A DNA stretch of 64,000 bases from Candidatus Endonucleibacter sp. (ex Gigantidas childressi) (GTDB lineage: Bacteria > Pseudomonadota > Gammaproteobacteria > Pseudomonadales > Endozoicomonadaceae): NCBI GenBank assembly GCA_030674875.1, contig JASXSU010000003.1, forward strand, positions 660,076 through 724,075, read 5' to 3'. Positions 1 through 64,000 of the stretch are shown in pieces; the first letter of the stretch is position 1; each line of letters starts with the position of its first letter. Under the pieces are notes generated by a model. That model was not told the origin of the DNA and did no database searches. It was given only the letters and a program-made list of their open reading frames with translations. The translations under genes and the position numbers were made by a program.

Positions 1-108
1 AAAAGCGCTGCTGAAATAGTCAGAGGTGAAAAGTTATTATCCTCAATCTACGCATCTAACACCGGTCGCCCCAGCTTCCTCTGCTGACCTTGTTTCGAGC
101 CTTATTGC

Positions 109-528
109 TTGGAACTTGGTATCGCTTATCCGATGTACAGTTGGCTCAGAGATAGAGGCAGCGCGATCAGGTTCGGCCACAACAAAAGCGGAAAACCGAC
201 AAAGGATCCTGAAGCGGGCTGGCACGTTAAGAATGACAGTCGTGGTAACAAAAAAAGCACCTATGCTTTTTTTGTTCATACAGGTGTCAATGAAGATGGC
301 TTTATTCATAGGCAAAGCGTAACGCCTGGCAATGTTCATGATTCTCAGGAGCGTGATACCCTGCTACTGGGGGATGAAACGGCACTGTATGCGGATTACG
401 CTTACAGTTCTGAGCAGACCCGAAAGAAATTAGCGCAGCTAGGTATTAAAGATCAAGTTCAACGTAAGGACTACAGAGGAAAGCCTCTATCGAAAGAAGA
501 TAGAGCTCGTAACAAAGAAATAGCCTTA
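109..528 (+). pseudogene. IS5-family transposase fragment
   Basis: A DDE-type transposase fragment. Readable homology begins near position 150 and runs to about 528, including HNKSGKPTKD, GWHVKNDSRGNKKSTY and TLLLGDETALYADYAYSSEQ, which are typical of the middle of IS5-group transposases. A second, better preserved copy lies at 34362-35029 on the other strand, so the two support each other. The N-terminal part is missing or out of frame, and the C-terminus is cut after RNKEIA, where the IS30-type remnant begins. It is not expected to make an active enzyme. Confidence 0.75.
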
Positions 529-1042
529 GTATCAAGTTTGAAGTGCGACAAAAGTAGTTATTCATAAAAGCATTCCTCCGGTGTTTTATAAGCTAACCGC
601 TTCCTTGGTTTTGTATTTAATTTGGCCGCGATGATATTACATCGTTGCTGAGTTGGCCCTGCCATTGATCCTTCCTTAACTAAGTATTGTCTGATCAAGC
701 CATTGGTATTTTCATTCGTACCATGCTCCCATGAGTGATGTGGGTTGGCAAAGTAATAAGGGTAATTAGTCACTTCTTCAACTTTCTTATATTGGTGAAA
801 CTCGATGCCGTTATCTGATGTAATGGTTTTAAATTGCTCAGGCATTTTACTCATTAATTTTATCGTTCGCCTGGTGGCAATGTCCGTAAAACTTAATCCT
901 TGCCATTTTAGCGCGACTATCATATATCTATCCCTCTGTGAGCTGTTGATACTTCATAGGTTTTTACTTCGTGATTGGAGCAAAAAACTAAGGGTATCGC
1001 AGTTCATCATTTTTATTAAATTGGGTGCCGCACTTAGTATAT
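529..1042 (-). mobile_element. Internally deleted IS30-family element, copy 1
   Basis: This remnant carries both ends of an IS30-like element. The ends share the inward-reading core AAGTGCGRCA (right end near 529-545, left end near 1025-1042). It contains a transposase remnant from which the middle is missing. Related sequence occurs at 37178-37613 (both ends, shorter), 54062-54325 (right part only) and 42447-42562 (left end only). The element sits directly in the IS5-type transposase fragment on its left. Confidence 0.7.
558..923 (-). pseudogene. IS30-family transposase, internally deleted
   Basis: The reading frame of 121 codons joins the N-terminal helix-turn-helix start (ALKWQGLSFTDIA) directly to the C-terminal part of an IS30 transposase (FKTITSDNGIEFHQYKK, HHSWEHGTNENTNGLIRQY). 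Normal family members are about 320-350 residues, so roughly 200 residues of the centre are missing. The C-terminal SDNG...E region holds the second catalytic Asp and the Glu of the DDE triad; the first Asp is lost. Inactive by inspection. Confidence 0.75.
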
Positions 1043-1159
1043 GAATTCGGCCATGCAAAGACTCCGTTATTATGTCATCAACATAATTGGAGATTGCAGC
1101 AAGGACGCAAGTAAACAAAATTAATTTTTAAGAACAGCGTCAATTACACAGGAAATTAT

Positions 1160-2242
1160 ATGATCAAGCTACGCAGTTATCATTTTAATGGCACGCCGGA
1201 ACAAATTGGACATGCTCATGGTGAAGAGTTAAAAGAAAGTATTCTGAGTTTTATCCAGACCCGTCTTGATGCTGCAGTTAAATACTTTCTGGATCAAGGT
1301 ATTAAAGACGATTCACTGATAAGTAATTTACGTAATGCCGGCCGTGAGTGTTACAATATTTTTGCTAACTGGGATCCAGAAGGTTTTATTGAACATAATG
1401 CTATTGCCAGGGCTGCAGGAGTTGATGCTGCTGATCTTTACACTGTTAGTAATTACACAGATATTCGTGATGCATATATGCTAACTGGCTCTCAGCCTGA
1501 CTCTGAGGGCTGCTCGGCAGTGATGATTCCTGCCACCCACACCTTAGACAACACCATACTGGCCGGTCAAACTTGGGATCTTAACCCGGAAGATATAGAC
1601 TATGTGGTCGCCATCCACACTAAGCCAAAAAAAGGCCCTGCTCGTTGGAGTATTCAGCTTGCAGGCAGTCTAAGTCTTATGGGAATGAACAGCAAAGGCT
1701 TGGCCATTGGCACAACCAACCTGAAAACTTGGGGTTCAAAGCTCGGTGTTGGCTATATCAATATTATTCATAGAGCTATGCGCTGCAATACCATAGAAGA
1801 AGCGGCTCAGGTCATCGATCAAGCTCCAAAATCAGGTGCCCATAGCTATTTTCTATCAACCGCTAGTAAAGCTATGCATTTTGAGGTTACCGGCTTTAGC
1901 CACAACAACCAAGTACTCTCCAGCACTCCCATGGGTTGGACAAACCATTGTCTGTATCCTGAGCATAAAGTCAGAGAATATGACAAGCCATCTTCATCAA
2001 GCATGGCTAGGTTTCAGCGGCTAAAAACCTTACTTCAGGCAGAGCCATTTACCGTGGACTCAATTAAAACCATTTTCGCCAATCATGAAGATGCTGCGGA
2101 CAGTATCAATCGCTACCCTGAAGACAAGAGCTACGCAGCGACTAACGCTTGCATGATTGCAGATCCTGACAAACTTGTGCTTCATGCCTGCCGCGGCCCT
2201 GCTGATAGAGGTGAATGGTTAGCCCTAACCTTTAATGACTAG
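1160..2242 (+). CDS. C45-family peptidase / acyltransferase-like protein
   Basis: A 360-residue protein of the acyl-CoA:6-aminopenicillanate acyltransferase (peptidase C45) type, an Ntn-hydrolase fold. The motif EGCSAVMIP places the expected nucleophile at Cys118; in characterised relatives the chain is cut before this Cys to free it. The following GQTWDLNP segment and MGMNSKGLAIGTTNL also fit the family. The start is an ATG with AGGAAA about 6 bases upstream. It stands alone, just downstream of IS debris and with no operon partner. The natural substrate cannot be told from sequence; N-acyl amino acid or peptide hydrolysis is likely from the family. Confidence 0.8.
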   Translation: MIKLRSYHFNGTPEQIGHAHGEELKESILSFIQTRLDAAVKYFLDQGIKDDSLISNLRNAGRECYNIFANWDPEGFIEHNAIARAAGVDAADLYTVSNYTDIRDAYMLTGSQPDSEGCSAVMIPATHTLDNTILAGQTWDLNPEDIDYVVAIHTKPKKGPARWSIQLAGSLSLMGMNSKGLAIGTTNLKTWGSKLGVGYINIIHRAMRCNTIEEAAQVIDQAPKSGAHSYFLSTASKAMHFEVTGFSHNNQVLSSTPMGWTNHCLYPEHKVREYDKPSSSSMARFQRLKTLLQAEPFTVDSIKTIFANHEDAADSINRYPEDKSYAATNACMIADPDKLVLHACRGPADRGEWLALTFND

Positions 2243-2684
2243 CATCAGTCGTATATATCCCTCACCCATGAAGGAGTGAGGTTTCTGACTGACTCCACCT
2301 CCAAAGAGCTTAATAGTATAGGTTTACTGGGTTTGTTGTTTGCTCATGCCTTCAATGTGTAGCTGGTATGTGGCAAACAGAAATCTAGAAAATAAAACAT
2401 ATTTGTGGATATGGGCTTTTGTGTAAGAAAAAACTATTTGCTTGCCAGCTAATATCCAGAATACAATCATTGACGCTACTCAGTGTATTTTTTGTATGAT
2501 TAGCCAAAATATCCAGAGAGCGTGTGGGGGAGGGCTTTGTTTTGTAATGGCAATCAAGATGTCCTTTTTGTTCGACACAAGTGCACTAGCGCTAGTGTTT
2601 TGATCCCGTGCTTTCATCCGAATTAGATAATAGCCATTACTTGATAATCACCGGTCAAGTAAAAACAGAAGGTAGTCATGGAGC
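2243..2684. other. Intergenic region before ccoN
   Basis: No gene seen. About 2250-2370 is a decayed copy of the TATACCC-type miniature repeat (ATGAAGG near one end, CCTTCAATG near the other). The remainder leads into the ccoN regulatory region. I looked for a TTGAT-N4-ATCAA FNR/Anr box close to ccoN and did not find a clear one. Confidence 0.5.
2637..2662. promoter_or_regulatory. Inverted repeat upstream of ccoN
   Basis: A perfect 8-bp inverted repeat, TTACTTGA and TCAAGTAA, separated by 10 bases, lies 22 bases before the ccoN start codon. It could be an operator or an mRNA hairpin close to the ribosome binding site. The spacing (TTGA-N10-TCAA) does not fit an FNR box (TTGA-N6-TCAA). Confidence 0.35.
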
Positions 2685-4148
2685 ATGAGCACAACAACGG
2701 TACAGCCAAGTCATACCTCCTTGATTTATAACTATAAGGTAGTCAAGCAATTTGCCATTATGTCGGTGGTATGGGGTGTTGTGGGCATGAGCGTAGGGCT
2801 GCTGATAGCCTCACAGTTAGTTTTCCCAGAGTTGAATTTTGATCTTCCTTGGACTAGTTTTGGCAGGCTTCGCCCACTTCATACTAATGCTGTTGTTTTT
2901 GCTTTTGGTGGCTGTGCTCTTTTTTGCACGTCTTATTATGTTGTTCAGCGTACTTGTCAGACGACACTGGCTTTTCCTCGCCTAGCAGCTTTTACCTTTT
3001 GGGGTTGGCAGCTCGTTATCGTTTTGGCGGCAATCACTCTGCCAATGGGATACACTACCTCCAAAGAATACGCCGAACTAGAGTGGCCTATAGGCATTCT
3101 TCTTGCCATCGTCTGGGTGGCCTATGCTATTGTATTTTTCGCCACCATTACTAAGCGGAAGATCAAGCATATTTATGTTGCCAATTGGTTTTATGGCGCT
3201 TTTATTATCACCGTTGCTATACTTCATATCGTTAACAAGGTGTCACTTCCAGTGTCTCTGACCAAGTCTTACTCTGCTTATGCAGGAGCAGTGGATGCGA
3301 TGATTCAATGGTGGTATGGGCACAACGCGGTGGGCTTTTTCTTGACTGCTGGTTTTCTTGGTATTATGTATTATTTTGTGCCAAAACAGGCGGGGCGGCC
3401 TATTTATTCCTACCGACTGTCTGTTGTACATTTTTGGTCGCTCATTGCTATTTATATCTGGGCAGGTCCGCATCACCTTCATTATACTGCTCTGCCAGAC
3501 TGGTCTCAAAGTCTTGGTATGGTAATGTCCCTGATTTTGCTGGCTCCTTCTTGGGGTGGCATGATCAATGGTATTATGACGTTATCCGGGGCATGGCACA
3601 AGCTACGAACTGATCCGATTTTGCGCTTTTTAGTGGTTTCTCTTTCTTTTTATGGAATGTCTACTTTTGAAGGCCCGATGATGGCTATCAAAACCGTTAA
3701 TGCATTATCCCACTATACAGACTGGACAATTGGTCACGTTCATTCGGGTGCCTTGGGATGGGTAGCAATGGTGTCTTTTGGTGCCTTATACCATCTTATT
3801 CCAAAAGTTTACGGCCTCAAGAGTATGTATAGCATCCCTTTGATTAACGCTCATTTTTGGTTGGCAACCATTGGAACCGTTCTTTATATCGTTTCCATGT
3901 GGGTTAACGGTATTACCCAGGGGCTGATGTGGCGAGCAGTGAATGCAGACGGCACATTAACGTATAGCTTTATTGAGTCAGTATTAGCTAGTGGTTCTGG
4001 CTACATGGTGCGTGCGGTTGGTGGAGGCTTCTTTCTTCTGGGGATGCTGATTATGGCTTATAATGTTTACCGCACTACCAAGCTGGCAAGAGATCAACAG
4101 TCAGCCGCTATATCTGCACGTATACACGCGACCATTGAAGGTGGATAG
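2685..4148 (+). CDS. ccoN: cbb3-type cytochrome c oxidase subunit I (CcoN)
   Basis: The catalytic haem-copper subunit of the cbb3 oxidase, 487 residues, a normal length. It reduces O2 to water at the haem b3-CuB site in the inner membrane. About twelve membrane helices are evident. Candidate ligands are all present: His66 (RPLHTNAV, low-spin haem), His213 (YGHNAVGF, CuB), His263/His264 (AGPHHLHYT, CuB), and His351 and His353 (GHVHSGALG, haems). It heads ccoN-ccoO-ccoQ-ccoP. An unusual 134-base gap carrying repeat sequence separates it from ccoO, whereas the later genes overlap or abut. The chosen ATG follows a GGAG. Confidence 0.95.
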
Positions 4149-4177
4149 TAGGTAAACTAGCGAAGCGTCATGATCAT

Positions 4178-4252
4178 AAAAATAGTAGTGGGAGTGAGTG
4201 AGAGCAGCCAACAACCTCGCGCCTTCGGGAATGGGTATATACCCAAAGTTAA
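4178..4252. repeat. Partial miniature repeat between ccoN and ccoO
   Basis: A half copy of the TATACCC-family element (GTGAGTGAGAGCAGCCAACA, then GGGTATATACCC) sits within the cco operon. It is expected to be co-transcribed and may form a hairpin in the mRNA. Confidence 0.6.
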
Positions 4253-4282
4253 AGGCAGTCTGGTTAAGATGTGAGATAAATA

Positions 4283-4894
4283 ATGATAAAACATGATCTG
4301 GTAGAAAAGCACCTAGGGTTGATGATAACTCTAATTGTTGTGGCTATCAGTTTTGGTGGTTTGGTGGAAATTGTCCCCCTATTCTTCCAAAAGGACGCTA
4401 CAGAACCAGTTAAAGGGCTTATGCCTTATACTCCCTTACAATTGGAAGGTCGGGATATTTACATCCGTGAAGGATGTGTCGGTTGTCACTCCCAGATGAT
4501 CAGGCCTTTGCGAGCAGAGGTAGAGCGGTATGGTCATTATTCAGTGGCTGGTGAGTCTGTGTACGATCATCCATTTTTATGGGGTTCCAAGCGAACCGGT
4601 CCTGACCTTGCCAGAGTCGGCGGGCGTTATTCCGATGATTGGCATTATACTCACTTGATTAACCCTAGGAACGTTGTGCCGGAGTCCATTATGCCAGCCT
4701 ATCCTTGGCTGGCCAAAAACATACTGGACGGAAAGATTACCCCTAAAAAACTCAAGGTATTACGAACTCTCGGTGTGCCCTACACGGATGAGGACATCGC
4801 CAATGCTTCTAATGCTGTAAAAGGGCATACTGAGTTGGAGGCAGTGATCAGCTATTTGCAATCTCTGGGCACAATACTTAAAGGTAGCCGCTGA
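4283..4894 (+). CDS. ccoO: cbb3-type cytochrome c oxidase subunit II (CcoO)
   Basis: The mono-haem c subunit of the cbb3 oxidase, 203 residues. One N-terminal membrane anchor (about residues 11-34) is followed by a periplasmic cytochrome c domain. The haem-binding motif CVGCH covers Cys65 to His69, followed by the family's SQMIRPL. MPAYPWL supplies the probable axial Met. It passes electrons from CcoP or directly from soluble cytochromes to CcoN. Its stop codon overlaps the start of ccoQ. Confidence 0.95.
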
Positions 4895-5121
4895 TGGATA
4901 TTAATACCTTAAGAGGACTGGCCACCCTGTTTGTTACAATTGCATTTTTATCTATTTTTTTCTGGGCCTATAGTGATCGTAGAAAAAAAGATTTTAACGA
5001 GGCTGCTGCACTGCCGTTTGTTGATGATGACGATCATGAATCTTGGCTCATTAAAAATGATGAGGCTTTATTAAGTTCGGCTAATGATAAAAACAAAAAG
5101 GAAGGAGGAGCGTCAGCATGA
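4894..5121 (+). CDS. ccoQ: cbb3-type oxidase small subunit (CcoQ)
   Basis: A 75-residue single-pass membrane protein with one N-terminal helix (about residues 7-26) and a charged tail. Size, position between ccoO and ccoP, and the helix followed by YSDRRKK fit CcoQ/FixQ, which stabilises the cbb3 complex. It overlaps ccoO by one base and ccoP by four (ATGA), indicating translational coupling. Confidence 0.9.
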   Translation: MDINTLRGLATLFVTIAFLSIFFWAYSDRRKKDFNEAAALPFVDDDDHESWLIKNDEALLSSANDKNKKEGGASA

Positions 5122-6032
5122 GTAGTTTTTGGAGTGCTTGGATTGTCGTCCTAACCGTGGTCTGCCTAATTCTCGTTATGTGGGTTTTGTTCGCTTCACA
5201 CAAAGCTCAAAGGTCAAATACTACGAATGAAACGACCGGCCATATCTATGACGGTATCGAGGAGCTAGATAATCCCATGCCTCGCTGGTGGTTTGTTCTT
5301 TTTGTTGCCAGTTTGATTTTTTCTGCGGGGTACTTGTTAATGTATCCAGGCTTGGGAAACTGGGAAGGTCTGCTAGGATGGACGTCCATCAACGAGTATA
5401 AGCGGCATCAATTAAAGCATGATCGCCGTTATATGCCAGAATTTTCCCGTTATGCTGCAACACCGATAAAAGAGCTTATTAACAACCCAAAAGCTATTAA
5501 AATGGGTCAACGCATTTTTATGAACAATTGTACTATATGTCACGCAGGTGATGGTGCCGGTAATTTTGGCTTTCCTAATCTGACTAATAATAAATGGTTA
5601 TACGGAGGTACGCCTGAAGAAATTAAAGCCACAATTATGCACGGTAGGAAAGGACAAATGCCTGCTTGGGGTGCTGTTATTGGAGAGAAGGGAGTTAATA
5701 ATGTCACGCATTATGTGCGCTCTCTTAGTAAGCTAGAAACCAACGCTGATGATAAAGTCTTGGTAGCAGGGAAGAAAGTGTTTGATAGTACCTGTTCCAT
5801 ATGCCATGGAGGTGATGCCAAGGGTAACACTCTTCTCGGTGCTCCAGACCTAACCAGTAGCGATAACTGGCTTTATGGTTCAAGCCATAATAAGGTTGCA
5901 TATACTATCCGCAATGGTCGAAATGGCATTATGTCACCTTGGAAAGATATTCTTGGAGAAGAGAAAGTTCACCTGGTCACAGCTTACATCTACAGCTTGA
6001 ACAACAAAGATAAAAAACCAGAGAAACAGTAA
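5118..6032 (+). CDS. ccoP: cbb3-type oxidase di-haem subunit III (CcoP)
   Basis: The di-haem cytochrome c subunit, 304 residues. Two membrane helices (about 7-27 and 57-77) precede two cytochrome c domains with haem motifs CTICH (138-142) and CSICH (226-230). It receives electrons from periplasmic cytochromes or the bc1 complex. It ends the operon. The assembly genes ccoGHIS, which usually follow, are not within the window downstream and must lie elsewhere. Confidence 0.95.
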   Translation: MSSFWSAWIVVLTVVCLILVMWVLFASHKAQRSNTTNETTGHIYDGIEELDNPMPRWWFVLFVASLIFSAGYLLMYPGLGNWEGLLGWTSINEYKRHQLKHDRRYMPEFSRYAATPIKELINNPKAIKMGQRIFMNNCTICHAGDGAGNFGFPNLTNNKWLYGGTPEEIKATIMHGRKGQMPAWGAVIGEKGVNNVTHYVRSLSKLETNADDKVLVAGKKVFDSTCSICHGGDAKGNTLLGAPDLTSSDNWLYGSSHNKVAYTIRNGRNGIMSPWKDILGEEKVHLVTAYIYSLNNKDKKPEKQ

Positions 6033-6656
6033 CTAGTCCTACTACTTTTCTGCATCATTGAAAATACGAGGGTAGATCCTTTAAATAATTTTAGAGGGTA
6101 AGGAGTTGATGATTAAGACTGCTTAATAAAAGTAACAATTATCTTGAAAAACACCAGGAATCTCTGGGATAACTCTATTGCTTGTTTTCTATGAATCAGG
6201 AATTCGTCTGATTTATAGAAAATATCCGTCGTTAGTAAAAAACATATCTACTCCCTTTAAGGTGTGACTGATTGCTTTCGCTCTCCCCAATTATTTACTG
6301 CTAGTATGATTATGGGATCAGTTTGTCGCTTATTCACGCATTTAATGGAGGTGAGAATAAAAGTTTTAATGGAAGCTGGTATGTCATGACTAGCAGAGTA
6401 ATTAAATATTGTTATTGTCATAAGTTCAGGAGCTGGCTGGGTAATGGAAGGCATATTTAGTGATAAAAATAACATTTTTAAAAGAAGCAGGGGATATGTC
6501 GGTTTTTCATATATGGGTATATGCCAGTTACCATTGAATGTGTGAAAGCAGTCAACAACTGGGCATCTTCAAATGAGATAGGTATAAAGCCGTGTACTTG
6601 TTGTGCTTGAAAGTATACAGGCTTGTTGGCTGGCGTTTGCTGACTTTAATTATTTC
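6033..6656. other. Intergenic region after ccoP
   Basis: No convincing gene. About 6513-6582 is a short copy of the miniature repeat (GGGTATATGCCAGTTACCAT ... GGTATA). The rest is AT-rich without clear structure. Confidence 0.45.
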
Positions 6657-7346
6657 TCATATGTCTGCTAATTTATTAAGTGAAGCGATAGTATCTGGAT
6701 CTCCGTGTTTGATTTTATTGGCAATGGTATAGTGAAAAAAATAGCGAAAATCCTTGTGTTCTTGGGCGGGAAAGAGGCATTCATCGCCAGTTAATACTGG
6801 TGTGGAGTTTATTTTGGTTTCATCAGCAATCATGGCGTATAGGCGGCCATCGTTAAAAAGTCTCCAGCTGGTGACGTGGGCTAAAATGATTGTTTGTAGG
6901 TTGTCTTCGGTTAGCACGACATGGGTGCCGATGGAGTCAATAATTTCCTGTATGACCAAGTTTTTGTCGTTGGATGGATTATGAAAGAAGTGTGCTGCAG
7001 CTTTCAATTCTTTCTTTTTGTGAGATGGAGCCTCGAAAAATAGGTGGTTGTGACAGTTGTCATAGTATCCTTCCCAGCGTCCTTTTAGGGGGTCGTTTAA
7101 TTCTTTGGCGGAAACTATTTTATTAAGCCACGGCACTAAGGCATGTACTTCACCATTTTTCATTAAAGCCCAGCATAGTATTTTTATGCTATATAGCTTG
7201 CCAGGGCAGGAATCATTGCTATATAGCATTTCTAACCCATCTATTTCTGGAGAAAGTCTGATAAATTTATCAATGTTAGTGTCATCTACTGGTTTTTTAG
7301 TAAATATGTCGACGATATTAGAGCTTTTGGGATGTTTATTCTCCAT
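6657..7346 (-). CDS. Hypothetical protein, 229 aa
   Basis: I do not recognise a family. The ATG at 7346 (MENKHPKSSN) is preferred over an upstream one 15 bases earlier. The protein is soluble-looking, with no signal peptide or membrane helix, moderately charged and rich in His, Asn and Asp. Notable segments are GRWEGYYDNCHNHLFFEAP near the middle and KDFRYFFHYTIANKIKHGDP near the C-terminus. It is convergent with no neighbour and lies upstream of, and divergent from, pdxB. Base composition resembles the core genes, so it looks like a real conserved gene rather than a shadow. Confidence 0.65.
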   Translation of the reverse strand: MENKHPKSSNIVDIFTKKPVDDTNIDKFIRLSPEIDGLEMLYSNDSCPGKLYSIKILCWALMKNGEVHALVPWLNKIVSAKELNDPLKGRWEGYYDNCHNHLFFEAPSHKKKELKAAAHFFHNPSNDKNLVIQEIIDSIGTHVVLTEDNLQTIILAHVTSWRLFNDGRLYAMIADETKINSTPVLTGDECLFPAQEHKDFRYFFHYTIANKIKHGDPDTIASLNKLADI

Positions 7347-7584
7347 GTGTAGTAATTCCAAGATTGTTTATTAAAAATAGTATCTGTGGTTCAGGGCTAA
7401 TTAAAAGTATCGGCCGTTGGTTGATCGAGGTTAGCCGAATTCATGATGGGTGGGCTTAGGTAAGCTCTGTTATACTCGTTTTTAGTGAATTTGAGAGGTG
7501 CTCTTAATATAATAATGATAAAATGGGCTACTAGGATGGTTGCATGAATTCTACTTACAGGTTTTTTAGGCGGTTGAATCGACT

Positions 7585-8733
7585 ATGAAAATTGTTGCTG
7601 ACGAAAATATTCCTTTACTAAAAGAGTGTTTTGGTAAAATGGGGGATGTTGTGGCTCTTTTGGGGAGGGGGATTACTGCGGCTGATGTTCATGATGCCGA
7701 CGTGTTGTTAGTTCGTTCTGTTACCAAAGTTGATGAATTATTGGTAAATAATACGTCGTTAAAATTTGTTGCAACTGCTACAGCTGGAGTTGAACACATT
7801 GATAAAGAGTTACTTAAGCGACTGGGTATAAGTTTTTTTAATGCGGAAGGTTGTAATGCCACTGCTGTTAGTGAATATGTTTTGAGCGCCATTGATATTT
7901 TGTCCGAGAGGCATTGTTTTAATCTTAGGTCGAGAACATTTGGTATAGTGGGTATGGGGCAGGTTGGTAGTAGGCTGGTTAATATTTTTCAACGTTTGGG
8001 ATTAATGGTGCTGGTGACAGACCCGTTGTGTGAAAAGGTAGAAGGTGTGGAGTATGTTTCACTGGAAAAACTGATTGAGTGTTGTGATGTTATTTCCTTG
8101 CATACACCGCTTACCGTGGACGGTCCATTCTCTACCCATCATATGTTTAAAAAACCTGAGCTGGAAGCAATGAGAGATGGTACGGTACTGATTAATGCCA
8201 GTCGGGGGGCGGTGATTGATAACCTTGCTTTGCGCCAATGTTTGGAGGGTGGAAAAGACCTTAAAGTAGTTATGGATGTTTGGGAGCATGAGCCAGATAT
8301 CGATTGTGAGTTATTAAAGCTGGTTGACTTGGCCACTCCGCATATTGCCGGTTACAGTCTGGATGGTAAAATTACGGGCACGGAAATGATTTATAAAGCA
8401 TTCTGTAAGTATTTTGGTTTGCCTGCCCGTGTAAGAACTGCGGCCATTACACCTATCCCACCACTCAGGATGATGGGTTTTGTTGATAATTCAACAGTAG
8501 AAAATGTGACTTCAACAGCAATTAGAGCAGTGTATGATATTCGACGGGATGATGCTTGGATGCGTCAGCTTCTCTTGATGGATAAAGATAAAGCTAGGCA
8601 TGCATTTGATAGAATGCGAGCAAACTACCCTGTGCGGAGGGAGTTTAGTACTTTAAGAATTAAGTTAAAGCGTTGCAGTGAAGAGGTTCGGGAAAAGATA
8701 TCATCTTTAGGTTTCAACGTGATTGATGAGTGA
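7585..8733 (+). CDS. pdxB: Erythronate-4-phosphate dehydrogenase
   Basis: An NAD-dependent 2-hydroxyacid dehydrogenase of the DXP-dependent pyridoxal phosphate pathway that oxidises 4-phosphoerythronate. At 382 residues it matches the usual length. The N-terminal MKIVADENIPL and the Rossmann motif GIVGMGQVGSRL are typical. INASRGAVID, VWEHEPDI and TPHIAGYSLDGK carry the conserved catalytic Arg, Glu and His. The C-terminal PdxB dimerisation domain, absent in other family members, is also present. It is monocistronic. Confidence 0.95.
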   Translation: MKIVADENIPLLKECFGKMGDVVALLGRGITAADVHDADVLLVRSVTKVDELLVNNTSLKFVATATAGVEHIDKELLKRLGISFFNAEGCNATAVSEYVLSAIDILSERHCFNLRSRTFGIVGMGQVGSRLVNIFQRLGLMVLVTDPLCEKVEGVEYVSLEKLIECCDVISLHTPLTVDGPFSTHHMFKKPELEAMRDGTVLINASRGAVIDNLALRQCLEGGKDLKVVMDVWEHEPDIDCELLKLVDLATPHIAGYSLDGKITGTEMIYKAFCKYFGLPARVRTAAITPIPPLRMMGFVDNSTVENVTSTAIRAVYDIRRDDAWMRQLLLMDKDKARHAFDRMRANYPVRREFSTLRIKLKRCSEEVREKISSLGFNVIDE

Positions 8734-8902
8734 CTAGTTTGGTGTTGTTTATTAGTGGTGTTGCTAGTGAGATAGCTATTGTACAAGCGACAAGAGTTAA
8801 CGTAATACATTTTCATCAACAACCAGAACTTTCAAGTTGGGTGCGTATATTGCTAGTAGACTCATGAAGTGTATCTCGTTTGTCTCCTGCTGCGCTTCAA
8901 TA

Positions 8903-10120
8903 TTAGTCAAAAAGCTTTAAACCGTCGTAATTTACAGTCACTTTTTTTCTTTGCGTTTTTATTTGCATAACAGGTTTTAATTTGAATAGTACAATATAAC
9001 CAAAACAGGTAAAGAATAATCCTATAACTAAGGCCCCACTCCATTGAACGCGTAAAAATTCCAGATTGAATAACAGCGTTAGTATGCTCATAACAGCAAT
9101 ATTACCAATAAGATATTTGACTATACCAAATCGTGCTACGGTGAGATTTAAATTGTCTGTATATAGCCGAATCAGGGAGTCTAGTGAGTTAATGAAAAAA
9201 GTAACGCCCACAAATACCATAGCTAAATGATAATATTTTACAGTGTCCAGGCCATTGGTATGGTAGTAGTATAGTACTGTAAACCATATTCCTATAATTA
9301 TGGATGGCATTATTAGCATAGTTGCACATAGTTGCCATGTGGTTAGCCCGCCCACAAAGCGAGAGGTGAATTGACCGATCATAATACTCCATGAGAACCA
9401 CCATAGCAGGTAGAATTCATGATAATCGTTTAGGGGTAGTATGAACTGGTGTATATTGCTAAAATAATCACCGAGCAAAGTAAAGGTCTGGATCATCTTC
9501 ACGATGCTATTTTCAGTAGAGATCATAGCTCCAATACTCATTATAAGAATAAGCGCAAAAAATAACAGGGTGGTGAAAATGCTCAGGAAGCGTATATAGC
9601 TAAGGTTACTGCTAGAGTAGGCGGCAATGGAGATAGATATAAATACAATCAGGTAAAAGTAGAGGTTGGTAGTTTTATCATGCCCTAGATCTGGTAGGTA
9701 CCAAGGAAGTTTTGCTAACAATAGTGAGGCTGCGAAAGCAGAAGTGCCTATAATAACAAAATTATTTATTATTTTTACCAGCGGTAATTCAAAGAATTTA
9801 ACCTTTGGTTCGATTATGCAGAAGTAGAAGCAGGTTAAGAAGTAATAAGCCCAAATAAGAAAGCCCCAGAATCCAAACTCAATCGCTAAGGGATTGGTTG
9901 ATGCGTATTCTGGATTTGTCTGTATCTCGGCATAGTTAGCAAACTCTGTTAATGGGAGCGTGATCAGAGCCATGTCTAGTCCAGAAGTAAATAGAATTGC
10001 AATAAACGTCAGTGTTCGCACAGGTGTGCTGCCAACGCAGCGGACATTGCCCCACCGTACTAAAACGAACGTCACGGCAAAAAAAGTGAATATTATTCCA
10101 GCTGATAACCAAATAGTCAC
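8903..10120 (-). CDS. Short BCCT-type transporter, probably for choline or betaine
   Basis: A 405-residue, very hydrophobic protein with about eleven membrane helices. The segment FYLLWWFSWSIMIGQFTSRF resembles the BCCT signature (WWxSWxPFxGxFxAR), and the helix after it fits the family. Characterised BCCT carriers have 500-700 residues, so this is a short form. Translation probably starts at the GTG at 10120, with GGAG seven bases upstream. It lies next to the remains of betA and betB on the same strand, which supports choline as the former substrate. It is still open although its partner enzymes are broken. Substrate assignment is inference. Confidence 0.6.
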   Translation of the reverse strand: MTIWLSAGIIFTFFAVTFVLVRWGNVRCVGSTPVRTLTFIAILFTSGLDMALITLPLTEFANYAEIQTNPEYASTNPLAIEFGFWGFLIWAYYFLTCFYFCIIEPKVKFFELPLVKIINNFVIIGTSAFAASLLLAKLPWYLPDLGHDKTTNLYFYLIVFISISIAAYSSSNLSYIRFLSIFTTLLFFALILIMSIGAMISTENSIVKMIQTFTLLGDYFSNIHQFILPLNDYHEFYLLWWFSWSIMIGQFTSRFVGGLTTWQLCATMLIMPSIIIGIWFTVLYYYHTNGLDTVKYYHLAMVFVGVTFFINSLDSLIRLYTDNLNLTVARFGIVKYLIGNIAVMSILTLLFNLEFLRVQWSGALVIGLFFTCFGYIVLFKLKPVMQIKTQRKKVTVNYDGLKLFD

Positions 10121-10270
10121 AAGTTCTCCAAATAATGTTTTTTCGGTGATTTATTCTCATCGTTATACCTACGATAATGAATATCAAAAGTGGCATTCCT
10201 GCACTCTGCTCATTTAGTAATATAAATGCATGAGCGTTCTTTATTTCTTGCTGCTAACCCGCGTGTATAT

Positions 10271-10968
10271 TTACTTGCAGCAAGTATGTAACATTGAGCG
10301 TTGCGGGATTCCTGGACGTTGGTGTTGACTCCAGTTATTGTCCATTACAACTCTTGCCGATGAAGGTGGCAGAGGCGTATTTCCTACAATAATATCTGTA
10401 GCCTTCTCTGCTACCATGATGGTTGATGCATTCAGTTTGCTATTTAGTATTGTGGGGGAAATGGAAGAGTTAATAACTCGTAAGGAGTATAAACCATGAA
10501 CTCTAGTTTCCTGACCTACCACTGCTAATGGATCTACACCTATTCTGCAGGTGCAGGAGGTATGGTAGGCACTTTCCGGAAATAGGGTAGACAGTGAGAA
10601 TAACTCCATCCTTCTGTTCCGCAGTTCTGCCATTCGTCAAAGTCATTGGCGTGTCCACGGGCATAGACCATGCCATTGATGGATGAGGAGCTACCGAGAA
10701 CTTTGCCGCGGGGGCAATGCATACGTCTATTATTCAATAAAGGTTTTGGCTCTGTTTCAAACTGCCAAGCAAATTTTTCTGTCTTCATAGGAATAGAGCG
10801 TGCTGTAGGCGTTTGAATGAAAAGACTGCGGTCACTACCACCGTTTTCAAGTAGTAGTACGCTGACATTAGAGTCTTCTGTTAGGCGATGAGCCAAGACG
10901 TAACCAGCGGAACCTGCGGCAATAATAATATAATCGTAGCTTGAAGAATGGCGAGATGATATTGACAT
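10271..10968 (-). pseudogene. betA: Choline dehydrogenase, broken
   Basis: The start reads as the FAD-binding N-terminus of a GMC oxidoreductase ([19 protein letters not shown], then [20 protein letters not shown]). After [13 protein letters not shown] the sequence jumps, in another frame, to the family's C-terminus ([17 protein letters not shown], then ETRVHGL and LNASTIMVAEKATDII). Roughly 300 residues of the middle are missing. An IS630-type element lies just upstream, between this gene and betB. The gene once encoded the first step of choline conversion to glycine betaine, and it is clearly non-functional. Confidence 0.88.
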
Positions 10969-11037
10969 AAACGACTCTGTCTCATGTGTTAGAATGGGCT
11001 TTCCAGTGGTGTCATACCTATATATACCCAAGTGAAT

Positions 11038-12171
11038 TCAAGATGCAGAGTTGAGTCTCTGAAAATTGTCGTTAATTCTACTGACTAACGAAGCCCCAAT
11101 TTTAGGCAACGTATCATCAAGGAAGTGATTTATTTTCTGTTGAAACTCCGTCGGTTTCGCGAAATATTCATTATTTCGCGCGTGCTCATTTATTACTTTC
11201 CACAGTCGCTCAATATACCCAAAGCATTTCAAATTGCTACTAGGCAGCAAGTAAGCGAAGCCTCGTGAGCCTACGAGTAGTAGGTGATCGGGGTGAGCGA
11301 ACGCAGCCAGCAACGTAGCAACTTGAAAGGCGGCTGGTATATACGGAGGTAGGTAATGAAGCTTTATACCTTGTTTTTCAGCTTCTTCAACCACCTCCTT
11401 TGAGTGGTGATAACCCGCACCAAGCACCATATGAATGACGACCATTGATATATAAGAAGGCCGTATTTTTTTGAAAAATTGGATAATAGCTTTGCCGTTA
11501 ACTGTCTCAAATTGTTCAAAAACAGCAGCTGACAGGTTGGTTAACTCAATAGGCCCAATAATATTTAGCCTTGTTCGGCTATCGGTTGTATTGATGACTT
11601 TATCAACTCCTTTGCGAATCCATCCTGATGTGATCTTAGTCGCTGGAGTTGGATGTACTGCGTCCATGAACAGAACCACTTCATTCTTTGGTAGCGAGGC
11701 TTTCAGCTCTGCATAGCGCTTGACAAACTTAGCCTGTTTATCCGCATCTGTCTTATAGGGAGTACCCTTGGGTTGTTTGTAGGTGAACCCTTTCTGGTGT
11801 AGCCACCGATTCATACCTGACACGCTATATTGAATTTTCCAGCACTCAGCAATATAAGCGACAATTTGATGGGTATGAGCGTAGGTTTTCTCAGATACAT
11901 GCTTAATCAATTGTTGAGTTTGTTCATCATCTAGATGGCTGTCACTGCCACCATTTTCAGGTTTAAGTTTTTCTTTGTTTATGTAATTTTTGATGTGACG
12001 ACTGATCGTGAATTCATTTTTTCTCAAAGCCTGAGCAATAAAATTTATTGACCACCCTTCAGGCCACAATAGTATCTCTTTAATGCGGTCATACTCTCGT
12101 ACATCCCGCAATATTTTATGGCGAGATTCCAAGTCGATTTTTTGCTGTTGGGTCAGGGTGAATTTTGACAT
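11038..12171 (-). pseudogene. IS630-family transposase, damaged
   Basis: The protein has an N-terminal helix-turn-helix (about the first 110 residues) and a DDE_3-type catalytic domain. The first Asp is present in VLFMDAVHPTP. The second Asp appears lost: IHMVLGAGYHHSKEV reads where relatives have IHMVLDGAGYHHS. Between LPPY and IERLWKV, where relatives have a short SPNLNP-like stretch, a 128-bp miniature element is inserted in frame and adds about 40 foreign residues (FAYLLPSSNLKCFGY). The frame is open throughout but the enzyme should be inactive. Confidence 0.85.
11214..11341. repeat. Miniature element type A, copy A1, inside the IS630 transposase
   Basis: A 128-bp copy beginning TATACCCAAAGCATTTCAAA and ending GGTATA. 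Because it preserves the reading frame it is translated as part of the transposase. It is the clearest insertion of this family into a coding sequence. Confidence 0.9.
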
Positions 12172-12235
12172 TGATGTAGTCTGACGAAAAATCACTAAAA
12201 AATCAAGCATCTTCAATACACTTGGGTATAAACAG

Positions 12236-12570
12236 GCTTTAGCTGAGTGTAGTGACGCAGGGTTTCCGTGCCGTTTTCGCGACCGATGCCGGACTGTTTG
12301 TAACCTCCTACTGGCATCTCTATAGGTGAAAGTCCATAACTGTTAATTCAGCAGATACCCGCCTGTAGGTGCTGAGCTACTCTATGCGCTTGGCGAATAT
12401 TGGGTATAAATCCCAGCGGCAAGACCACAGATGCTATTGTTCGCTCGACTAATGACTTCAGACTCATCATCAAAGGTAAGCAGTGCCATTGTGATATCTT
12501 TTAATGATGATGCCGAGGCCGCCATCACCTGCTTGCCGGTATTAACTTCACCAGTAAATAGGTGCATTAG
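12236..12570 (-). pseudogene. betB: Betaine aldehyde dehydrogenase, broken
   Basis: Three collinear pieces of an aldehyde dehydrogenase can be read: FTGEVNTGKQVMAASASSLK, then LTFDDESEVISRANNS and CGLAAGIYTQ directly joined to it, and finally [19 protein letters not shown] at the C-terminus. The segment between the first two is missing, including the catalytic Cys region. In the last piece an in-frame TGA stands where the family has Trp (QAGIC-stop-INSYG). The order betB then betA on one strand is the usual bet operon order. Confidence 0.85.
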
Positions 12571-12788
12571 GATTCTCCGTTTGTTTATAGACATTACCCT
12601 TGGTGGTGTGGGGGTGATTGTTTTTACTTTCAGTAGTAATAGGGGGAGTTTGCTGCTTACAGCCCTCATAACTGGAAATGAAGGTGTGCTCACTCATCGC
12701 GATGACGTGACGTGGTAAGAAGTATTCTTCATAATCATGCTACTTGGTTTGTAATCTTTCTTGCGTTCCGATCTTGTAAAGCCATTTT

Positions 12789-13361
12789 TTACATTTTGAT
12801 GATGCCTGTTTGCGCTTTAGCCTCATTGATTACTGGATAGTTGTAAACATCAGGTAATTGATAATGCCACCATTCACTATCTACTGGTTCGAAGCCTGCG
12901 ATGGCCATCACTCCTGCTAATAATAGTCGATTACGTTGAGCTTCTGCTGATATTTGACTATTACCATGGTGAGCCAGAGGTCTGAAATCGTCGAAGCTCG
13001 TACCCATTGGTAGTTCATTGCCATATTTGTCAATAAGGGTTAAGTCCAGAGCAATGCCTCGGCAATGTGAATTTACTCCTGTTTCAGGATCGGATACGTA
13101 GGAAGGATTTGGAGTATGTGCAAATAACTGCCGTTGAGCCGCCATGGGGCGATAGGCGTCCCATATTTTGACTTTTAGCCCAAGGGGGGTAATGGTATCG
13201 ATAACTCGGGATAGTCTAGAGGCTGCGTCTTTATGCAATAGACATAAAGGACGGTCATAAATCTTTTTGCCTGTTATGTTCTTATCGGTGGCGTAGGCTA
13301 GGAAGGTAAGCGTATCGTGCGTTTCAGTAGTAATGGGAACTAGAGGGGTGTCTTTATTCAT
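12789..13361 (-). CDS. D-alanyl-D-alanine dipeptidase (VanX/DdpX type)
   Basis: A 190-residue zinc dipeptidase that cleaves D-Ala-D-Ala. It carries the family landmarks: KIWDAYRPMAAQ (conserved Arg), SHCRGIALDLTL (SxHxxGxAxD, first Zn ligands) and SEWWHYQL (ExxWH, catalytic Glu and Zn His). The ATG at 13361 is preferred; the frame extends further upstream without support. No signal peptide is seen, so it is probably cytoplasmic and used in recycling of wall peptides. With no VanH/VanA partners nearby, glycopeptide resistance is not indicated. Confidence 0.85.
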   Translation of the reverse strand: MNKDTPLVPITTETHDTLTFLAYATDKNITGKKIYDRPLCLLHKDAASRLSRVIDTITPLGLKVKIWDAYRPMAAQRQLFAHTPNPSYVSDPETGVNSHCRGIALDLTLIDKYGNELPMGTSFDDFRPLAHHGNSQISAEAQRNRLLLAGVMAIAGFEPVDSEWWHYQLPDVYNYPVINEAKAQTGIIKM

Positions 13362-13572
13362 AATTATATGGCTTCTAATTGTATGATTTCTCTGATATAT
13401 ACCAATATTGGAAGTACAGGTAGATAGCAAACAACTCCTCGCGATCTTAGAGTCTAGGCTATTGGGTTGAGAGTGGGAGCTAACACAACCAATACTAATA
13501 ACTCTGCACCTGAGAGTGAGTCAAGCATGGGTTTGATTGTTTAACCTTTGTGTAGATGGAATCGAATGCTCC

Positions 13573-13658
13573 TATACCAGTTGCCTTTGAGGTTGTTACT
13601 TTGTTGTTAGCGTTCTCTCATTTGTTGCCGCATAGCAATTTCAAATCACTTGAGTATA
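13573..13658. repeat. Degenerate miniature repeat, type A
   Basis: A shortened, decayed copy (CTATACCAGTTGCCTTTGAG ... GCAATTTCAAATCACTTGAG) within the gap between the dipeptidase and the TerC gene. No gene is seen in 13362-13795. Confidence 0.5.
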
Positions 13659-13795
13659 TACCTAATCCCTTAGAAAGGGTGATATTGCTAGCTGCTTCCT
13701 CACCACAGTCTCGTGCTTCTAGCAGGCTTGTGGGGATTTGCTCATTTGTTGCCTGCCAATGGTAATTGGTATAGTCGTGCGGACATTATTCTGGG

Positions 13796-14512
13796 TCAGC
13801 TTTTTTTTCGTCGTACCTTAATATTTAAGGCCTCTACTGCTAGAGAGAAGGCCATTGCAAAATAGATGTACCCTTTTGGAATATGAAAATCCATACTTTC
13901 TGCAATTAGTGTAACGCCGATAAGAATCAAAAAACTTAGTGCTAGCATCTTAAAAGTTGGGTGTTTGTTAACGAAGTCTCCAATGGAGCCTGCGGCTACC
14001 ATCATCACTATCGTAGAGGTGATGATAGCGACGACCATGACCCATAAATGATGAGTCATACCAACAGCTGTGATTACTGAGTCGAGAGAAAATATGATAT
14101 CAATGAGCGCTATTTGAACCAATATCATGGCAAAATGGCTAGCTGCTTTTTTTGTTGAACGCAAGGGTTCATTGTGGGGTTCTTCAATACCGCAATGGAT
14201 TTCATGGGTTGATTTTGCGATTAGAAACAAGCCGCCTATAAGCAAGATAAGGTCTTTGCCTGAAATAGCATTTTCAAAGATAGTCAGAAAAGGCTTGGTC
14301 AGTTTCATTACCCAAGTAATAGACAGTAACAGCGCTATCCGGCTCAAAAATGCCAAGCTTAAGCCAAGCGTTCTAGCTCTTGCTCGTTGGTGTTGTGGTA
14401 GTCTGTCAACTAGAACAGAAAGAAAGATAATATTATCAATACTAAGCACAATCTCCAGTGCTGTTAGTGTTAGTAGCGCTAATATTGCCTCTGTTGAGAA
14501 CATACCATCCAT
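13796..14512 (-). CDS. TerC-family integral membrane protein
   Basis: A 238-residue protein with about seven membrane helices. Acidic residues inside helices are characteristic of TerC: EIVLSIDNIIFLSVL near the N-terminus and IDIIFSLDSVITAVGM in the middle. Relatives are implicated in metal ion (Mn2+) export or tellurite tolerance, and some act with secretion. The length fits the short YjbE/YgdQ-like branch rather than Alx. It lies alone, downstream of gltA on the same strand and separated from it by about 200 bases. The precise ion is unknown. Confidence 0.85.
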   Translation of the reverse strand: MDGMFSTEAILALLTLTALEIVLSIDNIIFLSVLVDRLPQHQRARARTLGLSLAFLSRIALLLSITWVMKLTKPFLTIFENAISGKDLILLIGGLFLIAKSTHEIHCGIEEPHNEPLRSTKKAASHFAMILVQIALIDIIFSLDSVITAVGMTHHLWVMVVAIITSTIVMMVAAGSIGDFVNKHPTFKMLALSFLILIGVTLIAESMDFHIPKGYIYFAMAFSLAVEALNIKVRRKKS

Positions 14513-14720
14513 GGGGTTTCCATTTGTAGATTGGTTGAAATGCCATTTTTAGTATGACTTTATGTGAGTTTGTATACAACTTTTCCTGCTTTAAATGCAG
14601 AAGGATCATGGTGCTGTAAACGGAGTAGCTGCAGGAAAGGAAAATAGAGCATCAAGAACTTTACTCTTATTTTTTCTTTCCCTAACAGTTTGGTTCTTTC
14701 TGCAAAATTATAAGCAAATG

Positions 14721-16019
14721 TTAAGAGCTGTGTCGTTTTGAGAGTGGCAAAAAGTCACGTTTGGCTGAGCCAGTGTATAATTGGCGAGGGCGACCAATGC
14801 GGTATTTGCCGCTGAGCATTTCATGCCAGTGTGAAATCCAGCCAGATGTGCGCCCTGTAGTAAACATAACGGTAAACATTTTTGTGGGGATTCCGAGAGC
14901 TTTCATGATAATCCCAGAGTAAAAATCTACATTTGGATAAAGTTTCTTTTCGATGAAGTATTTATCCTCTAAGGCTATATGTTCCAAGCGTTTTGCTATT
15001 TTTAGTAAAGGATCGTTGTGTAGCCCAAGTTCGTCTAAGACCTCATCACAAGTTTCTCTCATGACAGTGGCGCGTGGGTCAAAACTCTTATAAACCCTAT
15101 GACCAAAGCCCATGAGGCGAAATGGATCGTTTTTATCTTTTGCCCGTGCGATAAATTCGTCAATATGCTTTTCATCACCTATTTCGGTAAGCATTTTTAG
15201 AACTGCTTCATTGGCACCGCCATGGGCTGGCCCCCAAAGAGCGGCAATACCTGCAGCAATACAAGCAAATGGATTGGCGTTACTGGATCCTGCTAGGCGA
15301 ACCGTAGAGGTAGATGCGTTCTGCTCGTGATCTGCATGGAGTAGAAGTATTTTATCCATGGCTCTGGCCAGTACAGGGCTAACTTCATACTTACCGCAAG
15401 GAGAGGCAAACATCATATGAAGAAAGTTGGCGGAATAATCTAAATCATTGCGGGGGTAAATAAATGGCTGGTCATTGATGTATTTGTAAGTCATGGCCGC
15501 TAAGGTTGGCATTTTTGAGATCAGATGGTATGCGGCAATTTCCCGATGCTTTTCATTGGTGATATCCAAGGAGTCCTGGTAATGCGCCGACAAGGCAGCA
15601 ACAACACTACACATGATGGCCATTGGGTGTGCGTCGCGGCGGAAGCCTCTGAAGAAGCTGGTCATCTGTTCGGGAATCATGCTGTAACCCATGATTGTTT
15701 GCACAAAGTCTTTTTTTTCTTCGCTGCTAGGAAGCTCCCCATGAAGCAGGAGGTAACTTGCTTCAAGGTAGTCTGAGTGTTCTGCCAATTGCTCAATGGG
15801 GTAGCCGCGGTATAGTAACACCCCTTTGTCACCGTCTATATATGTTATTTTAGATTCGCAAGATGCCGTAGACATAAAGCCGGAGTCGTATGTAAAGTAG
15901 CCTTTGCTAACAAGACTTTGTACATCCACTGCGTCTGGGCCAATAGTTCCTGAGTATACGGGTAGTTCGAGAGCAGGCTCTTTTTTATCGATAGTGAGGA
16001 AAGCTTTTTGATTGGCCAT
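14721..16019 (-). CDS. gltA: Citrate synthase (type II)
   Basis: Condenses oxaloacetate and acetyl-CoA at the entry of the TCA cycle. The 432 residues match gammaproteobacterial hexameric enzymes. Active-site elements are visible: [17 protein letters not shown] and [13 protein letters not shown] (His), [14 protein letters not shown] (His, Arg) and [17 protein letters not shown] (Asp). It is transcribed away from the sdh-suc operon, and the shared 540-base space should hold both promoters. An AGGAGG-like site (GGAGGCC in mRNA sense) precedes the ATG closely. Confidence 0.96.
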
Positions 16020-16562
16020 TTGGCCTCCTTTTGTGCGATTTTGTTTCGTTGTTGATTGCGGTATCCTTCAGAAGTTTGTAGCGTGAATCACTACTTGCTG
16101 AGTTTGAGCAATGCGGTTCGCCTACTATAGATAGTTAAAAAATTTTGTCAAACGCGATTGGCTGTGATTTTGTGCTGAGTTGGTTATTCCTATGTCGTTT
16201 GATGGTGACAGGTTGTTGGCTGTTATCTCTTACCATAAGCGTCTATACATTAGGGTCATGGGCTTCGCTCGCTGCTCTCCGATTCACATGTTCAATGGGA
16301 AAAATTATATTTTTGCCTTAACGACGCAGTTGTTGATATTTTATATTCATAGGTGAATGTAATCAAATATTGTAATATACTATCGCACCTAGGTTTGAAG
16401 ATTGTGATGGGGAGTGATGGAGGATTTCTCGTAGATAAAATTTGCTAGATGGGTATGTTTGGCAACTTTTCTTGCGTAGTGTTGCGATGATACATTTCAA
16501 GAATGCTAAGTGTTATTGCGCTATATTGATGTAAGCGTCATTGGGCGCTGAGGCTAAATCAA
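16020..16562. other. Divergent gltA / sdhC regulatory region
   Basis: No gene seen. The space should carry the promoters of both TCA transcripts. A decayed copy of the miniature repeat (about 16187-16305, with GGTTGTTGGCTGTTATCTCT and GGGTCATGGGCTTCGCTCGC) lies in the middle and may separate the two promoters. Confidence 0.5.
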
Positions 16563-16946
16563 GTGAATAAAAAAAGACCTGTTAATCTCGACGTTACCAC
16601 AATAAAGCTGCCGTTACCGGCCTATACGTCAATTCTTCATCGGGTTGCCGGTGTTCTGCTGTTTGTTGCAATGGGGTGGGGGCTTTATGGTCTCCATTTG
16701 TCATTGGTGTCAGCTGAGTCTTTCGAATCTTTGAAAGAGTTGTGTTCATCTACGCCGGTGAAACTAGTTGTTTGGATAATATTATCAGCTTTGATTTACC
16801 ATTTTGTTGCGGGAATTAAGCATCTATTGATGGATGTTGACGTAGGCGATGGAAAGGAGTCTGGTAAGGTGGGGGCGATAATTACGCTGGGTGTATCTGT
16901 TATTCTAATAATTCTTGCTGGAGGCTGGATATGGTTACCAGTATAA
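16563..16946 (+). CDS. sdhC: Succinate dehydrogenase cytochrome b556 subunit
   Basis: A membrane anchor subunit of complex II, 127 residues, three helices. RPVNLDVTTIKLPLPAYTSI and LHRVAGV match the SdhC start. The second helix region YHFVAGIKHLLMD carries the probable haem b His. It starts at a GTG and overlaps sdhD by 16 bases. It is first in the operon sdhC-D-A-B. Confidence 0.93.
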   Translation: MNKKRPVNLDVTTIKLPLPAYTSILHRVAGVLLFVAMGWGLYGLHLSLVSAESFESLKELCSSTPVKLVVWIILSALIYHFVAGIKHLLMDVDVGDGKESGKVGAIITLGVSVILIILAGGWIWLPV

Positions 16947-17302
16947 CCAACTTATCCCGTAGTGGCTTGTATGACTGGGTACTGCAAAGATTAACTGCTG
17001 TCGTACTCGGAGCATATTTTGTTTTCCTATTTGGATACATTCTTTGTAACTCGGATATGGATTATATGCAGTGGCGAGGACTCTTCGATTGCTTACCAAT
17101 GAAGATTTTTACGTTGCTTTCTTTATTATCTCTAGTGGCACATGCTTGGGTAGGAATGTGGACAATAACGACAGATTATCTGAATGAGCGGGCTTTTGGT
17201 TCTAAGTCTGTGTTGATTCGATTTCCGGTTCAGCTAATTTGCTTTATTGCTTTGTTTTGCTATGTCGTTTGGGGCGTACATATTCTTTGGGGGCTTGGAT
17301 AA
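16931..17302 (+). CDS. sdhD: Succinate dehydrogenase membrane anchor subunit
   Basis: The second membrane anchor of complex II, 123 residues with three helices. GLYDWVLQRLTAVVLGAY is the typical N-terminal quinone-site region. HAWVGMWTITTDY carries the conserved His, and Asp and Tyr near the quinone site. It starts inside sdhC and ends one base before sdhA, so translation is probably coupled. Confidence 0.93.
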   Translation: MVTSITNLSRSGLYDWVLQRLTAVVLGAYFVFLFGYILCNSDMDYMQWRGLFDCLPMKIFTLLSLLSLVAHAWVGMWTITTDYLNERAFGSKSVLIRFPVQLICFIALFCYVVWGVHILWGLG

Positions 17303-19075
17303 ATGACCGTACTTCGTACTCTTACCTATGAAGCTGTTGTTATAGGAGGAGGTGGCGCAGGCATGCGTGCTGCTCTGCAATTGACAGAATCGGGTATCAA
17401 TACAGCTTGTGTTACCAAGGTTTTTCCAACCAGATCTCATACGGTTTCTGCCCAAGGAGGCATTACCTGTGCAATCGGTAGCGCGGATCCTCAAGATGAT
17501 TGGCGTTGGCATATGTACGATACAGTCAAGGGTTCTGATTATATTGGCGATCAGGATGCCATTGAATATATGTGTTCAGTTGGACCTCAAGCTGTTTTTG
17601 AGTTGGAACATATGGGCTTGCCGTTTTCAAGAACTGAAGAAGGGCGTATTTATCAACGACCTTTTGGTGGGCAGTCGAAAGATTTTGGTCATGGTGGGCA
17701 AGCTTCCAGAACATGTGCGGCAGCTGATAGAACAGGTCATGCGTTATTGCATACGCTTTACCAGGCAAACTTAAAAGGTGATACTACTTTTTTAAATGAA
17801 TGGTATGCCACTGATCTAGTAAAAAATCAGCGGGGGCAGGTGGCTGGTGTGATAGCTATTTGCATTGAAACCGGTGAAACCGTTTATATCAAAAGTAAGG
17901 TGGTAGTTCTGGCGACAGGTGGCTCTGGTCGTATATATGCATCTACAACTAATGCACTAATTAATACGGGTGATGGTATTGGCATGGCTCTTCGCGCAGG
18001 CTACCCAATGCAGGATATGGAAATGTGGCAATTCCATCCCACGGGGATCCATGGTGCAGGTGTACTGGTTACAGAAGGATGTCGTGGAGAAGGAGGATAT
18101 TTGATCAATGGTGATGGTGAACGTTTTATGGAGCGTTATGCGCCTAATGCTAAAGATCTAGCTGGTCGTGATGTGGTTGCACGCTCTATGGTTATTGAGA
18201 TTTTGGAAGGGCGTGGTTGTGGTGTAGATAAAGATCATGTGTTACTTAAGCTTGATCATCTTGGTGCGGAAACATTGAATTTGCGATTACCTGGTATTTG
18301 TGAGTTATCAAAAACCTTTGCTCATGTAGATCCAGCGGTTCAGCCAGTTCCTGTGGTACCCACCTGTCACTATATGATGGGAGGAATACCAACCAACGTG
18401 AGTGGGCAGGCGTTATGTCGGGATGCTGATGGCAGTGATAAAGTGATCGATGGTCTTTATGCCTGTGGAGAGGTGGCTTGCGTATCTGTCCATGGTGCTA
18501 ATCGTCTGGGGGGGAATTCGTTGCTGGATCTAGTCGTCTTTGGGCGTGCTGCTGGGCTTCATATAGAGAAAAGCCTTAAAGATGGATTTGATACACTGGA
18601 TGCTTCCCAGAGCGATATTGATGCGGCACTTTCTCGGCTGAGTAGGCTTAATGCATCTAGTTCTGGCGAGAAGGTAGCGGACGTTCGCAAAGAATTACAA
18701 AATATTATGCAACTGTATTTTGGTGTTTTCCGAGACGGGGGAAGCATGCAAGAAGGTTTGAAAAAGCTAGGTCAGGTTGGTGAGAGAATTCAGTCACTGC
18801 ACTTAGATGATAAGAGTCATGCCTTCAATACGGCACGAATTGAGGCATTGGAGCTTGAAAATCTTTACGAAGTAGCCCTTGCTACAGCTACTGCAGCTGA
18901 GGAGCGTAAAGAATCACGTGGAGCCCATGCACGGAATGACTTTACTGAGCGGGATGATAAAAATTGGCTGGTTCATTCTTTGTATTGTCCTAAGACAAAA
19001 AGAGTGACCAAACGTAAAGTTAATTTTTCACCCAAGACTATGGAGGCATTTCCACCTAAGGCCAGAACTTACTAA
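17303..19075 (+). CDS. sdhA: Succinate dehydrogenase flavoprotein subunit
   Basis: The catalytic FAD subunit of complex II, 590 residues, full length. It has the dinucleotide fold [15 protein letters not shown]. The covalent-FAD His lies in [10 protein letters not shown]. Substrate-binding elements are [20 protein letters not shown] and [11 protein letters not shown]. It oxidises succinate to fumarate on the cytoplasmic side and passes electrons to SdhB. It directly abuts sdhD. Confidence 0.97.
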
Positions 19076-19081
19076 TGGGGC

Positions 19082-19798
19082 GTGAAAACTATGTTGGTCA
19101 GTGTCTATCGTTACAACCCTGAAACAGATACCAAACCTTATATGCAGGATTTCACTGTTGACGTTCCTGCAGATAAAGATTTGATGGTGCTGGATATTCT
19201 GAGCCTGATAAAGGAACAAGATTCAGGCTTGGCTTATCGTCGTTCATGTCGAGAGGGGGTTTGTGGTTCTGATGGGATTAGTATTGCAGGAGCCAATGGT
19301 TTGGCTTGTGTGACACCTTTGTCTGAAGCGGTTAAAGGTAAGAATAAGCTGGTTTTGAGACCATTACCCGGTCTTCCTGTGATTCGTGATCTTGTTGTAG
19401 ATATGGGGCTGTTTTACAAGCAGTATGAAAAGATTAAGCCGTACCTCATTAATGATGAGCCGGTACCGGCTATAGAAAGACTTCAGTCTCCGGAAGATCG
19501 TGCCAAGCTTGATGGTTTGTATGAGTGTATTCTCTGTGCTTGTTGTTCGGCGGCGTGCCCTTCATTTTGGTGGAATCCTGATAAATTTGTTGGGCCTTCG
19601 GGCTTGCTTCAGGCATACCGCTTTCTTTCAGACAGTAGGGATACTGCTACTGATAAGAGATTGGAGGAGCTGGATGATCCTTTTAGTGTTTTTCGTTGTC
19701 GCGGTATTATGAATTGCGTCAATGTTTGTCCAAAGGGGTTGAATCCTACTAGGGCTATTGGACATATTAGAAAAATGTTATTTAATCAGGCTACTTAA
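19082..19798 (+). CDS. sdhB: Succinate dehydrogenase iron-sulfur subunit
   Basis: Carries electrons from FAD to quinone through three clusters: [2Fe-2S] (SCREGVCGSDG), [4Fe-4S] (CILCACCSAACPSFWW) and [3Fe-4S] (CRGIMNCVNVCPKGLNP). The 238-residue frame starts at GTG 19082. An ATG at 19091 (MLVSVYRYN) aligns better with the E. coli start and is an equal candidate. It ends the sdh part of the cluster; sucA follows after about 360 bases that contain a repeat. Confidence 0.96.
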   Translation: MKTMLVSVYRYNPETDTKPYMQDFTVDVPADKDLMVLDILSLIKEQDSGLAYRRSCREGVCGSDGISIAGANGLACVTPLSEAVKGKNKLVLRPLPGLPVIRDLVVDMGLFYKQYEKIKPYLINDEPVPAIERLQSPEDRAKLDGLYECILCACCSAACPSFWWNPDKFVGPSGLLQAYRFLSDSRDTATDKRLEELDDPFSVFRCRGIMNCVNVCPKGLNPTRAIGHIRKMLFNQAT

Positions 19799-20162
19799 AT
19801 AAAATGGTCTACATTTTTGATAGTGGTAATGATGCTGATACTTGGGTTGTGTGGTGGTACTCAAAGTAAAAAAATAATTTGAGATACAGCTCGGAAGAAA
19901 GAAACATAGATCTTGTGGTTTTAGATTACTATACCTATTAGATTTCAAGTTACTGCTAGGCAACAAGTGTACAACCCAGCGAGCCTACAAGTAGTGTTGA
20001 TCTAGGTGAACTAGTGTAGGCAACAACGTAGTAGTCTGAAAGTTAATGGGTATAAGATGCAGGCTAGCCTGTATCTTTAAGTACGATGGATATAGTGGTT
20101 AATTGCGTTTTTCTTGAATCAGATCGGTCATTAAGTAGGCTTCACTCTCGCGAGGTACGGGC
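19799..20162. other. sdhB-sucA spacer with a miniature repeat
   Basis: No gene. A diverged type A copy occupies about 19930-20054 (CTATACCTATTAGATTTCAA to GGGTATA). In many gammaproteobacteria sdhB and sucA are co-transcribed with a short spacer, so the repeat lies within what is probably one transcript. The last 60 bases have no strong Shine-Dalgarno site. Confidence 0.5.
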
Positions 20163-22997
20163 ATGCAAGACGGTGTAATGCAGCGCATGTGGAATACGTC
20201 CCACATTGCCGGTGGGAATGCTGCATACGTTGAAGAATTATATGAAAAGTATTTGCGTGACACTAACGGGGTTTCGCAAGTATGGCAAGACTATTTCGAA
20301 AAATTACCCCAAGTCAATGATGAAGGTTTTGACGTACCTCATTCGACTGTTCGGGAAAACTTTATCTTACTTGCTCGTAAGCGCCAAAGTGCTTTACCGG
20401 TTGAGACCTGCTCTGTATCTAGTGACCATGAGCGAAAACAAGTCCAGGTACTGAAGTTGGTCAGTGCTTTTCGGGTTAGGGGGCATCAGAGAGCCGTCCT
20501 TGATCCATTAGGTATTTTGATCAGAGAGTCGTTTCCAGATCTGATGCTTGAATATCACGGGTTGAGTGAAGCCGATTTGGATACTGAATTTCAAACCAGT
20601 AGCCTATTTATTGGCAAAGACCACGCATCATTAAAAGAAATTGTTGATGCACTGAATTCGACCTATTGTGGTTCTATCGGTGTTGAATACATGCATATTG
20701 CCAAGACTGAAGAACGGCGTTGGTTTCAGAGTCGTATGGAAAGCGTCTATGGACGGTTGAATTTTTGTACAGAAGCAAAATTGCACATTTTAGAGCGTTT
20801 AACTGCTGCAGAAGGGCTTGAACAATATTTGGGCACCAAGTTCCCTGGTACCAAACGTTTTGGTCTTGAAGGTGGTGAGTCCTTGATTCCGATGCTTGAT
20901 GAGCTTATTCAGCGGCTGGGCTCTTATGGTAGTAAGGAGGCTATTATTGGCATGGCTCACCGGGGTCGTTTGAATGTTTTAATGAATGTTTTTGGAAAAA
21001 ATCCGGTTGAATTATTTGATGAATTTGAAGGTAAAAAGAAAGCAGGAAGGGGGTCGGGTGATGTTAAGTATCACCAAGGGTTCTCGTCCAATGTTATGAC
21101 ACCCGGTGGTGAAATGCATTTGGCTATGGCTTTTAATCCTTCGCACCTAGAGATTGTAACTCCAGTTGTGGAGGGTTCTGTCAGAGCACGGCAAGATAGA
21201 CGTGTCGATACCCTAGGGAATGTGGTTGTACCTATAGCTATTCATGGTGATGCAGCTTTTGCGGCTCAGGGTGTTGTTATGGAAACCCTGCAAATGTCTC
21301 AGACGCGTGCTTATTATACCGGTGGAACTATCCATATTGTCATTAATAATCAGATTGGTTTTACCACTAGTAAACGTGAAGATGCTCGTTCCACTGAGTA
21401 CTGTACTGACGTAGCAAAAATAGTTGGAGCACCGATACTTCATGTTAATGGGGATGATCCTGAAGCGGCTGTTTTTACTATGAAGTTGGCGCTTGATTAT
21501 CGTATGGAGTTTAACAAGGATGTTGTTGTTGATATGATTTGCTATCGGCGAAGAGGGCACAATGAAGCAGATGAGCCTTCAGGTACTCAGCCACTAATGT
21601 ACGAGGCGATAAAAAAACATACAACGACTCGTGACCTTTATGCAAAAGCTTTGTTAAATAGTGCAGTGTTGACGCCTGAAGAAGATAAAAAGCTGATAGA
21701 TGCCTATAGAGATGCTTTGGACAAAGGTGAGCATGTGGTGGCAGCGTTGGTGAAAAAGCCCAACAAGGGGCTTTTTGTTGACTGGACGCCCTACCTGGGG
21801 CATAAGTGGACTGCCAGACATGATACTCGTGTGGCACTAAAAACTTTGCAGATGTTGGGGAAAAAAATATGCGAGGCCCCTGAAGGCTTCGTACTGCAGC
21901 GGCAAGTAAGCAAGGTCGTGGAGGATCGATTAAAAATGGTCGCCGGTGTACAGCCTCTTAATTGGGGGTGTGCAGAAGTGCTTGCTTACGCAACATTATT
22001 GACAGAGGGTCATGAGGTACGTATTACTGGGCAGGATGTTGGTCGGGGTACGTTTTCCCATAGACATGCAGTATTTCATAATCAGAAAGATGGCCTATCT
22101 ATTGCTCCGTTGGCTCGTGTAATGAAGGGGCAGCCACGATTTCAGCTTTGGGATTCGCTGCTTTCGGAAGAGGCAGTGCTGGCTTTTGAGTATGGTTATT
22201 CGACTACAACGCCGAACACTTTGGTAATTTGGGAAGCGCAGTTTGGTGATTTTGCCAATGGTGCCCAAGTGGTTATTGATCAGTTTATTACCAGTGGTGA
22301 GCATAAGTGGGGGCGATTGTGTGGTTTGGTTATGTTGCTGCCACATGGTTATGAAGGTCAGGGACCTGAGCATTCGTCCGCTCGTCTTGAGCGTTATTTG
22401 CAGCTATGCGCTCAACAGAATGTGCAAGTTTGCGTGCCGACTACGCCGGCTCAAATATTTCATGTGTTGCGTAGGCAGGTTATCAGGCCTTTGCGTAAGC
22501 CTCTGATTGTTTTCACACCAAAAAGTTTGCTTCGTCATAAATTGGCGGTGTCATCTCTAGAAGAGCTGGCAGAAGGGGGTTTTCAGACCGTTATCCCCGA
22601 CATTGATGATCATAATTCTGCGATGATTAAACGGCTAATTATGTGTAGTGGCAAGGTTTATTATGACCTTTTGGATAAAAAACGTTCGGAACAAATTAAC
22701 GATACCGTTATTATTCGAATTGAGCAGTTATATCCTTTTCCACAGGATGATCTTAACGATCTAGTTAATAATTATCCTAAGCTTGAGCTGGTAGTCTGGT
22801 GTCAAGAGGAACCCATGAATCAGGGCGCTTGGTACTGTAGTCAGCATAACATGCAGCGATCTATTGAAGGTCACGCCAACAAACTTTTACAATTGCGTTA
22901 TGCGGGCCGAGAAGGTTCTGCTTCTCCGGCTTGTGGTTACATGTCGGTGCATGTAGAAGAGCAGAGGAAGTTGGTGGAAGACGCATTTAGTATTTAA
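20163..22997 (+). CDS. sucA: 2-oxoglutarate dehydrogenase E1 component
   Basis: The thiamine-diphosphate decarboxylase of the 2-oxoglutarate dehydrogenase complex, 944 residues. The start MQDGVMQRMWNTS aligns with the E. coli protein. Landmarks are GMAHRGRLNVLMNVFGK, the cofactor segment GDAAFAAQGVVMETL followed by INNQIGFTTS, and RRRGHNEADEPSGTQP. The C-terminal domain ends YAGREGSASPACGY as usual. It is followed closely by sucB. Confidence 0.96.
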   Translation: MQDGVMQRMWNTSHIAGGNAAYVEELYEKYLRDTNGVSQVWQDYFEKLPQVNDEGFDVPHSTVRENFILLARKRQSALPVETCSVSSDHERKQVQVLKLVSAFRVRGHQRAVLDPLGILIRESFPDLMLEYHGLSEADLDTEFQTSSLFIGKDHASLKEIVDALNSTYCGSIGVEYMHIAKTEERRWFQSRMESVYGRLNFCTEAKLHILERLTAAEGLEQYLGTKFPGTKRFGLEGGESLIPMLDELIQRLGSYGSKEAIIGMAHRGRLNVLMNVFGKNPVELFDEFEGKKKAGRGSGDVKYHQGFSSNVMTPGGEMHLAMAFNPSHLEIVTPVVEGSVRARQDRRVDTLGNVVVPIAIHGDAAFAAQGVVMETLQMSQTRAYYTGGTIHIVINNQIGFTTSKREDARSTEYCTDVAKIVGAPILHVNGDDPEAAVFTMKLALDYRMEFNKDVVVDMICYRRRGHNEADEPSGTQPLMYEAIKKHTTTRDLYAKALLNSAVLTPEEDKKLIDAYRDALDKGEHVVAALVKKPNKGLFVDWTPYLGHKWTARHDTRVALKTLQMLGKKICEAPEGFVLQRQVSKVVEDRLKMVAGVQPLNWGCAEVLAYATLLTEGHEVRITGQDVGRGTFSHRHAVFHNQKDGLSIAPLARVMKGQPRFQLWDSLLSEEAVLAFEYGYSTTTPNTLVIWEAQFGDFANGAQVVIDQFITSGEHKWGRLCGLVMLLPHGYEGQGPEHSSARLERYLQLCAQQNVQVCVPTTPAQIFHVLRRQVIRPLRKPLIVFTPKSLLRHKLAVSSLEELAEGGFQTVIPDIDDHNSAMIKRLIMCSGKVYYDLLDKKRSEQINDTVIIRIEQLYPFPQDDLNDLVNNYPKLELVVWCQEEPMNQGAWYCSQHNMQRSIEGHANKLLQLRYAGREGSASPACGYMSVHVEEQRKLVEDAFSI

Positions 22998-23048
22998 AAT
23001 CGGCATATCTATTTACGCAGCCTTTGTGAGAAAGGGTAAGGAACAATA

Positions 23049-25813
<2,765 letters not shown>

Positions 25814-26103
25814 TGCTAATAAAGTATGTGCTGATATTTTGTCGGATATGCTGGCGAAATTGTGAAGATTGGAGATGGTTATATACCAGTTACCATTGAA
25901 GTGGGTGAGTGGGAGCGGTCAACAACCCCAGACCTTAAAGGGGTATGGGGGTAAATATAGAGGAGAATAAGTCCTGACAATAAAGTGAGAGACTTATTCA
26001 CAGGCTTCTTGGGGACGATAGATTCCAAGTGGTCTAATGATTAAAAAATTCTGAAAATGTTAATTGGATTGTCAATGTTTACAATTAAACTGGTGGCGTC
26101 AGA
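25814..26103. repeat. Miniature repeat in the lpd-sucC spacer
   Basis: About 25879-25953 is a short type B copy (TATACCAGTTACCATTGAAG to GGGGTATGG). No gene lies between lpd and sucC. Confidence 0.55.
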
Positions 26104-27270
26104 ATGAACCTTCATGAATATCAAGCTAAGCAGCTGTTTGCGGAATACAATTTGCCTGTGTCGTTGGGTGTGATAGCGGATACGCCCAAAGAAGCAGTAG
26201 AGGCAGTGGATAAAATTGGTGGAGATCGTTGGGTTGTAAAGGCTCAGGTTCACGCTGGTGGGCGTGGCAAAGCAGGGGGTGTTCAGCTCGTTAGCAGCAA
26301 AGATGAAGTTAAAAGCTTTGCTAAAAAGTGGCTGGGTAAAAACCTGATTACTTATCAGACTGACGAAAAGGGTCAGCCTGTTAACAAAATTCTTGTGGAA
26401 AGCTGTACTGATATTGATAGGGAGTTGTATTTAGGTGCGGTGGTAGATCGCTCTACAAGGAAAATTGTATTTATGGCGTCCACTGAAGGTGGAGTGGAAA
26501 TAGAAAAAGTAGCAGAAAAGACTCCGGAAAAAATTCTCAAAGCCATTATTGATCCTCTCACTGGCGCTCAACCGTACCAAGGTCGTGAGCTGGCTTTTAA
26601 ACTGGGTTTGAAGGATAAGCAGGTAAGACAGTTTGCGACTATTTTTGTTAATCTTGCTCGTTTATTTCAGGACAATGATTTAGCTCTGTTGGAAGTTAAT
26701 CCGCTAGTTATCACAACGCAGGGTGATCTGCATTGTTTGGATGCCAAAATTAATATTGATAGTAATGCTTTGTATCGTCAGCCAAAACTGAAGGCTATGC
26801 ATGATTCTTCTCAGGACGATGAGAGAGAGGCACATGCGGCGCAATGGGAGCTTAATTATGTTGCTTTGGATGGTAATATTGGCTGCATGGTTAATGGTGC
26901 TGGTCTTGCTATGGGGACTATGGATATTGTTAAGCTTCATGGTGGTGGCCCAGCAAACTTTCTAGACGTTGGGGGTGGTGCCACACAGGAGCGTGTTAGT
27001 GAGGCGTTTAAAATTATATTATCTGATGACAATGTAAAAGCTGTGCTGGTTAATATCTTTGGTGGCATTGTACGTTGCGATCTTATTGCAGACGGCATTA
27101 TCGGTGCGGTTAAAGAGGTTGGTGTTAGTGTGCCAGTAGTTGTTAGGCTTGAAGGTAATAATGCCGAGCTAGGAAGGCAGAAACTGGCAGACAGTGGTCT
27201 TGATATTATTGCGGCGAATAGCTTGACTGAAGCTGCAAAGCAGGTTGTTCAAGCAGCGGAGAAACAATAA
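26104..27270 (+). CDS. sucC: Succinyl-CoA synthetase beta subunit
   Basis: The ATP-grasp nucleotide-binding subunit, 388 residues as in E. coli. [15 protein letters not shown] is the typical N-terminus. [17 protein letters not shown] is the glycine-rich ATP-grasp element, and [11 protein letters not shown] lies in the C-terminal ligase domain. It makes ATP or GTP from succinyl-CoA together with SucD, and abuts sucD directly (TAA then ATG). Confidence 0.97.
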
Positions 27271-28137
27271 ATGAGTATTCTTGTTACCAGCGAGACTAAA
27301 GTCATTTGTCAGGGGTTTACCGGTTCTCAGGGTAGCCTTCATTCTGAACAAGCGATAGCCTACGGCACGAAAATGGTAGGTGGTGTTACTCCAGGTAAGG
27401 GGGGGCAGACTCATCTTGGATTGCCAGTATTTAATACAGCTAAGGAGGCTGTTGAGCGCACAGGAGCTGAGGCATCTGTTCTTTATGTTCCAGCACCATT
27501 TTGTAAAGACTCTATTCTGGAGGCTGTGGCCGCAGGTATTAAACTAATTGTTTGTATTACTGAAGGTATACCTACACTGGACATGTTGGAGTGTAAAGTA
27601 AAATGTGACGAGGAAGGTGTGCGATTAATTGGTCCTAACTGTCCTGGTGTGATTACTCCGGGCCAGTGTAAAATTGGCATTATGCCGGGTCATATTCACA
27701 AGGCTGGTACAGTCGGAATTGTTTCTCGTTCTGGCACACTAACCTATGAAGCGGTGAAGCAGACAACGGATATTGGTTTTGGTCAGTCGACTTGCGTGGG
27801 GATTGGAGGAGACCCTATTCCGGGTTCCAGCTTTATTGATATATTAGCGTTGTTTGAAGCTGATGATCAAACAAAATCTATTGTTATGATTGGGGAGATT
27901 GGAGGTACTGCAGAAGAAGAGGCGGCAGATTACATTAAAGAGCATGTTTCAAAGCCTGTTGTTTCGTATATTGCAGGAGTAACTGCTCCGGCAGGTAAGC
28001 GTATGGGGCATGCTGGAGCTATTATTTCTGGAGGCAAAGGAACTGCTGACGAGAAATTTGCAGCGCTTATGGCCGCAGGTGTGAAGACTGTACGTAGTCT
28101 TGCTGATATAGGTCTGGCTCTTACTGAAAGTGCGTGA
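27271..28137 (+). CDS. sucD: Succinyl-CoA synthetase alpha subunit
   Basis: Binds CoA and carries the phosphohistidine, 288 residues. The CoA-binding start has [35 protein letters not shown] contacts the beta subunit. The active His is expected in [18 protein letters not shown]. It is the last gene of the TCA cluster. Confidence 0.97.
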
Positions 28138-28259
28138 GCGGTAGTTTTTATATTTTGTTTATCATCTTTCCTTTATTAGCGGTGCTCTTTATTAGCCGAC
28201 TTTGGCTGTTTTGATAGTGCCGCTTTGTTGCTTTCTGAGATTGTATATATTATTAGGTT

Positions 28260-29147
28260 ATGGAGTTACTGATGGGTATGCCTTGCCCGAGCCCAGATAA
28301 ATATAGATTAATAAGAGCTCTCAGACCTTTTTCTTATTCTGTAGCGCTGGTTAATTGTGGGTTAGGAGTGGCTCTTGCTTGCTTTCATGGAAAAGGTGAT
28401 CCGCTAAGAGCTATTCTGGTGATTGTCGCTGGAGTTTTATTGCAGGCAGCGACTAACTTGGCAAATGACTATGCCGATATTGGTTTTTGGATGAAGCATT
28501 CAGGAGTCATGGTTGGCGGAGTGGTGAAACAGATTAGGTTGAACTGTTTCTTGGCAATATTATTAACAGTTATTGCAATTACTATTGGTATTTGGCTATC
28601 ACTCCAAGTTGGTTGGTATTTACTTGCTCTTGGCGCAGTGGGGGTTTTTGGAGGCTACAGCTATACCGGAGAGCCAATTCATTATAAGCGCCTTGGGCTG
28701 GGAGTGTTTGCTGCATTTGTATTTACCGGTGTGCTTATGGTAGTGGGATCAAATTATGCGGTTTGTGGAGTTTGGGATACTAAAGTGATATTGATTTCTA
28801 TTCCTGTCAGTTTATTGTCTTCAGCGTTGTTATTTTCTAATGAAATACGAGACTATACAGATGATCTAAGCTGCTCTATTCGAACTATGACGGTAAGGGT
28901 AGGTATTCGTTTAGCCAAACTAGTCTATGGGTTGTTATTGTTTGCAGTCTATCCAGTTAGTTTATGGTTATCTTGGAAGGGTTGGGTTAATAATCTACTA
29001 TATTTATTACCATCGTTGTTGTTTATTTGGCAGCCCATTTGGCTGCTTTTAAAGAGTACGGAAGATAGTCAGTTAATCCGGCTACCCCCTTTAACGGGAC
29101 GTTTTTTCCTATGCTTTGGAGTCGGCTTTATATTAAGTGTGTATTAA
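28260..29147 (+). CDS. UbiA/MenA-family prenyltransferase-like membrane protein
   Basis: A 295-residue protein with about eight membrane helices. The first prenyl-diphosphate motif, usually NDxxDxxxD, reads NDYADIGFW (residues 69-77) and lacks the last Asp. The second motif, NEIRDYTDD (194-202), is intact and is followed by IRTMTVRVG, which corresponds to the GKRTLAVRLG of MenA. Of known members it most resembles 1,4-dihydroxy-2-naphthoate polyprenyltransferases. No other menaquinone gene is seen in the window, so a quinone role is open. It follows sucD by 120 bases and may have its own promoter. Confidence 0.65.
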   Translation: MELLMGMPCPSPDKYRLIRALRPFSYSVALVNCGLGVALACFHGKGDPLRAILVIVAGVLLQAATNLANDYADIGFWMKHSGVMVGGVVKQIRLNCFLAILLTVIAITIGIWLSLQVGWYLLALGAVGVFGGYSYTGEPIHYKRLGLGVFAAFVFTGVLMVVGSNYAVCGVWDTKVILISIPVSLLSSALLFSNEIRDYTDDLSCSIRTMTVRVGIRLAKLVYGLLLFAVYPVSLWLSWKGWVNNLLYLLPSLLFIWQPIWLLLKSTEDSQLIRLPPLTGRFFLCFGVGFILSVY

Positions 29148-29436
29148 TAGTTATTTTGAGTTGCTAAAAGCTAAAGTGAATCATAGTCTAAGCTGTTAGC
29201 CCGACTTTGTGGCCATAAATTAATTTACCTATGATTTTGAATTAAAGATATTTTCTTGTATGAGAACCGGAGCTTTCCAGTTTTATCTGTGTACTTTTTA
29301 AAATCTATATTTTTGGAAAAAATATAAGCCTTTGTTAACGTTGTATGATTGTTGTCTGTTCTCACTCAGCTCAATAACCTATTAAGCATAGACTCATGGG
29401 GCTTCGTTCGCTTGTTGCCTACGCTGGATTAATATA
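29148..29436. other. Spacer with decayed repeat sequence
   Basis: No gene. Around 29358-29425 part of a miniature repeat core can be read (CTCACTCAGC, GACTCATGGG, GCTTCGTTCGCTTGTTGCCT), without clear ends. Confidence 0.4.
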
Positions 29437-29543
29437 ATGAGACCTCAGTATAACCAACGACTTTGGTCACGGTAATTGAACTTTCCAAGTTTTGTAGCCA
29501 TTACGAAGCTTTCTAAGGAGTTAAACATCAAATCATTTGTTTT
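29437..29543 (-). mobile_element. IS5-type end fragment
   Basis: About 105 bases matching the 3' end of the IS5-type element at 34362 (ATGAGACCTCAGTATAACCA, then TTGGTCACGGTAATTGAACT), cut at TTTTATA where a miniature element begins. The same join occurs at 53933. Confidence 0.7.
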
Positions 29544-29670
29544 ATACCCGTCGCCTTTCAAGTTGCTACGTTGTTGGCTGCGTTCGCTCACCCCGATCAC
29601 CTACTATTAGTAGGCTCAAGGGACTTCGCTTACTTGCTGCCTAGCAGCAATTTGAAATGCTTTGGGTATA
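29543..29670. repeat. Miniature element type A, copy A2
   Basis: A 128-bp near-consensus copy, TATACCCGTCGCCTTTCAAG to TTGAAATGCTTTGGGTATA. It ends six bases beyond the pfkA stop codon (on the opposite strand), so it may act as the pfkA 3' end structure. Confidence 0.85.
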
Positions 29671-29675
29671 TGCAA

Positions 29676-30656
29676 TTAGACGGTAATGATTTCGGCTACC
29701 TTCATCAAATGCTTATCTATGACCTTTTTTTTGCTGACGGCTTCTTTTAGTGGTATTTTTACTACCTTTTGATTGCAAATGCCAACCATAATACTACTTT
29801 CATTGTTCCTTAGCGCTTCAATAGAAGCCAAACCAAGACGACTGGCAAGCACACGATCAAAGCAGCTAGGCTTGCCGCCACGTTGGGTATGTCCCAATAT
29901 GGTGACTTTTGCTTCATAATCAGGAAATTTTTTTTCAACAGTTCTGGCAATCTCAAAAACACCACCGCTCTTATCACCTTCGGCAACAACAATGATGCTA
30001 GAGGTTTTTCCTGCACGGCCACTACATTCGAGAGAGGCCATCAGATTATCAATATTATTTTCCTGCTCAGGAATAAGGATCTCTTCGGCACCTGCAGCAA
30101 TGCCAGCATTCAATGCAATAAAGCCGACATCTCGGCCCATGACTTCGATAAAGAAAAGGCGATTATGAGAGGTAGCAGTATCACGAATTTTATCAATGGC
30201 TTCAACAACCGTATTTAAAGCTGTGTCATAGCCAATTGTGTAGTCCGTACCATAAATGTCATTATCAATCGTACTGGGTATTCCTACACAGGATAGGCCG
30301 TGTTCTTCTTCCAGTATCATAGCACCGGTAAATGAACCGTCTCCTCCAATGATAATGAGCCCATCAAGGTTTGCTGCTTTAGCATTGACATAAGCCTTTC
30401 CACGAGCCTCTTTGGTGAGAAACTCTGGACAACGGGAAGACTTTAGAAACGTTCCACCCAGATTTATAATGTTGGCTACTGAACGAGCATTAACAGTCTT
30501 CATCTTGTTATTAATGAGACCTTTGTAGCCTTCATAAATAGCAACTGGTTCAACACCATAATAGATACAGCTTCGCACTACTGCACGAATAGCTGCATTC
30601 ATACCTGGTGCATCACCACCAGAGGTCAATACACCAACTCTTTTTAGTTTTACCAT
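29676..30656 (-). CDS. pfkA: 6-phosphofructokinase, ATP-type
   Basis: Phosphorylates fructose 6-phosphate, the committed step of glycolysis. It has 326 residues, about the usual length. GVLTSGGDAPGMNAAIRAVV is the N-terminal ATP-binding loop. GGDGSFTGA has the Gly typical of ATP-using rather than pyrophosphate-using enzymes. The catalytic loop is STIDNDI with GYDTALN, and VMGRDVGFIAL and GHTQRGG bind substrate. It lies in one orientation with pyk and gap, forming a glycolytic group. Many marine gammaproteobacteria lack this enzyme, so its presence argues for a working glycolysis. Confidence 0.94.
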   Translation of the reverse strand: MVKLKRVGVLTSGGDAPGMNAAIRAVVRSCIYYGVEPVAIYEGYKGLINNKMKTVNARSVANIINLGGTFLKSSRCPEFLTKEARGKAYVNAKAANLDGLIIIGGDGSFTGAMILEEEHGLSCVGIPSTIDNDIYGTDYTIGYDTALNTVVEAIDKIRDTATSHNRLFFIEVMGRDVGFIALNAGIAAGAEEILIPEQENNIDNLMASLECSGRAGKTSSIIVVAEGDKSGGVFEIARTVEKKFPDYEAKVTILGHTQRGGKPSCFDRVLASRLGLASIEALRNNESSIMVGICNQKVVKIPLKEAVSKKKVIDKHLMKVAEIITV

Positions 30657-30814
30657 ATTCAGCTCACCTTTTTTGGCGATACTTTCAAAAACAGATACAG
30701 TACAGACACATTATTTTATGTCCATACAAGTATCAAATATACGAAGAAACGACACGGGTCTCTTGTGAGAGGAGGTGAAGGTGTGTCGGACACGCAATAA
30801 CGCAAGGCTCTAAA

Positions 30815-32251
30815 TTAATTAATGGTCAGAATTTTTAAAGTGTTCGTTCCACCTTCAACCTCGCTTACTTCGCCTTTAGTAAGAATGACTTTATCTCCAG
30901 GTGATAATAATGTTCTGTTTTTTAATTCAGTCATTGCACGGTCATTTAGCTCATAACCAGAGGCGGTACTGCTTTCAAAAGCAACAGACTCCACGCCACG
31001 GTATAGTGCCATACGACGCTCCGTGGCTTTAGAGCTAGTCATCGCAAAAATGGGAAGACCCGTCTTAATACGAGACATCCATAGAGGGGAGCTACCGGTC
31101 TTGGTCAGACAAACTATTGCTTTTACTCCTTCCAAATGGTTGGCTGCATACATAGCAGCCATTGCGATAGTTTCATCGATTTTCTGGAAAGTGAAGTTCA
31201 CGCGATGTTTTGAAATTTTGGTAACGGACTGTTTTTCAGCTCCTCGACAGATGCGATCCATAGCACGAACAACTTCGTCTGGACGTTTACCTGTAGCTGT
31301 TTCAGCAGAAAGCATAACCGCATCAGTACCATCCAAAACCGCGTTAGCGACATCAAATACTTCAGCGCGGGTGGGCTGAGTATTATGAATCATGGATTCC
31401 ATCATTTGTGTAGCCGTAATGACTGGCTTGTTCAGGCGAATTGCTTCAATTATAATATGCTTCTGAACACCAACCAGTTCGGCATCACCAATTTCTACTC
31501 CCAAATCACCACGGGCAACCATCACGGCATCAGAAGCTTTAATTACAGATTCCAGCAAATCTTGGTTAAGTACCACCTCTGCACGTTCAATCTTAGACAA
31601 AATAGCTGCAGTTCCTCCGGCAGCAAAGAGCAGTGCCCGAGCTTCTTCTACATCTTCTGGGCAGCTAACAAAAGATACAGCCAAGTAGTCAACATTCAAT
31701 GCAGCGGCTAACTTAATATCTGATTTGTCTTTTTCAGTAAGCGCTGGCGCAGATAACCCACCTCCCTGAAGATTGATGCCTTTGTTGTTAGATAGTACGC
31801 CACCGGAAATAGTCTGGGTAATAATTTTGGAGCCTTTTATTGCCTTGACTTTCAAACTTAAATAACCATCATCAAGGAGTAAAATATCTCCTGCTTTACA
31901 GTCATTTGGTAAATTAGGGTAAGCTATGCCAACTTGCGTCTCATCACCGGAATCCATCGGATACTCTGCATCAAGTATGAACTCAGCACCGTCAGAAAGA
32001 TTGATCTTACCATTTTGAAAACGACCAATACGAATTTTTGGGCCTTGTAAATCACCAAGAATAGCCACGCTACGATTTAATCGGCTAGCAATAGAGCGAA
32101 CGCGTTCTACACGAATGCGGTGTTCATCTGGGTCACCATGGGAGAAATTCACTCGAACAACATTAACACCAGCTTCAATCAAATTTTGTAATTGCTTCTC
32201 AGTCTCTGTAGCTGGTCCAAGAGTGGCAACAATTTTAGTACGTCTGAGCAT
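30815..32251 (-). CDS. pyk: Pyruvate kinase
   Basis: Converts phosphoenolpyruvate and ADP to pyruvate and ATP. The ATG at 32251 (MLRRTKIVATLGPATE) gives 478 residues, a normal length; the frame is open for 37 more codons upstream without support. The active-site segments VVRVNFSHGD, ILSKIERAEVV (catalytic Lys), MVARGDLGVEI and ITATQMMESMI are complete. The C-terminal allosteric domain is present. It lies upstream of pfkA on the same strand, 160 bases apart. Confidence 0.95.
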   Translation of the reverse strand: MLRRTKIVATLGPATETEKQLQNLIEAGVNVVRVNFSHGDPDEHRIRVERVRSIASRLNRSVAILGDLQGPKIRIGRFQNGKINLSDGAEFILDAEYPMDSGDETQVGIAYPNLPNDCKAGDILLLDDGYLSLKVKAIKGSKIITQTISGGVLSNNKGINLQGGGLSAPALTEKDKSDIKLAAALNVDYLAVSFVSCPEDVEEARALLFAAGGTAAILSKIERAEVVLNQDLLESVIKASDAVMVARGDLGVEIGDAELVGVQKHIIIEAIRLNKPVITATQMMESMIHNTQPTRAEVFDVANAVLDGTDAVMLSAETATGKRPDEVVRAMDRICRGAEKQSVTKISKHRVNFTFQKIDETIAMAAMYAANHLEGVKAIVCLTKTGSSPLWMSRIKTGLPIFAMTSSKATERRMALYRGVESVAFESSTASGYELNDRAMTELKNRTLLSPGDKVILTKGEVSEVEGGTNTLKILTIN

Positions 32252-32362
32252 GATATTTTCTCGCTTTACACTCTGTTTAACTATTGCAACATAACTACAG
32301 AAGTAATGGGAAACAGGCTTTAAAAATTGACAAGTTAAAAAAAGAAGAAAGCGCCGTATCAC

Positions 32363-32652
32363 CTTGAGGTTAGCGAGGCTTTTGCGTAATAAAAGCTATC
32401 CTTTGTTGCCTATATCCCTTCATACATATCCATGTAACTTGGTTTTTCAACTCAATATGTGGGGCAAGCAAGATATACTTACGCCACTTAAGGGCGTGAG
32501 GTTGAGGAAGGCTCTTACTTACCCCAATCAACTACTACTTGTAGGCTTATGGGGCGTCGCTCGTTTATTGCTCCATACCTTCAATGGTAGCTAGTATCAG
32601 TGCTAGAGTATTCGTTTAAAAATTCCGCTAACATTATCTGTAATTTATATTA
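32363..32652. repeat. Miniature repeat between gap and pyk
   Basis: A diverged type B copy can be read at about 32472-32599 (GGGCGTGAGGTTGAGGAAGG, then CTACTACTTGTAGGCTTATG and ACCTTCAATGGTAGCTAGTA). No gene is seen here. Confidence 0.5.
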
Positions 32653-33657
32653 TCAAAGGCTCATGAAAGTCTTAGCGGTATCCAGCATGCGGTTGGAAAA
32701 CGCCCACTCATTATCATACCAAGACAGTACTTTTACTAGATTGCCACGCACCCGCGTCTGAGTTGCATCAAAATTAGAGGAGAAGGGGCTGTGGTTAAAA
32801 TCTGTAGAGACTAAAGGCTCATGGTTTACATGCAATACTTCACTTAGTGGCGCAGCACTTGCGGCTGTAGCAATAACTTCATTAACTTCTTCAACTGTAA
32901 CGTCTCGAGAAGCAATAAAACAAAGATCCACTAAGGAGACATTGATAGTTGGCACACGAACAGCCATGCCGTCGAACTTACCTTTCAGCTCTGGAACCAC
33001 CAAACCAACCGCAGCAGCAGCTCCTGTAGCGGTTGGGATCATATTTTGTGCAGCGGCACGGGCGCGATATAAATCAGTGTGGTAAACATCACTCAGGCGT
33101 TGATCGTTAGTGTAAGCATGAATAGTTGTCATTAGACCTTTTTCAATGCCTAAAGCGTCATTCAGTGGCTTGGCAATAGGTGCTAAACAGTTAGTAGTGC
33201 AAGATGCGTTTGAAATAACTGACATATCGGCAGTCAGAACATTTTGATTGACACCATAGACAATTGTTGCATCAACATTTTCACCTGGTGCAGAAATAAT
33301 TACTTTCTTAGCTCCCGCATCCAGATGAGGTTGGCAGGACGCTTTCGACCGGAAGGCACCAGTACACTCAAAGACAACGTCAACACCCATCTTGCCCCAA
33401 GGCAGGTTAGCAGGGTTGCGCTCGGAAAACATTTTGATCTCATCATTATTAACAAACAGGGAATCGTTACGTTCTTCCACCCGAGTATTAAAGCGGCCAT
33501 GAACGCTATCATACCGAGTTAAATGGGCGCTGGTCTTTGCATCACCTAGATCGTTTATAGCAACAATCTGAAATTCTTCACGACGATCTGCCTCGTAAAG
33601 AGCACGCAACACATTGCGGCCGATACGGCCATAGCCATTGATTGCAATTTTAATCAT
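32653..33657 (-). CDS. gap: Glyceraldehyde-3-phosphate dehydrogenase
   Basis: The NAD-dependent phosphorylating enzyme, 334 residues. It has [17 protein letters not shown] for the cofactor fold, the catalytic Cys153 in [12 protein letters not shown], and the partner His180 in [28 protein letters not shown] and [12 protein letters not shown] are conserved. The type resembles the Pseudomonas-like Gap with VVAINDLGD. It forms the third glycolytic gene of the group. Confidence 0.95.
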
Positions 33658-34361
33658 AATACCTCTAACACTCTTAATCGTAACGGGAGACCCGCTATGT
33701 TTCTGCTAAATAGTATGCTCAACAGCCATACATTTTTAACGGAAACAACTGAAAGCTTTACCATGGTTAGAAAAAGCTGTACAAAAAGTTCACATCATCA
33801 CACTTTCTAGTGTGCATTATATCCAAAGTAACTGGAGGTGCAGACAGGTGGCAAATGGGAGAGGCGAAGCCTCAGAAGCCTAAAGAGCTAAGTTGTTAAG
33901 ATGATAGCAACCGACAGCCTCGTACCTGCAATAACGTTAGATTACTCCATTTCTATACCCATTACCCGTGAAGGTGTGGGGTTGTTTACTGCTCTCGCTT
34001 ACCCTTGCCTTCAATGGTAACTGGTATATATCTTTTCTTGAAAAATATTGTAGAGTTTAGCCGCTAGTCAGCATCTCATATTACTTTGACAGTAATAAAG
34101 CAATGAAGAATACCATGACTATTCATTATCAACAAAAACAAGCCAAATTCCATAGCATAAATAGCATAGGACTCTTACGCGAAAAATACAAACTGACCTC
34201 AAGGCACTGTATACTCTCAATACCTGAATATGCCGGATCACAGTGTGTTTTGTAAGGCGGGCAAGCGTACTAATAAAATGGCTGGCCGACAATGTTCACA
34301 GAGTGCGCGACATGCTCAAGTCATAAGATTATTTGCGTAGAGGCTTTATGACTGATTGTCA
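33658..34361. other. Intergenic region, 700 bases, mostly repeats
   Basis: No gene found. A short type B repeat occupies 33953-34027 (TATACCCATTACCCGTGAAG to TTCAATGGTAACTGGTATA), and an earlier decayed fragment covers about 33815-33920. The remainder is AT-rich without a recognisable RNA gene. Confidence 0.5.
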
Positions 34362-35029
34362 TATGATGAGACCTCAGTATAACCAACGACTTTGGTCACG
34401 GTAATTGAACTTTAGAAGTTTTGTCAGCCATTACGAAGCTTTCTAAGGCGTTGAACATCAAATCATTTGTTTTATACACTGATTTTAGTGCTTCGGACTG
34501 ATTTTTAACGTACCCCTTGCGTTGAACTTGATCTTTAATACCTAGCTGCGCTAATTTCTCTCGGGTCTGCTCAGAGCTGTAAGCGGAATTCGCATACAGT
34601 GCCGTTTCATCTCCCAGTAGCAGGGTATCACGTTTCTGAGAGTCATGAACATTGTCAGGAGTTACGCTTTGTCTATGAATAAAGCCATCTTCATCGACAC
34701 CGGTATGAGCGGAAAAACCATAGGTGCTTTTTTTGTTACCACGACTGTCATTCTTAACGTGCCAGCCCGCTTGAGAATCTTTTGTCGGCTTTCCGCTTTT
34801 GTCGTGGCCCGAACCTGATCGCGCTGCCTCTATCGGTGTGCATCAATGATATTAATGCGACCTTCGCTCATTATGATGTTTTTGGCTTCAAGCTGACGAT
34901 TAATCTCTGCCAATAATTGATCCCATAGACGATGTTCGACAAGTCGTGTTCGAAAGCGTCCCAAGGTGTAGGATTCAGGAACTGCTCCACCAAGTTCAAG
35001 GTGACAAAATTTACAAAACAGAAGTTCTC
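34362..35029 (-). pseudogene. IS5-family transposase, decayed
   Basis: On the minus strand an IS5-type DDE transposase can be read in pieces: LGRFRTRLVEHRLWDQLLAE and EGRINIIDAH near the start, then in another frame GWHVKNDSRGNKKSTYGFSA and LLLGDETALYANSAYSSEQ, and finally NQSEALKSVYKTNDLMFNAL. A frameshift near 34830 and the insertion of a miniature element at 35030 disable it. It is the most complete of the IS5-type copies in the window. Confidence 0.8.
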
Positions 35030-35157
35030 TATACCCAAAGCATTTCAAATTGCTACTAGGCAGCAAGTAAGCGAAGCCCCGTGAGTCTACGAGTAGTAGG
35101 TGATCGGGGTGAGCGAACGCAGGCAACAACGTAGCAACTTGAAAGGCGAAGGGTATA
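35030..35157. repeat. Miniature element type A, copy A3
   Basis: A 128-bp copy, TATACCCAAAGCATTTCAAA to AAGGGTATA, that interrupts the N-terminal part of the IS5-type transposase. Confidence 0.85.
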
Positions 35158-35260
35158 TACTCGTTAACATTGAAGGTGGGAGCCCCACTCTTTCAAAAAT
35201 AATGGGGTATATACCCAAGAGAATAGTAACGGATATAGTGAGAAAATAGTTATCTGGAGT

Positions 35261-35458
35261 TTATGAAAATAGTTCATAGAGGATTGTTTTTATTATAAAT
35301 CCAAGTACTCCAAGACCTAAAGCTCCAAAAAGTACAATAGTGCCTAGTTTTCCCGCTTGTGATTTTTTTGCCAAATCGTAGACAATAAAGCCCATAAAAA
35401 GAACTAGTCCAGAAACAAGCACTTGAAGCGTTAAAGTTTCTATTGTGTCAATATCCAT
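35261..35458 (-). CDS. Small membrane protein, DUF2788-like
   Basis: A 65-residue protein from the ATG at 35458 (MDIDTIETLTLQ) with two membrane helices (about 10-28 and 42-62) flanking a basic turn (YDLAKKSQAGKLG). The pattern resembles the small DUF2788 proteins of Pseudomonas relatives. Function unknown. It is a single gene with AGGAGC-like sequence near the start, next to IS remnants. Confidence 0.65.
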   Translation of the reverse strand: MDIDTIETLTLQVLVSGLVLFMGFIVYDLAKKSQAGKLGTIVLFGALGLGVLGFIIKTILYELFS

Positions 35459-35568
35459 ACATGCTCCTATTTCCATATGTAATATAGCGCATTATTTGTA
35501 TAAAAAATATCTTACTGTTGCCGATACTACTCCCTAATACTATTAGATTTTATGGCTCAGGGGGCAGA

Positions 35569-35919
35569 GTGAAAAAGATAAAATTGATTGATATAAAGAA
35601 ATTAAAGAAAGGAAGTGTACTAGTGCAGCAAGAAAGTGCATTGCTGCTAAAGCAGGTTCAAGAGGCTCTTGATGCTCAGGAGGCTTTTTTTCAAAAGGCT
35701 GGAGTTGATGAGGGTGGGATTGGACGGTTATTAGATAATCATCAGATAGTTGATGATGTTAAACAGGATCTTGAACTGTGGAAAATTGCATTTCATCAAG
35801 AGCAGCTTCAACTCAAGTCGGATAAAAAAAAGGAGATGAAGCTTGCAGAGAAGTTGTTGCTGGCGGCAACTAGAAAATCCAAGCCTGGCAAGATAAAGCG
35901 GTGTACGCGCATTTTTTAG
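35569..35919 (+). CDS. Hypothetical protein, 116 aa, helical
   Basis: No family recognised. The GTG at 35569 after GGGGCAGA is preferred over an ATG at 35518. The protein is almost wholly alpha-helical and charged (many Lys, Glu, Gln), with a coiled-coil-like middle and a basic C-terminus. It lies 65 bases before the next gene in the same direction, and the two may form a unit. By size and helix content it could be a chaperone for the downstream product, but that is speculation. Confidence 0.6.
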   Translation: MKKIKLIDIKKLKKGSVLVQQESALLLKQVQEALDAQEAFFQKAGVDEGGIGRLLDNHQIVDDVKQDLELWKIAFHQEQLQLKSDKKKEMKLAEKLLLAATRKSKPGKIKRCTRIF

Positions 35920-35984
35920 AGTGTTACCTGCGGGTATTTCAAAGTTAAATTTTCAATTGATTTTGCGAAAGGATAATTTTCATT

Positions 35985-36947
35985 ATGAATACAGAGAAAG
36001 TTTCAAGCGCAATGGCTGCTACAATATTTGACCCCGAGCTTGATAAGACAAAGAGTTTGTCGGATTTTTCTTCAGATGCCTATTTACAAAGGGGTAGGGT
36101 TCTAGATGCTGATATTAGAAAGATGGCAGGTCAGATTGAGTTATCTAATGATTACCTTAGAGAAATCAATATATTGCTGAGTGAGGCTAATAGTGTGCTA
36201 TATGGGGCACCTACTTTTGCAGCTACGTCATGGCTAAATACTGTTAATGGGGGGGAGCAGACTATTACGCTGGACAATGAATATGATCTTATTGTCTCTG
36301 CAAATGGTGATTTTAAAATCACGGATGGTGACGGTAATGCTCTTGCTTATGAGGATGGAGTCGGCCTTATCCCCACTCCGGCTGGAGGTACCGCAGGAAG
36401 TGCTGTTACTATAAATGGTAATACTTCTGTTGTCTTAGAAAATGGTACCAAGTTCACGCTTGACTTTAATGGGACAAACACCTTGTCATCTCTGGTTGTT
36501 AGTCGTGGAAATCAAGGGATGACTGTTACTGGGCTTGATGGAACTCCTGTAGTTGATGGGCCTGCACTGGATGGTGAAACAAGAGATACGGGCACGGCGG
36601 ATGGTGATATTTTGGTAGAGAACGGAGGAATTAGCAGTTTGTTGCAGGATGGCTTGAATGTGACTATGTATAATGCAACCGGTGGAGTGATATCGGCAGA
36701 ACAAAAGGATTTTATTAAAAATAACTTAAACATTGATATTGACCTTACTGGTAATATAACCTCAGAAACTTGGAAAAGACTCAAAGATGAGTTGATTCTA
36801 GGTCGGGATAATCTTACTGGTAGTAATCAATTGCAAGCGGTTTTGCTACAACGTGGGTTGACAAGGTATAACCAGAATTATGATGCTATGACTAATATAG
36901 AAAATAAAGTACATACTTTGCTAAAAGAGATACTTAACAGGATATAA
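35985..36947 (+). CDS. Hypothetical protein, 320 aa, helix - beta domain - helix
   Basis: No family recognised with confidence. Residues 30-70 are helical (GRVLDADIRKMAGQIELSND). Residues about 85-235 are Gly, Thr and Asn rich and beta-like (GGEQTITLDNEYDLIVSANG, DITDGDG-type turns). Residues 255-320 are helical again (LQAVLLQRGLTRYNQNYDAM). There is no signal peptide or membrane helix. Helical ends enclosing a beta-rich insert recall secreted filament or needle-tip proteins and DUF1521-type proteins. A good ribosome site (GAAAGGATAA) precedes the ATG. Confidence 0.65.
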   Translation: MNTEKVSSAMAATIFDPELDKTKSLSDFSSDAYLQRGRVLDADIRKMAGQIELSNDYLREINILLSEANSVLYGAPTFAATSWLNTVNGGEQTITLDNEYDLIVSANGDFKITDGDGNALAYEDGVGLIPTPAGGTAGSAVTINGNTSVVLENGTKFTLDFNGTNTLSSLVVSRGNQGMTVTGLDGTPVVDGPALDGETRDTGTADGDILVENGGISSLLQDGLNVTMYNATGGVISAEQKDFIKNNLNIDIDLTGNITSETWKRLKDELILGRDNLTGSNQLQAVLLQRGLTRYNQNYDAMTNIENKVHTLLKEILNRI

Positions 36948-37177
36948 TATATTATCATACCCCTCTGAAGGAGAGGGGTTGTTGACTGCTCTTGCCACTT
37001 GTCATCCGCCACAGCTTACCTACATTAGGTTCATGGTACTTCTCTCGTTTGTCGCCTACCCACGATTTAAATGGTAACGGCTATATTTCTTCGAAGTTGC
37101 TTTTAGGTTTTTCGGTTAAAATTTCTCAGGTCTTGGTCGTTAGTCGCTCTTTCCTTCTTTTGTTGGCCGAAGTCATA
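36948..37177. repeat. Miniature repeat, type B
   Basis: About 36956-37086 is a type B copy (CATACCCCTCTGAAGGAGAG to TTTAAATGGTAACGGCTATA), just after the 320-residue gene. It may serve as its 3' end. Confidence 0.6.
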
Positions 37178-37613
37178 TACTAAGTGCTACACCCAATTTA
37201 ATAAAAACATGAACTGCGATACCCTTAGTTTTTTGCTCCACTCACGAAGTAAAAACCTATGAAGTATCAATAGCTCACCTAGGGTGATAGGTATATGATA
37301 GTCGCGCTAAAATGGCAAGGATTAAGCTTTACGGACATTGCCGCAGCTATCGGAAGTGACTAATTGCCCTTATTACTTTTCCAACCCACATCATTCATGG
37401 GAACGTGGTACGAATGAAAATACCAATGGTTTGATCAGACAATACTTAGTTAAGGGAACATCAATGGCAGAATTAACTCAGCAACGATGTAATATCATCG
37501 CGGCCAAATTAAATACAAAACCAAGGAAGAGATTACTTATAAAACACCGGAGGAATGCTTTTATGAAGAACTACTTTTGTCGCACTTCAAGCTTGATACT
37601 AAGTTGTGTATAA
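37178..37613 (+). mobile_element. Internally deleted IS30-family element, copy 2
   Basis: Both ends are present (CTAAGTGCTACACCCAATTT on the left, CGCACTTCAAGCTTGATACT on the right). The transposase start (ALKWQGLSFTDIA) is joined to the C-terminal part at NCPYYFSNPHHSWERGTNEN with a stop and frameshift between. The deletion end points differ from copy 1, so the two arose independently. It ends about 55 bases before topB. Confidence 0.75.
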
Positions 37614-37668
37614 ATTAGAATTATTTGATTATAATTGGCTGTATGTTTATACAGTTTTGTGAGCCTGT

Positions 37669-39540
37669 ATGCGTCTGATAATTGCTGAAAAACCTAGTCT
37701 TGGCAGAGCTATTGCTGAAGCTCTTCCTAAGCCCCATAAAAAACATGATGGGTATATTGAAACTGCTGGACAATATTATGTTACGTGGTGCATTGGGCAT
37801 CTTCTGGAGCAGGCAGAGCCAGAAACATATGATCCATCCTACAAACAATGGAGGTTAGAACATTTACCGATTATTCCGGATCAATGGATATTGCAACCCA
37901 GAAAAAGTAGCAGGGGGCAGCTTGGCGTTATAAAAAAACTATTGAAACGAGCAGAAGTCATTGTTCATGCTGGTGATCCGGATCGTGAGGGGCAGTTGCT
38001 AGTTGATGAGGTGTTAGAATTTCTTAAGCTTTCTCGGGCACGAAAGAAAGATGTTTGCCGCTTGTTGATTAATGATTTAAATCCGCAAGCTGTTAAGAAG
38101 GCCCTCACAAAGTTGCAGTCAAATAATGACTTTGTGTCTTTGTCAGTTTCTGCCCTGGCTCGGTCAAGGGCAGACTGGATTTATGGTATCAATCTGACCA
38201 GAGCGTTTACATTACTAGGCAGAAGAGAAGGGTACAGTGGCCTGCTTTCTGTAGGTCGGGTACAAACACCATTGTTAGGTTTGGTGGTAAGGCGGGATCT
38301 GGATATTGAAAACTTTCAGGTCAAGCCTTATTTTGAAGTGTTTGTTGTGCTAAAAACCAAGGATAAAGAAAACTTCAGTGCAAAGTGGCTTCCCAGTGAA
38401 TCGTGTGAGCCTTGGATGGATGAAGATGGCCGGATTCTGGAAAAGCGTTTAGCGCAGAATGTAATAAACCGAGTTGTAGATAAAAAAGGTACGGTGGTTC
38501 TTATTGAAAATAAGCGAGGAAAAGAGTTACCCCCCTTGCTTTATTCGCTATCAGCCTTGCAGATTGATGCTGCTAGACAGTTAAAAATGAGTGCGAGTCA
38601 AGTTCTTGAAAGCTGTCAAAAGCTTTATGAGCAGAAGTTGATAACATATCCTCGCTCTGATTGCCGCTATCTTCCCAAAGAGCATTTTGAACAGGTACCG
38701 GAAGTGCTGTCGGCAATTCGCAACAACCAGCAGCAATTAGTAAAAGCGGTTGATAATGCACATCCGAATAAGCCTGGAAAGGCGTGGAATGATAAAAAGG
38801 TATCCGCACACCATGCCATTGTTCCAACTTCTCGCAAGTCTTCATTCGCAAGAATAGCTGAGTTTGAAACCAAGATATATGGTTTGATTGCTAGACAATA
38901 TATCGCTCAATTTTATTCTGATTTTACTTATAAGACCCAGCGTATTGATGTATGCATTGAGGGTGGTCTTTTTCAGGCTCGTAGTCGAAAAACGGTGAAT
39001 GAAGGATGGAAAGAGCTATTTAACCGAGGCAAGCTAGAAGTGAGGGACGGGAGTTTGCCACCGCTTCCTGTAATGGAAAAGGGTGATGTTCTCGATTGCA
39101 TTACTGCTGAACTGAAAGAAAAAGAAACTCAGCCTCCACATCATTTTAATGATGCTACATTATTATCAGCCATGACTGGTATTGCCCGTTATGTGAAAGA
39201 CGCGGCTATCCGTAAAATACTAAGAAAGACGGACGGTTTGGGAACAGAGGCTACAAGAGCCGGTATTATTGAGTTGCTTTTTAAACGGGAGTTTCTCGTC
39301 CGGCAAGGTCGTAATATTCATGCAACTGCTACAGGCCGAGCATTAATTCAGGCGCTACCAGATAAAGTTAGGTACCCGGATATAACCGCAAGCTGGGAGT
39401 CTTTTATGGAAAGGATTGTGGAGCGCAAAGGTAGTTACTCTAGCTTTATGGATGATCTTGATCATGAGTTAAGGGAGCTGTTGGTTGCGGCTAAATCTAA
39501 TGGCATGGCCTCTATTCGAAGTTTGCCGCCGGTTAAATAG
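37669..39540 (+). CDS. topB: DNA topoisomerase III
   Basis: A type IA topoisomerase that relaxes and decatenates DNA, 623 residues. It has the Toprim domain MRLIIAEKPSLGRAIAEAL with HAGDPDREGQLLVDE (acidic metal ligands), and the active Tyr at about residue 327 (LITYPRSDCRYL). GLGTEATRAGIIELL is also conserved. It is slightly shorter than the E. coli enzyme and lacks an extended C-terminal tail. The start abuts an IS30 remnant, so its promoter may have been altered. Confidence 0.95.
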   Translation: MRLIIAEKPSLGRAIAEALPKPHKKHDGYIETAGQYYVTWCIGHLLEQAEPETYDPSYKQWRLEHLPIIPDQWILQPRKSSRGQLGVIKKLLKRAEVIVHAGDPDREGQLLVDEVLEFLKLSRARKKDVCRLLINDLNPQAVKKALTKLQSNNDFVSLSVSALARSRADWIYGINLTRAFTLLGRREGYSGLLSVGRVQTPLLGLVVRRDLDIENFQVKPYFEVFVVLKTKDKENFSAKWLPSESCEPWMDEDGRILEKRLAQNVINRVVDKKGTVVLIENKRGKELPPLLYSLSALQIDAARQLKMSASQVLESCQKLYEQKLITYPRSDCRYLPKEHFEQVPEVLSAIRNNQQQLVKAVDNAHPNKPGKAWNDKKVSAHHAIVPTSRKSSFARIAEFETKIYGLIARQYIAQFYSDFTYKTQRIDVCIEGGLFQARSRKTVNEGWKELFNRGKLEVRDGSLPPLPVMEKGDVLDCITAELKEKETQPPHHFNDATLLSAMTGIARYVKDAAIRKILRKTDGLGTEATRAGIIELLFKREFLVRQGRNIHATATGRALIQALPDKVRYPDITASWESFMERIVERKGSYSSFMDDLDHELRELLVAAKSNGMASIRSLPPVK

Positions 39541-39645
39541 AATTTCAGTAAAAAAACCGGGGCATCTTCTAGCAAGAGTAAGTGTTATCAGAAGAAAAAA
39601 GCATTTGTAGCAAACGCTAATTCTACTGATAAATTGTGAAGGGTA

Positions 39646-42446
<2,801 letters not shown>

Positions 42447-42562
42447 TCACCCTCGATGAGCTGTTAATACTTCATAGGTTTTTACTTCGTGATTGTAGCA
42501 AAAAACTAAGGGTATCGCAGTTCATATTTTTATTAAATTGGGTGTCGCACTTAGTATATTAA
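42447..42562. mobile_element. IS30-type left-end remnant
   Basis: A 115-bp stretch nearly identical to the left end of IS30 copy 1 (GATGAGCTGTTAATACTTCA, then AACTAAGGGTATCGCAGTTC and GTCGCACTTAGTATATTAAT). The element's outer edge lies about 25 bases before the start codon of the next gene, so it may supply promoter sequence. Confidence 0.75.
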
Positions 42563-42588
42563 TTCGGCAAGTATTAAAGGAGATAATA

Positions 42589-43494
42589 ATGAAAGATATA
42601 TTCAATGCAGGGAATTATTTTACTCAGTATGCAGGGGGGCAGTCAAACGTTACTGATACTGTGGGTAAAACTTTAGGAGATTGGGGGGCACGATCAGTTG
42701 AAGCATTAAAATTGGCTAAAAACTATGTTTCGGATGGAGCATCTTCGTTTAGTGGTTATCTTCCTAGTTTTGTTTCTTCGGCTTGCGCTGTTATTGCACC
42801 TTTCGTGCCTAGCGCGCCTGTTCTCGGTGTGGCTGTTGTGTGTGGAGGTATTGCCTTGTATTATAGAAGAGCTGCCAACAAGGCTAATAACGAGCTACTA
42901 ATGACAAAAACTATCAATCAGCAGAGTGTGCAGGCTGTGCAGGCTCTACGGACGCAGATGAACGAATTAGGGGAAGTAGTTAAGAAACAAGAGCAGAGCA
43001 TGACGGAAGCTACAAGTGGATGGCGTGCAGACGAGGAGAAAAGGGCGTTAGCATTAGCTGCTAAAAAAGAAGAGGATCTACAGTTGGAATTATCCAGAAA
43101 TGCTGAACGTGTGAATGAAAAAAAGGAAATGCAGGAGAAGTTGAATCTGCAGATAGAAGCGAATACCAAATTGAAAGAAGAAATTAAGGTTATATCTGAG
43201 GCTGCACATAAACCTATATCTAATAAGACGCCAACAGATAAACCTAAATCTCAGTTTACTACGGTAGGGTCTAAGAGAGGTAGTTCTGCAAATACAACCT
43301 TCGCGTCTCAGTCAGGAAATGTTGTTGATTTATTTGGAACTTTGGGTAATTTTAATGCAGCATATTCATATCCGGTAGCTTATCCTGCGGCTTATCCTAC
43401 GGCTTATCCTATGGCTTATCCTATGGCTTATCCTATGGCTTATCCTATGGGTTATCCTATGGGTTATCCTATGGGTTATGCTGCATGGTACTGA
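42589..43494 (+). CDS. Hypothetical protein with coiled coil and YP-repeat tail
   Basis: No family recognised; 301 residues from the ATG at 42589, which has AAAGGAG six bases upstream. A hydrophobic stretch (about residues 60-90, FVPSAPVLGVAVVCGGIALY) could span a membrane and is followed by a basic YYRRAANK. A long Lys/Glu/Gln-rich helix (about 95-205) is probably a coiled coil. The C-terminus has nine four-residue units of the form (M/V/A/T)(A/G)YP and ends GYAAWY. Tails of this type can mediate self-association. It is monocistronic and surrounded by mobile DNA. Confidence 0.7.
   Translation: MKDIFNAGNYFTQYAGGQSNVTDTVGKTLGDWGARSVEALKLAKNYVSDGASSFSGYLPSFVSSACAVIAPFVPSAPVLGVAVVCGGIALYYRRAANKANNELLMTKTINQQSVQAVQALRTQMNELGEVVKKQEQSMTEATSGWRADEEKRALALAAKKEEDLQLELSRNAERVNEKKEMQEKLNLQIEANTKLKEEIKVISEAAHKPISNKTPTDKPKSQFTTVGSKRGSSANTTFASQSGNVVDLFGTLGNFNAAYSYPVAYPAAYPTAYPMAYPMAYPMAYPMGYPMGYPMGYAAWY
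43375..43482 (+). repeat. 12-bp tandem repeat, nine units
   Basis: Nine in-frame copies of a unit like ATGGCTTATCCT, encoding MAYP, VAYP, AAYP, TAYP and MGYP variants. The central MAYP and MGYP units are almost identical in DNA, so copy number probably changes by slippage without breaking the frame. Confidence 0.9.
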
Positions 43495-44707
43495 GTTCTC
43501 TCAGTGTAGACTGTTTACGTCTATACCCAAAGGATCTCAAGTTGTTACTAGGCGGCAAGTAAGCGAAGCCCCATGAGCCACGATTAGTAGGTGATCGGGG
43601 TGAGCGAACGCAGCCAACAACGTAGCAGATTGAAAGGCGACATTACCCTTGAAGGTGTGATAGGTGGGTGTTGATGGCTCTGACTCACCCAGATCACCTA
43701 CTATTTGTAGGCTATGGGACTCATACCTCCAATTGTCACGGGTATATACCCATTTTCATTGGAGGTGAGAGGTTGTTGGTCGCTCTCATTGCCCTTAATC
43801 ATCTAATGCTCGTAGGCTCATGAAACTTCGTTGGTTTGTCGTCTACCCCCACCTTCAATGGTATATATACTCATTCCTGCTTGAAAGTATGAGGTTATTG
43901 GTTGCTCTCCATAACCATAATCTACTGCTCGTAGCCATGTCTTTACTAGTTTGTTGCCTACTAATCGTGTCACTGGTGCTACGTATAATAAGTACCTGAA
44001 TTAAAAGCTTCCTGATGGTAGTCACATTAAGGCTGCATTGATGGCGTTAAAAGATTGGTCTATATTATTTATTGCTTATATTTTGAAAAATAGTAAACTC
44101 TTCATAAACTACCATTGATTTGTCTTGTGTAATTAGTGATAGCTGGTCGTATGGCTAATATTTGTTATGACGCTATTTTTTAATATTTTTACGCCATTTT
44201 TGCTGCATTCACTTTGTTTGGGTTGCGATTATTGTCTTATAGAAGGATATTACTGGTTCATGTAAAGATCGCTATTTATATAAAATTTCTGTGCGTTAAG
44301 AATATTTCACAGGCCTGCACCTCCTGCTAAAAAAATCACTTAGGATACCGATGGTCCTCAAGGTGGTGGCTAATATTCTTGCATTGTTAAGTATTTCAGG
44401 TAAAATATCTGGGTAGAAAAAACAATTTACCCAAAGGATTTCAAATTGCTACTAGGCGGCAAGTAAGCGAAGCCCCATGAGCCTACGAGTAGTAGGTGAT
44501 CTGGGTGAGCGAGCGCAGCCAACAACGTAGTAGGTTGAAAGGCGACGGGTATACACTCACTTATTCCTCGAAGATATAGGAGTGTTGACTGCCTCACTTA
44601 ACCTCCACGCCACTGCTCTTAAGGTCATGAAGCTTTGCTGCCTACTAGCACTTTCAACGGTAATGAGTGTATAAGTGTTTATTTATACTGAGTAGCATTT
44701 AGCGGGT
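43495..44707. repeat. Cluster of miniature elements, 1.2 kb without a gene
   Basis: Several elements lie nearly end to end: type A at 43522-43641 (right end worn), type B at about 43641-43747, 43745-43866 and 43866-43988, then type A at 44427-44553 and type B at about 44560-44672. Adjacent copies share TATA at their joints. The segment 43990-44425 is AT-rich and empty of genes. Confidence 0.75.
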
Positions 44708-44725
44708 TTGAAATTGGGTGAAAAT

Positions 44726-45286
44726 ATGAACATGAGCTTGACTTTTATTATAACGATTATTCTTTCTCTAAATATCGTAGCTAGTGCAAAAGAGCACGGT
44801 GATGCCGCCGAAAAACAATTACAAACAATTACAAATAGCCACCGAAAAGCCGCCGAAGATCTATTGGAGCTCAATAATGCAGAGTCGGTGCTGACAGCTA
44901 CATACGAAACGGTTGAGAAAGCAATAGCTAATAAAATTCTGCCTATCGAGCCATCAGATGAAAGCAAACCCATTATTAACAAATACGTTAAGATAATAAA
45001 GCAGGCTATGAAAGAAGAAGTCTGCTGGGAGAAAATGAAACCTCATCTAGTAGATGCTTATGTTAGCGTTTACAGTGAAAAAATCATGAAACAAGCAGCC
45101 CGCTTTTATCGATCAGAAGCTGGGAAGAAAATGTTACAGCATCAGCCAGAAATAACGAATGCTTCAGCAGCTATCATAAAAAACATGTCTAAAAAGCTAC
45201 TACCAAGGTTGCAGGTTATTCAGTACGATATGGCTAAAGAGTTACAGGAAATCAAAAAAACACTTCCTGAAAAAACGAGTTTGTAA
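44726..45286 (+). CDS. DUF2059-like secreted protein
   Basis: A 186-residue protein with an N-terminal signal peptide (MNMSLTFIITIILSLNIVAS, cleavage near ASA). The mature part is helical. The C-terminal half resembles DUF2059: LVDAYVSVYSEKIMKQAARF with YRSEAGKKMLQHQPEI corresponds to the family's 'Y...E...FY.S..G.K' pattern. It is probably periplasmic and of unknown role. The start codon could be the ATG at 44726 or the one at 44732. Confidence 0.7.
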   Translation: MNMSLTFIITIILSLNIVASAKEHGDAAEKQLQTITNSHRKAAEDLLELNNAESVLTATYETVEKAIANKILPIEPSDESKPIINKYVKIIKQAMKEEVCWEKMKPHLVDAYVSVYSEKIMKQAARFYRSEAGKKMLQHQPEITNASAAIIKNMSKKLLPRLQVIQYDMAKELQEIKKTLPEKTSL

Positions 45287-45730
45287 GTAATATTGTGTGA
45301 TTACACTATTTAATATATGCGACCATCTTCTCTGAGGCTCGATCATAAATGGGATCATCGCTATTTTCTAGTCTCTTATGGTCGGAGTCTATGTTTGCGT
45401 CGTTTTTTTGAACTAAGGTAAACAACTTTGGTTGCAGGGCTACCGCGTGGGAAGAATTGCTGATTTTTTAGAGTCTATACCCGTCGCCTTTCAATCTGCT
45501 ACGTTGTTGGCTGCGCTCACCCCGATCACCTACTACTCGTAGGTTCAAGGGGCTTCGCTTACTTGCCGCCTAGTAGCAACTTGAAATCCTTTGGGTATAT
45601 ATCTGTTACCATTGAAGGTGTTGGGAGCGAGAATAGTCAACAATTTCACGCCTTTAAGAGAATGGGTATAGTGCGTAGTTTGAGCGTTTGAGCTACTAAT
45701 ATAAGTTTGTATCTATTCTAAAAATACATA
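45287..45730. repeat. Spacer with type A copy A6 and part of a type B copy
   Basis: Type A element at 45477-45599 (TATACCCGTCGCCTTTCAAT to GAAATCCTTTGGGTATA), directly joined to a short type B copy at about 45597-45671. No gene seen. Confidence 0.75.
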
Positions 45731-46735
45731 TTATCTTGATGCAAAAAACAACGGTTTAACCATGTAGTGAAATACATATCTAACAATAACATAAGAAACA
45801 ATACCTGTTGCAATAATCAACTCTAGCCAAGCTAAATTATCTGTGATCGTTGCCAACCAAGTAAAATTATTTATCAGCAGCCAGTCGGTTAGCTTTATCA
45901 AGGCGATTGCGCTAATCACCATAGGGAAGGTAAATGCGGTATATCCAGGGGAAAAAGGCAAGCGTAACAGGCGAATAAAACCTATATAAACAAGACCGGT
46001 CATAAAGACTCCTAAAGGCGCCAATACTAGGAGCAACAATGGATCAGGTTGACTGGTTATTTTCAGATAACCAGCTAGAGCAAGACTGGCTGGAGCAGCC
46101 ATAACAGCAAATGTTGGCAAAGCTGCATCCGGTATTGGAGCTCTAAATATAAGTCGGTAAAGCATTATTGGAAGCTCTATCGCATAACAACTAATACCAA
46201 AAATAAAGAGCCAGTACACCAATCCATCAAAGTTCATGCCGTGACTCGTTACTGCCGCCACAATAATCCCCACAGGAGGTACAAACCAGCTAGGCACCAT
46301 ATGCTCAAGCTCAAAATTAACAATTCTGTTAGCTATGAAGCCAACCAGTAAAGCGATATGACAAATAATTGCACTCAGCCAAAGTATAGGGGCTGCTTCT
46401 GGCATAACCTTAAACAAAGATTGCGCTACAACCATTATTGACATGGCGCAGGTTGGCATAACGCTGCCAATTACAGGGTGTGCTAGTTCTTTTTTAAATA
46501 AATTAAAATGCAAAAGAAGCTTTAGGACTATAACCAATATCAGTATCGAGGCTATTACTGCGGATGTTATCTTGATCGGCTCTACCCAGTTCGGACTAAC
46601 CATGGCCCAGGCGGATCCTAGGCTAGCTATCCCAAGAGCAAGTCCTCCCATGGGTGTGGGAATTTGCTCTAGTTTTGCTTTAACCTTCTTTAAGATAGTG
46701 TTTTTAGGCTGGCAGTGCTCCAGTATTGTTGACAT
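45731..46735 (-). CDS. TDT-family transporter (TehA/SLAC1-like)
   Basis: A 334-residue protein with about ten membrane helices, typical of the tellurite-resistance/dicarboxylate transporter family. The N-terminal IPTPMGGLALGIASLGSAWA and the FSPGYTAFTFPMVISAIAL segment are characteristic. Family members act as anion channels or carriers for dicarboxylates, sulfite or malate; the substrate here is unknown. AAGGAA lies upstream of the ATG. No tehB-like gene is adjacent. Confidence 0.8.
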   Translation of the reverse strand: MSTILEHCQPKNTILKKVKAKLEQIPTPMGGLALGIASLGSAWAMVSPNWVEPIKITSAVIASILILVIVLKLLLHFNLFKKELAHPVIGSVMPTCAMSIMVVAQSLFKVMPEAAPILWLSAIICHIALLVGFIANRIVNFELEHMVPSWFVPPVGIIVAAVTSHGMNFDGLVYWLFIFGISCYAIELPIMLYRLIFRAPIPDAALPTFAVMAAPASLALAGYLKITSQPDPLLLLVLAPLGVFMTGLVYIGFIRLLRLPFSPGYTAFTFPMVISAIALIKLTDWLLINNFTWLATITDNLAWLELIIATGIVSYVIVRYVFHYMVKPLFFASR

Positions 46736-47200
46736 ATGAGGATTCCTTAAAAAATCAGTTATAATGCTATATGCCAGTTACCATTGAAAGTGTGGTAGGT
46801 GACAAATGAGCGAAACCCCATGAATCTACGAGTAGTTGGTGGTTGGGGTGAGTGAGAGCAGCTAACAACTCCAGATATGCAAGGGTGGTTGGTATGTTGT
46901 TGGCCTTGCTCACAACTGTAATCATTAACAGTAATTTACCAAAAAAGTGGAAAAAATATTTTTTTTAGCTAAAGTTAGCTGTGATCGATTCTATACCTGT
47001 CGCATTTGAAGTTGCTGCTTTGTTGTCAGCTCTCGCTTATCACGGTTATTTAGTGCTCCTACGATTCTGTGGCTTCGCTCAACTTGTTGTCACGTGCAGC
47101 TCTAAATCCTTTTGGTATATACCAGTTCACCATAGAAGTTGTGAGTAAACGACAAGCGAACGCAGTTCAGTTAGTCTACTGGTGAGGAGAGCGATCAGCA
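46736..47200. repeat. Repeat-filled spacer
   Basis: A type B copy begins at about 46769 (TATGCCAGTTACCATTGAAA) and is followed by a diverged type A copy at 46992-47119 (CTATACCTGTCGCATTTGAA to CCTTTTGGTATA) and a type B copy at about 47118-47228. The last one runs into the upstream part of the next reading frame. Confidence 0.6.
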
Positions 47201-47269
47201 GTGTCACGTCTTCAAATGGTAATGGGTATTGTCAGGATATTATTCACCATCAAACATAGGTATGCTCAT

Positions 47270-48154
47270 ATGCTAATAGATAATATCACCATAGCTCAGA
47301 AACGTGTTTTAATGTATACGGCTATGTTGTTGTGTGCGCTAGTCACAGGATGTACACCAATAAATAAATCCTTAAAACAAGAGGTTTCACTAAGCAATCT
47401 TGATACTGGCGAACTGAAGATGACAATGCTTGCAAACATAGCAAATATTATTATTAGTGACCGGCAGTTGCCTGATCAAGTGAAAAATGATATTGCCACT
47501 ATGGCTCTTTCGCCTTTGCGACAAGATATGGATATAAAAATTGAGGGTGCAGACGAGACCACTCGCCCAGTCGCCGTCAATATCCAAAAGGCATTTGAGC
47601 AGAGTATCATAACCATGCTTGAAGAGTCGCATATCACTGAGGCTATTGCCGTAATCCACACTCGTCTTCCCACTACGCCCTTGTGCAACCCTCTGGCAAA
47701 GTCCCTTAATGAGTCGATTCATCCATCTATGGCCGCAGATTCTGTTCGCAGAAAAACTATTGAAGACCGTACTATTACCTTACGAAAAATGGCAAAACAA
47801 GGAAAATCCCTGAATCTTTATGTTGCTTATGTCAAAGATGGGCTAAGTCAACGATCACTTCAGGAGAAAGATACGTATCAGCGCGAGATTTCCAATCCGC
47901 AGAACGTAAGCCTTCATGACTCACCCCTAACGATGACAGAAATGTCCGATGAAATTGTTGGAGCCTCCTATATTCTGACCACCAAACGAGGAAATCACCT
48001 GTTTTTCGGTAATAAAGGTGTTCAAGCCAAAGACGCTACAGGAAAGAGCATTTGGAGGTTATGGTTTGGATCACTAAAAGACTCATCCATAAACAGCCGC
48101 TACAAGGAAGTATTTGACTACCTTAAAGCAGGAGGGCTAAATATCTCGCTCTAG
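47270..48154 (+). CDS. Hypothetical lipoprotein
   Basis: An outer-membrane or periplasmic lipoprotein of unknown family. From the ATG at 47270 it has 294 residues. The signal region MYTAMLLCALVTGC ends in a lipobox (LVTGC), and an ATG at 47312 directly before it is an alternative start. The longer frame from 47201 would begin inside a repeat and is unlikely. The mature part is hydrophilic. The C-terminal half contains ASYILTTKRGNHLFFGNKGV and KSIWRLWFGSL, giving no clue to function. Confidence 0.65.
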   Translation: MLIDNITIAQKRVLMYTAMLLCALVTGCTPINKSLKQEVSLSNLDTGELKMTMLANIANIIISDRQLPDQVKNDIATMALSPLRQDMDIKIEGADETTRPVAVNIQKAFEQSIITMLEESHITEAIAVIHTRLPTTPLCNPLAKSLNESIHPSMAADSVRRKTIEDRTITLRKMAKQGKSLNLYVAYVKDGLSQRSLQEKDTYQREISNPQNVSLHDSPLTMTEMSDEIVGASYILTTKRGNHLFFGNKGVQAKDATGKSIWRLWFGSLKDSSINSRYKEVFDYLKAGGLNISL

Positions 48155-48198
48155 TAAACTCCTATTTTGTTGCCAGCGGACATCTTCAAAGGTGCGGA

Positions 48199-48329
48199 TA
48201 TACCCGTCGCTTTTGAAGTTGCTATTTTGCTATCAACATACGTTCATTACAGTCGCTTTGATGCTCTTCTTAAGCTTCCTGTGGCTTCTCTCACTTATCG
48301 CCGCAGCAACTCCATATCCTTTGGGTATA
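48199..48329. repeat. Diverged miniature element type A
   Basis: Starts TATACCCGTCGCTTTTGAAG and ends CCATATCCTTTGGGTATA. It fills the spacer between the two convergent genes on either side. Confidence 0.7.
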
Positions 48330-48366
48330 TAAGTAAGTATGCTTCGAAAATCCCTTTCGTCTGTAT

Positions 48367-48909
48367 TTACCACATTAAGTCATCTGGAATTTGATAATCA
48401 GCATACCAGTCGTCATCCTTCTCAACTTGTTCGTTTTGATTTTGAAGAACGATAATATTTGGCATTCTTTCAGATATTTTTTCAGCAATAGGCGCTGGTA
48501 TCAGTATAAACTCTTCTTTTTGAACGGCTATGGCCAGCAGTCCGTTGCTTAGTTGGCTTTGAATAGTCTCGGTAACATACAGTTTTTTGACTTTCCCTTC
48601 ATAGACGAAATGATAGCTAACATCTCCTTTCTTTCGCGTTATAGAGTTACGTTCAATTAACTGAATGACTTGAGCCATTATGGCGTTGCTATTTCTTTTC
48701 TCCTCTCTCTCGCTGTTCAATAAGCGATCTTTTTCTGTTTGCTCGGCTTTCTCTGCTTTGAGCTGCTCTCTTCGCAACTCTTGCTCTGTAGAAACGCCCT
48801 GTGTCATGGCCTCCTTTTTCTTTTTCTTTACAGAAGTTTTTGCCTTGAGGGCCTGCTGTTTGGTGGCAAGCCCAGATTTCGTTAACTGATCTCTAAGTGA
48901 TTTACTCAT
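48367..48909 (-). CDS. DUF2058 (YaiL-like) protein
   Basis: A 180-residue soluble protein of the DUF2058 family. The N-terminus MSKSLRDQLTKSGLATKQQA is followed by a long Lys/Glu-rich helix and a C-terminal domain with SYHFVYEGKVKKLYVTE. The E. coli relative YaiL is a nucleoprotein-like protein of uncertain role. It is monocistronic and convergent with the lipoprotein gene. Confidence 0.8.
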   Translation of the reverse strand: MSKSLRDQLTKSGLATKQQALKAKTSVKKKKKEAMTQGVSTEQELRREQLKAEKAEQTEKDRLLNSEREEKRNSNAIMAQVIQLIERNSITRKKGDVSYHFVYEGKVKKLYVTETIQSQLSNGLLAIAVQKEEFILIPAPIAEKISERMPNIIVLQNQNEQVEKDDDWYADYQIPDDLMW

Positions 48910-49126
48910 AGCTAATATAAATATACCGTTTTACAAATCTATCAATGCTAATGTCTCATCTCCTCTTAAAATGCGTAGAGGAGTGGGCTTGCTTTAAACG
49001 CAAGTGAGCTATGCCCACTACCCTTGACGGTATGGGGGTACTCACCCCAATCGCTTATTACTTTAGGCTCATGGTGATTCACTTGCTTGTTGTCTGATCA
49101 CACCTATTATGGTAACGATAAACTAT
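48910..49126. repeat. Miniature repeat downstream of petC
   Basis: About 49010-49115 reads as a worn type B copy (ACTACCCTTGACGGTATGGG, TTAGGCTCATGG, TATGGTAACGATA). No gene seen. Confidence 0.45.
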
Positions 49127-49885
49127 TTAGTGTATATCTTTCCAATATTCACGCTTAAGAAAGTAAGCGAATATAAGAAAAACCAGAAGGAATAAAAAGA
49201 CATAAAGCCCTAATCGTTGGCGCTCCATTTTCATGGGCTCTGCAGAATAAGACAAGAAATTAACTAGGTCATATATAACCTGATCAAATTCTGTTGGTGT
49301 CATACTTCCCTTGCGCTCAGGATCCACTTTTAAACCACAGAGTTTCTCTCCAGTTAAAGGGTCTGTTTCGCCTGGATCATCTGTACCTTCGCAAGTATCA
49401 ATCTGGACTCCCTGAAGCTCTGTCAAAATATAAGGCATTGCAACATCAGGGAAAACTTTATTGTTTACTCCCCAAGGCCGTGTTGGATCTTCATAGAACG
49501 TCCTAAGGAAAGTGTATAACCAGTCTTCTCCCCGCACCCTAGTAACCAAGGTTAAATCCGGTGGGGCAATACCGAACCATTCTTTAGCATCCTTAGGGTC
49601 CATCTTATTAGTCATCAGATCCCCAATCTTAGTTCCTTTAGTGAACACTAGGTTATCCATCATCAAGTCATGGGGGATTCCTAGATCATCAGCTACCCGC
49701 TCGTACCGCTGAAAACGAGTAGAGTGACAACCAGAGCAATAATTTTGGTAATATTTCAACCCTCTCTGCAAAGAAGCTTTATCGGTGTGATTAGTCTCCA
49801 CTTTGTCTAACGGATAATCTCCAGTAGAGAAGGCGGCCATAACAGGAAAGAAAGATAATATTAGGGTTAGTATTGTTCTTTTCAT
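49127..49885 (-). CDS. petC: Ubiquinol-cytochrome c reductase, cytochrome c1
   Basis: The haem c subunit of the bc1 complex, 252 residues. It has a signal peptide (first 19 residues), the haem motif CSGCHS (near residue 51), the axial Met in VAMPYIL, and a C-terminal membrane anchor (LGLYVFLFLLVFLIFAYFLK). It ends the petABC operon; petB ends exactly where it starts. It hands electrons to soluble cytochrome c or to the cbb3 oxidase encoded at 2685-6032. Confidence 0.95.
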   Translation of the reverse strand: MKRTILTLILSFFPVMAAFSTGDYPLDKVETNHTDKASLQRGLKYYQNYCSGCHSTRFQRYERVADDLGIPHDLMMDNLVFTKGTKIGDLMTNKMDPKDAKEWFGIAPPDLTLVTRVRGEDWLYTFLRTFYEDPTRPWGVNNKVFPDVAMPYILTELQGVQIDTCEGTDDPGETDPLTGEKLCGLKVDPERKGSMTPTEFDQVIYDLVNFLSYSAEPMKMERQRLGLYVFLFLLVFLIFAYFLKREYWKDIH

Positions 49886-51120
49886 TAGCCCGTCACCCTC
49901 TTAGGTTCAGGTTTAGTTTTTTCCCGTTGAGTATAAAATGGCATCAATAAGAAAAAAGCGAAGTATAACAGAGTGCATATCTGCGCCACCAACGTTCTGG
50001 ATGCTGTTGTTGACATCGTGCCTAAATAAGTCAAGGTAATGAATGCTATAGAAAAAACCACAATCCAAATTTTGCTATAAATACCTTTATAGCGCCATGA
50101 TTTTACGGGGCTACGATCAAGCCAGGGTAATACAAACAAAATGGCAATTGCTCCTCCCATAGCCATAACTCCTCCTAGCTTGGAGTCAATAAATCCAATA
50201 TCAAAGGTGATAGCTCGTAATATGGAATAAAATGCACCGAAATACCAGACTGGTGCAATATGCTCAGGGGTTTTCAGGTTATCCGCTTGCTCAAAATTGG
50301 CATGTTCTAGAAAATAACCGCCCATTTCCGGTAGGAAAAAGATGACACCGCAAAACACAAATAGAAAAACCACTACACCAACAGTGTCCTTTACTGTGTA
50401 GTAAGGATGAAAAGGAATGCCATCCAGCGGTATACCGTCCGGCCCTTTGTTCTTTTTAATTTCAATACCGTCAGGGTTGTTAGAACCTACTTCATGCAAA
50501 GCAATAATATGCAGTAAAACCAACCCTAATATCACAATAGGCAGTGCCACAACGTGCAGAGCAAAAAAACGATTTAGAGTAATGCCGGATATCAGATAGT
50601 CCCCACGAATAAACTCTTGCAGACCCTCACCAATAATAGGAATGGCACCAAACAATGAAATAATGACTTGGGCTCCCCAATAAGACATCTGCCCCCAAGG
50701 CAGCAAATAACCCATAAAAGCCTCTGCCATTAAGCACAGATAAATAGCCATGCCAAAAATCCACACCAGCTCGCGAGGTGCTTTATATGAACCATATATT
50801 ACTCCCCTGAACATGTGCAGATAAATGACAATAAAAAACATAGAGGCGCCAGTAGAGTGCATATACCTAATTAGCCACCCATACTCAACATCTCGCATAA
50901 TGTATTCTACGGATGCAAAAGCTTGTTCTGCGCTAGGAACATAGCTCATGGTTAGCCACACGCCGGTCAATAACTGATTAACCAGCACAAGCATTGCTAG
51001 TGAACCAAAAAAGTAAAAAAAATTAAAATTCTTGGGGGCGTAATATTTGCTAAGGTGGTCTTCCCAAACCCTAGTAACGGATAACCTAGCATTCAGCCAA
51101 TCCATAAATTTTACTATCAT
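49885..51120 (-). CDS. petB: Ubiquinol-cytochrome c reductase, cytochrome b
   Basis: The membrane core of the bc1 complex, 411 residues. The haem-ligand His pairs lie in the second and fourth helices (YMHSTGASMFFIVIYLHMFR and RFFALHVVALPIVILGLVLL followed by H). The Qo-site motif reads PVWY (HIAPVWYFGAF) rather than PEWY, as is usual in gamma- and betaproteobacteria. LPWGQMSYWGAQV is conserved. It overlaps petA by one base. Confidence 0.96.
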   Translation of the reverse strand: MIVKFMDWLNARLSVTRVWEDHLSKYYAPKNFNFFYFFGSLAMLVLVNQLLTGVWLTMSYVPSAEQAFASVEYIMRDVEYGWLIRYMHSTGASMFFIVIYLHMFRGVIYGSYKAPRELVWIFGMAIYLCLMAEAFMGYLLPWGQMSYWGAQVIISLFGAIPIIGEGLQEFIRGDYLISGITLNRFFALHVVALPIVILGLVLLHIIALHEVGSNNPDGIEIKKNKGPDGIPLDGIPFHPYYTVKDTVGVVVFLFVFCGVIFFLPEMGGYFLEHANFEQADNLKTPEHIAPVWYFGAFYSILRAITFDIGFIDSKLGGVMAMGGAIAILFVLPWLDRSPVKSWRYKGIYSKIWIVVFSIAFITLTYLGTMSTTASRTLVAQICTLLYFAFFLLMPFYTQREKTKPEPKRVTG

Positions 51121-51713
51121 TATGCTTTACCCTCCTCTTCACCAATAATCAAAATATCATCCGTTTTAAAAACGTGAGGCGGGATGATAAGGTTGGTGGG
51201 TGCCGGAACTCCTTTATAAACTCGACCGGCCAGATCAAAGCGCGAACCATGACAAGGGCAGAAATACCCCCCCTTCCAAAGGTTATCAAACTCCATAGGC
51301 TTAACTTCGGGCATGAATTTTGGTGAGCAGCCAAGGTGGGTACACAGCCCAATCAAGATCAGAAACTCATCTTTTATCGCACGAAATTCATTCTTCGTAT
51401 ATTCCGGTTGCTCAGAATTATCCGAACTAGGATCTCTAAGGCGATCAGCTTGTGTTCTGATTGCATCTAGCATCGCCTTAGTTCGCCGGAGAATAAATAC
51501 TGGTTTTCCTCGCCATTCATAAATAACTTGTTGGCCAGGTTCCAATTTTCGGATATTTACTTTTACCGGAGCTCCTGCAGCCCTTGCTTTTGCGCTGGGA
51601 TACCAAGACTTGATAAACGGTGTGGCGACCCCGGCAGCCCCAGCGACACCGATCACAGAAGTCGCTGCTACAAGAAAGCGGCGGCGGCTATTATTTACGC
51701 CGTTGTCACACAT
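51120..51713 (-). CDS. petA: Ubiquinol-cytochrome c reductase, Rieske protein
   Basis: The [2Fe-2S] subunit of the bc1 complex, 197 residues from the ATG at 51713, which has GGAGAG seven bases upstream. A twin-arginine signal (NSRRRFLVAATSV) begins the protein. Cluster ligands are CTHLGCSP and CPCHGSRFD. The frame is open 24 bases further but lacks a ribosome site there. Confidence 0.96.
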   Translation of the reverse strand: MCDNGVNNSRRRFLVAATSVIGVAGAAGVATPFIKSWYPSAKARAAGAPVKVNIRKLEPGQQVIYEWRGKPVFILRRTKAMLDAIRTQADRLRDPSSDNSEQPEYTKNEFRAIKDEFLILIGLCTHLGCSPKFMPEVKPMEFDNLWKGGYFCPCHGSRFDLAGRVYKGVPAPTNLIIPPHVFKTDDILIIGEEEGKA

Positions 51714-51737
51714 AAACCTACTCTCCACATTGAGCAT

Positions 51738-52617
<880 letters not shown>

Positions 52618-53010
52618 TTAACGCTTAGAGAACTGCGGACGCTTACGAGCTTTACGCAGACCTACTTTCTTACGCTCAACCTCACGAGCGTCCCGGGTTA
52701 CATAACCGGCTTTACGCAATGATGGACGAAGAGTTTCATCGTATTGCATTAGCGCGCGAGTTATGCCATGCCGAATTGCACCAGCTTGACCAGAGCCGCC
52801 TCCACCGGAGACTGTAATTTTGGCATCGAATTTTTCAGTCATATCCGTCAGTTCTAACGGCTGACGGACAACCATGCAAGCGGTTTCACGACCGAAATAC
52901 TCGTCTAAGGCTCTGCCGTTGACAATTATTTTGCCAGAGCCAAGTCTAAGAAAAACCCGTGCAGCGGAGGATTTCCGACGCCCGGTTCCATAATATTGAG
53001 TCACAGACAC
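52618..53010 (-). CDS. rpsI: 30S ribosomal protein S9
   Basis: A 130-residue small-subunit protein. [17 protein letters not shown] at the N-terminus and the basic tail [14 protein letters not shown], which reaches the P-site tRNA, are diagnostic. It is the second gene of rplM-rpsI, 12 bases after rplM. Confidence 0.97.
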
Positions 53011-53022
53011 AGCTGTCCCCTA

Positions 53023-53451
53023 TCAAATTTCCAGTTTCTGAGGCTGCTGAGCAGCATGTGGGTGCTTGCTACCGGCATAAACCTTCAGTTTGGCGTACAT
53101 AGAGCGGCCCAGAGAATTACGGGGCAGCATGCCTTTAACCGCCAGCTCAATTAGCATTTCAGGTTTGCGAGCTAAGAGTGTATTGAAATTCACAGATCTC
53201 AATCCACCGGGAAAACCCGTGTGATGGTGATACATCTTGTCATTAGCTTTACGGCCAGTTACATGCACTTTCTCCGCATTGACAACTACGATGTAGTCTC
53301 CAGTATCTACATGGGGCGTATATTCCGGTTTGTGCTTGCCACGTAAGCGAGAAGCAATCTGAGAAGCTATACGACCCAGCGTTTTACTCTCAGCGTCAAC
53401 TACATACCAGTCACGCTTGACTGTTTCCGGTTTTGCATTAAAAGTTTTCAT
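53023..53451 (-). CDS. rplM: 50S ribosomal protein L13
   Basis: A 142-residue large-subunit protein. [20 protein letters not shown] and [20 protein letters not shown] are conserved. It heads the unit rplM-rpsI, with petABC downstream in the usual gammaproteobacterial order. Confidence 0.97.
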
Positions 53452-53836
53452 TCAACATTTGCCTCACAAGGAAGTTGCTTTAGTCGCTTCCTGTTTTTAC
53501 TTGGCTAACCCTCTGCTCTCTGCTTATGGACTAGGTAACAACAAATTACCAAAACCTACCGTTTAAAAAATTAGGCGCTCAACAGGGAGGCAGGCTGGCA
53601 TTGTAACCATTGATAGGAGTAAAGGAAACCCTTTAGTCAATAAAAAAATCACACATCGCTCTGCTTACCCCTGAAGGCCCTGTAAATAGTGGTGGTTGGA
53701 GATAGAGTAAAATAATTATCGGAAATTTGGGGCTCCTATTTGCATCTTTAAATACAATATATCTATTATCATTGGAGGTGTGAGTAGAGAGAAGAGTCAT
53801 GAGCCGGTGAGTAGTAGATGGTCGTGGTGAGGTAGA
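53452..53836. other. rplM upstream region
   Basis: No gene. It should contain the rplM promoter and leader. Around 53760-53835 a worn piece of the type B repeat can be read (TATCATTGGAGGTGTGAG and GAGTAGTAGATGG). Confidence 0.4.
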
Positions 53837-53932
53837 GAGACCTCAGTATAACCAGCTACTTTGGTCACGGTAATTGAACTTTCCAAGTTTTGTCAGCCAT
53901 TTCTAAGGCGTTGACCATCAAATCATTTGTTT
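53837..53932 (-). mobile_element. IS5-type end fragment
   Basis: A short stretch matching the 3' end of the IS5-type element (GAGACCTCAGTATAACCAGC, GGTCACGGTAATTGAACTTT) with a small internal deletion. It is cut at TTTTATA by the miniature element that follows, exactly as at 29543. Confidence 0.7.
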
Positions 53933-54061
53933 TATACCCGTCGCCTTTCAAGTTGCTACGTTGTTGGCTGCGTTCGCTCACCCATATTACCTACTACTTT
54001 GTAGGCTCACGGGGCTTCGCTTACTTGCCACCTAGTAGCAATTTGAAATGCTCTGGATATA
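53933..54061. repeat. Miniature element type A, copy A7
   Basis: Starts TATACCCGTCGCCTTTCAAG and ends TTTGAAATGCTCTGGATATA. Its left flank is IS5-type sequence and its right flank is IS30-type sequence cut at CAA-TATA-AGAAAG, which reveals a TATA target in the IS30 gene. Confidence 0.85.
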
Positions 54062-54325
54062 TAAGAAAGTTGAAGAAGTGACTAATTGCCCTTATTACTT
54101 TGCCAACCCACATCTCTCATGGGAGCGTGGTACGAATAAAAATACTAATGGTTTGATCAGACAATACTTAGTTAAGGGAGCATCAATGGCAGGACTAACT
54201 CAGCAACTATGTAATATCATCGCGGCCAAATTAAAGACAATACCAAGGAAGCGTTAGCTTATAAAACACCGGATAAATGCTTTTATGAATAACTACTTTT
54301 GTTGCACTTCAGACTTAATACTAAA
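54062..54325 (+). mobile_element. IS30-family right-part fragment, copy 3
   Basis: The C-terminal part of the IS30-type transposase (KKVEEVTNCPYYFANPHLSW, NGLIRQYLVKGASMAGLTQQ) and the right end (CTACTTTTGTTGCACTTCAG). The left part is missing, replaced by the miniature element. The right end runs directly into, and supplies the start codon of, the following hydrolase frame. Confidence 0.75.
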
Positions 54326-54980
54326 ATTGGATAATAATCTAATTTGGAACCGAGCGGGTGATTATTCTCCTATACTAATTTTGGCTCACGGAGCTGGTGC
54401 CAGTATGAATAGTGAGTTTATGGAAACAATAGCGACGCTGTTGCAAGAAAGAAATGTAACAGTAGTTCGGTTTAACTTTCCTTATATGCAGCAGCAGCAA
54501 GCTACAGGACGAAGACGACCACCGGATCGAAAGCCAAAGCTAATAGCATGTTGGAATGAAGTGATAAACAAGGTTAAAATGATAAGCTCTGCTCCTATAT
54601 TTATTGGAGGCAAGTCCATGGGAGGGCGCATAGCCACAATGCTTGAGTCTGAGACCACAGACAAATTACTTGTTTCTGGAGTGATTTGTATAGGATACCC
54701 TTTTTATGGGGCAGGCAAGCAAGACAATCCTCGTATAGAGCATTTAAAAACTGTACTTGTACCGCATCTGATTATTCAGGGTGATAGAGATCCCATGGGG
54801 AATATTACTACCGTATTAACTTATCCACTATCAAAGCTTATTGATATTTGCTGGTTAAAGGATGGTAATCATGATCTTCGCCCACGAAAATCATCAGGGC
54901 TGACTCATAATCAGCACTTGAATAAAGCAGCAGAAGTAATTACTGACTTTGTTTACGGTAAACAAAATAATTGTGCGTAA
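54285..54980 (+). CDS. Alpha/beta-hydrolase family protein
   Basis: A 231-residue hydrolase of the small KANL3/TEX30-like group. It has the oxyanion loop AHGAGASMN, the nucleophile Ser111 in GGKSMGGR, an acid in IIQGDRDPMG (Asp167 or Asp169), and His196 in DGNHDLRP. Substrate unknown. The first eight or nine residues (MNNYFCCTS) are translated from the right end of an IS30 remnant, and no other ATG precedes the conserved HGAGA. The original N-terminus has therefore probably been replaced. The catalytic core is complete, so activity is possible. Confidence 0.75.
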   Translation: MNNYFCCTSDLILKLDNNLIWNRAGDYSPILILAHGAGASMNSEFMETIATLLQERNVTVVRFNFPYMQQQQATGRRRPPDRKPKLIACWNEVINKVKMISSAPIFIGGKSMGGRIATMLESETTDKLLVSGVICIGYPFYGAGKQDNPRIEHLKTVLVPHLIIQGDRDPMGNITTVLTYPLSKLIDICWLKDGNHDLRPRKSSGLTHNQHLNKAAEVITDFVYGKQNNCA

Positions 54981-55133
54981 AGGATCATGAAGGGCATTCC
55001 CAACATATCCATACACTTCAACCGATGCTGGAGTGTCAGCTAATATACTCCTTCTTTTGTTAGCAAAATTGGCTTGGCGGATTGTTATCTATACCACCCC
55101 TCTTAAAGGAGGTCTGGGATTGTTCACTGCTGT

Positions 55134-55601
55134 TTATCGCCTCACAGCACCGCCAATGGGAGCTGGTGTAATAGCGTTTTTCAACGCTACTATTGGGTCT
55201 TCATCAGCGGGTATATCTTTTATTTGAGATGCTAAAATAATCTGTTTATTGCGAGTGGAAAAGGCGTATGCGGAAAGGTAGCCTCCAGTACCCGCTGATC
55301 TTACTATAACGATAATTTCTTGCTGCTGATCATTAGTAATATCAACTAAATCAACTTTCTCAATTGCCCCGTCCCGAGGAAGAACTAAACCTGAGCTAAA
55401 AAAAGTTATTTCATCTCCTGGCGAGGCTTCGTCATAAAGATTTATGCTGAAGCTACCGATAGAGCGAGCTTCAAACATACCTTCTGTAATAACTAGCGTC
55501 TCCCCTGACGATAATTTAACTTTTTTAACAAAACTATTACTCTTGTAGGTTTGTGCGCACCCTAATATAGATAGCATTAATATTAACACTGCAATCTTCA
55601 T
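55134..55601 (-). CDS. PliI-like lipoprotein (inhibitor of I-type lysozyme)
   Basis: A 155-residue lipoprotein from the ATG at 55601 (AAGGAAGG just upstream). The signal sequence ends in the lipobox SILGC (Cys15). The mature part follows the PliI family pattern: LVITEGMFEARSIGSFSINL, then VLPRDGAIEKVDLVDI and IIVIVRSAGTGGYLSAYAF. The GTGGY loop corresponds to the exposed inhibitory SGxY loop of characterised PliI proteins, with Thr for Ser. Such proteins protect periplasmic peptidoglycan from invertebrate-type lysozyme. It lies 29 bases downstream of gloA and is probably co-transcribed. A miniature repeat fragment lies just beyond its end. Confidence 0.72.
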   Translation of the reverse strand: MKIAVLILMLSILGCAQTYKSNSFVKKVKLSSGETLVITEGMFEARSIGSFSINLYDEASPGDEITFFSSGLVLPRDGAIEKVDLVDITNDQQQEIIVIVRSAGTGGYLSAYAFSTRNKQIILASQIKDIPADEDPIVALKNAITPAPIGGAVRR

Positions 55602-55630
55602 ACCTTCCTTTTTAAGATCTCGTGCTAGTA

Positions 55631-56047
55631 TTACCATGAACCTGTTTTTTCCATTTTTGACCACTTATTGTGTGGTTGCAGACTCTCTCCTTCCTGAAGA
55701 AGCTCGATAGAAATACCGTTGGGGTCTTTTACAAATGCCATGTGTCCGTCCTTTGGAGGCCTGAGAATAACCACCCCCGAGTCTTCCAACTTTTGACATA
55801 GATCATAAATATTTTCCACTGAAAAGGCTAAGTGTCCGAACGAGTTACCGGACTGATATTCATTTACTTCCCAGTTGTGGGTTAGTTCAATTTCTGGCTC
55901 CCCCTCTTCTGTCGCAAGGTAGTATAAAGAAAACTTACCATTCTCGTAATCTCGTCTTCTTAATAACGTTAAACCAAGGGCCTTCTCGTAGAATGCTAAC
56001 GATTTTTCGATATCCACTACACGAATCATGGCATGTAAATATTTCAT
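55631..56047 (-). CDS. gloA: Lactoylglutathione lyase (glyoxalase I)
   Basis: Converts the methylglyoxal-glutathione adduct to S-lactoylglutathione, 138 residues. The metal ligands His5 (LHAMIRV), Glu54 (IELTHNW), His72 (FGHLAF) and Glu115 (SIELLQ) are all in place. The ATG at 56047 gives the canonical MKYLHAM start. Methylglyoxal detoxification fits the active glycolysis seen here. Confidence 0.93.
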   Translation of the reverse strand: MKYLHAMIRVVDIEKSLAFYEKALGLTLLRRRDYENGKFSLYYLATEEGEPEIELTHNWEVNEYQSGNSFGHLAFSVENIYDLCQKLEDSGVVILRPPKDGHMAFVKDPNGISIELLQEGESLQPHNKWSKMEKTGSW

Positions 56048-56095
56048 TTTATCCTCGCGGGCAGCTCCATAGTAAGGAGAAATAAACCTTGCCAA

Positions 56096-56346
56096 TTATA
56101 CTCACTTACCTTCTAAGGGGGTAATGAGTATATGTTTGTATGGGTGATTTAATTGTTATCAGAGTATAAGTAGACATCAGATTAAACTGTAATTCAATAG
56201 ACTCTACTGCAACGTACACTTTTACCATTGCAGATGGGGTCAGTATGCGTGGGAGCAGTCAACAACCCCACACCTTCAATGGTAACTGATATAACGACTG
56301 CACTTAAAAATGCAAAAATGACTTTAAATGTAAAAAAAGGCGGAGA
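56096..56346. repeat. Divergent gloA / MATE spacer with repeats
   Basis: A short type B fragment lies at about 56097-56133, and a second at about 56213-56293 (ACTTTTACCATTGCAGATGG to CAATGGTAACTGATATA). Promoters of both genes should lie here. Confidence 0.5.
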
Positions 56347-57699
56347 TTGTTGTTGAGAAGCACTATTTATCAGCGTGTTTGGCGGTTTGCCTGGCCTGCT
56401 ATCATTTCAAACATCTCCGTACCTCTAATGGGGCTAGTGGATTCGGCGATTCTTGGCCACCTGCCATCGGCAGAGTATCTTGGCGGTGTAGCCATTGGAG
56501 CTACTATTTTTAGTTTTTTGTTCTGGGCTTTTGGTTTCCTACGAATGGGAACGACAGGATTGGTTGCTCAAGCCTATGGTCGAGGGGATCATGATGCCTT
56601 AGGTCAATGGTTATTGCAGTCTGTAATTTTGGCGTTAATGATTGGGCTGGTGATTGTTATTTTGTCACCGCTGATTATTGACCCAGTTTTATCTTTATTT
56701 GGTGGCAGTAAGCAGGTATCGGAGCAAGCTCGTATTTATTTTGAGATTAGAATTTTTTCAACACCTGCCGTGTTATGTAATTATGTAGTGGTCGGCTGGT
56801 TATTAGGGGTACAGAAACCAAAAGGGCCGCTGGTTATACTGGTGGTTGCTAATAGCGTAAATATTCTTTTAGACTTGCTATTAGTGCTCAAACTAGGTAT
56901 GGCCACGGAAGGAGCTGCAGCGGCGACGGTGATTGCTGATTATGTCGGTTTAAGTTTAGGGTTGCTATTAATTTGGAAGTGGCGAAAGATTTGTGGCAAC
57001 TTTGAACGAATGCTTGATTGGGCAAGGCTAATAGATCTCAGTGCCTTTAAAAAACTATTGTTGCTAAACCGACATTTATTTGTCCGAACTTTATGTCTAT
57101 TATTTGTTCAGGCTTTTTTTACCGCCGCAGGGGCTAAGCAAGGGGATGAAGTGTTGGCAGCAAATGCGTTACTGCTGAACTTGTTAGTGTTTATCTCTAA
57201 TGGCCTAGATGGCTTTGCACATGCTGCCGAGGCTATGGTTGGAGAGGCTCTGGGGCAAAAAAAACTGAAGAAGTTCAGATGCATCGTTATGGTAACAGGC
57301 TATTTTTCTATGATTTTTGGTCTGTTGCTTATGCTATTGCTTGCAGTGGGAGGTGTTTGGTTGCTGGGCATTATGACAAACATTGCCGAGGTAAGGGATA
57401 TATCCAGAATTTATTTACCTTGGCTGATCGCTACACCGCTGATTGCGGTATGGTGTTATTGGCTAGACGGCATTTTTATTGGCGCATTAGAATCCCGAAT
57501 AATGCAACATACTGCGATAATAGCTACAATCGGCGTATTCTTGCCCTGTTGGTATGCAGCCCAAGCACTAGGGAATCATGGTTTATGGCTGGCTTATAGC
57601 TTATTTATGGCTGCCAGAGGTATTGGGCTACTGCTGGCTTATCGATGGCTCGACGTTAGAAATAGCTGGCGATTGGCGGGTGGCATAGATGGGAAATAA
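56347..57699 (+). CDS. MATE-family efflux transporter (DinF-like)
   Basis: A 450-residue protein with twelve membrane helices in two MATE repeats. FAWPAIISNISVPLMGLVDS with AILGHL at the start and FRMGTTGLVAQAYGRGDHDA match the DinF branch. It should export cationic drugs or oxidising compounds against a cation gradient. Translation probably begins at one of three consecutive TTG codons (56347-56355) behind GGCGGAG. Its end overlaps the TusA-like gene by 11 bases. Confidence 0.88.
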   Translation: MLLRSTIYQRVWRFAWPAIISNISVPLMGLVDSAILGHLPSAEYLGGVAIGATIFSFLFWAFGFLRMGTTGLVAQAYGRGDHDALGQWLLQSVILALMIGLVIVILSPLIIDPVLSLFGGSKQVSEQARIYFEIRIFSTPAVLCNYVVVGWLLGVQKPKGPLVILVVANSVNILLDLLLVLKLGMATEGAAAATVIADYVGLSLGLLLIWKWRKICGNFERMLDWARLIDLSAFKKLLLLNRHLFVRTLCLLFVQAFFTAAGAKQGDEVLAANALLLNLLVFISNGLDGFAHAAEAMVGEALGQKKLKKFRCIVMVTGYFSMIFGLLLMLLLAVGGVWLLGIMTNIAEVRDISRIYLPWLIATPLIAVWCYWLDGIFIGALESRIMQHTAIIATIGVFLPCWYAAQALGNHGLWLAYSLFMAARGIGLLLAYRWLDVRNSWRLAGGIDGK

Positions 57700-57967
57700 A
57701 TCTTCACATTCTGGTGTAGATATTTTATTAGAAACCATTGAAGTTAATCATGAACTGGATACCTCTGGGTTGTGTTGCCCAGAACCAGTGATGCTACTGC
57801 ACAAGAAAGTGCAGGAAATGGTATCGGGAGAGGTAGTACGAGTTATTGCTACCGATCCATCAACGCAAAGGGATATCCCCAAATTCTGTATTTTCTTGAA
57901 TCACTACCTATTAAAGAGTGAAGAACAGGAAAATCATTTTTACTACGTGATCAAAAAAGTATCGTGA
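57689..57967 (+). CDS. TusA-family sulfur-carrier protein
   Basis: A 92-residue protein with the TusA/SirA motif LDTSGLCCPEPVMLLHKKV. The sulfur-carrying Cys is Cys30 (C-P-x-P). A short N-terminal extension of about 18 residues precedes the usual start. It overlaps the MATE gene, so the two are translationally coupled. Roles in this family are sulfur transfer for tRNA thiolation or molybdenum cofactor work. As no tusBCD genes are visible, the partner is unknown. Confidence 0.88.
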   Translation: MGNKSSHSGVDILLETIEVNHELDTSGLCCPEPVMLLHKKVQEMVSGEVVRVIATDPSTQRDIPKFCIFLNHYLLKSEEQENHFYYVIKKVS

Positions 57968-57989
57968 ACACAGAGGCTGTACAATTGTC

Positions 57990-58117
57990 TATACCCAAAG
58001 CATTTCAAATTACTGCTAGGCAGTAAGTAAGCGAAGCCCCTTGAGCCTACGAGTAGTAGGTGGTTTGGGTGAGCGAACGCAGCCAACAATGTAGCAAATT
58101 GAAAGGAGACGGGTATA
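57990..58117. repeat. Miniature element type A, copy A8
   Basis: A 128-bp copy, TATACCCAAAGCATTTCAAA to GAGACGGGTATA, beginning 23 bases after the tusA-like stop. It is directly joined to a partial type B copy that runs to about 58200. Confidence 0.85.
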
Positions 58118-58206
58118 TACCCACCACCCCCTTGAAGATGTGTAGCTGTTGATTTATCTAACTCACCCCAATTACACCTACTACTCGTAGGATCATGGCT
58201 CTTTTT

Positions 58207-58230
58207 GTCCTTAATTGATAAATTAAGGAC
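58207..58230. terminator. Perfect 10-bp hairpin
   Basis: GTCCTTAATT and AATTAAGGAC with a GATA loop. It could terminate transcripts from the tusA side or mark the edge of the IS fragment that follows. No T-run follows, so a simple terminator role is uncertain. Confidence 0.35.
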
Positions 58231-58410
58231 ATTAATTATCGCTTGGAGTGGCTACGGACATCGTTTGATCGTAAAAGTGTAGTAAGCGACTTATGTACTG
58301 TACAAAAAACTTTAAGCTATTTATTTGCAAGGCATAATTAGTATGAGGTGACTCCCAGATAAGGTAACCTGCACGATCTTTTATCCCAGAATAGGTTACG
58401 GTTGTTGAAC

Positions 58411-58560
58411 ATGAAAGACGTAAGTTCATTGGCTGAGAAGCTTAAGGATCATCTGCCCTGCATCAAGCTCGAATCATCTTCATTGCACAGTGTGTAATGG
58501 CCTTACTGCGTATCCGTTCCGCTAATATTCTGATTGAATAAAAGAGACGTTAACATATTT
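58411..58560 (+). pseudogene. Transposase N-terminal remnant (IS4-like)
   Basis: In overlapping frames the DNA reads SSLAEKLKDHLPC and then HQARIIFIAQCVMALLRIRS followed by ANILIE and a stop. This resembles the N-terminus of IS4-group transposases, which begin with a helix that scans the DNA ends. It is short, frameshifted and not functional. Confidence 0.45.
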
Positions 58561-58693
58561 GCAGATTGTTACTGGCTTGTCTTACACATAAAAATGACTA
58601 CTTACATTTACTTCCCCGTGATGTTTTATTACCATCCATGCTTTGTTAGATGCAAGAGATAAAAAAAGAGGTATAACCTTAGTATTCTAAAAT

Positions 58694-59260
58694 ATGGATA
58701 GAAGGGCGGTAGTGTTTTTGGGTATATTAAGTTCCCTCCCCTTTACAATACTCTACCCTCAACAGTTAAGGTATACAGCTTACCATAATGTTTGTTTTTG
58801 TATTTCTTTGCATGCCTTTATGTTAAAGATAGATCATTATGCAGTTTATTCTAATCGTAAAAAGGACGCCATGAAAGTTTGGTTCATTCAGCAGCTTCTA
58901 AAGTATTCTTGTTCCCATTTTATATCAGATTTCGAGAAATGCTTATATCAAAGATTCTATTGTTTAGTAGAAAAGGCGCTCCGTAGTCGTTTTGACAATT
59001 CGTATATCGCTGGCAGAGATTACGTTGGCAACGTGTTGAAAGCCAAGTTTATAAAGCCATCCCGTAGGAGCAGAGGCAACAATGAAAGGTCTCGAAAGCA
59101 TCAATTTGATTACTTTGAGTTGACGTCTATCTATCTTGCATTCGAGTTTTGTAATGTGCATGGAGAGAATCCTGCCGACAGTTATAGTGGTAGCGATGAT
59201 TGGAAGTTAGGATGCTTGTGGGCAATAATACACTTAGATAGCCCACCAAGAACACCCTAA
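58694..59260 (+). CDS. Tandem-array protein, copy 1, 5'-truncated
   Basis: The first of four related genes. From about position 58782 (NVCFCISLHAF) to the end (DSPPRTP) its 158 residues align without gaps to copies 2-4. The preceding 30 residues (MDRRAVVFLGILSS...) are unrelated to the others. About 130 residues of the family's N-terminal half, including the normal signal peptide, are missing. The substitute start is basic then hydrophobic and might by chance serve as a signal. Probably a remnant made by deletion next to the IS4-like fragment. Confidence 0.6.
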   Translation: MDRRAVVFLGILSSLPFTILYPQQLRYTAYHNVCFCISLHAFMLKIDHYAVYSNRKKDAMKVWFIQQLLKYSCSHFISDFEKCLYQRFYCLVEKALRSRFDNSYIAGRDYVGNVLKAKFIKPSRRSRGNNERSRKHQFDYFELTSIYLAFEFCNVHGENPADSYSGSDDWKLGCLWAIIHLDSPPRTP

Positions 59261-59468
59261 AGCTAAGAAGCTAGATATGTTCAGCATGAGTAATGTTGAT
59301 TGCATAATAGGCCTAAGAGTCTACATGATAATGGAAAATATTTACTCTCAGGGTCTATTTGATAGATCCTTGTTGCATAATTAAATAGTTCTATAGAGTA
59401 GTTAATTTTTATTTTTAATAGAAATGCTTGTGCAATGTTCATTCATCAATAAAAATATAGTTCTGTTT
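59261..59468 (+). repeat. Conserved spacer unit of the tandem array
   Basis: The same spacer of about 210 bases follows copies 1, 2 (60324-60538) and 3 (61394-61600), with only a few differences, including a small duplication of CTAAGAAG after copy 2. It contains an imperfect hairpin (GGGTCTAT-TTG-ATAGATCC). The shared repeat unit is therefore gene plus spacer, 1062 to 1070 bases long. Any promoter for each copy must lie here. Confidence 0.8.
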
Positions 59469-60323
59469 ATGCTAATAAACAATCTTGTTAGAGTTATCTT
59501 CATGTTCTTATGCATTAGTGCTACAGCATTCTCTACTCCTACTTTAAAGATAGCTAGTGTAGAAGGCTTTAAAGCAAGGAAGCTAGGTATATTTAGTATG
59601 GATGATTTTGAAATAAAATTATGCGCCGTTGTTAGGGGAGTAAGTTCTACGTCATCGCATAATAGACCTCAGACCGTATATGAGTTCATTCAATTATGTA
59701 ATAGAAATTATGATTCTAATGATCATAACTCAGGGTGGAAAAAGTATTTAGCAAATAGACCCCCAGAGACAGATTCAGGCTGTTTCAATGATATAGCAGT
59801 AAGTGTAGTATATTCAGCATTTAAAGAACTCGGGGTGCATGAGCAGTATAATGTTTGTTTTTGTCTTTCTTTGTATGCCGTTATGTCAAAGATAGATTAT
59901 TATGCATTTTATCGTAATCGTGAAAAGGACGCCTTGAAAGTTTGGTTCATTCAGCAGCTTCTAAAGTATTCTTGTTCCCATTTTATAGCAGATTCCGAGG
60001 AATGCTTATATCAAAGCTTCTATTATTTAGTAGAAGAGGCGCTCCTTAGTCGTTTGGACAATTCGTTTATCGATGGCAGAGATTACGTTTACAACGTGTT
60101 GACAGCCAAGTTTATAAAGCCATCACGTAGGCGCAGAGGCAACAAGGAAAGGTCTAGAAAGCATCAGTTTGATTACTTTGAGTTGATGACTATCTATCTT
60201 GTATTCCATTTTTTTAATATGTATGGAGAGAGTCCTGCTGACAGTTATCTTGGTAGCGATGAGTGCAGGTTAAGATGCTTGTGGACAATAATACACTTCG
60301 ATAGCCCACCAAAAATACCCTAA
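59469..60323 (+). CDS. Tandem-array secreted protein, copy 2
   Basis: A 284-residue protein of no recognised family, from the ATG at 59469 (MLINNLVRV). A signal peptide is clear (FMFLCISATAFS or nearby cleavage). The mature part is about 260 residues with several conserved Cys (CAVV, IQLCN, SGCFND, NVCFC, YSCSH, EECLYQ), consistent with disulfides outside the cytoplasm. A very basic stretch (KPSRRRRGNKERSRKH) precedes an acidic, aromatic C-terminus. Compared with copy 3, residues between the signal and NVCFC are almost identical, while the middle (YYAFYRNREKDAL) varies. Confidence 0.75.
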   Translation: MLINNLVRVIFMFLCISATAFSTPTLKIASVEGFKARKLGIFSMDDFEIKLCAVVRGVSSTSSHNRPQTVYEFIQLCNRNYDSNDHNSGWKKYLANRPPETDSGCFNDIAVSVVYSAFKELGVHEQYNVCFCLSLYAVMSKIDYYAFYRNREKDALKVWFIQQLLKYSCSHFIADSEECLYQSFYYLVEEALLSRLDNSFIDGRDYVYNVLTAKFIKPSRRRRGNKERSRKHQFDYFELMTIYLVFHFFNMYGESPADSYLGSDECRLRCLWTIIHFDSPPKIP

Positions 60324-60538
60324 AGCTAAGAAGCTAAGAAGCTAGATCTGTTCAGCATGAGTAATGTTGATTGCATAATAGGCCTAAGAGTCTACATGAT
60401 AATGGAAAATATTTACTCTCAGGGTCTATTTGATAGATCCTTGTTACATAATTAAATAGTTCTATAGAGTAGTTAATTTTTATTTTTAATAGAAATGCTT
60501 GTACAATGTTCATTCATCAATAAAATATGGTTCTGTTT

Positions 60539-61393
60539 ATGCTAATAAACAATCTTGTTAGAGTTACTTGCATGTTCTTATGCATCAGTGCTACAGCATC
60601 AGCTACTCCTACTTTAAAAATAGCTAGTGTAGAAGGCTTTAAAGCAAGGAAACTAGGTCTGTTTAGTATGGATGATTTTGAAATAAAATTATGCGCCTTT
60701 GTTAGGGGAGTAAGTTCTACGTCATCGCATAATAGACCTCAGACCGTATATGAGTTTATTCAATTATGTAATAGAAATTATGATTCTAATGATCATAACT
60801 CAGGGTGGAAAAAGTATTTAGCAAATAGACCCCCAGAGACAGATTCAGGCTGTTTCAATGATATAGCAGTAAGTGTAGTATATTCAGCATTTAAAGAACT
60901 CGGGGTGCATGAGCAGTATAATGTTTGTTTTTGTCTTTCTTTGCATGACTTTATGTCAAAGATAGATCGTTATGTATTTTATCCTGATCATAACAAGGAC
61001 GCCATGAAAGTTTGGTTCATTCAGCAGCTTCTAAAGTATTCTTGTTCCCATTTTATAGCAGATTTCGAGAAATGCTTATATCAAAGATTCTATTGTTTAG
61101 TAGAAAAGGCGCTCCGTAGTCGTTTTGACAATTCGTTTATCGCTGGCAGAGATTACGTTAACAACGTGTTGAAAGCCAAGTTTATAAAGCCATCACGTAG
61201 GCGCAGAGGCAATAATGAAAGGTCTAGAAAGCATCAATTTGATTACTCTGAGTTGACGTCTATCTATCTTGCATTCGAGTTTTTTAATGTGCATGGAGAG
61301 AGTCCTGCTGACAGTTATAGTGGTAGCGATGATTGGAAGTTAGGATGGTTGTGGACAATAATACACTCAGATAGCCCACCAAGAACACCCTAA
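60539..61393 (+). CDS. Tandem-array secreted protein, copy 3
   Basis: A 284-residue paralogue with the signal peptide MLINNLVRVTCMFLCISATA ending SA before TPTLKIAS. An in-frame ATG 12 bases upstream is possible, but copy 2 lacks it. It has the same Cys positions, the same basic block (KPSRRRRGNNERSRKH) and the same C-terminal SDSPPRTP as the other copies. The variable patch here reads DRYVFYPDHNKDAM. It lies 215 bases after copy 2 with a nearly identical spacer. Function unknown; a secreted host- or competitor-directed role is plausible from duplication and signal peptide only. Confidence 0.78.
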   Translation: MLINNLVRVTCMFLCISATASATPTLKIASVEGFKARKLGLFSMDDFEIKLCAFVRGVSSTSSHNRPQTVYEFIQLCNRNYDSNDHNSGWKKYLANRPPETDSGCFNDIAVSVVYSAFKELGVHEQYNVCFCLSLHDFMSKIDRYVFYPDHNKDAMKVWFIQQLLKYSCSHFIADFEKCLYQRFYCLVEKALRSRFDNSFIAGRDYVNNVLKAKFIKPSRRRRGNNERSRKHQFDYSELTSIYLAFEFFNVHGESPADSYSGSDDWKLGWLWTIIHSDSPPRTP

Positions 61394-61600
61394 AGCTAAG
61401 AAGCTAGATCTGTTCAGCATGAGTAATGTTGATTGCATAATAGGCCTAAGAGTCTACATGATAATGGAAAATATTTACTCTCAGGGTCTATTTGATAGAT
61501 CCTTGTTACATAATTAAATAGTTCTATAGAGTAGTTAATCTTTATTTTTAATAGAAATGCTTGTACAGTGTTCATTCATCAATAAAATATGGTTCTGTTT

Positions 61601-62455
61601 ATGCTAATAAACAATCTTGTTAGAGTTACTTGCATGTTCTTATGCATCAGTGCTACGGCATCAGCTACTCCTACTTTAAATATAGCTAGTGTAGAAGGCT
61701 TTAAAGCAAAGAAGATAGGTCTGTTTAGGAATGCTTTTGAAGTAAAATTTTGCGCCGTTGTTAGTGGAGTAAGTCCTAGGTCATCGCATAATAGACCTCA
61801 GACCGTATATGAGTTCATTCAATTATGTAGTAGAAATTATGATTCTAATGATCATAACTCAGGGTGGACAAAGTATTTAGCAAATAAACCCCCAGAGACA
61901 GATTCAGGCTGTTTCAATGATATAGCAGTAAATGTAGTATATTCAGCATTTAAAGAACTCGGGGTGCATGAGCAGTATAATGTTTGTTTTTGTATTTCTT
62001 TGCATGACTTTATGTCAAAGATAGATCATCATGAAATTTATGCTGATCATAAAAAGGACGCCATGAAAGTTTGGTTCATTCAGCAGCTTCTAAAGTATTC
62101 TCGTTACCGTTGTATATCAGATTTCGATAAATGCTTATATCAAAAATTCTATTGTTTAGTAGAAAAGGAGCTCCGTAGTCGTTTTGACTATTCGTTTATC
62201 GATGGCAGAGATTACGTTGCCAGCGTGTTGAAAGCCAAGTTTATAAAGCCATCACGTAGGAGCAGAGGCAACAATGAAAGGTGGTCTCGAAAGCATCAAT
62301 TTGATTACTTTGAGTTGACGTCTATCTATCTTGCATTCGAGTTTTTTAATATGTATGGAGAGAGTCCTGCTAACAGTTATCTTGGTAGCGATGATAGCAA
62401 GTTAAGATGCTTGTGGAGAATAATGCAATTATATAGCCCACCAAGAACACCCTAA
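61601..62455 (+). CDS. Tandem-array secreted protein, copy 4
   Basis: The last paralogue, 284 residues, and the most diverged of the three full copies. After the same signal peptide it reads TPTLNIASVEGFKAKKIGLF and then lacks about one residue in the MDDFEI region. The Cys set is kept except in the middle, where SRYRC replaces SCSH. It contains one extra Trp in the basic block (NNERWSRKH). The variable patch is DHHEIYADHKKDAM. The following spacer matches the others for about 70 bases and then ends abruptly near 62525. Confidence 0.78.
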   Translation: MLINNLVRVTCMFLCISATASATPTLNIASVEGFKAKKIGLFRNAFEVKFCAVVSGVSPRSSHNRPQTVYEFIQLCSRNYDSNDHNSGWTKYLANKPPETDSGCFNDIAVNVVYSAFKELGVHEQYNVCFCISLHDFMSKIDHHEIYADHKKDAMKVWFIQQLLKYSRYRCISDFDKCLYQKFYCLVEKELRSRFDYSFIDGRDYVASVLKAKFIKPSRRSRGNNERWSRKHQFDYFELTSIYLAFEFFNMYGESPANSYLGSDDSKLRCLWRIMQLYSPPRTP

Positions 62456-62674
62456 AGCTAAGAAGCTAGATCTGTTCAGCATGAGTAATGTTGATTGCAT
62501 AATAGACCTAAGAGTCTATATGATAATTTGATAGATTGTTCTTTTGCCAGCTGGCTTCTTTAAAAACGTACTAAATCGATCATTTACAAGCATAAATCAT
62601 CTATTTTAGTGCGTGTTTTCCTCACCGACTAACAAAATTACGGCTCGTGCAAAGGTCTCAGTTATCTAAAAAAA
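62456..62674. other. Array end and join to cassette region
   Basis: The first 70 bases match the array spacer, then the similarity stops. The rest (AT-rich, with TTAGTGCGTGTTTTCCTCAC) shows no gene. Confidence 0.45.
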
Positions 62675-62775
62675 GCTTAACAAAACGTGCAACCGGACTC
62701 CGCAAACCGTCATCCTTTTTGCTAAAAGAGCAAAAAAGCTGCCAGTTCGCTCCGGCGGTTCACTTGCCGTTATGC
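62675..62775. other. Integron attC-like recombination site
   Basis: A 101-base imperfect palindrome. The left arm GCTTAACAAAACGTGCAACC and the reverse complement of the right arm, GCATAACGGCAAGTGAACCG, align with an extra unpaired base, as in attC sites. The left R box GCTTAAC fits RYYYAAC. The right box GTTATGC deviates at one position from GTTRRRY. The length suits attC. No integrase gene lies in the window. Confidence 0.55.
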
Positions 62776-62892
62776 GTAAAAAATAATGAGTTACAGATGG
62801 TAGGAATTTACGAAGATGGAGCGTATCTTGATAATAACCATTCATGCTTTCTGCAGATTACTAGGCTGCAGTGTTTGCTCGAATAGTTTGTT

Positions 62893-63018
62893 GCTAAAGG
62901 CTGGCTTTATGCGCATACGCTGAGCCGCACCACCGCTGGGCTGCGTTTGTGTTCTCAAGCTGGGAGTACACAAATCATTCCACCTGACCGCTTACGCGTC
63001 AGGTAAATTCAGGCGTTA
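62893..63018. other. Second attC-like site, weaker
   Basis: From GCTAAAGGCTGGCTTT to AAATTCAGGCGTTAGAG, the outer arms pair imperfectly (CTAA.G.CTG against its complement) and an inner palindrome CCTGA-C-CGC-TTAC-GCG-TCAGG is present. GCGTTAG is the usual attC end, but the left box lacks AAC. It lies 16 bases before the signal-peptidase-like gene. The 117 bases between the two sites hold only a short frame (MVGIYEDGAYLDNNHSCFLQ...), perhaps a cassette remnant. Confidence 0.4.
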
Positions 63019-63034
63019 GAGTATAAGGAAGACT

Positions 63035-63517
63035 ATGAAAAAGTTTATTATTGCCGCAATTGCGTTTATAGGTGCAATTTACTTTATACCTAAGATGCTT
63101 GGGTATGGAGTAGTACAGAACCCAAGTGGGAGCATGAGACCAACTATTGAAATAGGAAGCTATATTCTGGTCGATTGGAATGCATTTAACGATTCCATGC
63201 CAGAAACAAATGACTTAGTTTTATTCAAGTACTCAGATAATCCTAATGAGAGCATGATTGGGAGGGCGATAGGGCTGCCTGATGAGACAGTGAAAATAGA
63301 AAATGGAATAACTTATGTGTCAGGAAAGGCGATAGAGCAAAGCTATATCCAAGATAGCTTCAATACACACCATAGTTCATTAACGTTTCCTGAAATCACT
63401 ATCCCGAGTGAAGGTGTTTTTGTTATGGGTGATGCTCGAGATCTTAGTAATGATAGTCGTTATAAAGGCCCTGTAAGAGCACAAAATGTAATTGGAAAAA
63501 TTATCAAAGTATTCTAG
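63035..63517 (+). CDS. Signal peptidase I-like protein without the usual lysine
   Basis: A 160-residue S26-family protein with one N-terminal membrane helix (residues 3-19). The catalytic Ser33 is in the normal NPSGSMRPT motif. Box E (MGDARDLSNDSR, 131-142) is conserved. In box D, where active bacterial enzymes have KRxxGLPGD with the Lys as general base, this protein reads GRAIGLPDE (76-84), so the Lys is Gly76. It is much shorter than housekeeping LepB (about 320 residues). It has its own ribosome site (AAGGAAG) and follows an attC-like site, suggesting a gene-cassette origin. Confidence 0.8.
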   Translation: MKKFIIAAIAFIGAIYFIPKMLGYGVVQNPSGSMRPTIEIGSYILVDWNAFNDSMPETNDLVLFKYSDNPNESMIGRAIGLPDETVKIENGITYVSGKAIEQSYIQDSFNTHHSSLTFPEITIPSEGVFVMGDARDLSNDSRYKGPVRAQNVIGKIIKVF

Positions 63518-63546
63518 TTCAAATCTAGCCAGAACATGTTTTTCTC

Positions 63547-63572
63547 GTTTCCACGCTCCTGCGTGGGAACGC
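63547..63572. repeat. REP-like hairpin
   Basis: TTTCCACGCTCCTGCGTGGG followed by AAC, an imperfect palindrome, lies 30 bases after the signal-peptidase-like gene. A related inverted copy lies at 63682-63706. Confidence 0.65.
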
Positions 63573-63681
63573 CTAAGGATCCTAACTATGTGTAAAAGCC
63601 GCTACAAAATAACCAGTCCAGAATCGCTGCATTTTGTCACTTTACCTGTGCTCCACTGGATCCCTATTTTTTTCTCTTTCT

Positions 63682-63706
63682 CGTCCCCACGCAGGAGCGT
63701 GGGAAC
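63682..63706. repeat. REP-like hairpin, inverted second copy
   Basis: CGTCCCCACGCAGGAGCGTG followed by GGAAC. With the copy at 63547 it encloses about 110 bases. Similar CCACGC...GCGTGGG palindromes are common REP units in gammaproteobacteria. Confidence 0.65.
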
Positions 63707-63806
63707 TAGCCGCAGTTATCAAACGTAACGGTATCACATCTACTTTTGTAAGGTGGCAGTATCTTTGTAACTCCGACCGGCAAAAGAAGTTTCGAGGCAC
63801 GCGCGG

Positions 63807-64000
63807 TCAGCGTGGCAAGATGTAATCAGGGACACTAAAGTAATCCGCAAACTTAATTTTTTTATTACTAGAGCTGTAAATACATAGCTGGTACTTAGTA
63901 TCGTGTTTTTTAGCATCATAAAGTTGTATGTCCGGAAGCCCTTTATCTTTTCTCTTAGAGAGTAAATTCTTTATAGCCTCCCTAGATTCGTTCTTAATCT
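63807..64000 (-). CDS. Unknown protein, C-terminal end only
   Basis: A frame entering from the right edge on the minus strand stays open for 63 codons to a TGA at 63807. It reads IKNESREAIKNLLSKRKDKG, LPDIQLYDAKKHDTKYQLCI and ends FADYFSVPDYILPR. It looks like coding sequence, with a charged and mixed composition. No family is recognised, and the start lies outside the window. Confidence 0.5.
   Translation of the reverse strand, partial: IKNESREAIKNLLSKRKDKGLPDIQLYDAKKHDTKYQLCIYSSSNKKIKFADYFSVPDYILPR

What the first reader, a model, noticed from the sequence alone, without database searches (positions are those of the whole stretch)
58694..62455. Tandem array of four paralogous, unrecognised secreted proteins
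Three full-length genes and one truncated copy lie head to tail with a unit of 1062-1070 bases. Each full copy has a signal peptide with Ala-x-Ala cleavage, a conserved set of cysteines, a strongly basic block (KPSRRRRGNNERSRKH) and a conserved end (DSPPRTP). I recognise no domain. Large parts are nearly identical in DNA between copies while a patch near the middle (YVFYPDHNKD, YAFYRNREKD, HEIYADHKKD, YAVYSNRKKD) differs at many positions. That mosaic resembles families of exported proteins under diversifying selection with gene conversion. In a probable animal symbiont such proteins could face the host. The sequence shows the array; the host-facing role is inference.
Basis: partly seen in the sequence, partly recalled or inferred. 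Interest (0 to 1): 0.78.

Follow-up and report, generated by a model that had tools for sequence, protein, structure and literature searches.

The report
Fast-diverging exported protein tandem array
A bacterium that is probably a parasite of marine animals carries side-by-side copies of a probably exported protein with no known relatives, and the second half of that protein seems to have been driven by selection to differ between copies, as expected of proteins that meet a changing partner such as the host.

Summary
The array is real: three full genes and one 5'-truncated copy head to tail (spacing 1063, 1070, 1059-1062), with no further member found in the genome. No copy reaches a Pfam cut-off; NCBIfam and PDB give nothing, PHROGs and PADLOC only weak, inconsistent hits. 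No credible homologue was found in the sampled relatives, family, order and class. New here is selection. In the C-terminal half, pairs of full copies differ by 36-52 amino-acid-changing and 2-2.5 silent changes (dN/dS 4.2-6.5). A codon model gives omega 3.7-4.8 there (2dlnL 12-16) and 0.85 in the N-terminal half; M2a against M1a gives 2dlnL 23.6. Two other duplicated genes of this genome stay well below 1. Protein change is therefore very probably selected; gene conversion has modest support. The genome has 28 BIR-domain matches, which fits 'Ca. Endonucleobacter', an intranuclear mussel parasite; the name is inferred. Export was judged by eye, and a host-facing role is the best explanation but untested. 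Structure prediction could not be completed. Interest 0.5.

The parts
58785..59260 (+). copy 1: 3' part of an array gene (157 residues from NVCFC to the end), without signal peptide and N-terminal half; the open frame is extended upstream to 58694 by repeat sequence
59424..60323 (+). copy 2: full-length, signal peptide (by eye) ending AFS|TP
60527..61393 (+). copy 3: full-length, 288 aa, signal peptide (by eye) ending ASA|TP
61589..62455 (+). copy 4: full-length, 288 aa; one 3-base deletion and one 3-base insertion against the others, frame kept
59261..59456 (+). spacer 1-2 (to the codon in register with the start of copy 3), GC 29%, 3 and 5 differences in 195 from the other two spacers
60324..60526 (+). 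spacer 2-3, with an 8-base direct duplication (AGCTAAGA)
61394..61588 (+). spacer 3-4
62456..62528 (+). last partial spacer; array homology ends here
60920..61393 (+). C-terminal half of copy 3 (codon-alignment columns 132-289), the region with omega 3.7-4.8; the same region is 59850-60323 in copy 2, 61979-62455 in copy 4 and 58787-59260 in copy 1
58113..58790 (.). dispersed repeat sequence next to copy 1; four other places hold 324-679 bases of it at 90-91% identity, each match ending at 58790
62768..62964 (.). dispersed repeat downstream of the array (92% over 198 bases in locus L016)
63035..63517 (+). small S26 signal peptidase, one of two in the genome; neighbour, link to the array not shown

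Best explanation
The array encodes a lineage-specific family of exported, cysteine-containing, basic proteins of about 30.7 kDa (mature), made by a bacterium very probably of the 'Ca. Endonucleobacter' kind (Endozoicomonadaceae; name inferred). Shown: the tandem array, a less varied N-terminal half, and selection for amino-acid change in the C-terminal half with the reading frame kept. Seen by eye only: Sec-type signal peptides. Inferred: the copies arose by unequal recombination at an AT-rich, repeat-bounded site; the N-terminal half is a common scaffold and the C-terminal half a recognition surface; the proteins cross the inner membrane by Sec and the outer membrane by the type II system (a GspD is present in the genome) and act on a host factor or host defence that itself varies, so several divergent copies are kept at once. 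The constant basic block (KPSRRRRGNNERSRKH) would be a functional anchor, for instance for nucleic acid or nuclear targeting; this is the weakest step.
For: C-half nonsynonymous/synonymous changes 41.5/2.5, 52/2 and 36/2 in the three full pairs, dN/dS 4.2-6.5. M0 omega 3.69-4.76 on three topologies, 2dlnL against omega 1 of 12.2-16.4; N-half 0.85, not different from 1. M1a/M2a 2dlnL 23.6, 21% of sites at omega 7.3. Odds of change at C-half nonsynonymous sites are 6-10 times those at spacer sites, P 6e-6 to 3e-5. Both coding indels are of 3 bases; spacer indels are of 1 and 8 bases. Control pairs in the same genome: TusA 10 silent changes in 59 sites and 4 changing in 217; MATE fragment 11 in 129 and 15 in 411. 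No other open frame of 60 aa or more overlaps copies 2-4. 28 BIR matches in the own genome, 0 in 14 control genomes; apoptosis inhibitors of 'Ca. Endonucleobacter' are in print (PMC11521996: abstract, part 1 of 3 of the Results, the Discussion and Genome assembly sections, and found passages seen). GspD over its curated cut-off (513.7 against 351.35 bits).
Against: No data on expression, localisation or partner. Variable C-half columns are not significantly more hydrophilic than constant ones (mean -0.76 against -0.26, P 0.47), so a surface patch is not shown. The pair copy 1/copy 3 is not significant alone (4 silent of 25, P 0.1-0.43). The pairs are not independent, and recombination between copies, which is suspected here, can inflate site-model tests. 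Copy 2 lacks the exact Ala-x-Ala. Only four sequences from one genome; no second strain. Selection by phages or rival bacteria would look alike.
Confidence: 0.52

Rival explanations
1. Periplasmic immunity proteins: a tandem set of diverged immunity genes against toxins of rival bacteria; signal peptides place them in the periplasm, and selection follows changing toxins.
For: Arrays of diverged immunity genes exist in polymorphic toxin systems (recalled). Signal peptide by eye and positive selection fit.
Against: The three nearest neighbours that were scanned are MATE, TusA and an S26 peptidase; no toxin gene was noticed by eye in the window frames or in 19 kb downstream, but most of those frames were not searched against families. 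PHROGs and PADLOC gave no hit shared between copies.
Confidence: 0.14
2. Surface or secreted antigens diversified against phages or extracellular host immunity, not effectors that act on the host cell.
For: Same selection pattern; conserved cysteines suit an oxidising extracellular setting.
Against: No lipobox and no membrane anchor after the signal peptide were noticed by eye; mature proteins are mildly hydrophilic (gravy -0.35 to -0.5).
Confidence: 0.14
3. Silent-cassette system: the 5'-less copy 1 and the other copies serve as donors for gene conversion into one expressed copy, giving antigenic variation.
For: Copy 1 has only the variable half; clustering of site patterns P 0.023 (0.035 with one site per codon; 0.026 for single-copy changes over the whole length); copies 2 and 3 share a 186-base identical run, reached in 0 of 5000 permutations.
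Against: Each full copy has its own start, signal peptide and upstream spacer. The truncation of copy 1 is explained by a dispersed repeat. The longest identical runs of the other two pairs are not unusual (P 0.16 and 0.40), and the 186-base run lies in the half that varies less anyway.
Confidence: 0.1
4. Non-functional or relaxed ORFs drifting neutrally, so that the pattern is noise or an artefact.
For: Orphan family, one copy truncated, repeat-rich site; few differences and only four sequences.
Against: Omega 1 is rejected in the C-half and M1a by M2a; three frames stay open with only 3-base indels; two control gene pairs behave normally. Assembly could not be checked against reads.
Confidence: 0.06

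Closest known systems
Host-derived inhibitors of apoptosis (IAP/BIR proteins) of 'Ca. Endonucleobacter' (PMC11521996)
   Same: Probably the same kind of organism (28 BIR matches here); a multigene family with a proposed host-interaction role.
   Different: IAPs have known domains and are reported to come from the host by transfer; array proteins reach no Pfam cut-off.
Tandem, rapidly evolving secreted effector or antigen families of pathogens and symbionts (as a general kind, recalled)
   Same: Tandem paralogues, signal peptide by eye, conserved frame, omega above 1 concentrated in one half.
   Different: No sequence relation to any was found here; partner and export beyond Sec not shown.
Ets-domain proteins of the same bacterial family
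   Same: A weak profile hit (E 0.2) from the array alignment led to one of them in G001.
   Different: Array proteins do not match an Ets profile built from 19 loci: hmmsearch scores -0.8 to -1.4; an earlier hhalign gave probability 0.2 but its Ets alignment held one wrong-strand row of ten. Not related.

Membership tests
Tandem exported paralogue family under diversifying selection | head-to-tail paralogues | tested here: met
Tandem exported paralogue family under diversifying selection | N-terminal signal peptide in each full copy | tested here: inconclusive
   by reading only: hydrophobic stretch with AxA in copies 3 and 4, AFS in copy 2; no predictor available
Tandem exported paralogue family under diversifying selection | omega above 1 by codon model | tested here: met
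   (own implementation), pairwise; five of six pairs significant, copy 1/copy 3 not
Tandem exported paralogue family under diversifying selection | gene conversion between copies | tested here: inconclusive
   clustering P 0.023-0.035; long identical run in one of three pairs
Host-targeted effector | delivery to host and a host target | not testable with these tools
   GspD in the genome only shows that a route may exist
Ets-domain protein | match to an Ets profile | tested here: not met
   Pfam; own profile
Periplasmic immunity array | adjacent toxin gene | tested here: inconclusive
   none among three scanned neighbours or noticed by eye; not every ORF was scanned
Diversity-generating retroelement target | changes concentrated at template adenines | tested here: inconclusive
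   variable base sets of 74 C-half columns: AG 19, AC 14, CT 14, GT 12, CG 5, AT 5, three-base sets 5; not adenine-limited, but no template or reverse transcriptase was searched for

The most novel reading that the evidence does not exclude
The C-terminal half is a hypervariable recognition module of a previously undescribed effector family of an intranuclear parasite, kept as several simultaneously expressed variants in an arms race with a nuclear or gill-cell target of the host, with the constant basic block giving nuclear or nucleic-acid retention.
Probability: 0.25. Interest if true: 0.75.

Novelty: new member of a known kind. Interest (0 to 1): 0.5.

Why it matters
Few intranuclear bacteria of animals are known, and little is known of their host-facing proteins beyond apoptosis inhibitors (general knowledge). 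A family whose omega, averaged over 158 codons, is about 4 is unusual and gives a sequence-based pointer to an interface with a changing partner. It names proteins and regions that can be tested by expression and binding even if the organism is not cultured. If the partner is not the host, the same array would point to conflict with phages or other bacteria.

Tried and rejected
Known domains: Pfam, NCBIfam, PHROGs, PADLOC and PDB profile searches gave nothing over a curated cut-off. The weak values differ from copy to copy: phrog_1967 E 0.0095 (copy 4), phrog_18352 E 0.019 and phrog_9012 E 0.085 (copy 2), PDC-S02 E 0.0067, Herpes_UL20 E 0.064 and Zn_ribbon_PADR1 E 0.1 (copy 1), HHD_RTEL1 E 0.13-0.16 (copy 3).

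Distant relatives: outside the own genome, 4 of 36 family genomes gave weak hits (E 0.13-0.32). By eye of the frames, one lies antisense to an ABC permease gene, two in flavin oxidoreductase genes, and one in a G001 protein with an Ets domain. In the order sample, 4 of 389 other genomes had weak hits at E 6.3e-4 to 0.046, the best with three stops inside; taken as chance after reading the frames. Class sample: 0 of 368 others at E 0.001. Relatives by single protein: 0 of 56 others. Genome contigs by short patterns of one copy and viral contigs by patterns of the alignment: stretches matched but none was a relative; plasmids and phages by tblastn: none. The genome sets overlap, and order and class were sampled.

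Ets relation: followed because of a motif seen by eye (RRRGNN before a Yxx[IL] stretch in a second G001 Ets protein); rejected. The first try left out 6 of 16 loci and held one wrong-strand row, so one search replaces it. In one search, L096 was likewise read on the wrong strand.

Overlapping reading frame as cause of the high omega: the one other frame of 60 aa or more is a 65-aa antisense frame in copy 1.

Naming the organism: a scan with the topoisomerase III protein returned 46 named loci, best 57% identity, none titled Endozoicomonas or a named kin. Family and genus names are inferred from BIR content.

Foreign origin by composition: GC of the copies is 0.365-0.382 against a mean of 0.432 (minimum 0.380) in 17 chosen window genes, but GC3 is 0.319-0.382 against a mean of 0.366, so no clear signal.

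Promoters and terminators in 57960-63100: 15 and 2 found, no more than in shuffles. Rfam on the window: no match.
Full report
What is there. Four related open frames stand head to tail on the + strand at 58694-59260, 59424-60323, 60527-61393 and 61589-62455, with direct-repeat spacing of 1063, 1070 and 1059-1062 bases. Against copy 3, the mature proteins are 81% (copy 4), 85% (copy 2) and, for the 157 residues left, 87% (copy 1) identical. A DNA search of the own genome (3,679,278 bases, 12 contigs) with copy 1, its spacer and the start of copy 2 finds the four copies; besides them only the first 97 bases of the copy-1 frame match, at four further places. A profile search finds the same four and no more at E up to 1.

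Copy 1 is a fusion. The 97 bases are the end of dispersed repeat sequence: 57960-58800 gives 70 matches in the genome, itself included, and four other places match at 90-91% over 324-679 bases, each match ending at 58790. The join to the array carries the word ATAATG, shared by both sides. So copy 1 lacks the signal peptide and N-terminal half, and its start codon lies in repeat sequence. The neighbouring MATE 3' part and TusA (57014-57997) are duplicated, 95% identical, on contig C2, and another repeat lies downstream at 62768-62964. In G001, of the same genus, MATE and TusA are followed directly by a gene whose counterpart in this window lies about 50 kb away; no array is there.

No known family. 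No copy reaches a curated cut-off in Pfam; NCBIfam gives nothing, a PDB profile search nothing, PHROGs and PADLOC only weak hits that differ from copy to copy. No credible homologue was found in 57 relatives, 37 family genomes, 390 order genomes or 369 class genomes. Each of these sets includes the own genome, the only accepted hit; they overlap, and order and class are samples. The weak hits that I set aside as chance are listed in Tried and rejected; the strongest is E 6.3e-4 in one of 390 genomes, with three stops inside. Pattern-based scans of two contig collections and tblastn of phage and plasmid records found no relative. A close sister of the window's organism may not be held, so 'species-specific' is not shown.

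Selection. This is the main result. Nei-Gojobori counts in the C-terminal half (alignment columns 132-289) are, nonsynonymous to synonymous, 41.5/2.5 for copies 2-3, 52/2 for 2-4, 36/2 for 3-4, 44/4 for 1-2, 35/2 for 1-4 and 21/4 for 1-3. In the N-half they are 8/6, 22/4 and 16/3 for the three full pairs. With neutral expectations that allow for transition bias from 1 to 8, five of the six C-half pairs have too few silent changes at P below 0.03 in every setting; pair 1-3 does not (P 0.1-0.43), and no N-half pair does. The pairs are not independent. A codon model gives omega 3.69-4.76 in the C-half on the three possible trees, 2dlnL 12.2-16.4 against omega 1; the N-half gives 0.85, not different from 1 (one tree); the whole gene 2.28-2.59. 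M2a over M1a: 2dlnL 23.6, with 21% of sites at omega 7.3 (my own implementation, one tree; recombination can inflate such tests). Spacers differ by only 2-5 in 195 bases between copies, against 36-52 amino-acid-changing differences in about 382 C-half sites. Two other duplicated genes of this genome behave ordinarily: TusA 10 silent in 59 and 4 changing in 217 sites, a MATE fragment 11 in 129 and 15 in 411. Both coding indels are of three bases, those of the spacers of one and eight. A constrained overlapping frame could mimic high omega; no other open frame of 60 aa or more overlaps copies 2-4.

Mosaic. Fourteen two-against-two columns in the C-half support all three groupings and are clustered (5 pattern changes, 8.7 expected, P 0.023; one site per codon P 0.035); single-copy changes over the whole length are clustered as well (P 0.026). 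Copies 2 and 3 share a 186-base identical run, reached in 0 of 5000 permutations; the longest runs of pairs 2-4 and 3-4 are not unusual (P 0.16 and 0.40). Uneven constraint along the gene can add to all of these, so gene conversion is plausible but not proven.

Anatomy. Six cysteine columns of the mature part are common to the three full copies; others vary. The basic block is nearly constant. Of 59 variable C-half columns, 23 differ in charge; variable columns are not significantly more hydrophilic than constant ones (P 0.47), a result against a simple surface patch. Mature full proteins are 30.6-30.8 kDa with pI 8.0-8.9.

Organism. No call names it. The own genome has 28 BIR matches (PF00653) in, by my count of the listed frames, 12 open frames; 14 control genomes have none. 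'Ca. Endonucleobacter' species, intranuclear parasites of deep-sea mussels in Endozoicomonadaceae, are reported to have 7-13 inhibitors of apoptosis (PMC11521996; abstract, part 1 of 3 of the Results, Discussion and Genome assembly sections, and found passages seen). The same paper lists such genes in some Endozoicomonas, so the identification is likely, not certain. The terms 'hypothetical', 'unknown function', 'duplicat' and 'positive selection' do not occur in its main text; its supplements were not read, so it may list these genes there.

Export and role. The signal peptides were read by eye. A GspD over its curated cut-off is present, so a Sec plus type II route may exist; other type II genes were not searched. 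The small S26 peptidase 580 bases downstream is one of two in the genome, but a link is not shown. I take export followed by contact with a variable host factor as most likely (0.52), with immunity proteins, surface antigens and a silent-cassette system as rivals. Structure prediction, which could have decided between some of these, failed and was then switched off.

Novelty. I found no report of this family. Literature searches made: 'Endonucleobacter' (9 papers listed), 'Endozoicomonas' with 'ETS domain', 'Endozoicomonadaceae' with 'positive selection' (an unrelated paper listed) and one general search on tandem diversifying effectors (one Chlamydiae paper listed, not read). The kind of thing, tandem exported paralogues under diversifying selection, is known (recalled); the family is new to the libraries searched here.

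Noticed in passing
L023:796-1911 (G001), also loci L107-L122: Ets DNA-binding domain (PF00178) in 15 of 37 genomes of the window's family (not in the own genome) and 0 of 14 controls; the G001 protein (E 1.1e-10) has a signal-peptide-like start by eye. An Ets domain in coral Endozoicomonas is already in print (PMC9743535, passages seen).
   Followed up: partly
window 52281-52354: Perfect AGAAGAC heptanucleotide repeat, 10.6 copies, between what look like rpsI and the cytochrome bc1 iron-sulfur gene (named by eye); possibly a variable-length tract.
   Followed up: no
window 43378-43479: 12-base repeat, 8.5 copies, coding an AYPM/GYPM tail in a protein at 42538-43494.
   Followed up: no
window 57960-58790: Very abundant dispersed repeat sequence: 70 matches in the genome, 34 of the rows covering about 220-245 bases near query 333-566 at 83-87% identity; only 40 of 520 first-look candidates were scored.
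   Followed up: partly
window 57014-57997 and G000:C2:418230-419182: 3' part of the MATE gene with TusA is duplicated on another contig, 95% identical.
   Followed up: partly
L126:15246-16481: A BIR-domain protein frame of 411 aa lies about 16 kb downstream of the array.
   Followed up: no
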